DNA from: Rhizophagus irregularis
Taxonomy: Eukaryota > Glomeromycota > Glomeromycetes > Glomerales > Glomeraceae
Direction of reading: 5' to 3'
DNA: 64,000 bases
Assembly (NCBI RefSeq): GCF_026210795.1
Contig: NC_089453.1
Coordinates: 2,358,501 to 2,422,500, forward strand
The position numbers and the translations under genes are program-made. Positions 1 to 64,000 of this stretch are shown piece after piece; position 1 is the first letter of the stretch, and each line of letters opens with the position of its first letter. The notes beneath the pieces were generated by a model. That model did not search any database, was not told where the DNA came from, and worked only from the letters and a program-made list of their open reading frames with translations.

Positions 1-3000
1 ATAAGTTATGAAAATGGAAAAGGAACAGAAAAGAATTTAGAAAAAGCCTTTCATTGGTATCAAAAAGCAGTAGGAAATTGTCATATTAATGCAATGAATA
101 GTTTAGCCATATGTTATAAAAATGGAAAAGGAACAGAAAAGAATTTAGAAAAAGCCTTTCATTGGTATCAAAAAGCAGTAGAAAATGGAGACAGAAAAGC
201 AATATTTTATTTAGCCATAAGTTACGAAAATGGAGAAGGAACAGAAAAGAATTTAGAAAAAGCCTTTCATTGGTATCAAAAAGCAGCAGAAAATGGCCAT
301 ATTAATGCAATGAATAGTTTAGCCATATGTTATGTAAATGGAAAAGGAACAAAAAAGAATTTAGCAAAATCCTTTCATTGGTATCAAAAAGCAGCAGAAA
401 ATGATCATATTGGTGCAATGTATAGTTTAGCTATATGTTATGAAAATGGAGAAGGAACAGAAAAGAATTTAGAAAAAGCCTTTTATTGGTATCAAAAAGC
501 AGCAGAAAATAGTGATTCTTATGCAATGAATAGTTTAGCCATATGTTATGTAAATGGAAAAGGAACAGAAAAGAATTTAGAAAAAGCCTTTTATTGGTAT
601 CAAAAAGCAGCAGAAAATGGTGTTAAAGAAGCAATGTTTTATTTAGCAACATGTTATGAAAATGGAAGAGGAACAGAAAAGAATTTAGAAATATCCTTTC
701 ATTGGTATCAAAAAGCAGCAGAAAATTGCGGTGAAAATGCAATGTATTATTTAGCATTATGCTATGAAAATGGAAGAGGAACAGTAAAGAATTTAGAAAA
801 AGCCTTTTATTGGTATCAAAAAGCAGCAGAAAATGATGTTAAAGAAGCAATGAATAATTTGGCCATATTTTATGAAAATGGAGAAGGAACAAAAAAGAAT
901 TTAAAAAAAGCCTTTCATTGGTATCAAAAAGCAGCAGAAAATGGTAATTCTGATGCAATGATTAATTTAGCCAAATGTTATAAAAATGGAAAAGGAACAA
1001 AAAAGAATTTAAAAAAAGTGTATCAAAAAGCTGCAGAAAATGGTCATATTAATGCAATGAGTAGTTTAGCCATATGTTATGAAAATGGAAAAGGAACAAA
1101 AAAGAATTTAAAAAAAGCCTTTTATTGGTATCAAAAAGCAGCAGAAAATGGTGACGAAAAAGCAATATTTTATTTAGCCATAAGTTACGAAAATGGGGAA
1201 GGAACAGAAAAGAATTTAGAAAAAGCCTTTCATTGGTATCAAAAAGCAGCAGAAAATAGTAATGAAGTGGCAATGTTTCATTTAGCCATATGTTATAAAA
1301 ATGGGGAAGGAACAGAAAAGAATTTAGAAAAAGCCTTTTATTGGTATCAAAAAGCAGTAGTAAATGGTAATGAAGTAGCAATGTTTAATTTAGCCATATG
1401 CTATGTAAATGGAAAAGGAACAGAAAAGAATTTAGAAAAAGCCTTTCATTGGTATCAAAAAGCAGCAGAAAATGGTCATATTAATGCAATGAATAGTTTA
1501 GCCATATGTTATGAAAATGGAGAAGGAACAGAAAAGAATTTAGAAAAAGCCTTTGGTTGGTATCAAAAAGCAGCAGAAAATGGCCATATTAATGCAATGA
1601 ATAGTTTAGCCATATGTTATGAAAATGGAGAAGGAACAGAAAAGAATTTAGAAAAAGCCTTTGATTGGTATCAAAAAGCAGCAGAAAATGGCCATATTAA
1701 TGCAATGAATAGTTTAGCCATATGTTATGAAAATGGAGAAGGAACAGAAAAAAAATTAGAAAAAGCCTTTGGTTGGTACCAAAAAGCAGCAGAAAATGGC
1801 CATATTAATGCAATGAATAGTTTAGCCATATGTTATGAAAATGGAGAAGGAACAGAAAAGAATTTAGAAAAAGCCTTTTGTTGGTACCAAAAAGCAGTAG
1901 AAAATGGTAATAAAGTAGCAATGATTAATTTAGCCATATGTTATGAAAATGGAGAAGGAACAGAAAAGAATTTAGAAAAAGCCTTTGGTTGGTATCAAAA
2001 AGCAGCAGAAAATGGTGATGAAAATGCAATGAATAGTTTAGCTATAAGTTATGAAAATGGAGAAGGAACTGAAAAGAATTTAGAAAAAGCCTTTCGTTGG
2101 TATCAAAAAGCAGCAGAAAATGACCATATTAATGCAATGTTTAGTTTAGCCATAAGTTATGAAAATGGAGAAGTAACAGAAAAGAATTTAGAAAAAGCCT
2201 TTTGTTGGTATCAAAAAGCAGCAGAAAATGACCATATTAATGCAATGTATAGTTTAGCCATAAGTTATGAAAATGGAGAAGGAACAGAAAAGAATTTAGA
2301 AAAAGCCTTTCATTGGTATCAAAAAGCAGTAGAAAATGGTAATGAAGTAGCAATGTTTAATTTAGCCATATGTTATGAAAATGGAGAAGGAACAAAAAAG
2401 AATTTAGAAAAAGCCTTTTGTTGGTATCAAAAAACAGCGGAAAATGGTCATACTGGTGCAATGAATAATTTAGCTACACACTATAAATATGGAGAAGGAA
2501 TAGAAAAAAATTTAGAAAAAGCCTTTCATTGGTATCAAAAAGCAGCAGAAAATGACGGTGAAAATGCAATGAATAGTTTAGCCATATGTTATAAAAATGG
2601 AGAAGGAACAGAAAAGAATTTAGAGAAAGCCTTTCATTGGTACCAAAAAGCAGCAGAAAATGGTGATAAAAATGCAATGAATAATTTAGCCATATGTTAT
2701 AAAAATGGAGAAGGAACAGAGAAGAATTTAGAAAAAGCTTTTTATTGGTATCAAAAAGTAGCAGAAAATAATAAAGTAAATCTTAAAAATGAAGTTGAAT
2801 CATGTAATGAATGTAAGCAACCATATACCGATTATCAGTGGTGCCAACAATGTAATACTAGACGATTTCAACAAGATTTTTCAAAGTGGACTAGTAAAAA
2901 TGAATTTATTAATAATTTTATTCAAGAAGCACAACTAAATGCTAAAAATAGTTATGAAATTTTAGAATGGATACCTTATAATAAATTGTCAAGTATAGAT

Positions 3001-4176
3001 TATTATGATAAAGGAGGATTTGGTGAAATTCATACTGCTATCTGGTTAGATGGACCTATTTATAGTTGGGACTTTGACAAACAACAATGGTATAGACAAA
3101 CAGAGTATGAGGTTATTCTCAAAACACTTAATAATTCATCAAATTTAAATAGTAAATTTCTTGATGAGGTATAGTATTTATTTTAATAGCAAATTTTATT
3201 TTCTTTTGCAAAAAAATTAATAATTTTTTTATCATCTATATAGTGGAAATATCATTATAATTGTCAAAAAAAATCATTTTCAAAATTTATTCAATTCTTT
3301 GGAATTACTCAAGATCCAAATAATTTAAATTATATAATAGTAATGAGTTATGCAAAAAAAGGAAGTTTGAGAAAATGTTTGTCTGATATAATTAAATTTA
3401 AGTGGCAAGACAAGTTACAATTATTGAAAACAATTGTATTAGGACTCAAAGTAATTCATGAATCAAATTTAACTCATGGTGATTTTCATGATGGTAATAT
3501 TTTAATGTCAGATAATCACAATGAATTATTTATTATTGATTTAGGACTATGTAAACCTATAAGTGATTCTGATAATAAGGTTAACGAAATTTATGGAGTT
3601 TTACCTTATATGGCACCTGAAATATTAAGAAACAAACCCTATACCCCAGCAAGTGATATTTATAGTTTTTCAATGATAATGTGGGAATTTACATCAGGTA
3701 TTCCTCCATTTAATTATGAAGCACATGATCATCACCTTATTTTGAGTATCTGTGAAGAGAAACGTCCTGAAATTATAAAAAATACTCCAAAATGTTATAT
3801 AGATTTAATGAAAAAATGTTGGGATTCAAATCCCTCCAATAGACCAACCATAAGAATGCTTGAAAATATTATATCTGAATGGATTAGTTGTATTAGTGAA
3901 TATTATAGTATAAACAGGGATGGAGATTATAAATTTATGGTACCTAATGTTGTTAATCGATTAAAAGATGATATGTTGGAATTTGCAAAAGCAGACAAAA
4001 CTTCAGTACAAGAACATGCAAATTCTCCTATTATGCAATCTCATCCACAAGCATATTATACAAGTCGCAAATTTACTGCTCAAAATAAATCTGAAATCGT
4101 AATTCAGGGAAAGTCTGAAAACTTCTTAGTTCAAGAAAAGTCTGAGTGTTTTGAATGTATAATTGAAAATCAATAA
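1..4176 (+). CDS. Sel1-repeat / protein kinase fusion, 5' end outside the window
   Basis: The frame is open from base 1, so the start lies upstream. Exons are <1..3168 and 3244..4176; the 75-bp intron is needed because a stop follows donor GTATAG, and frame resumes in phase 0. About 26 Sel1-like units of 36 residues (108 bp, core NGEGTEKNLEKAF then WYQKAAEN) fill 2.8 kb. Sel1 units form helical solenoids used as scaffolds. They are followed by a CxxC...WCxxC mini-zinc motif (about 2809-2856) and a kinase domain: glycine loop GGFGEI, lysine in VILKTL, catalytic loop HGDFHDGN (HRD is HGD), DLG for DFG, MAPE, and a CW...NRPT end. This resembles TKL-like kinases of Rhizophagus. The HGD loop may lower activity. 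Here the Sel1 array precedes the kinase. The repeats are nearly identical at DNA level, so copy number may vary between strains or be misassembled. Confidence 0.9.
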
Positions 4177-4329
4177 TCTTTTTATTTATTGAACTATTTA
4201 TCAGTTATTATATAGAAAATATTTAAATTATGTAATTTACAATTTTTGCAATAAAATGAACGTTATTAAATATAATAATTATTGAATAATGTTTGTTTAT
4301 ACAATATTTTTATTTCATTATTTCTTATA

Positions 4330-4916
4330 AATTATAATGATTATCGTACATTTCATCTAAGTCTGTTTTGCAGAAACTCATTTTTCCAAAGTCATTCACT
4401 AAAAGAAAGTTTTGGAAGTTCTGCAGAAGAGACATCCCATCAAATGGGCAAATGGGCATTTCGCTGGCTCCTCATCTATTTTGGTGGGACATTTTACCTA
4501 AAATGTTAGTAATTGACATATTTCCTTAATTAAATCAATTTAATACAAAGAAAATAATTAAATTTTCAAAGAACAAATTCTCTTTTTTCGTTTATTCCAG
4601 AAAATTAGGAGTATGATGATTTCATTATCTTAAATTTAAGATCAAATAAAATTAATAAAAAAAATGAGTCAATATAACATATAAATAATTCATTTATCTT
4701 CAAAAAAATAGGAAATTTAAAAAGTTCCATATCTTGGCAATATGTTCCTTCACTGAAATGGCTCTGGCAAAATGTCTTTCAGCAAAATAGCCATTTAGGG
4801 AGAATATTCATTCGGGAAATTGTTTTTTGACAAAATGGCACTTTGGTAAAACATTTCTGGCGAAATTTCTTCAGAAAAATGGGTTTAGTGAAATGTACAT
4901 GGATACCAATTATAAT
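4330..4916. mobile_element. Non-autonomous DNA transposon with possible 9-bp target duplication
   Basis: Imperfect inverted ends share GTACATTTCA (left about 4345) and its complement (right about 4890). The body, about 4339-4907, is made of degenerate CAAAATGG-like words in both orientations. The 9-mer AATTATAAT lies directly outside both ends (4330-4338 and 4908-4916). Nine-base duplications are typical of Mutator-like elements, but this one is all A/T, so chance is possible. No coding capacity seen. Confidence 0.5.
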
Positions 4917-5421
4917 AGCAACTTTACACCTAAGTATTATCATAAAAATTTATTTATTAATTTATGTTAGCCTTTTTGAATCAACTTAGACTATTACTCC
5001 TATCCCTTTCCCAATTGAGATTGATAAACTATTTTATATTGCAGATAAAGATATTGATAGATAATAAATTAGTTATGAATAGTGATTATAGATTTTTATG
5101 CAATTTTAAATTCCTATTTCAAAATTATAAATTCAACTTTCATTTATAATTGTACATATAAATTTGAAATAAATAAATGATAAAATCTTAGTACCGCCGC
5201 AGGTGATCATCACCGCAAAAGTTTGTTTCACGTGATTATTACGATATTATTTTATTTACTGATTCCAAATCAAATCAAAATAGTTTTGTGAAAGTATTTT
5301 TTTTTTCATATACAAATATTTCTTCCTTTTTATTTTTATTATATATATACTTTCTTTTTTTCCAAAATGAATATTGATAATTATAATGATGAAATTAATT
5401 TGAATGATCCTACAATAATAT

Positions 5422-5990
5422 TTGATGATAATAATAGCTACAGTTATATTGCTAATAAATCGGATGAATTTGAAAATGATGATGGTAAGTGTTAATATAC
5501 AGTTTTGTTTTACTAACATTGATTTTTTTGATATTTTAACTAGATTTTCAACTAATGATGGCTTTGAGTACCAAGAAGAGGAAACAGAAATCAGAAATTG
5601 GAATGATTTTTACAATTATGAGCTTGCAGAACGTTTTCTTGATCAGTATGCAAAATCAAATGGATTTGTAATCATAAAAGGACGAATAGAAAAAGATAAA
5701 ACCGATAAATCAATCATTGTAAGAAGGTCTTTTGAATGTCATCATGAAAGAATTCGTAAATCAAAGAAGGTTATTGATTTTATGCAACAAAGAAATTGAC
5801 AATCAGAAAAGATAAATTGTCCTTGGGTATGCAATGTCAATAGAATAAAGAATACAGATTCTGTAAAAATCACCAGTTTTATTAATGATATTATGATTCC
5901 TTGGTGTTTCAGTACAATTGGCATCGTACCTATATATGATTCTTCTTATATTGTAATTACTTCTGTAATTTTAATATTGTAATGCTTTTT
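5422..5990 (+). pseudogene. FAR1-like DNA-binding domain fragment, interrupted
   Basis: The frame from about 5540 encodes a FAR1-like fold: ERFLDQYAKSNGFVII, then a basic strand, RRSFECHHE, and after an in-frame TGA at 5797-5799, INCPWVCNV. Spacing of the Cys/His residues (C-H-H...CPW) fits FAR1 zinc-binding domains of MULE origin. An upstream ATG at 5367 starts a short acidic frame with a good GTAAGT donor near 5487, but its phase does not join the FAR1 frame. The stop, the missing transposase core and the surrounding inverted repeats all point to a transposon remnant. Confidence 0.55.
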
Positions 5991-6079
5991 TTTATTATGT
6001 AATAAATTGATTACCAATTGAATTCTTTTTATCGATTGTATTAAAAGTGACTTGGATTTAATTGTGTTGAAAATATCAT

Positions 6080-6189
6080 TTGCGTTGAAGGTAGAACTTA
6101 GGGTTAGGTTAGCATTAGTTGCATAGGAATATTATTGCGTTGAAGGTCAAACTTAGGGTTAGGTTAGGATTAGTTGCATAGGGAGCTTA
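6080..6189 (+). repeat. Two 55-bp tandem units with telomere-like core
   Basis: Two direct units (6080-6134 and 6135-6189) each contain CTTAGGGTTAGGTTAG. TTAGGG is the common fungal telomere repeat, but only two motif turns are present per unit. They lie inside the MULE-like element. Confidence 0.75.
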
Positions 6190-6299
6190 AAAACTTTTTA
6201 AAATTTGCAAGTAAACGATCGCAATCACATTGTAAATATCACGTGTTATATCAATCATGTGATAGCGGTGATGGTCACCGGCGGCGGTAATTACAAAAA

Positions 6300-7016
6300 T
6301 TCATTAATAAAAATCTAATAAAATCAAAAAAAATCATTTAGTTATAATAACACTTTTAAATTTTAATACATACTGTATACTGTATATTGTATAGTAATAT
6401 ATGTATTATCGAATTATATACTAATTGATATTTGAGCAAAATGCCTAAGCAAATTAATAAAAATAATAAAAATATTTTAGAACCAAAAATGCCACTGCTA
6501 ACAAAAAATTTAATAAAAAGCTTTCTAATATAACTGACGTTTCAAATAAAAGCGATGATGATCCTGACATGAAATTTTGAACGAACGCTTAGAAAAGATA
6601 GAGGAGTTGGTTGAAAATTTGGCAAAAACAACTCGAAATTTAGCATCAATTTCAAAGGTAATTACAAGCATTTATTAAATGAAATTGTGAGATATTTTGA
6701 TTTCTGAAATTTTCTTAAAATTAGCGAGAAGATAAAATCTCTCGAATAAATTTGTCACGTTGTACACTTAAGATTTGTTATTTCTATAAATATTTTTTGT
6801 AAATCCTGATGACCTCCTCAAAGAGAAATACTAAAGGAGTATAAAACCTTATGTTTGATTGAAAAAAGTGTCCAGAATTTATTCAAATAATTATACAGTC
6901 AATTCTATCTAAGCTAACACTTTTTAAATGCACGCACTTTATAATTTCTTTTTAAATGCAACTAAAACCATATCGTGACCAAATCTTGGTATACACTGTA
7001 TCATTTATATTTACCA
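6300..7016. other. Intergenic, possible small exon scraps
   Basis: AT-rich. An ATG at about 6441 opens a short Lys/Asn-rich frame. Around 6580-6655 a short stretch reads LEKIEELVENLAK, coiled-coil-like, ending at a possible GTAATT donor. No joined frame could be built. No RNA gene seen. Confidence 0.4.
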
Positions 7017-7320
7017 TGAAGTCTCATCCTCTTCTCGCTTTAATAATTTCAATCATCTTTAGTCAAATAGCTTATATATCGCTCACTGAAGGTAAATTTT
7101 TGAATAGTTATAGCAGTAATTCTCTCAGACTCTCAGTATTATTACGTATTAATTAGATGCAATATCTTGTATATACAGGCCATACAATATGGGTTTATAA
7201 CAAATTTGTTGCAGGTACAGTACATGGGCTGTAGTTACTGCCATCGATACTTTAGATTTAGAACATCAAAATCAAATTGATCAGTTTGGCTATACCTGAT
7301 AACTATACAACGTTTTACCT
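7017..7320 (+). pseudogene. Possible remnant of a secreted protein gene (signal-peptide exon)
   Basis: ATG at 7017 starts a classic signal peptide: MKSHPLLALIISIIFSQIAY. A GTAAATTT donor follows at 7092. After a candidate acceptor near 7180, a frame reads TIWVYNKF and then, one frame over, WAVVTAIDTLDL before a stop near 7299. The need to change frame suggests a broken gene or a missed intron. I do not recognise the family. Confidence 0.3.
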
Positions 7321-7446
7321 TTATTTAGAACTTTGAAGATACTAAAACACGCGGACCGATCAATAATAATCAGGATTGCTGTTGGCACTTTCATGGTTCC
7401 CTTAATAATTGGGACGGTATTCCCTTGTTAAATAATACTGTATATA

Positions 7447-8518
7447 TAATAATTTGAAAAATCAATCATCCATCAATGTTGTCAAAAATCAAAAATAAAA
7501 AATCATCGTCCGCGTGTGCAACGTTAAAATCATGGTTATATAATAAATTTTATTTAAATAAAACCAATAAATCAAATATTTGATAATCATTTATTCTAAT
7601 TTTTTATAAATGTTCACCGTATATTACAAGTTAAACGTTCAATCATGAAATTCGTATCAATAACTAACTGTTCGGAGAGAAGCGAAGGACAATATATGTC
7701 TACGCACTGTTTTCTATCAACCCATATGGCCGTGAATATTCGTTTGCAATACTAATTCATCCTTTCATTTATTTTTAAAAATTTCATGAGAATTTTAAAA
7801 TGGATTATAAAACAAGTAATAAAGCTTCAATAATAATAAAATTGATATAACAGATATAAGATTGACCAAATTATGGTTTTTGGGTAACAAAATGTATGAC
7901 GAAAATGTACGACGAAATGTATTAACTTTGATCGTCTGCCGCTCAACCACACCTGTTTATCGTCATCCCCATGTATCCTAGGAAGATGATCTAAGCTAAT
8001 TTTTGTCAAATCTTCCGACTTAATACTTATAGTCTTATACCGTTTGACACTTGGTATTTCAGGATCACGAATTTTGAATCCAAGTAATTGATTGGGTCTG
8101 ATCATTCTACGACTTTTAACAAGGCCAGTCATGTGTCCATTTGCGATAAATATAGTATTTACTTTGGTAGGTCACATAATTTAGTTACATATACTTTATC
8201 AAAAGATTGTTCCTTTACAAGAATAAAAGTTTCAACAAATTCTTTGTAGACGGGAACGGAAAAGCAGAGTGATCTAATTCATTTTAATGGTAATATGGAT
8301 ACGAATTTTTTCCATTCCCCGTAAAAAAATTTTAACTGTAATTTCTGTACAACTCCATGAACATGATATATTTAACTAAAAATCCAAGCAAATAATTTCT
8401 ATGTTTTGAGGCTAATAAATTCCGTGAATATGATACATTCCCGGAAATAACATGGAATAAAAAAAAACACGGAATAAATTTTTTATAGGGATTTAATTTA
8501 GCTTAATTATACACTTGT
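7447..8518. other. Intergenic with a solo transposon end
   Basis: At 7671-7713 there is one end of the GGAGCGAAG...GGACAATATATG foldback family that is complete at 12475-12908. A 101-codon minus-strand frame (7827-8132) has no recognisable motif. The rest is AT-rich non-coding sequence. Confidence 0.4.
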
Positions 8519-8935
8519 TTGATCATTCCAAATGAAAATGAGGACCTAATAACAATGGAATATTTGGCACAAAATACAACAATAATGCATGTAATCAACA
8601 AAAGAATCTTCTTTGATGAATTTATTCAAATAATTGATCCTACAGTACATCAAAAATCCTTAAGGAGCAAAAGAAGCAAAAGGATGCAGGGAATATTGAA
8701 ATAATTAAAAAAAAGTCGAATAAAATTATAGCTTTCAAAAATGATAAAAGATATTGAAAGTTATAATAAGTGACTTATACTTGGAAAGATTATAATAGCA
8801 ATGGACATAATATGTAATAATTTACATTATAAAGTTATATTGTATTAATAAAAAAGATTTAATAAAAAAAAATTTATTAATCATCATTAACTTAAATAAA
8901 AATATCAAAGTCTTACTATTTTGTTTTACCTTTTT
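8519..8935. other. Short unrecognised plus-strand frame and AT-rich DNA
   Basis: A frame at 8519-8704 encodes a 61-residue segment with a lysine/arginine-rich end and no recognised domain. It could be an exon scrap. No neighbouring exons could be joined. Confidence 0.25.
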
Positions 8936-9728
8936 ATTTGTCGTTATTTTCGAACTGGCATTTTAACATCACAAATCACGTGAGCGTGACATTTTTCTGC
9001 GGTACGCCTCTATTACACAGATAATAAAAGCACGAATATATTATATTGAAATATTATAAAGCTTCGGCATTGCCGTATACAAATATATAATATATTATCA
9101 TAATTCATAAATATATTTATTCCAATATGGTAGTAATTTTAATCATTTACCGTTTGTGATTTACCATTTGCATCTGGTCACGGGACATCCGGAAATATTG
9201 TGCAACTCACCACATTATTCACATAATGGGATTTTTATGCGTAAGTATGATTATTCATACAATAAACTATGATTAAGTTAACAAAAAAAAAAAGGACTTA
9301 TTTTGTCGCTATAATGATTTCTATTTTAAGATAGATTATCCTCCGTTGATTTGCATCTGGTCACGTGACATCCGGAAATCGACCACATAATAAAGATTAT
9401 TATGCATAAGCATGATTATTCATACAATAAGGCGATCATTATATTAACAAAAAAGGAATATTCTCTCGTATTTTGTCGGCTATATTGATTTCTTTTTTAA
9501 GATATATTTTCCTTCGTTTGGTTTGATTGAAAAATGAAAATCGACTAATTGATGTAATAGGCTCATTATTGTAATGGCAAATTTACTTTTTACACTTTGG
9601 GTAATATAGGAAGTCCATTTAAAAATAAAAATTTTATTTCCAAGTCAAATGAATTTTTTACTATAAATGTGCAAATTTTGATTCATACAAATTAATTTTT
9701 TTTTCTAAAAACTAAAAAAAAAAAAAAT
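8936..9728 (+). promoter_or_regulatory. 5' flank of MDR1 with an internal duplication
   Basis: A roughly 180-bp stretch is present twice, each copy holding GGTCACGTGACATCCGGAAA or a one-base variant (about 9176 and 9361), followed by an ATTATTCATACAATAA block. The same blocks recur upstream of MDR2-4. A conserved segment (GGCTCATTATTGTAATGGCA, about 9560) lies about 150 bp before all starts except that of MDR2. The coding start follows an A-tract. Conservation may reflect recent duplication rather than selection. Confidence 0.5.
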
Positions 9729-11102
<1,374 letters not shown>

Positions 11103-11770
11103 TAGTAGGATATGAATTTCTTTTTTGTCTCATTTGATTATCTGTAGTACATCAGTACATATATATTTAACTCAAATATTTCTGATATATATATACTGTA
11201 AATAAAGGAAAAGATTTTTATATTTGATTATCTATGAACAGAATTTTTTATTTTTTTAAAATTGACATGAATATATAACACTAATATATTATAAGTCTAA
11301 AAAGAAATGTCATAGAATGGTTTTCACGAATAGTATTGACGCAAACATGAACAGCGTGTCTCTTTTCATTTTTTTATGATATTTCCGGTACTTCATTACT
11401 AATTAGCCACATGATCGTCTCCAATTAATCAAACAAGATTCATCTTTATTCGCAAGTATCAAAGATTATTGCACTGCTCAATTTCTTACCAACTTCCGTG
11501 ATTCCGTTCACTTTATGATTATAAGAAATTATTAGTCCACAAAAATTAAAAAGTATCTCTCGAAAGAAGCAATAGTAAACAGGCAAAGTGAAGTGGCTAG
11601 TATACGCCTAAAAAAAATTCAACAACCAACAATGCCCGGATACGCACCTGCCAGATAAAGATCCGTTACTTTGGTAGGCAATTACGTGAAGCAACTGGAC
11701 TTAATCCCAATGCCAACGCCAGAACTCGTGTTAAAATTCATGGAATCTTTGTTAAATTTAAAAATGGTTA
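11103..11770 (+). repeat. MDR 3' flank repeat, copy 1, with gag-like scrap
   Basis: This flank shares blocks with 21468-22100, 39784-40275, 45434-46110 and 49866-50460: a TATTTGATTATCTATGAACA block, a CGTCTCCAATTAAT block, ACTTCCGTTCACTTT, and a coding-like end. In the better-preserved copies that end reads FKGLPGEDPLFWLQEFKQW, which resembles retrotransposon gag. One of the five copies is not next to an MDR gene, so it is a dispersed repeat partly carried along by MDR duplication. Confidence 0.6.
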
Positions 11771-12474
11771 AATGAATTTATTAATAGATTACATTTTAAA
11801 TTATACCAAAAAGTAAAAAAATTCGGTTAAAAATAATGAATATCCATTAATATTAAAACACTAACATTTTTAAAACTTATAAACTTACAGCAAGAATATA
11901 TGAACGATTAAAGAGCCAAAATAAAAAATCCTTTCCAAATGATTGTTTTCTAAAAAAGTATTAAATTTTTAAAGTTAGAATACCGATAGATTTTTTATAA
12001 GTTAAAAAAAAAGCAATATTAATTTTATAGTAAGTTCTTTTAAATAACTAATAATATAAGATCAGATTTTAAAATGTAATTTAACTAATAATATAAGATT
12101 TATGTATTTTGAAATTATAAATTTTTTAAATTTATAATTATTTGATTCATCTTATTATAACAAATCAAATGATGGTTTTCATAATTGATATTAACAAAAT
12201 GATGATTGAAAAACATTAAATTTAAAAATTTTACAATTTTATATCATTTGATTTATTTTAAAGAAATGAATCAAATGGTGGTAAATTATCTTTCTACAGG
12301 TTATCAAAAATCTAGATAAAGGATTATTAAATATAATCAAGCTCGCGGTGGAACAAACTATAACCTTGCAATTCAGAAAGCTGGACTTTTGATTGAATCT
12401 CACTTTGATCTTGCAAAGTATACTATTTTGAGCATGTTAAAATACTTTAATTATTCGGTATAATTTATTTATTT
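11771..12474. other. AT-rich intergenic with a short coding-like scrap
   Basis: Mostly low-complexity A/T. At about 12320-12440 a plus-strand stretch reads ARGGTNYNLAIQKAGLLIES without stops, possibly a continuation of the gag-like relic. Nothing else seen. Confidence 0.35.
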
Positions 12475-12908
12475 TTGTCCGGAGCGAAGGGAAGGACAAT
12501 ATATGTCTACGCACTATGAAAAAAAAATCAATCACGTGAATTTCTCTGTCCGCCACGTGCTTTAATTAATCACTTTTACTAACATTGAAGAAAGTATAAT
12601 AAACTAGGAACGGAAACCGTTGTAAGTCCGGAGCGAAAAAAAGATAAAACTCGACGACGTCACGTGTGGACAGAAAAACTCACGTGATAGTTCATTTTTC
12701 ATAATGCGTAGACATATGGCTTGGAATAAAGTTCTAAAATTAGTGTTTTTATGTCCGCCCTGTTTGCTCAGAACTGGAGCGAAAAACTAAAATATGCGAT
12801 TTCATTGGGTGACGATCACGTAGCGGACAGAGAATTCACGTGATCGATTTTTTTTTTTCATATGATTAGCGCGTAAACATATATTGTCCTTCGCTTCGCT
12901 CCGGACAA
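12475..12908. mobile_element. Foldback MITE with TTGTCCGGAGCGAAG termini
   Basis: The ends are inverted copies of TTGTCCGGAGCGAAG followed by GGACAATATATG; inversion extends over about 85 bp, through TCACGTGA and GTCCGC words. The centre (12620-12780) holds further internal inverted copies of the same words, so the element is nested or self-folding. No coding capacity. A clear target duplication is not visible. Confidence 0.7.
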
Positions 12909-13722
12909 TAATACTACCTTAAATATACGGTTGTTAAAGCTACTATATGTACAATACAAAATTGTAGTAATCAATTTCGCTAATTTACTTAGTTGAATGA
13001 AATCCACTTATGAATTGTATTTTTATTTGAAAACTTGCAGTTTGGAGCTTGTTGATCGCTAATATTATCACTTATCACGAAAAAATCATTTCAACTAATC
13101 AGCCACTTTGTTTTTGTTTGTTTTAGCCGGTTACGCAGTCACCGATTTACTGGCCCAAATAATTAGTAAATATACAGTAGTCTTCTTCAACTAAGCGAAA
13201 ATTAAGATGCTGTTTATTTTATAATGCAAAGTTTCAATTCTGTGAATTTTTAAATAATCATTTACTGATTACATAATTTATAATAAATATACTATTAATT
13301 TTAGTTTTTGAAATTTTTGATTATTTTATTTCTTTTCCTTACATTAGCGACGTCGTCATATTGATTTTTAAAATTCAACTTTATGCATGTTGCACATTAC
13401 ACCGTTTCAAAATAAATACATTCTAAATAAATTTTCTCACGGTTCATTTGTTGTGCGTCTATGGTCGAGAAATGATAAAGATCTACTTGTCACATGAATT
13501 TATTATATGTCGGCGCTTTATTTAGCCGATTGTTTCCAAAAACAATTTAGAACTTTTATTTATATAAATATCAAGGATATCTATGGAATGTGATTTGTCG
13601 TTTAAAATTAATTTTGTATGTAACAGATTTTTAACGATTTTTATGGTACATATATATAATTTTATTTACTTATTTTTTTGCTTTTAATTCAAAGTTATTT
13701 TCGGCATTCAATAAAATAAGAA
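12909..13722. other. Upstream region of the giant GTPase gene
   Basis: AT-rich, no coding frame. A TTATTCTTTCTTTAG sequence at about 13752-13766 could be the acceptor of a 5'UTR intron ahead of the second ATG at 13771. No other structure seen. Confidence 0.35.
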
Positions 13723-16700
13723 ATGATCAACAAGCAAACTAATATATTCGTTATTCTTTCTTTAGAAGACATGAGTGACTCTTTCATTCATGTCAATCCT
13801 TTGACGGCGCCTTCACATATTAGTAAATTGTATCGATTGTTAGACTTACGTAATGATGAAGGTTCAAACGGCATTGGTAAGTTTAGTTGTGAATTCAAAA
13901 TGTTAGGACATTCTGCAAAGAAATAGTGGTTTAATTATGTTTAATTTCTTAAAGTGGATAAGATAATTATTTCCAAGGAATATTTAAGGAAGCTATGCAA
14001 TGATATGGTCCCATCAAGTTTCAAATCTATTTCTGAAATTAATTATACAGAATTGAATTCAATCTCATTTCGTCTTATTGGATGTTATGGAAATCGCAAT
14101 TTAATCGCAAAGTTCTTGTTGAATAGAAACATAATTGATCAAAAATTGTAAATATAATATATCTTATTTTGTAATAATATCATATAAACGAAAATAATTA
14201 ATTCAAATTTTTCTTATAGATATGATTCACTTACAACTTCGGTATCAATTGGTGATACAAACCAACCTTCGTTACGTCCAGGAATTTACTTATCAATAGT
14301 GAATTCTAATTTGGGCTTAATTATTCATTGGCCCGAAATTGGATGCTATGAAAATGCTTCAAATTATTCTTCTCCGATTAAGAGGAATATGGTTAATTTA
14401 CATAGGTATTTTTATTTGTTTTTTTTTTGCATTAAAAATTTAGGGTTTTATAATTAATTTCATTTTGAATTTGTTTATTAGATACTTAACAAAACTTACC
14501 GATCATCAGATGTGTTTTATGAGCTATAAAGATTTAGAAAATTTTAATCTAAATTTAGAAAATTCTTATAATAACTCTGATGATGATGATTATTATGATG
14601 ATGATGATGATGATGACTATAGATTTGAAGTAAAGAATAGCCAAAAAGAAAAAGATGATGTCAAAATTGATGACGGATTTAAGGTTTAATTTTTGTATTA
14701 AATAAATAAGTTTATAATTAATTTAATAATTTTTTTATTAATTTTTCATATAAAGGTGAATCTGCCTAACAAAATCAAGATCGAAATTAATAATCAAATG
14801 GAAGATGGTGTCCCATTAAATCCAATAGGTTCAGTATTATAAAATTTTTACTTTAACTTAAACTGAGATTTATCTTTTATTAAATAAATCTATTTATTCT
14901 TAGTTGTTGAATCTACTACAAATCAATCATTCGTCACTCGGCAACTGATAAGGAAAACTTGGCATATAAAAAATATTACTTCATATATTTCTGCAGAACA
15001 GTTTCCAGATGATCTTAAAACTAAATCGCAAGATCGTTATTTACGTATTGATCGTAATAGGATGGATATAAAAGCATTGAAATTACTTGTCAAACATGGA
15101 TTAAACATGGGTGAACTTTTAGTTCCACTGCACGAAGCACTATCCGTTGCTAAAATGCAAAATGAAATGAGGAAGATTCAAAGAAAAAGTGCTATCGATG
15201 AAGATATTAGTATCATTCAACAAATGACATCAATAAAACTACGTTCTTTTGAGAGGTTCGCATATTAATTAATATTTATTTGAATAATGTATATTTATAC
15301 AATCATTAAATTATTTCTCTTATATATGAAATGTATAGCAATTTTGACAAACGTAATATACAAGAAAGTTCATTATCACAGACAAATTTGGGCGATACGG
15401 GTAATTATAAATAAAACAATCATTAATGAACCAGCAATATTTATTGTATTTATTTAATTATGTAGATTTCGAAAGAATTCGAACAAAATATCCCGAAATA
15501 GAAAATCAAATTAAAGAAAAGATTAAAATTAACTCAAAAAATTGGAAAAAAATGAAAAAAAGGTATAATTTAACATATACCTTTATTGAGGATATACTGG
15601 AAAAAGCCAACGAAGCAGGAGAAAATGATGATGAAATAACAGAATATGTAGCAAATATTTTTCGTAATATGTTCATTGATGACGAAACTGACTTAAAAAA
15701 ATTTCTTGAAAAATATACACAACAAATACAATCAAAATTTAATTGGATACTTTATGATTCTAAAATCGATAAGGCAAAGCGATGGGTATTTGGCGATCCA
15801 TATATCAATGAAGCAAAACAAAAGACCAAAGATAAATCAGATGAAGAATTTATTCAAGAACTCATAAATTTTGAATTATTTAAAGGATATGATGATATTA
15901 AAGAATTGGTTATAAATAATTTCTTTAAAGAATATAATAGATGGAAAAAAAATGATTTTCTTAATAATCTTCAAGAATTTTTGAATAATATCCGAAATAA
16001 CATACTATTAGAAGATAAATTAAAGCGAGAATATGAAGAAGAAAAGAAAATAATTGAGAAAGATATGTTTGACAAAATATGTAATGAAATAGAAGCTAAA
16101 TATAAAGATGGGTGAGTTTTTTTTTTTTAGAAATTATTCTTTATTTATATTAACTAATAATTACACATTTTGTAGTTCTATGCGATTAATTGTGTTAGAT
16201 GTAAAAAGTAATCTAATTTCTTATATTACTTGAATATACTTTTTAATGAATCAGGTTAAAAAATAATTTTTTATTCTATAGAATCATTTGCATGCTTTAT
16301 GGTTGAATATGATATTGAAGAGCTTCAACCAAACCAACTGCAGATAACTATTTATGAAACAGCATTAAAAGAAGAAGATAAGCTTCGGATTCATGAAAAT
16401 GATTCCCATATTCCATGTCCAATTTTACTTTCTAACATGGATCAATATGGTATATCATTTCGTATTGATTTTCAGAACTATAATTTTAAGTAAGATATTA
16501 ATAAATTATAATTCAAAATTAAATCTTTTAAGACATTATCTAATATCATTTTTATAATTATAGAAAGATATCTCAATTCGATAATCGTAAATTTCTTCTT
16601 GTGCTTTATAATAAAAAAATACAAAGAATCGAAATATTCTTTGATACTGCGCGACAATTGGCACAAAATTTTAAATCACATTTGACTATTAAACCATTTA

Positions 16701-19700
16701 AAATATTGAATATAGATGAAAATTTTATTATTGCAATTAATGAGCCAAAAGGGTTCCTCGCAATATATAATACGAAAGAAGTTAAGGTATTTGTTGGAAA
16801 TCCCTAGTTTATTTAAGTTCTGCATTTTTTGTCTAATAGCATTTCTTTTCTTTTTTTTTAAAAAAAAAAATTCTGATAATAACAGCTTGATGTATTTTCT
16901 TTTGATGATAATCAATCAAGATTATATGGACACTATGCAAATATTCAACTATTGCAATGGTATAATAATAGTATACCGAACATTAAATATTTTCTATTCA
17001 TCAAAGATACTGAGGAACTATGCTTTGTTGAGAATGATGGACGAGCACGTACTTTTAATCTCATAACTCTACAATTCCGACCAGCAGCTTGTAATTTTCC
17101 ACGTAAATTGGTAAATGTTCTAAGTTCTACCGATGGTTCTTGTATTATGGTATTTGCGAAAGAGCAACGCGACTACAATAATGATATTAAAGAAATTAAT
17201 CGTGTTTACGTTTATTTTTCCAAAAATTTTGGAGATCCTGTTAGTAAAGGTGTGTTATTAAAATTTTATTTTATGATATAAAAATTTATACTAAATTTAA
17301 TATTATTAATATATTTCAGTTATTGATTTACCATCAAGTTTTAAATCCTTGGAATCTCTTCAAATTTCCTGTATCAATAACCGACAGACTCATTTGATCT
17401 CACTCGATTTACAGAATGGGTGTTTGAATTCTTTATTAGTCAAAATTACTCTTGAAAAAGCTCAATTTCGTTTCCAAAAATGCATGCGAAAAAAGTCACC
17501 TATATTTCAGAGAACAAACCTAAATGATCTTATTAATGCCTATAAATTAACGTTTGAAAAATATCCAATTGATAACTGTATCGATTCTAAGCAAAATCGT
17601 CCTCTTTGTTTGAAAATAGTTCTCGATATTGATGATGATGCTGTTGAAGATTACGGCGAAAAATTTGAAGAATATATCATTAAGATGTTCGAAAATTTGA
17701 AACATTCCACAAAAAAACCCGCATCAATTCTAAAAAAGTTTTCTACATCAGTGATTACATTTCAGGAACTTGATGTTGAAGATGCGAATTTTCAGAAGAA
17801 ATTTTCATCAGAATATCAATTAGGCGAATGGATTATTCAACTTTGTTGTTTAATTCCTATACAAATTGCTGTAACAAGAAATAATTTATTTCAACCACTT
17901 AAAGATGGATTATCTTCGAACGAAAATTATTTAATTGAACTTGAAGATGATAATCATGTAGACATTATATCAAAAAATATATCTTTTGGATGGTATGAAG
18001 GAATCTTCAAGCATTTTGGTAATAAAAAAGTAAAAGTTATTTCAATCATGGGCGAACAATCGTGTGGGAAATCATTTATGCTAAACCATATTGTTGGAAC
18101 TACATTTGGATCAGCAATGGTATAATAAATATTCTTTTTTAAGCCTTTTTATTAATTCTAAAATTTAAGCTAATTTGTTTTCAGCGTTGTACTGAAGGCG
18201 TATGGATGTCATTAGGTAATTTTTAAAAAATATATATTTTTTATTGATATTTTATTAACTTTTTATTATAGTAAATACACAAGAATGTGTCTATGTTGCG
18301 CTCGACTTTGAAGGATTAAATTCTCTTGAAAGAACTCCACAAGAAGGTATATATCTCTTACAATTCAATCCCTTTTATTTATCAACTAATAAGAATGTTT
18401 ATTATCCTTAGATATGTTTTTAGCACTTTTTAATACAGTTGTTTCAAATCTTATTTTTTTTAAAGTAAATATTGTCTGTTTTGCTGACCCGCTTTTGTTT
18501 TACATGTTACTAATATGAATAATAAATTATTTATTTCCAAAGAATCAATTTGCTATAAATAGAGATATATCAATGTTTCAAAAATTTCAAGATGGTTCAA
18601 AATTTTTTGAGTCTGATCCAAATATATTCCAGGTAAATCATGATTATAAATAAATTTAAACTATAATACTAAAAAGTCATTGCCTATTAACTATTATAGG
18701 CAAGACTTTGTGTTATCATTAAAGACGTGCCTAAATTAGATAGAGATTATATTACTAGAGAATTTCAATCGAGAGTTGATCAACTATTTTCAGAGGTAAT
18801 TAAAAAATTTTATTTGTCTATTTTTTTAAAAAAAAAATAAAACTAATTGAATGTTTTAGGAAGTTGAAGATAATTTTATAACAAGAATGTGTGGAAATGG
18901 ATTGGATATTATATCTTGGCCAGTTCTTGGTGATATCGCATGGTTTAAAAAGTTATTTATATTTAAAACAAAGCTGGATAAACTAGAAACTAAATATGAA
19001 AATGCAAGAGCTTTCTTGCAAAATACAAAAGTAATCATGGCTAAATTGAAGGTTTGTGTAAACATTAAATAAAGATAATTAAAAAAAAATTCTCATCATT
19101 GGATGTAAACTTAGATATGTGATTGGGGTTCATTGGACGAAAACCTCATACAAATTCGCGTTGCAACATTAAAAAGATTATTTCCAATTGCTGTTTCTTA
19201 TGGTATAGAACAAAAAGATTCTATCATTGAACACCTTATGGTAAATAAAAAATTTTATTTAATGTACACAATATTAAATTCTTGATGAGAGGTATATCTA
19301 ATTTTTATTCAAATAGAATCACGATTCTGGAAAACCAATTGATGACCCAATAATTAACTTATGTGACGTTTTGAATAACTTTGAAAAATCAACTAAATTA
19401 TTACCAGACTCTAATATCTGGTTATATGATAATAAATATGAAACTTGTATCCAACTTTCTAATATTTTAAGAAACTATTTTGAAGAAATTGTACAACCTC
19501 GAAGAGAATCATCTAATGACAATGAATGGTTTTCTAGCCTTGATAGATTCTTTAAGAATATTATTGCTCGTCGAACTTCACGTGTTCAAAATTGGTATAT
19601 GCAAAATACTGCCAATTTTCCACAAGATAACAGTAATGTTGTTAATGGAAAGTATGAAATGGAGCAAGAAATAAGCAAACTCTCACTCCTATGGACCTTG

Positions 19701-21419
19701 TGTGGATTAACATGTCATCAATGTGGTTTGAAATGTGTCAAAAATCGTGATCACAAAGAAAACCATGACTGTTTAACTGATCATAAGTGTCATTTTTCTT
19801 GTCACTTTACTGAAGCTCACAAAGATATAATAATCCCAGAATGTAGTCACAAAGCTGGACATGAAGGAAAACATGCTTGCGATAAAATAAGTCATTTATG
19901 TGGTAAACCTTGTAGTCTTATTGACAAGCGTAATTGTCAAAAGGTTTGTTCAAAGAAAATCGGACATGATGACAATGAACATTTATGTCAATCAAAACGT
20001 CACTATTGTGGAAAAAATTGTACATTATCATCATATACCCAAAAAGGAGATTATCAATGTCTAAATAAATGTATTATGTCATATGAAGAAGAACATGATT
20101 TGCATCTTTGTGAGAATACAATTTGTCCAATTCAATGTCCAATTCCGAATTGCAAAGAAAGATGTCAAAGTGATGATCATTTTCATGCTTTTTCTGACCT
20201 ACAGGTCAATCATTTTTGTGGGTATGTATTATTATGATTATTTTCAAATAAATGTTATTAATTAAAAATAATTTTTTTTTGACTAAAGGAATGAGCATCA
20301 ATGTCGTGAATTATGTGAAGATAATGGTATATGTCAAGTGGTAACTAAACCTAAAGAGCAAGAAGAAATTTATGAAGGTTTAGTCAAAGAAACTTCCATT
20401 ACATTTACAAAGGTACAATTTAATGCATATAAAATTCTAATTAATATTGTTGGTATAATACAAAAATGTATTAAAGTTTTGTTATTTATAATAGTATATT
20501 CAGTTAAGTGAAAGATTAAAATGTAATAAAAAGATTCCTCCAAATGAATTTAAACATACTGGAAAACATACGCATAAGGAAAATGGATTTCATTATTGTG
20601 ATGCAAAATGCCAGTTTTGTGAATATTATGTATGTATTAAGAAAATTTATGTTTAATTTTTTTGTTAATTAAAATATTAAAACTATAAAAAATTAGTGTA
20701 CGTTACCCTATGGACACACACTACACACTCATGACACGGGACATGGAATTATGACTCAAACTGAATTCACAGGAGAAGATAATGTGTTTGAATATGCAGG
20801 GTATAATATATTAATCATTAACAAATAACCTACTAGTAAATATGATGTTTTTGTTTTTAATTAAGATCTCTAATTGTTAGATATAAATTAAGAGTTGGTG
20901 ATCAAGGAACATTTGTTCTTTGCAATTTAGTGAGTATTACATAAACACAAAACTATAATTGATAATTTCCTATTTATGTTAATTTTTTCTTTCTCTATAT
21001 TAGTTCTGTAAAGGTTTAGGCAGACATCGTCATATCGATTATTGTCAAAATGTAATTAATTGCAAAGATGAAAATCAAGGCCGAGATATACAACACATTA
21101 ATGGTAATTTATAAACTCTTTTGTCCTAAGTGAACTTATTTACTTATTATTGTTATTATTATTTAATCAGAGAAAGTTTTGCCTAATCCTGATAAGCCAA
21201 AAGATTTCATTTCTCACAAACTTTTCTGGAAGAGAACAGGCTTCAAAGGTACAATTAATTACTCTATCTCCTTTAATGCGTTTTTATATATATACAGTAT
21301 CTTAACTGCTTAATATTTTCTAAGATCCTTATTCCGTTCAAGATCAACAAGAATTTGAAAAATGTGATTATGAATGTCCCGACGATGAGAATCTCTCTTA
21401 TTCTAATAATGAATTCTAG
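13723..21419 (+). CDS. VLIG-type giant GTPase with C-terminal Cys/His-rich region, 28 exons
   Basis: Exons: 13723..13876, 13955..14147, 14220..14405, 14482..14683, 14756..14828, 14904..15255, 15339..15400, 15466..16111, 16176..16207, 16282..16489, 16564..16786, 16886..17249, 17320..18119, 18185..18215, 18272..18346, 18412..18464, 18543..18632, 18700..18795, 18860..19051, 19115..19240, 19317..20221, 20289..20412, 20495..20629, 20697..20800, 20881..20929, 21004..21103, 21171..21248, 21325..21419. They total 5748 nt (1915 residues) and every phase matches. The start may instead be ATG 13771 (1899 residues). The P-loop GEQSCGKS is near residue 1143, followed by RCTEGVWMS, VALDFEGLNSLERTPQED and LFNTVVSNL, as in very large inducible/guanylate-binding GTPases. 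Residues about 1510-1860 carry many Cys/His pairs, suggesting zinc binding. An Asp-rich tract lies in exon 4. Homologues elsewhere are linked to immune or stress responses; the role here is unknown. Confidence 0.88.
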
Positions 21420-21467
21420 GTAAAATTTTTTTTATGCTATTAGGAAAAATATTCTTTCTCCAATTTC

Positions 21468-22100
21468 TGACAGTATATATAAATAAAGGAAAAGATTTTT
21501 ATATTTGATTATCTATGAACAGAATTCAATTTTTTTTTTATTTTTTAATTGACATTGAATATATAATATTAATAGTATATTACAAGTCTAAAGAAAAATG
21601 TTACATGTGTTTTCACGAATTGTATAGATGCAAACGTGATCAGTGTGCTTATGAGATATTTCCAGTGTATTAGCCACATGATCGTCTCCAATTAATATAA
21701 ACTGAATCAAACAAGGCCCATCTTTATTTGAAAATTTTTGCAAGTATCAAATGAAATTCAAGGGTTACACTACTCAATTTCTTATCAACTTCCGTTACTT
21801 TGTGATAGATGAGACAAGAAATTTAAATTATCTCTTGAAGAAATAATAGTAAACAGGCAAAGAGAATTGGCTAGTATACGTCCAAAAAAAATGCAACCAA
21901 CAATGGCCGGAATGCTGGATACGCACCTAAGAAATTCAAAGGCTTGCCAGGTGAAAATCCGTTATTTTGGCTTCAAGAGTTTAAACAATGATGTAAAGCA
22001 GCTGGACTTGATCCTAATACCAACGCCAGTACTCGCGTTAAAGTTCATGGGTTCTTCGTCAAATTTTAAAATGTTTAAATGAATTTATTAAGGAAGACTA
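21468..22100 (+). repeat. MDR 3' flank repeat, orphan copy
   Basis: This is the copy of the repeat that is not beside an MDR gene; it follows the giant GTPase directly. It retains the GATTATCTATGAACAGAATT block and the gag-like end, here with PTMAGMLDTHL-like and DLILIPTPVL-like frames (21867-22082). It shows that the sequence moves or duplicates independently of MDR. Confidence 0.6.
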
Positions 22101-22412
22101 ATATAAAATTATATAAACGAATAAAAAAATTTTTTTTTTTTAGATATTACAAAAAAATAAAAAATCCGGTTAAAAATAATGAATATTCTCACACTAATAT
22201 TTTTTAAATCTTATACTATAAACACATATAATGATATTAGTAAGGCAGCCAATCATATTAGCTTTACATGTTACCTTAATTAAACTTGTAAGACCAAATG
22301 ACCTTTGTGTTTGTAACACGATCGGCATAATCATAAATGATATAAATAATGAACTTTTCGCCTCATTTTAATTTTTAAAGTTTGAACTCTTTTTTGTTAT
22401 ATTTGAAAAACA

Positions 22413-23864
22413 ATGTCTAAACTTCCTGCTGATTGCTGGAATGAGATTTTTGAGTACTTGGAAGATAACATACATACTTTGTATTCATGCATATTAGTTA
22501 ATCGCCTTTGGTGTGAAGTTTCAGTAAGAATTTTGTGGAGAAATGATTGGAATTATACTACTTCGATCTTCAGTACTTTAATTGCTTGCCTTCCAAACGA
22601 GTCAAAAGAAATTTTATCTAAAAATGAAATTACTATTTTAACCCCAACTTTAAAACCTCCCACTTTCAATTATGCATCATTTTGCAAAGTTCTATCAGTT
22701 AATCGAATTTATTACAATATTGAAAGGCTTCTTAAAAATCAACAAAATATTTTACTACAAAATCTTAAAAATTATACACTTATAGTTGTGCAGGAGGTAC
22801 TTCAAATGTTCATGAAAGAAATCTCTTCTTTAAGAAGTCTAACTTTTACCTCAGTTCCATATATAACTTTTTCATTATATCCTGGAGCAAAAGATTGCCT
22901 AAAAAATCTCTCAGAATTACGCTGTTGTTCAAATATTTCCACCGAATTATTTTATCAACTATCTCAAACATGTTATAATATACAATCACTTACTATAGAA
23001 TTTAAAAGAATTATTTCAAATGGAATAGCAGATATAATTTCTGTTCAGAGAAGTTTGAAACAATTTGATATGATACTGTATGATGATTATAGTATGGCAA
23101 ATATAATTTTTTCATTAATGTCAAAAGTTCCTAAAACTTTAATTAAATTAGGTATTTATAGCAGCGTTTATTGTACTCCATCATTGTCTTTTATTGCCAA
23201 TTTCTCAAATTTACAAGAACTTGAATTATCGTTTGATCTTGAAGAATTCTTTGTTGATTTTGAAAAATTACAATATGTTATTTTTTCACAATTACAAGTT
23301 TTAAAAATTTGGGATGCATTTCCAAGTGATGGATTACTAATAAAATTCTTAGAAAATAATGGGAAAAATCTAAAAGAAATTTATATAGGTGAAATTGAAG
23401 ATTGTAATGATAATTCATTAAATTTAGCTATTTCTAAGTTTTGTCCAATGCTTACAAAACTTTCCACTGGAATTAAAAACAATGAATTGGAGACATTAAA
23501 AATAATTTTTAATAGTTGCAAATATTTAGAAAGTATCAAAATTTGGTGTGGAGGTAAATTTTTGAGCGAAAAGCAAGCATTAGAAATGACTGTGAAATAT
23601 TCACAAAATATCAATGAACTAATATTATATCATAAATTTACCATACAATTTAATTTACTACCAGAAGAATTAGAGTCCTTTTTCATAAATTGGACAAATC
23701 GTGTACCACAAAAATCACTTTCTTTAGTAATCATTACTTATGATGAAAAAGATAGCTTAGTTAAAAATGATGAAAATATTGAAATAATTAATAAATATAT
23801 TAAATTAGGTGTTATTAAGAAATTTAAAGTTACAGATTTTGAAGAAGAAGAATATAATATTTAG
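22413..23864 (+). CDS. F-box / leucine-rich-repeat-like protein
   Basis: Single exon, 483 residues. The N-terminus MSKLPADCWNEIFEYL followed by LYSCILVNRLWCEVSVRILW is a typical F-box (residues about 3-45), which binds Skp1 in SCF ubiquitin ligases. The rest has spaced leucine-rich strands (LRSLTF, LQELELSF, LKEIYIG, LESIKIW), likely an irregular LRR substrate-binding region. The family is very large in Rhizophagus; the target is unknown. The ATG is the only sensible start and the stop lies after an acidic tail. The gene is intact and sits between an orphan repeat and a MITE. Confidence 0.9.
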   Translation: MSKLPADCWNEIFEYLEDNIHTLYSCILVNRLWCEVSVRILWRNDWNYTTSIFSTLIACLPNESKEILSKNEITILTPTLKPPTFNYASFCKVLSVNRIYYNIERLLKNQQNILLQNLKNYTLIVVQEVLQMFMKEISSLRSLTFTSVPYITFSLYPGAKDCLKNLSELRCCSNISTELFYQLSQTCYNIQSLTIEFKRIISNGIADIISVQRSLKQFDMILYDDYSMANIIFSLMSKVPKTLIKLGIYSSVYCTPSLSFIANFSNLQELELSFDLEEFFVDFEKLQYVIFSQLQVLKIWDAFPSDGLLIKFLENNGKNLKEIYIGEIEDCNDNSLNLAISKFCPMLTKLSTGIKNNELETLKIIFNSCKYLESIKIWCGGKFLSEKQALEMTVKYSQNINELILYHKFTIQFNLLPEELESFFINWTNRVPQKSLSLVIITYDEKDSLVKNDENIEIINKYIKLGVIKKFKVTDFEEEEYNI

Positions 23865-24122
23865 ACTACGTACTCATATTCTTATTAATAAAATTAAAAA
23901 ATTTCTTTTATATGTCCATATAATTGTTTAATACACGGTTTTTTTGTTGAGGCAATCTATTTTGAGATATTAGCTCTTTATCAAATATGTAAATGCAATA
24001 AATAAAATCAAATTTAAAAATATTCATAGCGTTGCAATAAATTTTTGTAGCTAAATGCATGGGTAATAATAATCAAGAGAATTATTCATTAGAATCTAAT
24101 TATAACGATGGTACATTATCAA
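23865..24122. other. Short intergenic
   Basis: AT-rich 3' flank of the F-box gene, nothing recognised. Confidence 0.5.
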
Positions 24123-24417
24123 TTAGGCGACATGAAGTTAAAAAATTGGTTCTCACCAGAGCGGGAATCTTAAATTTTTATTTTTTTTTTGTTAACCAAT
24201 CAAATCGCTCTAAACTATGAGAAATAAACTTGTAATTAACTTGATATATAAAATTTGTCTATGACTTTTTATTGAATTAACTATATTAATATAAATGTAC
24301 ATATGAAATCTTCCGTATTTATGAAAAAAATTTTTATTCTAAAAAAAAATAAAAAGCCGTGCGGCCGGGTCAAATTTTAATATGAGAACCAGTTTTCTAA
24401 CTTTATATCGCCTTATT
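24123..24417. mobile_element. MITE with AGGCGA...TGGTTCTCA inverted ends
   Basis: Left arm from about 24124 and right arm to about 24416 are inverted over about 33 bp with few mismatches (left GGCGACATGAAGTTA, right complement GGCGATATAAAGTTA, both running to TGGTTCTCA). No coding capacity. The right flank is TTATTG; the target duplication is unclear. Confidence 0.6.
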
Positions 24418-25260
24418 ATTGTTTTGCAAAGTTAATTAATGAAAGAAATATAGAAATATTTAAAATTTTTCTGTAAAATTTATGATTAATTCAAAAGTAT
24501 TTACTGTATTTAGTACGTAAATTACAAAATTCAAATAATAACAAAACGAATGAGTATCCAGCATGCATGTTTCCTCACATAGTTATTAGCTTATTCATCA
24601 ATTTATTTTTATCTTCAAATATCATTTAAATACATACTGTACTATCATTTATGATTTTAGTGTACAATAATTTATTTCATCAGGAATAATCATATTCAGT
24701 GCAAAACGTGTTTTATAGCTTTATTATCATGATTTGGTCCGCATTAGAGAAAAGCTATATACATTCATGTGTACAGGTTTGGCAAATAAATGGTTTTATC
24801 TGAAAAGTTGTAACTTTACTACTTATGCATTTTTTTATGTAGTAAACGTAAATAAATAATATGATATTAAAATTATAGCAACTAGTGAGAATTTAACATT
24901 TACAATTTAGATGTAATTATAATCTTTATTACAACAAATAGTAATTGTAATAATAAATAATTTTTCTATAAAAAAAGGAAAATAAATAAATAATTTAATA
25001 AAGCAGAACATGATTACAAAAGTTTCTATTCATAAGATTCTGTGTTAAAATTGTTACTAACTTTAATATGCATTCCTTTTTTTTAAAAAAGAAAATAAAT
25101 AAAATAAAATAGAATAAAAATCATAAAAAATTTATTCATCAAAATCTTCAGTTGACTCTTGTTTCCTTGAATTTATTGGATTACTTCTGAAATCTTATCT
25201 TGATATTGAATTGTCTAAAACAATTATTAAAAGCAATAATAGAAAACTTTAATTGTATCT
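24418..25260. other. AT-rich intergenic downstream of the tandem kinase gene
   Basis: No coding frame above background and no RNA gene seen. It contains the 3' flank of the minus-strand kinase gene that ends at 25261. Confidence 0.45.
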
Positions 25261-28200
25261 TTAAATTTCATTTATATCAAACTCATATTCTTTTGTAATA
25301 TATTCTAAAGAAAAAGAATCAAGTAATTAATAAATTCCTTTACGTACTGATTAAAAAAAACAATTTATTACGTACCTTTATTGTTGATTGATTCTTCAAT
25401 AAGTTTATTATCTAAGATGATAATAATTATTAAATGTTAAAATATTGTAAATGTTGTCCAAATTTATATAAAATAATGTTTACATACTTGGTTTCGTATT
25501 AAATGTTATAATTGAAGGTGAACCAGTTAAAGAACTTAATGATCTGCTTGTATAAATTGCTTTTGGATGAGGTTTTTCATTAAAATCTGGTCCAAGCATT
25601 TTTAATTTTATTAATTCTAATCTTATTTCTTCAGCTTGATTAAAATATTTGGCATCCACTCCCATATTTGACCAAGAATTAAAAATTTCACAAACATCCG
25701 TTGCCAAAGGTCTCTTTTTAGGATCAGGATTCCAACATTTTTTCATTAAATTAGCAAAATCTTCAGGAGTGTCGTAAGTAATATTAGGTCGTTTTCCATC
25801 AATAATTTTGTAAATTAAATCAGCATCATGTTCAACATTAGCAAAAGGTTTGCAGCCAGTTGTTAATTCCCACATAATCATGCCCATACAATAAATATCA
25901 GATGATTTAGAAAATTTGACGCCTTTAAATATTTCTGGTGCAATATAAGGTATTACTCCATATATACTGCTATCATGTGGAATGTCATTTGCGGGCTGTG
26001 ATAATCCTAAATCTCCAATTAGATATTGATCTATTTTACATGAATCATTTTCAATTATTTCAACCAATATATTTCCACTATGAAAATCTCGATGTACGAA
26101 GTCTTTTTCATGAATAGTTTGAAGTCTAAAATAAGAAATTGGTTATTAATAAAATTTTATTTAAATAATTTTAAAATCATTATTAATTAATGTTAAGTTA
26201 TAAATACCCATCTGAAATTCGCCACAAAATGTGCAATTTTTTCCTCCATGTAATCTCCGTAAAATTCTTTTGTAAATAATTATGTAAATCTCCTCCATTT
26301 GCATATTTCATTATAAACATAAATTCTTTTGTTATAGGATCTTTTGTGATACCATGACAATTAATAATATATTCAAATTTACTATCATAACATTGATAAA
26401 ATGATTCTAACTAAAATTTTATAGTTTAAATTAGTATATTAAATATTTTTTAAAAAAAAACAAATTTTGAAAATTAATTACCTCATTAAAAAAGTATTTA
26501 TTTAGTTCTTGAGAATTTAAAACTTTTTTTATAGCAACAATGTCTCCATTAATTAAAGCTTTATAAATAATACCAAATCCTCCTTCTGCTATTTTTTTTA
26601 AAATTTTAATTTGTGAATATGAAACCCATTTTATTTTCGGTTTTGTAGAGTGATAATCAAACTCATTTTGAGAACTTTGATATTTTTGTTTCAAAAATTT
26701 AAAAAATCCTTGAGAATCTTCTAGAATTTCATTTAATTCTTCACTGGTAAAATCAAGTAAATGACTTGTATAGCATGCTTTTGGATGAGAGTTTACAATA
26801 AGATTATTATGTTCAATTGGTGCATTTATAAATTCCATGATATTTCTTTTTAATTCTTCATTAATATCTTCAATTTTCTTATACACAGGACGAAAAATCC
26901 AATTTTCAATGATATTTAAAACTTCTTTAGAAGATGGCCTTTTTAATGGATCTTCATCCCAGCATTTTTTCATTAAATCTATATAACATTGTGGAGTATT
27001 TTCAATAATTTTAGGACGTTCACCTTTACAAATACTTAAAGCAAGTTGAAGATCATGTGCTTTATCATTAAATGGTGGAATTTTAGATGTAAATTCCCAC
27101 ATAATTATAGAAAAACTATATGTATCACAAGCTTGAGTATAAGGTTGACCTCTTAAAATTTCAGGTGCTATAAATGGTAAAACTCCATAGATGTCATTTT
27201 CTTTTAAAAAAGGGTTTGCAAGTTGATATAATCCTAAATAATCACTAATAAAAATTCCATACGTATCTTCTTCATATTTGTTACATAAAATATTACCATT
27301 ATGAAAGTTATAATGAATAAGATCTTTTTCATGAATATCATTAAGACCCTTAATAATTTGATATAAATAAAATAATTTTTGTTCCCAATTTTTTGTTATT
27401 TCTGTTAAACAACTTTTTAAACTATCCTTATTTGTATACTCCATTATTAATACATGATACAAAGTATCTGGATCTTTTGTAAATCCATATATTTTAATAA
27501 TTCCATGTGAATTATTAATAATTTTCCACTATAAAAAAATAATATTTAATTAATTAATATAAATAAATTATAATATTAAAAAAAAAAATAATAATAATAT
27601 TTAATCATACTTCATTTAAAAATTCATTTAAACTTTCATCTGAATTATTAAGATAATCAAAATATTTTAAAATTACTTCAATACTATCATATTTAGCTTT
27701 ATATATAGTACTAAATCCTCCTTTATCAAGATATTCAATATTTTCAAATTTATCATAAGGAACCCATTTTAATTCATTTTTAGAAATAAATTGATCCACA
27801 ATTTCACTTCCACTATTACCAAATCTTTAAATATAAAAATGAAATTATATTAAAAATTAAAATTCAAAATAAAATTTACAATTAAAAATTTAATATTAAA
27901 TAATATTAATTATACTTACTCTAAATAAAATTATAAGATTTTAATATAATAATAATTAATTAATTTAAATTTTAAATAAATAAATAGTATATAATAACTT
28001 ATAACTTACAAACTAAAATAAATTATCAAAATTTTTAAAAAAATTTAATTAATATTATATAATTATAATAAATTAAATATAAAAAATATAGGATTATTAT
28101 AATTAAAAATGAATACTTACAGGCTAAAATATTTTAAATGATTTTTTAAATAATTTAGTTAGTTTATATTATATGTAAATATTATATAAATATTAATAAA

Positions 28201-31200
28201 TATAATAGAATTACTTACAATCTAAAATAGTTGAATAATTTTTTAAATAAAGAATTTAGTTAGTAGTTTAAATTATATATAAATTATATATAAATATAAT
28301 AGAATTACTTACAATCTAAAATATTTGAATAATTTTTTAAATAAAGAATTTAGTATAAATATTATATAAAAATAATAGAATTAAATAAATAACATACTCC
28401 CTATATTATAAATAAATAATTTTTAAATAAAGAATTTAGTTAATTTAAATTATATGTAAATATTATATAAATAAGTAATAATGAAATTAAATACATGACT
28501 TACGAACTATATTATTAAATAATTTTTTAAATAAAGAATTTAATTAGTTTAAATTATATGTAAATATTATATATAAATATAATAGAATTAAATAAATAAC
28601 ATACTCCCTATATTATTAAATAAATAATTTTTTAAATAAAGAATTTAGTTAGTTTGAATTATATGTAAATATTATATAAATATAATAGGATTAAATAAAT
28701 AACATACTCCCTATATTATTGAATAAATAATTTTTTAAATAAAGAACTTAGTTAATGTAAATATTATAAATATAACAGAATTAAATAAATAACTTATAAC
28801 TTACCAACTAAAAGAAATTACAAAATAATTTTTAAATAAAGAATTTAATTAGTTTAAATTATATGTAAATATTATATAAATATAATAAAATTACTTACAA
28901 GCTAAAATATTTGAATTTTTAAATAAAGAATTAGTTAGGTAAATTATATGTAAATATTATATAAATATAATAGAATTACTTACGATCTAAAATATTTTAA
29001 ATAAAGAATTTAGTTAGTTTAAATTATATATAAATATAATAGAATTAAATAAATAACATACTCCCTACATTATTAAATAAATAATTTTTAAATAAAGAAT
29101 TTAATTAGTTTAAATTATATGTAAATATTATATAAATATAATAAAATTACTTACAAGCTAAAATATTTGAATTTTTAAATAAAGAATTAGTTAGGTAAAT
29201 TATATGTAAATATTGTATAAATATAATAGAATTACTTACGATCTAAAATATTTGAATAATTTTTTAAATAAAGAATTTAGTTAGTTTAAATTATATGTAA
29301 ATATTATATAAATATAATAAGATTAAATAAATAACATACTTTCTATATTATTAAATAAATAATTTTTAAATAAAGAAATTAGTTAGTTTAAATTATATGT
29401 AAACATTATATAAATATAATAGGATTAAATAAATAACATACTCCCTATATTATTGAATAAATAATTTTTTAAATAAAGAATTTAGTTAGTTTGAATTATA
29501 TGTAAATATTATATAAATATAATAGAATTACTTACAAGCTAAAATATTTGAATAATTTTTTAAATAAAGAATTTAGTTAGTTTAAATTATATGTGAATAT
29601 TATATAAATATGATAGAATTACTTACAAGCTAAAATATTTGAATTTTTAAATAAAGAATTTAGTTATTTTAAATTATATGTAAATATTATATAAATATGA
29701 TAGAATTACTTACAAACTAAAATATTTGAATTTTTAAATAAAGAATTTAGTTAATTTAAATTATATGTAAATATTATATAAATATAATAGAATTACTTAC
29801 AAGCTAAAATATTTGAATAATTTTTAAAATAAAGAAATTAGTTAGTTTAAATTATATGTAAATATTATATAAATATAATAGAATTAAATAAATAACATAC
29901 TCCCTATATTATTAAATAAATAATGTTTTAAATAAAGAAGTTATTGGTTTAAATTATATGTAAATATTATATATAGATATAATAAAATTAAAATAAATAA
30001 CATACTCCCTATATTATTAAATAAATAATTTTTTAAATAAAGAATTTAGTTAGGTAAATTATATGTAAATATTATATAAATATAATAGAATTACTTACGA
30101 TCTAAAATATTTTAATAATTTTTTAAATAAAGAATTTAGTTGGTTTAAATTATATATAAATATTATATAAATATAACTGATAGTAGAATTAAATTATATA
30201 TAAATATTATATAAATATAATAGAATTAAATAAATAACATACTCCCTATATTATTAAATATTAAATTAGTTTAAATTATATGTAAATATTATATAAATAT
30301 AACAGAATTAAATAAATAATTTATAAATTACCAACTAAAAAAAATTACAAAATAATTTTTTAAATAAAGAATTTAGTTAGTTTAAATTATATGTAAATAT
30401 TATATAAATATAATAGAATTACTTACAATCTAAAATATTTGAATAATTTTTAAATAAAGAATTTAGTTAGTTTAAATATAATAGAATTACTTACAATCTA
30501 AAATATTTGAATAATTTTTAAATAAAGAAATTAGTTAGTTTAAATTATGTATAAATATTATATATATATAATAGAATTAAACAAATAACATACTCCCTAT
30601 ATGGGCGTGCGTCAGTTAAAAAGGGGGAAATCTACGTTTTCATCATTTTGAGAAAAATGAAATTAACTTATTTGCAAGAAAAAACATTTTGCTTTCGTGC
30701 GTCAGTTAAAAGGGGGGAAATTTGGTGGCTAAACTTTTATCCATATCATGTGACTTTACCTTCATCATTTACGTCATGCTATTGCTAAATAAGTCAATGA
30801 TCGTCAAATAATCAAATGATCGTCCCTATAGCATATTTCAGTTATTTGATTTTATTTCGATAATTTATTATGCTTATCGGCATACAATATTAAGTGAAAA
30901 TAGTGTACATTGATGGTTTACACAATATAAGCCAAAAACCTCAAATTTGGTTTTGAGGTAGATTTCCCCCTTTTTAACTGACGCACGCCCATATTATTGG
31001 ATAAATAATTTTAAATAAAGAATTTAGTTAGTAGTTTAAATTATATATAAGCATTATATAAATATAATAGATTAAATAAATAATTTACACCCTGTAGCAT
31101 TATTAATTAATAATAATTATAAAGTAAAGTAATTATAACCAATTAGATAAAATATTATAATTGTATATAAAAATTAAGTATATACAGTAACTTACAATCT

Positions 31201-31710
31201 AATTATTTAAATAAATATTATTAGTTTAAATTATATATAAATACTTTTAAATAAATATAAAATAAATACTTACTTTCTATAATATTAGTACCATAATTAT
31301 TAAACAATTATATTAATAGAAAATTTTGTTATTAAATATTATGCAAAATTCAATGAAAAAAAATAACTATTAACTTACCAACTATAATAATAAAATAAAT
31401 TATTTGGTTATATAAAATAATAGAAATAAGTAATTTAAGTAATTAATTATCATTCTGATTATAAGACAGCCTATTACTTACGAGCTAATATAGTAAAAAT
31501 AATTTTTAAAATAGTTTAAAAAATTTAAATTATATGTTTATAATTTACAAGCTGTTAAATAATTTTCTTACCTTTATTTTTTTCTATTTTTAAAAATAGG
31601 TCCACTATGTTGCAAATTTGGTTTGAAAAAAAATTTAGAGCAATTTCAATTTGTATTAGATATCTATATTCATATTATATGCTTTTACCTTCGTCGTTAC
31701 TTTGAGCCAT
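25261..31710 (-). CDS. Tandem pseudokinase-kinase gene with a proposed micro-exon 5' region
   Basis: Well supported exons (transcript order): 27812(or 27824)..27611, 27528..26482, 26410..26208, 26125..25488, 25411..25376, 25304..25261; phases join throughout. Domain 1: GGFSTIYKA, VILKYF, loop HYNFHNGN (HRD Asp replaced by Asn), DYLGL for DFG, so probably a pseudokinase. Domain 2: EGGFGIIYKA, VAIKK, HRDFHSGN, DLGLS, IAPE, so probably active. Both are TKL-like. An uninterrupted frame (26482-27528) spans the join between the domains, so the fusion is read directly. The first kinase exon has no ATG and needs upstream exons. A candidate start exon is 31710..31689 (MAQSNDE) with 31604..31572 next; including 34 three-base exons and one single-base exon gives 2328 nt, 775 residues, in frame. 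The C-terminal exons are solid; the micro-exon part is inference. Confidence 0.72.
27914..31551 (-). repeat. Array of 34 units, each with AG-NNN-GT micro-exon signature
   Basis: About 90-bp AT-rich tandem units. On the minus strand each has a donor (GTAAGT, GTATGT, or GTAATT/GTAAAT), usually a CTAAC branch-like site, then (T)TTTAG or ATATAG, exactly three bases, and the next donor. Triplets: GGA 9, CTT 6, ATT 5, TTG 3, ATC 3, TTT 2, AAA 2, and one each of CTC, GGT, TTC, CCT. Plus-strand triplet positions (rightmost base) include 31551, 31484, 31381, 31276, 31198, 31091, 30596, 30497, 30429, 30334, 30245, 30101 and so on down to 28123 and 28012. A final unit at 27920 leaves one base. Splice signals are kept while the triplets differ. 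Confidence 0.8.
30602..30991. mobile_element. Mariner-like MITE inside the micro-exon array
   Basis: Perfect inverted ends TGGGCGTGCGTCAGTTAAAA, flanked by TA on both sides (30600-30601 and 30992-30993). Removing it rebuilds a normal array unit. An internal third copy of the end word lies at about 30698. The insertion leaves the ATATAG acceptor intact. TA duplication fits Tc1/mariner-derived MITEs; a 4-bp ATAT reading is also possible. Confidence 0.8.
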
Positions 31711-32337
31711 TACTGAATAATTTTATTTTTGGGTAAATACAATTAAACGCCTTTATTCGAGTATATATGGTTGTTTGTGTAATATTATCTATGCAAAATG
31801 CAGATACCAATTTTCAGCCAGATAAATGAGATAACAGGAACCGTTAAAGCATCCGAAATGTTGATTACAACTGTTACGCGAATTTTTGCGCACGTGATTT
31901 CCGATCTTACATGATGATCCGATGAAATTTCGGTACATTTGTGTACATGTCGATTTCCGGTGTTACGAGACGATTTACGCCGATGTATAGTTTAACTATA
32001 TTAAAGATATTGATTTTATTTGATATTTTACTTATATATCGTTTTTATATCTATTTTAATTTATTTATTTATTATTAGTTATATCATTTATTTTCTTTAT
32101 TTGTATTATTTATATGTAACAATTTTATTGAATTTATTTGAAGATAATTGTGTGAAAATTAGTTCAATAATATTAATTGTCTAAAATTATCGTTTGTGTT
32201 CTATTAAAAAGGTGGCTTACAATAAAAATTATCGCTATTGTAATATATTGAGATGAAACATTGACGATTAAACATTATTAGATTAGATTTCGCCCTTGAT
32301 TGTTAGAAAAAGAGATGGCAATAAGATAGGACCCCGA
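31711..32337. promoter_or_regulatory. Presumed 5' region of the tandem kinase gene
   Basis: This lies upstream of the candidate ATG at 31710 (minus strand). It is less AT-extreme than the array, with CACGTGA and several CGATTTCCGG-like words around 31890-31970. No coding frame. Its promoter role is inferred from position only. Confidence 0.3.
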
Positions 32338-32540
32338 AATATACATAAAAGGGTCAGGTCAGAGTTTGCGTATAATGAGTCAAAAAAATCATGTAGATCA
32401 TTCCTTTTATGGATAATCCCAGCCAAAATAATATTTCCTAATTTAGATAATGGCTGAAATTATCGTAATTCCGGCCCTGAAAGAATGCGTATTTTGGACC
32501 ACTTCTGGACCTGACCTCTACATATATATTTCGGGGTCCT
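32338..32540. mobile_element. hAT-like MITE with perfect 8-bp target duplication
   Basis: Inverted ends AGGACCCCGAAATATA followed by a GTCAGGTC word on both sides. The 8-mer AATAAGAT flanks it directly (32330-32337 and 32541-32548). Eight-base duplications are typical of the hAT superfamily. 203 bp, no coding capacity. Confidence 0.75.
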
Positions 32541-32548
32541 AATAAGAT

Positions 32549-33149
32549 ATAAATACGCCTCTACTAACTCCATTATAAAAAGGAGGAGACATATATAGTT
32601 GTTCTAGAGAATTTTCCCCTATTACCTTTATTCGCTTTGTTGTAAACCGAAAGTTCCCCTTCTATTTAAATAAAATCGTTACATTTTGGTTATTATACAT
32701 TGTTTCTATATATATTTATATAAGATTTGTCTTATATATCGCGTATTACTACTAATCGTATTTTATAGTTGTTTACCTTGACGATTCTTAACGAACAATA
32801 CCGGAAATACCTTGGATAGGTAGTATTGAGTAAGAATTTCGTTGGTATCCGTGTAGTTAGTTATACGATATAAGTCATCCGCCATTCGTCTCTTTATTAC
32901 CGTCATTATTCGGTAACACAACTTTCTTGTCGATCATTAGCTATAGAAGAGTTAAAAGTTAAAACTAATATAGTGCTCTTTGCAAATTTGTTATGAAGTA
33001 AGAAGGTGGCCATATGAAAAAGTCTGAGTAATTTTTGACCTTTAAAGACAGCTGCGGTGGCGGCTTGGTGCTAGAAATAAGATGCCACTATATAGATACG
33101 TTTATGGTGACATTTATAACACTCAATGGGTGGTGTGACAAATAAAGAT
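32549..33149. other. Intergenic ahead of the LINE relic
   Basis: No coding frame recognised. It may include decayed 5' parts of the adjacent LINE, but I could not support that. Confidence 0.35.
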
Positions 33150-35640
33150 CAGGCCATTCAAAAAATGTCACGATATAAATTAAGCAACGCGAACGCAGCA
33201 GTCACCGTAGTGTGGTAAGATTTTTCCACTACACCTATCAATAATATTAATGACAATTGGGAAGAGGAAGTATCGATAAAATTTAATGTAACAGCATTTA
33301 TGGATGATACGACTTTGAAGAAAAAATGGTCAGAATTTGTCATGAATTTTTTCAGATAAATGACATCAAAGCTAATGTATAAAAGTACGAATTGAAAAAA
33401 ATTATTATAAGGATAAGGATTTAGAGATAGACGGTACAAAAATAGAGAAAATGAATCACGAAGAAGGTAATAGATATCTTGGAATTTGGTTTAGATACGA
33501 TAATCGAAGGAAAAATTTTAAGAAAAAGATCAAGACAATAATTGATAAAGCATGTTAAAATTTTTGCATGGAAAAATTTAAACGAAAAACAAATAATAGC
33601 TGTTTGAAATATGGTGGTAATTCCAAGAATAGAATACCAATTACAAGCAATAGTATTGAGTAAAGAGGAATGCGAATTTTTGATGCAAAGAATTAATTGT
33701 TTGGTGAAAAGATGTGCAAATTTATCAAGATCGACACCAAATTTCATAATTTATGAAAAAGAAATTTATGGACTGAAAATAATATATGATTTACAATTAG
33801 AAAGTATAAGTAAGAATATAATTTATCAAGCAAACGGTAACGAAAAATTGAGGAGATTATTTAAAATAAAAATGATGCAAGGACAAAAGAATTTGGACTG
33901 CAAAATGTATAGGAGAAATATTTATAAAGGAGTAAATTGCTGGATAAGAGACGCAATTAATTTGTTAAAATCGGGAGACATGAGTATATGTATACATGAA
34001 ATTGTAGATAAAGATGTAAATCATAAAATTAAAGGAGGAAATGTAGAAGTTATTGATCTTATGAGTAAAAAAGAAATATTAAAAAGTGCACAATCAAGAA
34101 GAACAAAAGGAGTATTATTTTTAGAACAAGTACTAGAAAGTGATAAAGAACATTTAATGAAGTAGAAACATTTCTGTACAGAAAAGGGATTAAGTTTTAA
34201 AGGAAAGGTGCCAAAGTGGTTTACGGATTTAGAAAAAGAAGTTTTAGAAGATAAAAAGTCGAGATGAATAAAAGAGAAATATATAAATAGAAATCTCGAT
34301 AAAAAGAATATTCATTTAAAGCTTTTTGACGAAGACGAAAAAGTAAATAATAATAACATTGTCACGTGGAATGATGAAAAGGGACGCCCAATGTTTGGTG
34401 TAGACAAGAAAAATAAAAAAAGCAAAAATTATAAAAGAATTAGAAGTCATTTAATTCTAAGAAACAAAGATGAAGTATAGATGAATCACCAAGTTTAATT
34501 AAGTGTGAAGTATGTGAACGAAATATAAGTAAGAAAAAGATAAAAGAAGGTGAAATAGGTGAATGTCTAATATATTTGCGAACGAAGAAAGTAGGATAAT
34601 TAAAAAGCGTTTTGAAGGTTGGTGCGTTAAACCTTATGAATCATTAAGAAATATAATTTTTAAGAATGTAATGATTAAAAATTATGTAATAGAAGATAAA
34701 ATGAACGAACATTATAATTTTAGAATAGATATTATAGATAGTTTAATTAGTGCGAATGAAAATTGGATAAATATTTTGAAAATAGTATTATTGAAGAGAG
34801 TGGGATAGGAAATAGACGGAATGTATTTAGGTTAATTATAGATTGTTTAAAGATAAAGAATAAAATTAGACAAAATGAGAAACGTGATTATGGATATAGG
34901 GTAAAATGGATAATAAGAGATGAGAAATCAAAATGAACACTATATTTAAAGTTACAATATAAAATCCTATTGAGAAGTTTAATAATAGGATTGATTTTGA
35001 TAAAAAATGAAAGCGATATATATTTTGGGATCAATATTAATATATTGAAACTATTGAATGAATTTATGAAAAATTTGAGTAATAGACGAAAATTGGATGA
35101 AAAAATGTATATCGATTTAATGTTTATGGAGAATTTTCTAAAGAAAACTAAGATGAATATAGAGTCATGTAATAGTAAGATATTAACAGAGTTAGACGAT
35201 TTGAAAAGGAATCTGAGAAAAGAATTAAATGAAGAAAAAGATAAAAAATCAAAAGAGTATAGCGTAGAATTTATCGATGATTAACGAATTCAATTTATAT
35301 TGGAAGAAAAATTTGATTCCAGGATCATTGAATTATTGGTTCGATACTTTATTTTGGAAATTATATTTTAATTGGTATTTTAATGGGAGATTTATTTAGG
35401 ATTAGTATCACTTCAGAAGATACAAATATACTTCAAATTCGAATGATTTATAGGAGGATTTTAATTAGATTATTACATTCTTATTTTAATTAATCGATTT
35501 TTTTTGCCTTTTTTCTTATGACGAAAAAGTGCCACATTATTTATTTTATTAATGGTTTAGTAAAATTATTAATAGGAGAGAATCCGTCGCGCTGCGCCGG
35601 GATATATATTAATTGCATATTATAGTATTATGTATTGAAA
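33150..35640 (+). mobile_element. Degenerate non-LTR retrotransposon (LINE) 3' half
   Basis: At about 33288-33317 the frame reads TAFMDDTTLK, the reverse-transcriptase catalytic motif (xxDD) in a LINE-like context. Downstream, with frame changes, come YLGIWFRYDN and KKIKTIIDKAC, then the thumb-like region (33611-34165: VVIPRIEYQLQAIVLSKEEC), and later lysine-rich frames (34563-34808, 34970-35284) with a CEVCE motif near 34508. Several stops and frameshifts interrupt it, so it is inactive. A GTCGCGCTGCGCCGGGATAT tail (35586-35605) may be near its 3' end. No long terminal repeats seen. Confidence 0.7.
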
Positions 35641-36334
35641 AGAAAATTCTGATTATGTTTAGAAATTTTGTTACTTATATAATACTAATTTTATTTGTAA
35701 TTAGAAATTTGAAGAATTGAAAGTAAATAAATGATTCAGAATAAAATAAATAATAAAATTAAATAAAATAAAGGAACTAATTATTACTAATTAATATTAG
35801 TAAATGTCAGTTGCCGAACATAAAGAAAGGGCAAAGTCCGATCTATTGTTAAGAAAAAATAAAAATAAAAATATTACTAATCATAAAAAGAAGAGCTACT
35901 ATATTGTTTACAATTTATTAACTTAATAAGTTTAATTGTCTATTACTTATTATTCTTAGAAAAACTTCAATTACTGGAAACTAAAAAATAATTTAAAATA
36001 TTTTATATTAGTAATCAACATGGATACGGAATAGTTCAGGCGTATACAAATCACAATTCATACAGGCTAATCTAAACGTTAGGTTATACAGGGAATTTTT
36101 TTTAGTATATTATAAAAAAAAATCTAATCAAAAAAAATCTAGCCAAAAAAAAATTAATAATACATTCATTAGTAATCAACGTCAATGAATAACCCAAACA
36201 GAGGCGCGGCAGATCATGTGTTTCATATTACACAATTCAAATTATTTGATTTTTGTTATTTTAGTTTATTTAGTATGAAACTCGGGATATATTAATATTT
36301 TGTTATAATTAATAAAGGATTATCTTTGTAGCTT
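35641..36334. other. AT-rich intergenic
   Basis: Low-complexity A/T with no coding frame or recognised RNA gene. Confidence 0.4.
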
Positions 36335-37797
36335 GTGGTGGAAAACGTCTATAAGCCCTGTAAAAAAAGTCGATCCGTTCTTTATATTCCATCTTTTTTC
36401 CGCAAAAGAATCATATTTCCGGAATTAATAACATTATATCACGGTATTTATCGAATCATTTTCATTTTCCGTGATGGATCCATGAAGGGCTCATTTTTAT
36501 ATTTTTATGGAGTTTTTACAGAAATTACGGATAAAATTTTTCATAGGGAAGACGGTAACAAGTCTTACAACGGTATGAAATTGTTAAACGGTAAGCAGTT
36601 GCAGGCAAATTTGCCTGCGATTTTAATAAAAATTCAGCCCTAATTCCTCTAAAAAATAAAGCTATTTATTTTCCCTAACAGTTTAAACGACATATTATAT
36701 GATGATGACGGGTGACCATTATTTTTTGATTATATACTTGAAAAATTAATCATTAGTTAAAAAGTTAGCATTTTTAATAACAACCGCGATCTTAAAAATT
36801 TTTGCAATTAATTTCGACGCTTTCATCAGGATTTAATTATAGCTATATAAGTATCATAATACAATATGTAGATTAGTCATGACAAACAACATTTATTATT
36901 TGAACCTTTGAGATTTAAAAGTAGGATTTTAATCCTACATAGGACCTAAAAAACTGAATAATTTTCGAAAAATTAATAAAAAAAGTGCAAACGAGTTTAA
37001 AATATAAAAAATTTTTATTAATTGTCATTTTCTTTTAGAGTATCTACTATTCTTGTTTCTAATAATCCCGAATACTGGGTAATTTAAAATATATCACTAT
37101 CACTAACCATATTCTAAATTCCTTTATTGTTAAATCTTTCCCTCACTTCCATCATAAGTATTGGTATTTTTAACAATTATTTTTATTTGTTCTAATGAGA
37201 AAAAGAGACTAAAAATGGAATAGGGTGTTGGTAAAATTAAATTGGCATTCATAGGGTAAATTCATGTAAAGGTTTAGAGTGTTATAGGATATTAAAAGGT
37301 GGAGCCGGAAGTTGTGTAATCTGTTCATCTTCATTGCCATGGCTGTTCCTTTACCACTACCACTACCGCTACCTCTGGCTTTGCCTCTAAGATTTCTTCA
37401 ATTTCTTGTACTCCCTATAATAAAAATTTTTCAGATCACATGTCAGAGTTTTCTAGAAAAATGATCATTTATCGGAGTTTTTCCCAGAAAATCTTTTTAT
37501 AGGGCCTATGTATCTCTTCATTAGTTTCATAAAATAAATAAATAAAAAGTTGAAAGTGTGAGAAAAAATGCAAAACATTAAAAAAATTTCGGGATTTCTA
37601 AATTCCGAAATGTTTGATTTGCAGGCGACTTTATTTTAATGATTAGCCGATTAGCCAAATAACTAACCATACATTTGATGATCATCATGTTGATTATTTC
37701 ACCTGCAGAATAATTTGACATTTCGGGTAAATTTATAAAAAACTTTACTAATGAAAAAAAAATTGCAGGCAATTTTCCTTAATTACCGTTTAAAGGG
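36335..37797. other. Region bounded by related inverted segments
   Basis: A plus-strand 102-codon frame (36335-36643) has no recognised domain. Its end (TAAACGGTAA...GCAAATTTGCCTGC, 36585-36620) resembles the complement of 37750-37795 (TAAACGGTAA...GAAAATTGCCTGCA). This suggests a roughly 1.2 kb element with inverted ends, but the match is interrupted. No target duplication seen. Confidence 0.3.
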
Positions 37798-38402
37798 GAT
37801 AGTTATATAATTAGTTTTTATTCTTACAAATTTTATGACTATAAATGTAGTAAAATTGTTAATAAAATGAGGTCAATAATACTTTATAAAGCTTCTACTT
37901 AATGGATTATTTAACTAAGTTAGAAGCCTACAAACGTGACCGTAACTCGAAAATTCCAGACACGGATCCAGCGGGCCGGTTGTAAAATAGGGGTCAATGC
38001 AGGCCTCTAAGGTTTCTAAGTTACATATATTTTTAATTTATACAAGCCACATCCTACGCAGTGTAACTATCGCACAAAATAATAAAATCAGGTATATACG
38101 AAACATTATAAATCTTCCATATCACGAATTACAAGTAGCAAATCACGCAACTTGACGAAAATAGACTATATTATTCACATAATAAGATAATGAAAATAGT
38201 ACATTATTCATACAATAAGGCACAATAAGAGTTAACGAAAAAAAGGAATATTATCTTTTATTTTGTCGCCGTTTATTTGTGTTAAACTTCAAGTATATGT
38301 CCATTTAAAAATAAGAAAATTCTTTCATAGTTGAATGAATTTTTTTACTATAAATATGCAAATTTTGGTTCATACTTTTTTTAAAAAATCAAAAAAAAAA
38401 AA
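37798..38402 (+). promoter_or_regulatory. 5' flank of MDR2
   Basis: Shares with the other MDR flanks the GTGTAACTATCGCACAAAAT block (about 38060), ATTATTCACATAATAAG, AGGAATATTATC..TTTTGTCG, and GTCCATTTAAAAATAAGAAA (about 38299). The GGCTCATTATTGTAATGGCA block seen at MDR1, 3 and 4 is missing here. Confidence 0.5.
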
Positions 38403-39783
<1,381 letters not shown>

Positions 39784-40438
39784 TATATGAATTTTTTTTA
39801 AAATTTATTCTTTTGAGTCGTACAAGACTGCCTAGTATATACTATATTTTAACTAAATATTATGTTATATATAATAAAGGAAAAGATTATATTTTGATTA
39901 TCTATGAACATAAAATTTCAATTTTTTTGATTTTTTAAAAAGTGGCATGAATAAGCCTAAAGAAAAATGTTGTATAGAATGGTTTTAATGGTTTTCATGA
40001 ATAGTACTATAGTGATCATTCTTCTTATTGATATTTCTGATGTTTTGATCGTCTCCAATTAATCATAAATCAAACAAGGCTGAGAATTTTTGCAAGTATA
40101 AATTATGTCAAATGAAATTCAAAAGTTACCTACTCAATTTCTTACCAACTTCCGTTCACTTTGTGATGGATGAGACAAGAAATTAAAATTATCTCTTGTA
40201 GAAATAATAGTAGGCAGGCAAAGAGAAATGGCTAGTATACGTCTAAAAAAATGCAACAACCAGATACGCACCAGATCATTTTTTATTTCTGATGAAAAAA
40301 AAAAATAGCTGATCACTAAATATTTAAGAAAAAAAATTGAAATAATTAATTTTGTGAAAGAAATTTGTCTAATTTAGTTAATGAAAAATTTTAATGCTGA
40401 ATGATTATCATCTATATATGTAAAAAATTATTATTTAA
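39784..40438 (+). repeat. MDR 3' flank, unit 1
   Basis: Homologous to 45434-47064, but lacks about 650 bp between CAGATACGCACC (about 40262) and GATCATTTTT. It ends at the Helitron junction (40438). Confidence 0.65.
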
Positions 40439-40989
40439 CTAGCTGGATGCCCGCGTTTTACGCGGGCCTGGCTAATTAAAATTATGAAAATCAGATACCT
40501 TTCTGCTAAGCTGTTATATAAAGTCTAGAATGGTTATTAGCATTAATTTAGAATTTTGTGGTAAATAGGGAATCATAGGCTGTGTATGGCAAGGGATTTT
40601 TATAGGCGCCGTCGGAATTGCCGAATTGAATTTATGGCGTTACGAAATATAGATTTTACCATTTAAATATCTAAACAAATCATCAAGATCAGCATTATAG
40701 ATTTACGGATTACAAATTATCTTCGGCATAATAAAAAAAAAATATTTACTTTCTCTGTGTAATTTTTGTATATTTAGCATTAAATAATTACGGCATTACG
40801 ACGATTTAATATATTACGGTATAAACTTCATATGCCGTAGTGATTTTACAGCACTCACAATCCTTGCGAAATATTTTAAAAATTATTACATATTAATAGG
40901 AATATTAATCATTACAAAGTATAACAGATAATGAGTGTCAGTATAAATAATATGCAATACATTTTTTATTATAATAGTTATTATAATAG

Positions 40990-41930
40990 TCATAGTGGTT
41001 CATTAGGAAGCCGGGCAAACCTAAAAAACATCCAAAGAATCATTAGACCTAAAAAAAGGTACCAAAATTTAAAAAAAGAAAAGAAAAAATGATTAGTAAT
41101 TATGAAAAAGAATTTTTTAAAAAAAATTAAAAATATAATTCAAACTAACCTTCACTCTGAAAGGACTACCAAAACCTAAAAAAGAGAAAAGGGGTGTTCC
41201 CTACAAAAAAAAAGTTAAATTAGTGACATTTTTTAAAGTTTAAAATTCATTTTCAGAACTTACCCAAAGTTCTCAAAAATTGATCATCTACTAAAAAAAG
41301 AAAAGAATGAATCATCAATAATGTTTCGTTAAAGAAATAATGTTAGGAAAATATTATTTACCAAAATTTACATATGTCCAAGGTGTTGCAGTACTGTCTA
41401 AACTACAAAATATAGAACACAAAATGTTAGTTTTAATGTTTCATTTCATTAAGAAATAAAAAAAATTAATGAAAAACACTTACAAATTCCATGTCTGGAA
41501 AGAGCCAAAGAACCACCCTACAGAATGCAAAAATAAACATTAGTAAACATTTTGTTAACTAACATTATGTTAAAAGAAGCATTTTAAAAGAACCTACTAA
41601 AATTTCACACATCCAGAATCATGAACAAACCATATAAAAAAGGAAGAAACATGATGTTAGTAAATGTTTTGTTAAAAAATTTTCAAAGAAAAAATACTCA
41701 CCACAATTCTGTTCGTGTATAAATTATTCCTTTTTCAGTTATCTAAAAAAATGAAAAATCAAACTGTTAGAAATGTTTGATTAAAAGAAATGTATTAAAT
41801 CCTTCCTTACCAAATTTCCACGCGTCTGAAAACAAACCAAGAAAACCACTGATACCTAAAAAAAGAAAGCTTTATTTTTTGGGTTTTTTTTTGGTTTTTT
41901 GCATAGTTATTAAATACCTGTAATTGCTGT
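40990..41930 (-). pseudogene. Mini-exon series carried by the Helitron
   Basis: Minus-strand putative exons of 26-45 nt, each preceded by a T-run plus AG and followed by a GT donor: 41855..41811, 41742..41702, 41517..41484, 41402..41362, 41290..41264, 41175..41150, and 41048 downward. Donors include GTAAGG, GTGAGT, GTAAGT, GTAAAT and GTTAGT. Introns run about 70-110 nt. Two exons read QWFSWFVFRRVEI and WFFGSFQTWN, and a degenerate one WFVHDSGCVKF, so the exons look like tandem duplicates. I could not build one continuous frame with a start, so I call it a captured gene fragment. Confidence 0.45.
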
Positions 41931-42109
41931 TATTAGAAATGTTCAATCCCCCTGGTAAAATCCTACTTTGAGAGCTGTGCAGGCATTAGAAATTAAAAAT
42001 TAAATGTAAAAGAAAAGGTGTATTTTTTTTTAAAAGAAAGGGATTTTTTTTCGGCATATGGGAAAATTCAGAAACTGAAAAATATTTTTTTTTTAAAAAA
42101 AAAAAGAAA

Positions 42110-42337
42110 ATGTGTCGTATGGGAAAATCCAAAAAACTTTTTTTTAAAAAAAACAATGACGATTGCTCAATAAATTTTTTATATTTTATATTACAATTAG
42201 TACTAATTGGATTAGTTGCTATAATTTGTTTTTACGCCAATCATTTATGCAGCCTAATTCAAAATTGTATTGGGATTAGAGCTGCTAATCAATGTCAAAT
42301 GATGCGCCACTCCGAATCCCTATATAAAAATCTGTAG
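42110..42337 (+). other. Short frame with one hydrophobic segment inside the Helitron
   Basis: A 75-codon plus-strand frame includes the hydrophobic run LYFILQLVLIGLVAIICFY, which could be a membrane helix. It opposes the element's strand and follows an A/T-rich start. It is most likely incidental. Confidence 0.2.
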
Positions 42338-42444
42338 CACAGGGCGCAGACACATGATGATGGACAATCCAATTTAAATCCACCTTTTTATGCAGGGTAG
42401 TCTTAACGTCACGGTCGCACAATGCTTTTTTTTATAGATAGAGA

Positions 42445-44053
42445 TTTAAATATGGCAAGAAATTTTATAATAAAGTTATTTCTTTTGAACATATTTTAAA
42501 GATAAATCTTGACTATAATACTATACTATAAATCTTGACTATAATAAATACTATAAAATAAAATTAGTAATATACTTTCTAAACGTAAGAAAAAATTTAT
42601 TCTGAATTTTGACATCATGCTGATCATTTGCCGATCATTTTCAAAAGGTAATTTTTGACGAAAAAAAATTTTATTTTTTAAAATAAAACTTAATATAAGC
42701 TTTGTATAGCCTTCAAAATTAGGACCAATAGTTAATTTTGACTGCTCTACAAATTTACTTAATACCTTAAGAAAGGTTATAAATACCATTTTTGACATTT
42801 TTGACAATTTATGACTTGGGGTAAGGAACAAATTCACCCATATAAGAAAATTTAGTTAATCTTCAATTTTTATTTTATATTTTATCGATGAAAAAGTTAA
42901 ATATGACCATATAATTTTGGCAGAAAATTTTATTTAATCGTATAAAACATGATCTATGCTGATCATTTTTGTTATGAAAGCAAAACCTGACGCTTCACGT
43001 CACAGTCGTCACATGAATACCCGCAGTAATCAATTCAATAGGATCGGGGCCCCACATCGGTAAATATTTTAGTTATTCATTGATATCAAATTATCCATTG
43101 AATAATAAGTATATGTCCATTGCCCATTATTAGATTTTTATTGATTGTGTAAACGAATCAGATTTTTATATCCTGTATGTATTAAAATAAGTTTTTTTAT
43201 CTTTATATTTTTTTCGTTAATCAGTAAAGGTTTTTCTAAATTGTGTTGTTAATAAAAAACGAGGCTTACTTTATGAAGATTTCACTTAATGCATAATTTA
43301 ACTACATATTTTACTTTTATACAAGCAGATTTTCATGATTTACCCAGCGTACCCTACAAAAATGTCACGAAATAATCACGTTAATGTTTTCGTCACATGC
43401 GTCACACACGCCATTTTCTGGGGGACGAATTTTTCGAGGTGTGAAATTCTATTTGTCACACATTATTTGTCACATAGTTAATTTCTTAATTTCTTAATGC
43501 CGACCGTGACATTTTTGTAGGGTATGCTGGGGTCATATCCTGCGCCTCACATCAGCGGTGTAACTATCACACAAATAATAACTGAAGCAGATCGACTGTT
43601 ATAACAAAAATCTTCTACATTATCGCATATCATATGATAATTTGGTAATTTGCCTAATTTTAGCCGTTAATTAACCATGGTGATTTTAATATTTACATAT
43701 GGCCTGAGACATCCGGAAAATTTTGTGCAACTCATGCAAATTGACGAAAATGGGTCATCATTCACATAATAAGTTAACAACTAAAGGAATATTATTCTTA
43801 TTTTGTCGTTATATTGATTTACTTTTAACGTTAGATATACTTCCTCCTTTATTTGTTTGTTGATTGATAAATGAAAACCAATTTATTGATTTAATAGGCT
43901 CATTATTGTAATGGCAAATTTACTTTTACACATTAAATATGGAAGTCCATTTAAAAATAAGAAAATTCTTTCGAAATTAATGAATTTTTTACTATAAATG
44001 TGCTGCATTTTGATTCACACAGTATCATTGTTTTTCTAAAACTAAAAAAAAAA
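42445..44053 (+). promoter_or_regulatory. 5' flank of MDR3, start of duplicated unit
   Basis: Colinear with 47065-48482 (MDR4 flank), including GGCAAGAAATTTTATAAT, GGATCGGGGCCCCA (about 43044), CGCCTCACATCAGCGGTG and the proximal GTAATGGCAAATTTAC block. A MITE (43343-43531) is present here only. Functional sites cannot be separated from simple duplication. Confidence 0.5.
43343..43531. mobile_element. MITE with CCCAGCRTACCCTAC ends
   Basis: Inverted ends: left CCCAGCGTACCCTACAAAAA, right the complement of CCCAGCATACCCTACAAAAA, both followed by TGTCACG. It is absent from the paralogous site near 47850, where ACAAGCAGATT runs almost straight into GTCATATCCTG. No coding capacity; target duplication unclear. 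Confidence 0.75.
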
Positions 44054-45433
<1,380 letters not shown>

Positions 45434-47064
45434 TATATGAATTTCTTTTTTAAAATTTATTCTTTTGAGTCATCCAAGACTGTCTAGTATATATTTTAAC
45501 TCAAATGTTCTGTTATATATATAAATAAAGGAAATGATTATATTTGATTATCAGAGAACACAAAATTTCAATTTTTTGATTTTTTAAAAAGTGGTATGAA
45601 TATATGACATTACAAGCCTAAAGAAAAATGTTGTATAGAATGGTTTTAATGGTTTTCATGAATAGTACTATAGTGATCAGCGTGTGTCTCTTTTTATTTA
45701 TATTTCCAATGTTTGATAGTCTCCAATTAATCATAAATCAAACAAGGCTGAGAATTTTTGCAAGTATAAATTATGTCAAATGAAATTCAAAGGTTACACT
45801 ACTCAATTTCTTACCAACTTCCGTTCACTTTGTGATGGATGAGACAAGAAATTAAAAATATCTCTTGTAGAAATAATAATAATAGTAAACGGGCAAAGAG
45901 AAGTGGCTAGTATACGTCTAAAAAAATGCAACAACCAGATACTCAGATACGCACCTAAGAAATTCAAAGGCTTGCCAGGTGAAGATCCGCTATTTTGGCT
46001 TCAAGAGTTTAAACAATGGCGTGAAGCAGCTGGACTTTATCCAAAACTCGTATTAAAGTTCATATGTTCTTTGTCAAATTTTAAAATGTTTAAATGAATT
46101 TATTAAGGAAGAATAATAAATTATAAAAAAATTTTTTTTTTTTGTTAGATATTACAAAAAATAAAAAATTCGGTTAAAATTAATGAATATTCTCCTAATA
46201 TTAAACTTTAAATCTTATATTATAAACCTACAACAAGAATATATGAACAAATAAAAATCCTTTTTAAATGATTTTTTTCTAAAAAATTAAAAATTTAAGT
46301 CAGAACACTAAATCATTATAATAAAATGTCAAAATATAGTCAAATTTACAATGAAATTGTGTGGAATCGTTGAGATCGAAAATAGAAATTAACCTATTTC
46401 ACTTTTAAATTTCCATATAAGGTACTCGCTGAAACATGAACTTCTAAATACGTTTGGTTAAAATACTACTGCGCTTTTTTATGTCGCACTATTTTTTTTA
46501 TTGATATCACTAGGCGTGAAATTTCGGAAACCGCTGGAACAAAGATCTTATATTACAAAAGTTCAACAAACGTAAGTAACACGAATTCACATGTTACACA
46601 ATCGCTTAGAATTGTTAGGATCGTTCAAATATTTGAGCGTAGTTAAAAGGACAGACTGTACGTACATACACTAAATATATGTAAAAAATAATAAATTTAC
46701 TACTTAGTTTTGATTCAAGTAAACTAATTCCTGAAAGTATAGTCCTAGAAACTACGCAAAGCATACTTATTATAAAAAACTTTGTTTATTATTATAAATA
46801 CGTTAGTTTTGCAATAATAAAATTTGTCAAACTTATTAAAATATATTCTATTGTATTTTTTTATTCAAATCATTTGAAAAAGTCTTTTCGTAAAAGTAGA
46901 TCATTTTTATTTTTTAATTTCTGTGATCACTAAATATTCAAGAAAAAAATTTGAAATAATTAATTTTGTGAAAGAAATTTGTCTAATTTAGTTAATGAAA
47001 AATTTTAATTCTATTTTATATGAACGATTATCAGCTATAGTATACGTAAAAATTATTATTTTAA
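45434..47064 (+). repeat. MDR 3' flank, unit 2, with gag-like frame
   Basis: Best copy of the gag-like end: 45903-46097 includes FKGLPGEDPLFWLQEFKQW and REAAGL. Downstream sequence to 47064 is colinear with 40305-40438, and 47064/47065 is the empty Helitron site. The middle (46350-46900) is AT-rich with no coding frame. Confidence 0.6.
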
Positions 47065-47217
47065 TTTAAATATGGCAAGAAATTTTATAATCAAAGTTAT
47101 TCCTTTTGAACATATTTTAAACATAAATCTTGACCATAATACAATACTATAAGATAAAATTAATATACTTTCTAAACATAATAGTGTTATTATTAATCTT
47201 CAATTTCGATTAAAAAG

Positions 47218-47379
47218 ATAATGGAGTAGTTAGCCGAAAAATAATTAGCCGCAACGTGATCCGGACCCGGCTCAGGCGTAGATCGTCGTGAAATTCCAGG
47301 GATTTTCTGCGATTAAACCGGGTCCGGATGATCGGCAATCAGGAATTCGACTCCGTTTTTCGGCTAACTACACCATTAT
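47218..47379. mobile_element. Palindromic MITE, 162 bp
   Basis: Inverted ends ATAATGGAGTAGTTAGCCGA and complement of ATAATGGTGTAGTTAGCCGA. The centre is GC-rich (GGACCCGG words). It is absent at the matching point of the other unit (about 42880), so this is a recent insertion after duplication. Confidence 0.8.
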
Positions 47380-48482
47380 ATGAAAAAAGTTAAATATGAC
47401 CATATAATTCTGGCAGAAAATTTTATTTGATCGTATAAAACACATGAAGACATGATCATTTTTGCTATGAAAGCGAAACCTGACGATTCAGTCGTTTCAC
47501 GTCACATGAATAACCCGCAGTAATCATTTTGTTCAATAGGATCGGGGCCCCAATGCATCGGTGAATATTTTAGTTATTCATTGATATTCAATTATCCATT
47601 GAATAATAAGTATGTCTATTGCCCATTATTAGACTTTTATTGACTGTGTTAAATTTCAATCAACGAATCAGATTTTTATTCCCTGTATGTACTAAAATAA
47701 ATTTTTTTATCTTTATATTTTTTTCGTTAATCAGTTAAGGTTTTTAGGGTACTATCTAAATTGTGTTGTTAATAAAAAACGAGGCTTACTTTATAAAGAT
47801 TTCACTTAATGGATAAATTAACTACATATTTTACATTTATACAAGCAGATTGTCATATCCTGCGCCTCACATCAGCGGTGTAACTATCACACAAATAATA
47901 AAGCAAAAGATCGACTTTTATAAAGCTTCTACATTATCGCAAATCATATAATATTTGGTAATCTACCTAATTTTAGCTGTTAATTAACCATGGTGATTTT
48001 TAATATTTACATATGGCCACGAGACATCCGGAGAATTTTGTGCAACTTATGCAACTCGATGAAAATGAGTCATCATTCACATAATAAATTAACAATTAAA
48101 GGAATATTATTTCTTATTTTGTCGTTATATTGATTTACTTTTAACGTTAAGTTATACTTCCTCCTTTATTTGTTTGTTGATTGATAAATGAAAATCAATT
48201 AATTGATTTAATAGGCTCATTATTGTAATGGCAAATTTACTTATAATTATTGTAATGGCAAATTCCTTTTACTAATTATTGTAATAGCAAATTTACTTTT
48301 AATTATTATAATGGCAAATTTACTTTTAATTATTGTAATGGCAAATTTACTTTTACACTTTAGATATGGAAGTCCATTTAAAAATAAGAAAATTCTTTCG
48401 AAATTAAATGAATTTTTTACTATAAAATGTGCAAATTTTGATTCACACAGAATTATTGTTTTTCTAAAACTAAAAAAAAAAA
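47380..48482 (+). promoter_or_regulatory. 5' flank of MDR4 with expanded 30-bp repeat
   Basis: Colinear with the MDR3 flank. At 48222-48355 the ATTGTAATGGCAAATTTAC block, single in MDR1 and MDR3, is repeated five times at 26-31 bp spacing, ending about 130 bp before the start codon. Confidence 0.6.
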
Positions 48483-49875
<1,393 letters not shown>

Positions 49876-50500
49876 TATATGAATTTTTTTTTTAAAATTC
49901 GTTCTTTTGAGTCATCTATGACTGTCTCATTTGATTACCTGTAGTACATTATTACATATATATTTAACTTAAATATTTCTTATATATATATAAATAAAGT
50001 AAAATTTTTTTGATATTTGATTATCTAAGTACACAGAATTCAATTTTTTTTTTAAAAAAAAAAATAAAGTTGCATGAATATTGTATAAATTAATATATTA
50101 CCTGTCTAAAGAAAAATGTGAATAATGTTGCATTGAATAGGTTTCATGAATAGTATAGAATCGAATGTGATCAGCGTGTGTCTCTTTTCATTCTTACTTA
50201 TTTTGTGATGTTTCGTCGCCAATTAGCCGCACGATCGTCTCCAATTAATTATAAATCAAATAAAGCTGAAAATTTTGCAAGTATAACAAGTATAAATTAA
50301 ATCAATTGAAATTCAAAGGTTACACTACTCTAAAATTATCTGGCTAGTATATGTCTAAAAAAAAAATATTTGTCAAAATTTAAATATTCTAAATAAATTT
50401 ACTAAGGAAGAATAATAAATTATATATATAATAAGAATATATGAACCAATAAAAACCCCTTTTAAATGTTTGTTTTCTAAAAAATTAAAAAATTTTTAAT
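49876..50500 (+). repeat. MDR 3' flank, unit 3
   Basis: Shares the GATTATCTAAGTACACAGAA, CGATCGTCTCCAATTAAT and GAAATTCAAAGGTTACACTA blocks, but lacks most of the gag-like end. The tandem duplication ends about here. Confidence 0.55.
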
Positions 50501-50827
50501 TTAGAACGAAAAGTCGTTAAAGAAATGTATCATTAGTGTTCCAATCCGTCAACCGTTCATCCCGTTTGAAATTCGGATATCCGTCATTCGTCGGATAAAT
50601 CAGATAGATCGGATGAGTATTTTTTAACGGATCGGATGACGGAATGAGATCGGATGATGTAGGATCATCCGTCAGATCCGGAACCCCTTTTACCCTTTAT
50701 AAACAAAAAAAATTTTTTCTTAATTAAAAATAAAATAGTTTTTGTCAATTGTACAGTATATATTGTATAATATTTCCCTTTTTAAATTTAAAGTACAACC
50801 ATTAGTGATTACTACTTGAGGTAAATG
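50501..50827. repeat. GATCGGATGA-rich short repeats
   Basis: 50535-50690 is built of ATCCGTC and GATCGGATGA words in both orientations, an irregular simple repeat with foldback potential. No gene. Confidence 0.5.
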
Positions 50828-51507
50828 GAAGGGCCGGTTTCTTTTCAGGAACGTCACTTTAACGTGAGAATTATTTTTTAAGGTAAATGGAAGAATGAGA
50901 GTTCCGGACTCTTTAAAAGGACATTATTAATGTTCATTTTTTTTCCTTTTAGGATAACCACCTTAAAACTTCTTGAGGTAATGGAAATTGAAGGTACGAG
51001 TCTGGGGTTCTTATCAAGAACGCTATTGACTTTTTTTTTCTTTTTTTTAAGAGAATACACTTTGAGGACTATTGGGGCTTTTTGAGAGTTGAGGTAAATA
51101 AAAAGGGAAAGTCTGTATCTCTTTATATTTACAAAACGTCACAATCTTTTTTTTATAGAGATAACCGCTATTGGAATGGCTTCTTAAATATTGAGGTAAT
51201 TGGGAAGGAGGGAATCATCCCAAGAACGTTGCTAACGTTCATTTTATTTTCTTTTAGTGACAATCGCCTTGAAGACGAGTATTGGAATAGCTTCTTGAGA
51301 GAGTTGGGTCATTTTACAAAAACATTTACTATTCTTATAAAGGGAAATAGTCAAATAGACTCGGATAAAACACAAAGATTTGACAAAAAAGTTATAGCAA
51401 ATAATAAGCAGTTAATTTACAAACGAATATTTTCTTTATCTTACGACGAAAAAAAAAAAATAATTAAAATCATAAAAAATTTCTTAATTTTTTTAGTAAA
51501 TTCTTAA
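50828..51507 (+). other. Tandem mini-exon/intron series with terminal exon
   Basis: Similar units of about 100-140 bp alternate short exon-like blocks and introns that start GTAA and end TTTTAG or TTTAAG. Blocks: 50954-50978, about 51052-51093, about 51161-51197, and the last from 51258 to stop 51507. They share a core read as DNRYWNGFLNIE and DNRLEDEYWNSFLREL. The junction near 50882 is TTTTTTAAG directly followed by GTAAAT, a zero-length exon. Simple phase counting does not join the last two blocks (a stop would form), so it may be decayed, or use other sites. The last block gives 83 residues to the stop. Family unknown. Confidence 0.4.
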
Positions 51508-53280
51508 CTTTATTGGATTAAAATTTAATAAATCAAACGGAAATTTCTTCGCATGACTCGAAAGAGAACGATGAAGCAAAATTTCTTTACATATTATGAT
51601 ATTCGAATGAATGGACTTCTAATTTTATTCGGATCTTATTATTTGATTTTTTTTTTACAAAGTTGAATATTTTTTGTTTGTAAAATACATTGAAACTTTT
51701 TTTTTTAAAAAAAAGAATCTACCATTGTACAAATTCCTCATTTGTTCCAATTTTCTTGTATAAATATTAATTACGAAGTTATAAAGTTAAAAGTATTATT
51801 CTTCTGATTTTTTATAATTAAGAAAAAAAATATTTATTTTTAGAAAAGTTTTGATCAATTAATCACGAATTCAAATGAACGAACTTCATAACGTAATATA
51901 GTGACGTTAATAGATTAACATCTAATTCCCTACCCGCCGTAGATGCAAACAATCAGGTCAAAAGTCACACGATCAAAATTCTTGTGATTTATAATGTCAA
52001 GAAAAAAGAATGGAAAAAAAACATCGTATAATTACACCGTATAATTTAAAAAAATTCACCAAATTCCTTTATAATAGAAATAAATTTTATCGTTATTTAT
52101 TCATTTTTATTATTTATATCACTTAACAATAAACTGAAAATCTTAAATTCGTTTGCGTCAAAATTATTATTTAGGTGAATTAATTAATAAATTATCTCAA
52201 AAAAATTATCAAGTTATCATAATAATTTATGACATTTTTTTTATTTAGCCAATTATAGAATCTTTCAACCCACAATAAATTAATAATATTAATATTACGT
52301 CATATAATTTTTGTTTTTCTATGCTTTATATTTATTTATTGTATCCGTATCCAATAAATTTACTTTTATGATATAATTGATATTGTGAAAATATGTTAAA
52401 AAAATTATAAAGACTTAACATATTTTTGTATAAAAAGTAATTTAATTATGTGGAATATTCCAAGAGTTTAATTGAGTAAAAATAGTCATCCTAATTTTAA
52501 TTTATAAACAATTTCTAAAATTTTTGTATCGTAAATCTGGAAAAACTTGGCGTAAAAATTTTCATGACCGTTAAAAAAGTTCTTTTAATTATTTGCCAGT
52601 TTAAATCGAATCAACCTTCATTACTAAATTAAATAAAAATAATAATATTAGAATATTGTAAACTTGTGAACCATTAGGAAATTCTTCAAGAATTTTATGA
52701 AAATGGTTAGTATAATTTTCTAATGGACTAAATTCTTAGAAAGCCCTAATAAATGATTTTTTTTGCATTAAACAGTGAATAAAAAACGATATTTAAAATA
52801 AGGATCATTTTATAGAGTCGTTCACCAAATAGATATAGTCATCAATAATGTCATCAAAATTTCCAGATATACCTAAAAAGGGATATTATGTATTGTCTTA
52901 TAATCTTAAATATTTAGTAACTTTAGTCAACTATAATAAATTTTTTTTTTAAAAAATTTTATTGAGTAAAATAATTATCTAAAACATGGTTAACTTTTAA
53001 TTTTTATAAGCTCATTATGTTACAAAAATGCAATAAATTTTGCCTGAAAAATATGTTACTATAATATAATATCGATTATAATCAAAATTGAATTTTTGAT
53101 TTTGCCTTTTCATTCGAAACTTCAAATTTGGCTCATTAAACATCAATTATCAATAAAAAAAAAATTATCCAAGTAATAAAAGTAATAACTAAAATAAATA
53201 TTATTAAAAAAAAAACTTAATCCATTATTAAATATTTAATATTTTTTTATTACCATTGAAATTTATTGATAACATAGACA
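51508..53280. other. AT-rich intergenic, 1.8 kb
   Basis: No coding frame of note, no inverted ends and no RNA gene recognised. Confidence 0.45.
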
Positions 53281-54350
53281 AATCATCATCACAAATAAGG
53301 CTTAACCACAATGCTCGCACATAAGGCACAGACAAGAATCACTCAAAAGACGCGACTTGGAAAATAAAAACTTCCACCAACACTTTACCAACTTTAGATA
53401 TACTTAACCGCAATTTTCAATTAGAGACATATTGCTTCATCTTGCTACGGTTCTCCAAATGACATTACAACAACATGCTGACAAGCTCTTCACTTTGTAT
53501 TCCCAATAGCGTTAAATATGCAAACACATTCAAATGGGCCTTAACCATCAACCGATCACGATAGAAGCCATCTTGTTAATGCGATCTTACGTCACTCAAG
53601 ACTTATTTAATATCTTTCAAGCTCACTTTAACACATACAAAAATATTTCAAACATTTTGTTGCCTTTTCTACAATTTACCTTAGTCGAGATCAAGACAAA
53701 AGTTTGGAAAACTCGTTCCATGAAATGGAAGGATTGGAAACGCACCCATGGGCCATGGTATTACCAAACATCAATTCAAAGATTATCATCAGAATCGGCC
53801 TACAGAGCCGCTTGCGCTGTTCGTTAACGATCAAGCTCTAAAACTGATTTGTATATTGCAACCCGTACTTTGTTTATAGGAATTATAAGAATAATACTGA
53901 TCTTTTATTTATCCTTTTACGTCATCCAACTTTTTACATAGCGGACCATTTTATCAACACCCAAACCTTAGTTTTACAGATAATACACGTAGTTCTTCTA
54001 TAGATTATAGACACGTACCCTTTTATGTATAGTCAGTCACCTACCACTTGTATAATTTTTGCTTCTAAAAGTTTAGCTATTATTACCCACCGTTCTAGAA
54101 TTAATGCTGTTTCCTTTTCTTTTAGGAGTTAGTCTTTTTTCTTTTCTTCTTTTACTACCCCGTATCGGTCGGGATCCGGGATAGGTGGGATTTAACAAGT
54201 GAAGGTCCGCTCCTTCGGCCTTTGACCGTTGGTTTGGACGTGGTGTCCGTTTATGTATATTCGTATGTATATTCGTTAGAATAGTGTAGCGACTTCTCAT
54301 TGTAATTCTACTGCTTCACATAAAATAAATAAATAACCACACCATTTATT
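53281..54350 (+). mobile_element. Probable 3' end of a retroelement
   Basis: Higher GC than its surroundings. A frame at 53534-53827 reads KTRSMKWKDWKRTHGPWYY, and is followed by a 500-bp tail with GGATCCGGGATAGGTGGGAT and TTGACCGTTGGTTTGGACGT words, ending in AAATAAATAAATAA (about 54320-54337). A coding end, GC-rich 3'UTR and A-rich simple tail suggest a truncated LINE-type copy. No catalytic motif is present here. Confidence 0.35.
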
Positions 54351-55517
54351 TATTCATGTGATTAGCATTATAGTTTATGTTTCCTAATACTGAAAAATAA
54401 TGGTAAATAAAATACTCATTATTAATTTATACTTTGTCAATTTCGTTACTCAAATATTGCTACATATTTATCAAAATAAATAATATTAAAAAAGATAATT
54501 AATTTTTTAATGTGTCACTTATTATAATGTTAATAATGACTTTATTCGTAATAATTTTATTATTGTTCAGATTTATTTATGCAATAAATAAAATTTATAT
54601 ACTCTGATATCATTCAATATAATATTATCAATTATTTTATTAATACAAAATGACAGTTTATCAACTTTTTCTAACTTCATGGATCTGTGACCGGCATTAT
54701 ACATAAAATAATATAGTTTGTACTTTGTACGAATTATATTTTTCAACTTGATTACATAAACTATAAATTCTGCGTCTCACAACGATCGACTATTTAATTG
54801 TGCACTGTTACACTGTAAGACCTACGCTCGTAGTAAACTACAGTACGTTGCCACCGCAGTCTTAACAAAAATGATGATTATTAATTACACAAATATGATA
54901 ATACAAAATAATGTAATGTAATGCTTGGATTAGTAATTTTTCTTAATAAGTTAATTCCTAAATGATAAAATTCGTGAAAATATTTCTTGAAGTCTCCCAT
55001 TTTTATACAAACGGATTTTGATTTTAGGAAACCATTTTCTTGACATGTTTCCCTTTTTCAATTCCCACTTTTGATAAATATTAACTTTGAAAATTCCTAA
55101 AAATTGATCTCCAAATCCATTTCTTATTATAGAAATATCCCGAACATAATTCCCATTCCCAAACCTAAAAATAAAGGTGAACACAAGAATAGTTTTACAT
55201 CTTTACGGATGTTACGTAACATTCCACAATTATAATACTTTAAAATTTTATACACTTAAACTAAATGTAATACTGCGCCCCACAACTAATAAATTCACTA
55301 GGTTAATTCCTGGCATTGCAGTACATCGTTACACATTCGGAGAAATCGTTATTTAAATCTATTTCTGATACAAATTACAAAAGTATATGTTTAAAAGTTC
55401 AAATTCAATAATGGTACTTATAAGAGAATTAATATAAGTTATATGAATTTCTCTATGAATCACTTTATGAGATATTTATTTTGAATTATTTTATAACAGT
55501 AACATTTACATTATTAG
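54351..55517. other. Intergenic before the kinase pseudogene
   Basis: AT-rich. A 77-codon minus-strand frame (54951-55184) shows no recognised domain. Nothing else supported. Confidence 0.35.
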
Positions 55518-57452
55518 AAGAAATTTTAGCAATTTTACGGTTAATGATGATTATTCTTATTCATATGAACAACGTTTAATTAATCAAGAATTTGGCTTAT
55601 GTCCTGGATGTAATCAACCAAATACACATCATGATTGGTGTAATAAATGTTCCAAAAAATGTCAACAAAATTTTGATAATTGAACTAGTGGAAATGATAA
55701 TATACACAGTGAAATTCGATAAACCGGATCTATCGGTTCCACTAAAATTATCCGGTTTATCGGGATATCCGGTATAGCGAAAAAATTTCGATATATTGGA
55801 AATCTATTATACTGAATTTTTTTAAAAAATTCATGCTAATAAAATTAATATGCACTATATTTTAATTTTTCATCTTAGTTTTAAGTTGAAAATGAATATA
55901 AAATATTTTTAATTGAATATATAAGTAATACATAACTTCAGCCGGAATTAAGATTTTTATAATTCTGGCCAAAATTAAGATTTACCGCATCACGTTACTT
56001 AAATTTTATTGGTTAATGATCACGTGCTCCGGTTTATCGAATCATTTTTACTATAGCTGGTTAGAAAATTGATCCGTTATATCGAATATCGAGCTTTTAC
56101 TAGTAAACTCCGGTATATCGAAACTATTTTAATATACGTGATTTGGTTCCAGCAAAAAAGTCCGGTTTAGGGCCAAATCCGGTTTATCGAAGATCCGGTT
56201 TATCGAATTTCACTGTGTAGATAAGTTTTATTAAGAATTCACAATTAAATGCAAGAACAAGTTTTGAAGCTCTTGAATGGATTTTTTATTCTCGATTAAG
56301 AAACATCAAATATTTGGCTCAAGGAGGGTTTAGTACAATTTATGAAGCAATTTGGTTAGATGAATGGATAGAAAAGTGGGATTATGAAAAACATGGTACC
56401 GTCCAGTTATGCCGCATGATTATGACGATGAAATTGATACCAATATTATAAATCCTCTTAAGAAATGACGAAGAATGTGGCAGTGCTCTCTTAGTACTAA
56501 AAAGTTATCAAATATTAGTGAGGAGTTTTTAAACGAGGTATGTAGTTATATTTAATATTATTATTATGTAATTTTTTATGCTAATTAATGCTTATGTTTT
56601 ATGATACAGTGGAGGTTACATTTACAATGTCAGTGTGAAGCATTATCAAATGGTTCTGGTCTTGTCCCATTGTTTGGAATAACACAAGATCCAAACACTA
56701 AAAATTATATGGTTGTAATGGGAAAAATGCCACTTGATAATTTAAGAAATAACTTAATGGTTAAAAAATATAATCCAAATGATAAATTTAATAATCTACT
56801 TCTTATTTCAGCACAGCTTGAAGCTATTCATAAATTAGATTTAGTTCATGGAGATCGGTAAACCATATACAAAAGCTGCAGATATTTATTGTTTTGGAAT
56901 AATCAGTGGGAGATGACGTCAGGAGTTCCGGCATTTCATAATATTTCTCATGATTTTTTCTTTTCTTTAGATATTTGCAAGGGTAAAAGACCAGAAATTG
57001 TAGAAGGAACAATTCCAGAATATGTTGAATTAATGAAAAGATGTTGGGATAATAATCCTGAAAGGAGGCCAACTGCCAAGGAATTAAAACCATTTTTTTT
57101 TAAATGAGATGAAAAATATCCCATAGAAAAAGATGAAGAAAAGAGAGTACTTTTTCCTGGTAATTCTATTATTTTTTTACAAATCATATTGTTTATTAAA
57201 TATTTACTATTTAACTATTATTAAATTTTTTTAGAAAATAAATTAGAAATTAAAATGTCATCCAGAATCTTATTATTTTAGTAGAAAAATCAATTATTCA
57301 ACTAAATTAAATGAAATGTTGGAACAAGAAGAATTAAGTGACAAGTTTGTAATTATGGAAGATAATAATAATGATATGAGTGAAAGTTTAGGTACTTATA
57401 ATAGAAATAATTTTGTTTTTAAGTCATATTCATACTTCAATAATATTTATTT
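55518..57452 (+). pseudogene. TKL-like kinase pseudogene
   Basis: Exon-like block 55518-56535: CPGCNQPNTHHDWCNKC zinc-like motif, then TGA where relatives have Trp, then SGNDNI, a 513-bp MITE, DKFIKNSQLNAR, ALEWIFYSRL, AQGGFSTIYEA, with frameshifts before VLKSY. Block 56609-57107: WRLHLQCQCEAL, GITQDP, LVHGD, then a jump to GKPYTKAADIY-like sequence, so the catalytic loop, DFG and APE region is deleted. Then MTSGVPAFHNISHDF and CWDNNPERRPTAKEL. A C-terminal tail exon follows near 57240 (HPESYYFSRK). Nonsense, insertion, frameshifts and loss of the catalytic core make it clearly dead. Confidence 0.85.
55705..56217. mobile_element. Mariner-like MITE inserted in the kinase pseudogene
   Basis: Inverted ends CACAGTGAAATTCGATAAAC with TA on both sides (55703-55704 and 56218-56219). 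Removing it and one TA restores the linker reading NDNI-DKFI. The interior repeats CCGGTTTATCGA words. 513 bp, no transposase. Confidence 0.85.
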
Positions 57453-57845
57453 ATAACCTTTATAATTAGCAAATTGTGTAATTAAAGATTAATAAATTTC
57501 TACAATCTCACACTTCATTAGTAAATTAAAAATATTATTTTGAGATACAGTACATTATAGCATAAAAAAAAATAATGTCAATTTACTTGTAATGTTATGT
57601 CATCAAAGTAGCCCAAAATTACAATAATTATATAATTTAAGTCAAAATTTCTTAAATTACAGATTTCTGCTGAAACAATATTGGTTAGCTGGTCACAATG
57701 TTTATTTTTAACAACTTTAATTATGTGTCACAATCATAGGATCATTATTTATTGGTATATTATTACTTTTTTGTATAATGAAACAAAATTAAACAAGAAT
57801 GATATCAATATTATTATCATTTGATTGTGCAATCAAATAAAAGGT
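57453..57845. other. Short intergenic
   Basis: AT-rich, nothing recognised. Confidence 0.4.
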
Positions 57846-58890
57846 GTAGTATATAGTAAACAGGTTATAATTTCCAATCAGAATTATATTGGATATTGCA
57901 AAATAAAAATAATGCACCTTATTTTTTATTACAACATAAATTTCCTGATTAAACAGAGATTTTGCCTTAGAAATAGAGGTTGGAACCGACCAAAAAAACC
58001 TTAATCGATTAATAATCGATTAACCAAGGGCCCTAATCGATTATTAATCGATTAATATTAAAATATTAAAATTTTTTTTTTTGACCGCAGATTGCACCAA
58101 ATTGTTTTTGATCATACATTTAGTTATAGGGAAGTCTTATTTATTATTATTATCATTAAAAAATTAATACAAATTCTTCCAAGTTCGGAGAACACGTGAC
58201 CAAAAATTCATAGCTCTGGGCCGCATTAGATAATTTGACCAGAATTATGGGTTGATAATTTTAATCGATTAACCGATTTTTGAGATACCTTAATCGATTA
58301 ACCGTCTTAGTCGATTAATTAATCGATTAACCTTAATCGATTCCAAACTCTACTTAGAAAGTGATAAAGCCAAACAGTATCAAGATTATTACATGATATT
58401 GTTTTCATTTACCTAATTTACCTATTATAAGAAAGAAATTGTTAGTAGTGCATCAAAATTTTATTTAGTGATAAAAGAAGGTACATAGCCAATTCCTCCA
58501 GAATTAGCAGACTTATATCAACTACAAAATTAGGATGCCTGCATTGCGATCTATGGATTGGTTACCAAAGATGTCAATACAGTAATTTTCCTAAGTCAAG
58601 ACGCAGTCAACCAGGAGTTACCCTAACATTGCAAAATAAAAAATGACACACCTTATTTCTTATTTCAATATAAGTTTTCTGGAATTTGCCTCCTTTAGAA
58701 AGTGATAAAACCAAAATTATTAATTGTATCTGTGATATTGTAGTATTAATGATATCACTGCTAATATCCAAAAATTCACAATATGATGATAAGGTATGAG
58801 ATTAGTTAGTAATTAAATATTATAAGTTGAAAATAAATATTACATTGAAGTACTTCTCATAGGACTTACTATTGATAGTTGCTTATTCAT
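57846..58890 (-). pseudogene. Two truncated copies of the nuclease-like gene's first exons
   Basis: Copy A (57846-57973 plus 58353-58420) and copy B (58425-58890) match intron 2, exon 2 and exon 1 of the gene at 61847-63756. Copy B has exon-2-like sequence at 58670-58770 and an exon-1-like ATG near 58899-58870 followed by GTAAGTCCTATGAG, as in the parent. Neither has downstream exons. Copy A's exon 2 is split by a hAT-like MITE. These are decayed tandem duplicates. Confidence 0.65.
57974..58352. mobile_element. hAT-like MITE with perfect 8-bp duplication
   Basis: Flanked by CTTAGAAA on both sides (57966-57973 and 58353-58360). Inverted ends TAGAGGTTGGAACCGA and TAGAGTTTGGAATCGA (right, complement). 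Subterminal regions are packed with TAATCGATTA palindromes, likely transposase-binding-type repeats. 379 bp. Confidence 0.88.
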
Positions 58891-58969
58891 ATTGTTATAA
58901 AGGAGATTAATAAATTGTTAAGAAAGAATAAAAATTATACTTTAAATTCAAAAATTTATTCTTTAAACA

Positions 58970-59287
58970 ATTTCTTTATTTATTCTAAGTATGATTGAAT
59001 GTAAAGTAAGATATTGAAATGTTTTATTCTAAGAATGATTGAATGTAAAGTAAGATATTGAAATGTTGAATTTTAAGTATAATATAAATTCATGTAAAAT
59101 ATTGAATATAAAATATTAAAATATTGAATTTAAAAATTGAATTTATAATTATTTATTGTTAAATATTGAATATGAAATATTAAAATATTGAATTTAAAAA
59201 TTGAATTTATAATTATTTATTGTTAAATATTGAATATGAAATATTAAAATATTGAATTTAAAAATTGAATTTATAATTATTTATATA
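58970..59287. repeat. Two tandem repeat blocks
   Basis: 58982-59075 holds two copies of an ATGATTGAATGTAAAGTAAG unit. 59097-59287 holds three copies of a 64-bp unit (TATTGAATATGAAATATTAA core). AT-rich minisatellites. Confidence 0.75.
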
Positions 59288-59309
59288 TATTTGCGGGATT
59301 TTGACTGAT

Positions 59310-59760
59310 ACATTAATATTTTATTTAATTACATTATTTAATTTGACTAATAATGTACTACTTATTCACATCAATGTGTCAGCCCAAATAATACTACATA
59401 TTTTATATGAAATTACTTTAAATTAAACTATCATATTTTTTTTTTCTTTAAAAATGTATTACATATTTTTGTTAATATTATGAGTCAATATTACCAAGCA
59501 TTTGTTAGTAATTAATGAAGAACATGCAATATATTTCATTGTAGCGTGGCTTGGACTAACATATTGATGTGAATATGAAGTAAATTATTAGTCAAATTAA
59601 ATAATGTAATTAAATACTATATTACATATTCTTCGTTAATATGAGTCAATATTACCAAGCATTTGTCAGTAATTAATGAAGAAGTAATATATTTCATTGT
59701 AGGCAGCATGACTTAGGGTGACACATTGATGTAAATAATCCTGAATCAAAAGTCTTTATA
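59310..59760. repeat. Long inverted repeat with internal direct duplication
   Basis: 59327-59394 (ATTTAATTACATTATTTAAT... to ...CACATCAATGTGT) is the near-complement of 59549-59616. Within and beyond the loop, a 90-bp stretch with GAGTCAATATTACCAAGCAT occurs twice (about 59460 and 59622). The left side (59387-59432) recurs in inverted orientation at the window end (63955-64000), so this is part of a mobile or duplicated repeat. Confidence 0.65.
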
Positions 59761-60680
59761 GTCACAGTCATAAAGGTGTCACAATTAATATGAAAAAAAG
59801 TACTATTGCATTTCATTACATTATTTAATATATATCTTTTTAATTGTATTTTTAAATTTCTTTTTCATAAATTGAATAATATTACTACCAAAAAATTAAT
59901 ATTAACCAAATGATTACAGTATTTAAAATTTCATTCATGTCACTATCCTTTTTTTCTCAAAGAAATACAAGAATGAGACTTGAGAATAAACAAGGAATAT
60001 GTTATAACTGTATCAAATTTGTTTGACTACAATGACCTTTCATTAAATGAACAATTAATACTTGCTGCTTGCATATAATAATAATCACCAACTATGGCAC
60101 AATTATTAACCAATTTATATACTCTTACATATGCATTAATATATTCTTTAAAAAAAATTAATTAAAAAATATGGATGTTTTTTTATATTTGATTTAATGA
60201 CTTCAAAACCTGCAAAACTACCTAATATTAAGCAATTATTGATTTTTTTGTGATTTTTTCAAATTTTTCAGTTTAAGTTAAATAACTCCACGAAAATAAA
60301 TTTTGATGCTTTAAAATACTCTGCGGCGCCCCTAATCACATATTCTGAAAGTATACACAGTGTTTATTTTTAGATTATTAAGTAAAATCAGGTTTTTAAT
60401 TAATCTATAGTTCACTTGTGGACTAGTGTAAGTATATAATATATATAGTATAATAATAAACTATAGATATTTTTTATCTCCTGTATGCAAAGATAAAAGA
60501 TTATTATATGAAAATTTAAATAGTTATAAAAATTGTTTTTATGAAATGAAAATATTGGAGAAAAAATCTGTGTAAATAATATAGTTAAAGAAATTTTACA
60601 GTGTGTAAAGTATCTTTAGATAATAGATTAAAAGATTAATTAGTATTAACTAAATATCACAAGTTGAAAATAATATTAAA
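59761..60680. other. AT-rich intergenic
   Basis: No coding frame or RNA gene recognised. Confidence 0.4.
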
Positions 60681-61240
60681 AGTTAAAGTAATTTTCATTG
60701 AACTAGTACTATTTTGTATAAATAAGTAATAATAGAATTAAATAAATAGCTTACACCCTATATTATTTAATAACTTTTAAATAAAGAAATTAGTTATATA
60801 TAAATAAGTAATAATAGAATTAAAAAAATAACTTAACTTACGATCTATATTAAATAAAGAAATTAGTTAGTTTAAATTATACGTAAATATTATATAAATA
60901 AGTAATAATGCCAGGATAGTTGCTCATATTGATTAGTTTATAAGGAATATGATAAATAATAAATTATTTAAAATGTAGTAATAATAAATTGAAAGTAGTA
61001 AGAAAAAATTTTAATGAATTGTTAAGAATAAAGAATAAAAAAAATAAAAGTTTTAGAAATAATTTAATACTATGAATTGTTAATAAATATAATAGAAAGA
61101 GAATAGAAGGAATAAAGAAAATTTATACAGTGTGTAAAGTATCTAGATAATAGATTAAAAGGTTAATATTAAAAGTTAAAGTAACTGAATTTTCATTGGA
61201 CTAGTACTATTTTGGCCAGGATAGTTGCTCATGTTGATTA
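60681..61240 (-). repeat. Mixed scraps: two micro-exon units and two start-exon relics
   Basis: Two units of the 28-31.5 kb array type lie at 60755-60757 (GGT) and 60842-60844 (ATC), with AG before and GTAAGC/GTAAGT after. Minus-strand ATGAGCAACTATCCTGGC occurs at about 60928 and 61231, matching the start exon at 63756 (YPGQN) but with a broken donor. Chimeric decay of two families. Confidence 0.55.
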
Positions 61241-61422
61241 AATTCAAACTGTTAAGGAATATTGATAACTAAATAATAAATTAAAATATAGTAATAATAA
61301 ATTGAAAGTATTATGTGAATAAAGAAAAAATTTTAATAAATTGTTAAGAAAGCATAAAGAATAAAAGTAGAAATAAAGTATGTAATTTTCTTTTAAATTA
61401 TTAATTATAATAATCAAACCAA

Positions 61423-61513
61423 TTACAAATCTTGAGAATGGTTAGGTTGAATATGTGCTATATGAGTATCCACTAGATCTTTGATTGCATCTTCAATATT
61501 TTCACAGAAGTAA
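61423..61513 (-). pseudogene. Coding-like terminal exon fragment
   Basis: Minus-strand frame YYFCENIEDAIKDLVDTHIA ... ending NHSQDL and TAA at 61423. The composition looks genuinely coding, but no acceptor or upstream exon was found. Family unknown. Confidence 0.3.
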
Positions 61514-61846
61514 TATCATACCCAGTTTTACATATCTTTAAATTGCATAAGTGAAATTGAATAGTAAAAAACAAAAAATAAGGAATTTAATAAAATGTTA
61601 AAGTATTTTGTTAGAAATAGAAAGATTAGAATAAATGATAAAAAAAAATAAAAGATATTTTTAATAAATGTAACAGATAGAATAAAGTATAAACTATACT
61701 AAAGAATTAGTAAGTAAAAATAAGTAAAAAATAAAAGAAAATAAGAAGAATAAAAAGAATAAAAATTAAAGAATATAATATAATCTAGATTAATGTTTTC
61801 AAAATTTAATAAATTTAGACTATTAATATAGCAATATCTAAATATT

Positions 61847-63756
61847 TTAAATCTTATTATATATATAGTTAGTTGTTACTTCATTAGCAGATTTCCATAA
61901 AATGCGACGAAAACCAATTACTAATATAACAAATCCCTTTAACTTATTAGGTTTAGATTTTGTTATTTTGACACGCTCATCAAATACTCCTGAGCTAGAA
62001 TAGTTTATAGCTTTTCCTTTTGAAATTGTTTTCATATATGAATTTAATTGATTCAACCCATTATTTAATGTCTCACCTATAGTTATCAAATTTGTTTTTT
62101 TATCATTCTTTGACCAATACGTATATGATCTTTTTAATACAGATTCTTCATTTTCATTTTCAAGTATTTTATCCAGATTCTCAAGTTCATTTGCACCAAA
62201 ATTATTTTTCTGATTACTATTAATAAGTCCAATTAATGAGATATACTTTAATTCTAAAATAATATTATTATTTCCTTCATTACTTAAAATAAAAATATCT
62301 GAATAACCAAAACGACCTGAGCCTTTTGGCTTTTTACCATTCATTACTAATAAAAGTTCTGGAATACAATACTTTAATGGAATAAGTTTTTCTACAATTG
62401 CTTGAAGTACAGGTTCATTTGCTGATGATAGAGACATTCATGATCTTGAAAGAAGAGAAGTCTTCAGAATTTTAATAAAAGGTATAATATTATCTGCAAT
62501 AAGACTTTCATATGCTGAGGCAATAAGAAGTGCATCATCAACAACATGTCTATATACTAGGTTATTCTTATTTTGTCTTAGAATTTGGTTTTGTTTCTTC
62601 CAGTATTCTAGTGAATAATTATTAAATATTAATAATATATATATAAATACAAAAGAAATATTATAATTTACCATTAGATAAATTTTCTGTATCAGCATTA
62701 TCATCTCTTACTCTTTTCAGTTTGCCTTTTTGTTGAGTAATTTTTTCAGTATACTTGTTAGTTTTATTTGAATTTGATTGAGAAACTTCAGATAATTTTA
62801 TAGCAGATGTTTCATTTGAGTAAAATGTAACAAAAGGTGCTAAATTATTGTTTTGCTTTTTCCAGTATTCTAATAAATAATTATTAAACATAATTTAATG
62901 ATATGTATATAAATACAAAAATAAATATTATAACTTACCATTAGATGAATGTTCTTCTATATCAGTATTATCAGTATTATCATCTTTTACTTGTTTAACT
63001 TGGAAAGTAATTTTTTCAGTATTCTTGTTAGTTTTATTTGAATCTAATTGCAAAACTTCAGATGTTTCATTTTCAGATGTTTCATCTGAATAAGGTGCAA
63101 CAGTAGGTGCTAAAGTAGGTGCTAAATTTTCTTTTTTATGTTCCCTAATAATTTTTTGCCAAAATTTTTGAAAATAATTTGTAAAACGAAATTGTTCTTC
63201 ATTTGCCTATTATGAGAAAGAATTATTAGTAGTGCATCAAAATTTATTTAGTGATACAAGAAGGTACATAGCCAATTCCTCCTCCAGAATTAGCAGACTT
63301 ATATCAACTACAAAATTAGGATGCCTGCATTGCGATCTATGGATTGGTTACCAAAGATGTCAATACAGTAATTCTCCTAAGTCAAGACGCAGTCAACCAG
63401 GAGTTACCCTAATTTTGCAAAATAAAAATAACGCACCTTATTTCTGATTTCAACATAAGTTTCCTGATTGAACAGAGATTTTATCTCCTTTAAAAAGTGA
63501 CGAAACCAAATAGCATCAAGATTATTAACTGTGTCTGTAGATGATATTGTTGTAGAAATGATATCACTGCTAATATCCAAAAATCCACGATATGATGATT
63601 TAATGCCTCGTTCTTTTAGATAAGAAATTAGAACTAGATAGAGGTTAAAGGTTAGTTAGTAACTAAATATTACAAGTTGAAAATAAATATTAGATTGAAG
63701 TACTTTTTATAGGACTTACCATTTTGTCCAGGATAGTCATCTATATTTTCACTCAT
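61847..63756 (-). pseudogene. PD-(D/E)XK nuclease-like gene with one in-frame TGA
   Basis: Exons in transcript order: 63756..63720 (MSENIDDYPGQN), 63633..63437, 63206..62939, 62869..62672, 62607..61847. All phases join, 1461 nt in total, but a TGA lies at 62440-62438, directly followed by ATG. Exons 4 and 5 both begin EYWKKQN, suggesting exon duplication. The C-terminal 196 residues contain GRFGYSDIFIL and IILELKYI, giving the D...ExK core of PD-(D/E)XK nuclease folds, then FVILVIGFRRILW. The middle is Lys/Asp/Thr-rich linker. The family is common in Rhizophagus; the function is not established here and could be mobile-element- or effector-related. The stop may be a nonsense mutation, or the C-terminal part may be made alone from MSLSSANEP. 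Confidence 0.75.
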
Positions 63757-64000
63757 ATTGATTAGATTATTAAATAGTAAATAATAAAGAATTTATGAAA
63801 AAATGTTGAACTAAATTCAAAAATTATACTTATTATACTTATTTAAGAACATATAGGATGGTATCTTAATTATTTATATATATTTGCAGGTAATAAGACT
63901 TGAAATGACACATTAATGTTAATGATTGCATTGAATTATAACATTTAAACATAATAGTTCAGTTTAAAGTAATTTCATATAAAAATGTAGTATTATTTGG
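63757..64000. other. Upstream region of the nuclease-like gene and repeat end
   Basis: AT-rich. The last 45 bp are the inverted copy of 59387-59432. A promoter is expected here by position only. Confidence 0.4.

Follow-up and report, generated by a model that had tools for sequence, protein, structure and literature searches.

In many kinase-like proteins of the symbiotic soil fungus Rhizophagus irregularis, a variable stretch appears to be encoded with a single amino acid per exon. In the window, by which we mean the whole 64,000-nucleotide stretch of strain DAOM197198 DNA analysed here, the minus strand carries in order exon 1, exon 2, 33 three-base micro-exons, one 1-base micro-exon and a pseudokinase/kinase gene (Table 1). 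Judging from the sequence and its relatives, we consider it highly likely that the single-codon exons of this array are real and translated, spliced in order and made hypervariable by recombination between units.

An earlier note on this DNA had listed 34 AG-NNN-GT units on the minus strand. A pattern scan of positions 31730-27780 found exactly 34 AG-NNN-GTA[ATG][GA] sites, with the 11 triplet types that the note had counted and with GTAAGT or GTATGT after most of them; the first triplet, however, is probably not an exon because a 20-nt intron would remain after exon 2 and because the donor of this triplet is lost in the paralog L003, where GCGAAT stands instead; 33 units are left. The frame would be the same with this triplet or without it. 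The statement that 34 of 34 units keep AG-NNN-GT was partly circular, as the motif itself had defined the units: the sites are present, and in related arrays the junction has been lost in some unit bodies (three 189-nt steps in L016). Within the same interval of the window no AG-to-GT spacing of 2 or 4 bases was found, and a spacing of 1 base occurs once (AG-A-GTAAGT, 27922). The single 492-nt intron, between GGT and GGA, owes most of its length to a MITE-like insert.

Table 1. Features of the array gene in the window (window positions; each array triplet is given with its first base)
Feature	Position	Strand	Remarks
Exon 1	31689..31710	-	22 nt from ATG, MAQSNDE + 1 base; donor GTAAAA; exits in phase 1
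Exon 2	31572..31604	-	33 nt, VDLFLKIEKNK; phase 1 at both ends; donor GTAAGA
CTT triplet (AACAG/CTT/GTAAAT)	31549..31551	-	first unit of the earlier note; probably not an exon
Three-base micro-exon array	28010..31484	-	33 units; internal introns of 65-141 nt, one of 492 nt
Conserved array head	31089..31484	-	CTC, TTG, AAA, ATT, GGT; joined in phase 1, A-L-E-N-W
Array triplets 1-9		-	CTC 31484, TTG 31381, AAA 31276, ATT 31198, GGT 31091, GGA 30596, ATT 30497, ATT 30429, TTG 30334
Array triplets 10-18		-	GGA 30245, ATC 30101, GGA 30008, GGA 29903, CTT 29803, TTT 29716, CTT 29629, CTT 29538, GGA 29444
Array triplets 19-26		-	AAA 29342, ATC 29242, CTT 29157, GGA 29064, ATC 28986, CTT 28901, TTG 28807, GGA 28710
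Array triplets 27-33		-	GGA 28607, TTC 28506, GGA 28400, ATT 28315, ATT 28221, CCT 28123, TTT 28012
MITE-like insert	30599..30994	.	within an array intron; perfect terminal inverted repeats of 37 nt
Last triplet, TTT	28010..28012	-	phase 1, TTT/A/A = TAA
One-base micro-exon A (TTTAG/A/GTAAGT)	27920	-	phase 1 to phase 2; absent from the earlier note
First kinase-region exon (FGNSGSEIVDQFI...LNE)	27611..27824	-	entered with two pending bases
ORF, most of kinase domain 1 and start of kinase domain 2	26431..27528	-	Pfam PF00069, E 4e-33
ORF, C-lobe of kinase domain 2 (VHRDFHSGN, GDLG)	25480..26142	-	Pfam PF07714, E 3.7e-25

All 30 further loci that we examined carry arrays of one-codon exons, making 31 with the window. 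The first 20 had been selected by the three-base pattern itself (k = 3, where k is the AG-to-GT length); ten more, forming an independent set, were chosen from a list of loci with kinase similarity, and arrays were present in 10/10. Genome-wide, a strict pattern in which a triplet is followed by an exon of 0-2 bases matched at 107 places, and a paired-unit pattern gave 433 matches, against none for the reversed pattern and none with a second spacing of 4-5, so that a chance origin of the array pattern is excluded. Of 3246 candidate relatives of the first kinase-region exon in the genome 150 were scored; 66 of these 150 have no tail among the matches listed, yet all ten such loci that were checked carry arrays. 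Several arrays end at the edges of the sequence pieces examined, and the chain in L038 is split by a 978-nt step, the 19 k = 3 sites beyond it being excluded. Introns between consecutive units measure 58-130 nt (median 92), the short introns in general mostly 58-140 nt, and CTAAC branch-like sites occur in 517 of 932 introns across the 31 loci, against 21 in shuffles.

The length between AG and GT obeys a strict rule. In 21 loci the plain pattern found 693 sites at k = 3, none at k = 2, 4 or 5, 6 at k = 6, 14 at k = 1 and 7 at k = 0, and a weight-matrix scan found 672 at k = 3, 9 at k = 1, 6 at k = 6, 1 at k = 9 and none at 0, 2, 4, 5, 7 or 8. The independent loci added 285 sites at k = 3, with none at k = 0 by the weight-matrix scan. 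Second readings inside triplets that start with AG account for 2 of the 9 weight-matrix k = 1 sites (L005, L015) and for 1 of 3 in the independent set (L038). Chained units comprise 744 of 3 nt, 6 of 6, 1 of 9, 1 of 12 and 13 of 1 nt; the chain builder admits only lengths of 1, 3, 6, 9 and 12, and the evidence on open lengths comes from the pattern, weight-matrix and any-k scans. The spacing of units modulo 3 (242/239/197) shows that the intron spacers vary freely. Examined for loss of AG-NNN-GT, which the earlier note had named as a sign against its own reading, the homologous arrays thus speak for micro-exons, with sites that have the AG and GT flanks, the 3-nt length and the apparently preserved frame of such exons.

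Joined in order, the triplets contain 3 stops in 749 codons in phase 0, 1 in 677 in phase 1 and 113 in 677 in phase 2, by which phase 2 was rejected. Phase 0 is nearly open and was rejected for being at odds with the flanking exons; its openness says little, TA or TG being the first two bases in no more than 10 of 1024 triplets. In phase 1, 20.5 stops were expected and never fewer than 10 were obtained in 2000 within-array shuffles, through which the dependence due to duplicated unit blocks partly survives. Reversing the unit order gave 25 phase-1 stops, none of 4245 comparable trios of non-stop codons was as depleted as the stops, and the ten independent loci contain 0 phase-1 stops in 253 codons against 8.9 in shuffles. 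Two residual phase-1 stops were located: that of L014 lies between adjacent units, and that of L012 spans a gap. Junctions across gaps, with 3 stops in 64 as first read, are not depleted, and the rescue of two of the three requires a GC donor. The earlier proposal that the array is read in phase 1 from the candidate ATG exon is thus upheld by the frame of the flanking exons together with the phase-1 stop depletion, and its companion, that each unit would add one codon, gains strong support from comparison with the 30 other loci, in length modulo 3, in stop depletion confined to the flank-defined phase and found mainly between immediate neighbours, and in frames open from the ATG to the kinase region.

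The exons around the array fit the same frame. Homologues of exon 1 measure 13, 16, 19, 22, 25 or 31 nt, all 1 modulo 3, in 15 loci including the window (L004 by eye); this count was made over 21 loci, from which the dissimilar regular-expression matches in L005 and L018 were excluded, the remaining 4 having no match. Those of exon 2 measure 24, 27, 33, 45, 96, 99, 117 or 120 nt, each a multiple of 3, in 12 loci including the window, their ends being regular-expression picks of a kind that chose wrong exons in L004, L005 and L018. A 1-nt exon of the form AG-N-GT (A, once T) is predicted exactly once in each of 23 of the 31 loci. The one in the window lets the frame continue into the kinase exon, and joining exon 1, exon 2 and the kinase exon without it gives a shifted frame; on these predicted boundaries the 1-nt exon is needed for the frame compatibility of the flanking exons. 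Gene models were assembled for the 14 of 31 loci that have all parts, the other 17 being excluded, and the predicted frame is open from the ATG into the kinase region in 12 of the 14, or in 13 once the exon pick in L004 is corrected. Head peptides, MAQSNDE among them, seem hydrophilic on inspection by eye.

Matches to kinase domains downstream would place the array gene of the window among protein kinase genes. The HRD Asp is absent from kinase domain 1 in the window, L041 and L042, where HYNFHNGN is found, and because of this replacement the domain is probably a pseudokinase; in kinase domain 2 the HRD is kept in the window and in L041. Working by intron definition, the spliceosome would most likely excise the short introns singly, so that exons 1 and 2 would be followed in the transcript by the three-base exons in their genomic order, the one 1-base exon and the kinase exons. 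The predicted protein would consist of a short head, a segment encoded one codon per exon, a pseudokinase and, after it, either a coiled coil or a second kinase. Recombination between near-identical units could add, remove or swap codons with the frame intact, as each cassette holds one codon, and the segment would be hypervariable between paralogs because codons are altered in this way without breaking the frame. At the DNA level variation is observed both between units and between genes, and the array segment is rich in Arg, Asn, Asp, Tyr, Trp and Phe.

Could the triplets never reach an mRNA? The array might be one long intron filled by an AT-rich minisatellite whose splice-like motifs go back to an ancestral intron. 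That the units form tandem repeats is clear, and when the array is left out of the window copy the frame runs open from exon 1 and exon 2 through the 1-nt exon into the kinase region. However, such a minisatellite predicts neither a loss of stops specific to phase, neighbour and direction nor a length rule at the junctions alongside freely varying intron spacers, and it leaves changing triplets beside constant splice signals unexplained; we regard it as very improbable. Two other candidates, a satellite with chance splice motifs and a single intron between the kinase exon and either exon 1 or exon 2, were ruled out by the length and phase tests and by the frame, respectively. A genome search in which the head or the tail of the array was sought in joined, intronless form gave no convincing copy, a weak test with such short patterns (7 one-mismatch matches against 1 in the control, and 1 against 1 in a second search). 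Translation might also be granted and a function denied, the micro-exons being products of a runaway tandem duplication in which an intron is copied together with one codon; such copying would be tolerated, as in constructive neutral evolution, since the frame is never broken. The wide range of array size (24-67 micro-exons per gene in the 14 assembled models), the duplication of units in blocks in L016 and the fact that hardly any coding change could be milder than insertion of one codon agree with this account. Neutral copying should nevertheless leave triplets as alike as introns, whereas 186 disjoint unit pairs differ at 0.201 per site in triplets and 0.028 in introns, triplets being 4.7-fold and 7.2-fold more divergent per site in two comparisons; in one pair whose flanks agree over 117 bases, none of the three exon bases is shared, and in 25 of 31 loci, the window included, ATT followed by GGT recurs among the first six units. 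These figures sustain the earlier observation that triplets vary while flanking splice signals stay constant. Because they are far more variable than the surrounding introns, the triplets look diversified, and we consider jobless micro-exons unlikely, if still a serious contender.

A further view makes the array an alternative-splicing device, in which varied subsets of the one-codon exons would give many protein forms per gene. Nearly all units are symmetric, so that a skip keeps the frame, and stops are somewhat few at lag 2 as well (13/593 against 19.0 in shuffles, sd 3.3). Strong depletion is nevertheless confined to immediate neighbours (1/662), with counts near expectation at lags 3 and 4, as ordered full inclusion predicts, in an analysis made without L018, whose GTAAAT donors fit poorly; of the 1055 chained donors, moreover, 879 read GTAAGT, though this is a donor type that the scan favours. 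We judge the device distinctly improbable, and the suggestion of the earlier note that exon inclusion generates protein diversity is not borne out, the stop data pointing to ordered inclusion of neighbours. From these comparisons we infer splicing itself, in-order inclusion of neighbouring units, diversifying selection and recombination as the source of the variation.

The copy in the window may itself be broken, as an in-frame TAA arises at its last junction, just before the kinase region. The triplet before the 1-nt exon is TTG in 15 of the 20 chains that end there; the close relative L016 has TTG at the equivalent place, in near-identical surroundings. CTT precedes the 1-nt exon in L002 and L039, though with steps of 382 and 240 nt in between, and by eye the window has the sole T-ending triplet among the 100 tails listed of 107. 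For this copy only, we therefore lean towards a recent pseudogene or a peptide of about 51 residues, even though its downstream kinase ORFs are open and the stop could be avoided by skipping at least the last four triplets.

If the single-codon reading is true, splicing can proceed without exon definition, via stepwise intron definition, and proteins can be built and varied in a new way, with one codon in each cassette. The array system could explain part of the kinase expansion in an arbuscular mycorrhizal fungus. The array segment might, at a guess, be a recognition surface, and the array a possible means to diversify it; these genes are candidates for partner or self recognition, a role that is speculative. 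The wider proposal, of about a hundred or more kinase-coupled receptor-like genes with a recognition segment built one codon per exon, varied by unequal recombination under diversifying selection and serving self/non-self or partner recognition, is tentative and in our estimate somewhat doubtful. The paper on the DAOM197198 assembly made use of Nanopore RNA and names minimap2 with an intron limit of 3000 nt (PMC10234402). Similar systems may be missed elsewhere because 3-nt exons are hard for the usual read mappers and gene finders.

Exons of three bases lie near the floor of what the spliceosome is thought able to join, and if the array reading holds this would be, to our knowledge, the most finely divided coding sequence. 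No account of arrays of one-codon exons was found among the titles and abstract openings screened in the openly searchable literature, subscription papers lying outside this scope, and the known 3-base exons that we met are isolated. Drosophila homothorax is reported to have a single, evolutionarily conserved 3-nt micro-exon (PMC7392893). It shares with the Rhizophagus exons a length of exactly one codon and differs from the arrays, which hold dozens, tandem and variable. Single-nucleotide exons are described for Arabidopsis (PMC4674806) and, with RNA support, for Fusarium CYP621A, a case that its paper counts as the second of its kind and the first from a fungal gene (PMC12940212). In both, as far as these accounts go, AG-N-GT is needed to restore the frame, and the last exon of the array is of the same type; the Fusarium exon is RNA-backed, whereas those of the 23 Rhizophagus loci are predictions. 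SP7-like effectors of R. irregularis combine a signal peptide with imperfect hydrophilic repeats (PMC11333574). Compared by this description, the array genes carry kinase domains instead.

Schistosome micro-exon genes have mostly symmetric, variable short exons, chiefly longer than 3 nt, and secreted products; the Rhizophagus arrays likewise consist of short, symmetric and variable exons, but these sites are 3 nt long and kinase domains follow. In recursive splice sites, or zero-length exons, AG stands directly before GT within long introns. Acceptor and donor almost abut in the arrays too, which differ in keeping exactly three in-frame bases between them and in their short introns, the zero-length sites being those few that the plain pattern alone returned. 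Plant tandem kinase proteins of immunity unite a pseudokinase and a kinase in one protein, a likeness by domain content alone, and we know of no counterpart in them to an N-terminal array of one-codon exons. Fungal NLR repeat domains, which act in allorecognition, consist of near-identical repeats with few hypervariable codons and a changing number of units; there the repeat is protein, whereas in the Rhizophagus array the repeat is intron, with one coding codon per unit.

The minus-strand interval that an earlier note had described as an array of 34 single-codon exons carries 34 AG-NNN-GT sites in a pattern search, with no site having two or four bases between AG and GT and one having a single base. 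The site count stands, but the first triplet (CTT at 31551) was dropped as an exon: an intron of 20 nt would remain, and the donor is lost in the paralogous locus L003. The gene extends on both sides of the array (Table), and its downstream part consists of a kinase-like domain in which HYN replaces HRD, followed by a second kinase in which HRD is present. For the R. irregularis DAOM197198 assembly, PMC10234402 reports 32 chromosomes, with a scaffold N50 of 5,085,394 and an L50 of 13.

Table. Exons added to the window gene by comparison with relatives, and other features of the window
Feature	Position	Strand	Remarks
Exon 1	31710-31689	minus	added by comparison with relatives
Exon 2	31604-31572	minus	added by comparison with relatives
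1-nt exon (A)	27920	minus	added by comparison with relatives; before kinase exon
Kinase exon	start 27824	minus	3' of 1-nt exon
MITE-like insert	30599-30994		in one array intron; perfect 37-nt terminal inverted repeats
Related internal repeat copy	30696-30721		within the MITE-like insert
Tandem repeat	1-2769		unit of 108 nt (36 codons) in about 26 copies; 87% matching; Sel1 repeat-like by eye
Open frame	22407-23864		485 aa; start F-box-like (by eye only)
Direct repeat	62588-63114		two copies, period 270 nt

Across the 146.75 Mb of genome searched (32 contigs), a two-unit pattern was found at 433 places, versus none for the same pattern read backwards. Twenty loci chosen among the matches listed were fetched and analysed with a 7-kb slice of the window (21 loci in all). 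Homologous arrays that do not keep AG-NNN-GT, the case that the earlier note had set against its own reading, were looked for in these loci, and the three-base spacing was kept: the pattern [CT]AG-N(k)-GTA[AT]GT occurred 693 times at k=3, 7 times at k=0, 14 at k=1, 6 at k=6 and never at k=2, 4 or 5, versus a single k=3 occurrence on the antisense strand. A weight-matrix scan of any k from 0 to 30 gave 672 sites at 3, 9 at 1, 6 at 6, 1 at 9, none at 0, 2, 4, 5, 7 or 8, and 1-3 for single values between 10 and 30. Genome-wide, a k=3 site was followed by a k=4-5 site nowhere, by a k=6 site at four places and by a k=0-2 site at 107 places. Where readable, the last are array tails, in which the last triplet precedes a 1-nt exon; of the 31 loci (the window and 30 others), 23 have exactly one such tail, and the window's kinase exon was matched within 700 nt downstream in 84 of the 100 tails listed (107 in all). 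The 932 introns between consecutive units, steps above 135 nt excluded, measure 58-130 nt (median 92), and 517 of them have CTAAC at a distance of 12-60 nt from their end, versus 21 among shuffled introns. Six units of the form TAG-NNN-GCAAGT were noted within the arrays of loci L001, L005, L007, L008 and L016.

Exon 1 was identified in 15 loci, with lengths of 13-31 nt that are always 1 modulo 3, and exon 2 in 12 loci, with lengths of 24-120 nt that are always multiples of 3 (both were picked by regular expression, except exon 1 of L004, which was picked by eye; wrong picks in L005 and L018 were set aside). The kinase exon requires two pending bases, as provided by phase 1 together with the 1-nt exon. 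On both sides, then, the flanks of the array dictate phase 1 through it, in agreement with the phase preferred in the earlier note. When neighbouring triplets of the 21 arrays were joined, stops arose in 3/749 codons in phase 0, 1/677 in phase 1 and 113/677 in phase 2. The single phase 1 stop compares with 20.5 expected (sd 3.5, minimum 10) in 2000 within-array shuffles of unit order, and reversing the order raised the count to 25; none of 4245 non-stop codon trios of similar expectation was as depleted. Depletion was strong only between immediate neighbours: leaving out L018, we counted 1 stop at 662 lag 1 junctions versus 20.9 expected, 13 versus 19.0 (sd 3.3) at lag 2, 19 versus 17.1 at lag 3 and 15 versus 15.2 at lag 4. 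Steps longer than 135 nt carried stops at 3 of 64 junctions. In two of these three, in L008 and L016, a unit with a GCAAGT donor lies inside the step and its triplet abolishes the stop, the L016 gene model being open; this disappearance of stops suggests that the GC donors are functional.

The same rules were found in an independent check set of 10 further loci, taken from kinase-similarity matches and having no tail among the tails listed; one of them (L034) has a pair among the two-unit matches listed. All 10 contained arrays, of 15-39 chained units each, and a scan of any k up to 30 yielded 285 sites at 3, 2 at 6, 2 at 12, 3 at 1 and none at another k. Phase 1 stops numbered 0/253, versus 8.9 expected (sd 2.3, minimum 2; 2000 shuffles) and 12 with reversed unit order; phases 0 and 2 gave 0/288 and 41/253 stops, respectively.

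Automatic assembly recovered all parts of the gene, from exon 1 and exon 2 through the array to the kinase exon, in 14 of the 31 loci, and in 12 of these 14 predicted models the frame stays open from the ATG across 24-67 micro-exons and into the kinase. When only the arrays are considered, 27 of 31 are free of phase 1 stops at all successive junctions, versus 12.6 (maximum 20) in shuffles. The L004 model failed because the script picked a wrong ATG and is open with the homologous exon 1, leaving the window as the sole failing model. Its predicted product is MAQSNDEVDLFLKIEKNKALENWWNYFGNRRTFSSWKNPWNPFGRIRNYSF, followed by TAA. The window's last triplet is TTT, whereas TTG is found in 15 of 20 chains ending in a 1-nt exon; in L002 and L039 the last detected triplet is CTT, and the steps concerned, of 382 and 240 nt, respectively, may hide a unit. 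The window's kinase ORFs are open. This copy probably became a pseudogene only recently or represents a truncated form. By eye, some family members look broken, for example L002, whose kinase exon is apparently broken into by unrelated sequence shortly after its start.

Among 186 disjoint nearest unit pairs, the per-site difference was 0.201 in triplets versus 0.028 in introns, and triplets differed in 76 pairs versus 20 of 372 three-base control windows inside introns. Between L003:3200 (AAC) and L004:4490 (CTT), 72 upstream and 45 downstream bases are identical and all three exon bases differ. Different genes share similar heads (often A-L-x-[ND]-W) and tails (often F-E-[FY]-G) but not the middle. 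Arg, Asn, Asp, Tyr, Trp and Phe are abundant in the predicted joined segment; Cys and Met make up 0.2% each. The parts downstream of the arrays differ: the gene of L016 (L041) encodes a tandem kinase, and that of L033 (L042; C19:3736300-3740300) a pseudokinase followed by a long stretch that is coiled-coil-like by eye, with no second kinase, in an open frame of 924 aa.

Three rules hold for the arrays, on length (3n), phase and neighbours, and the triplets are hypervariable. The short introns would be removed step by step, joining the units in order; such sequential splicing is likely because a 3-nt exon offers scant space for acceptor and donor complexes simultaneously. Our guess is that the array-encoded segment recognises something. 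Single 3-nt and 1-nt exons have already been reported (PMC7392893, PMC4674806 and PMC12940212), and we found no account of such a micro-exon array among the open-access papers listed; for this reason we provisionally consider that it is the array of predicted 3-nt exons, and not the single micro-exon, that is categorically new.
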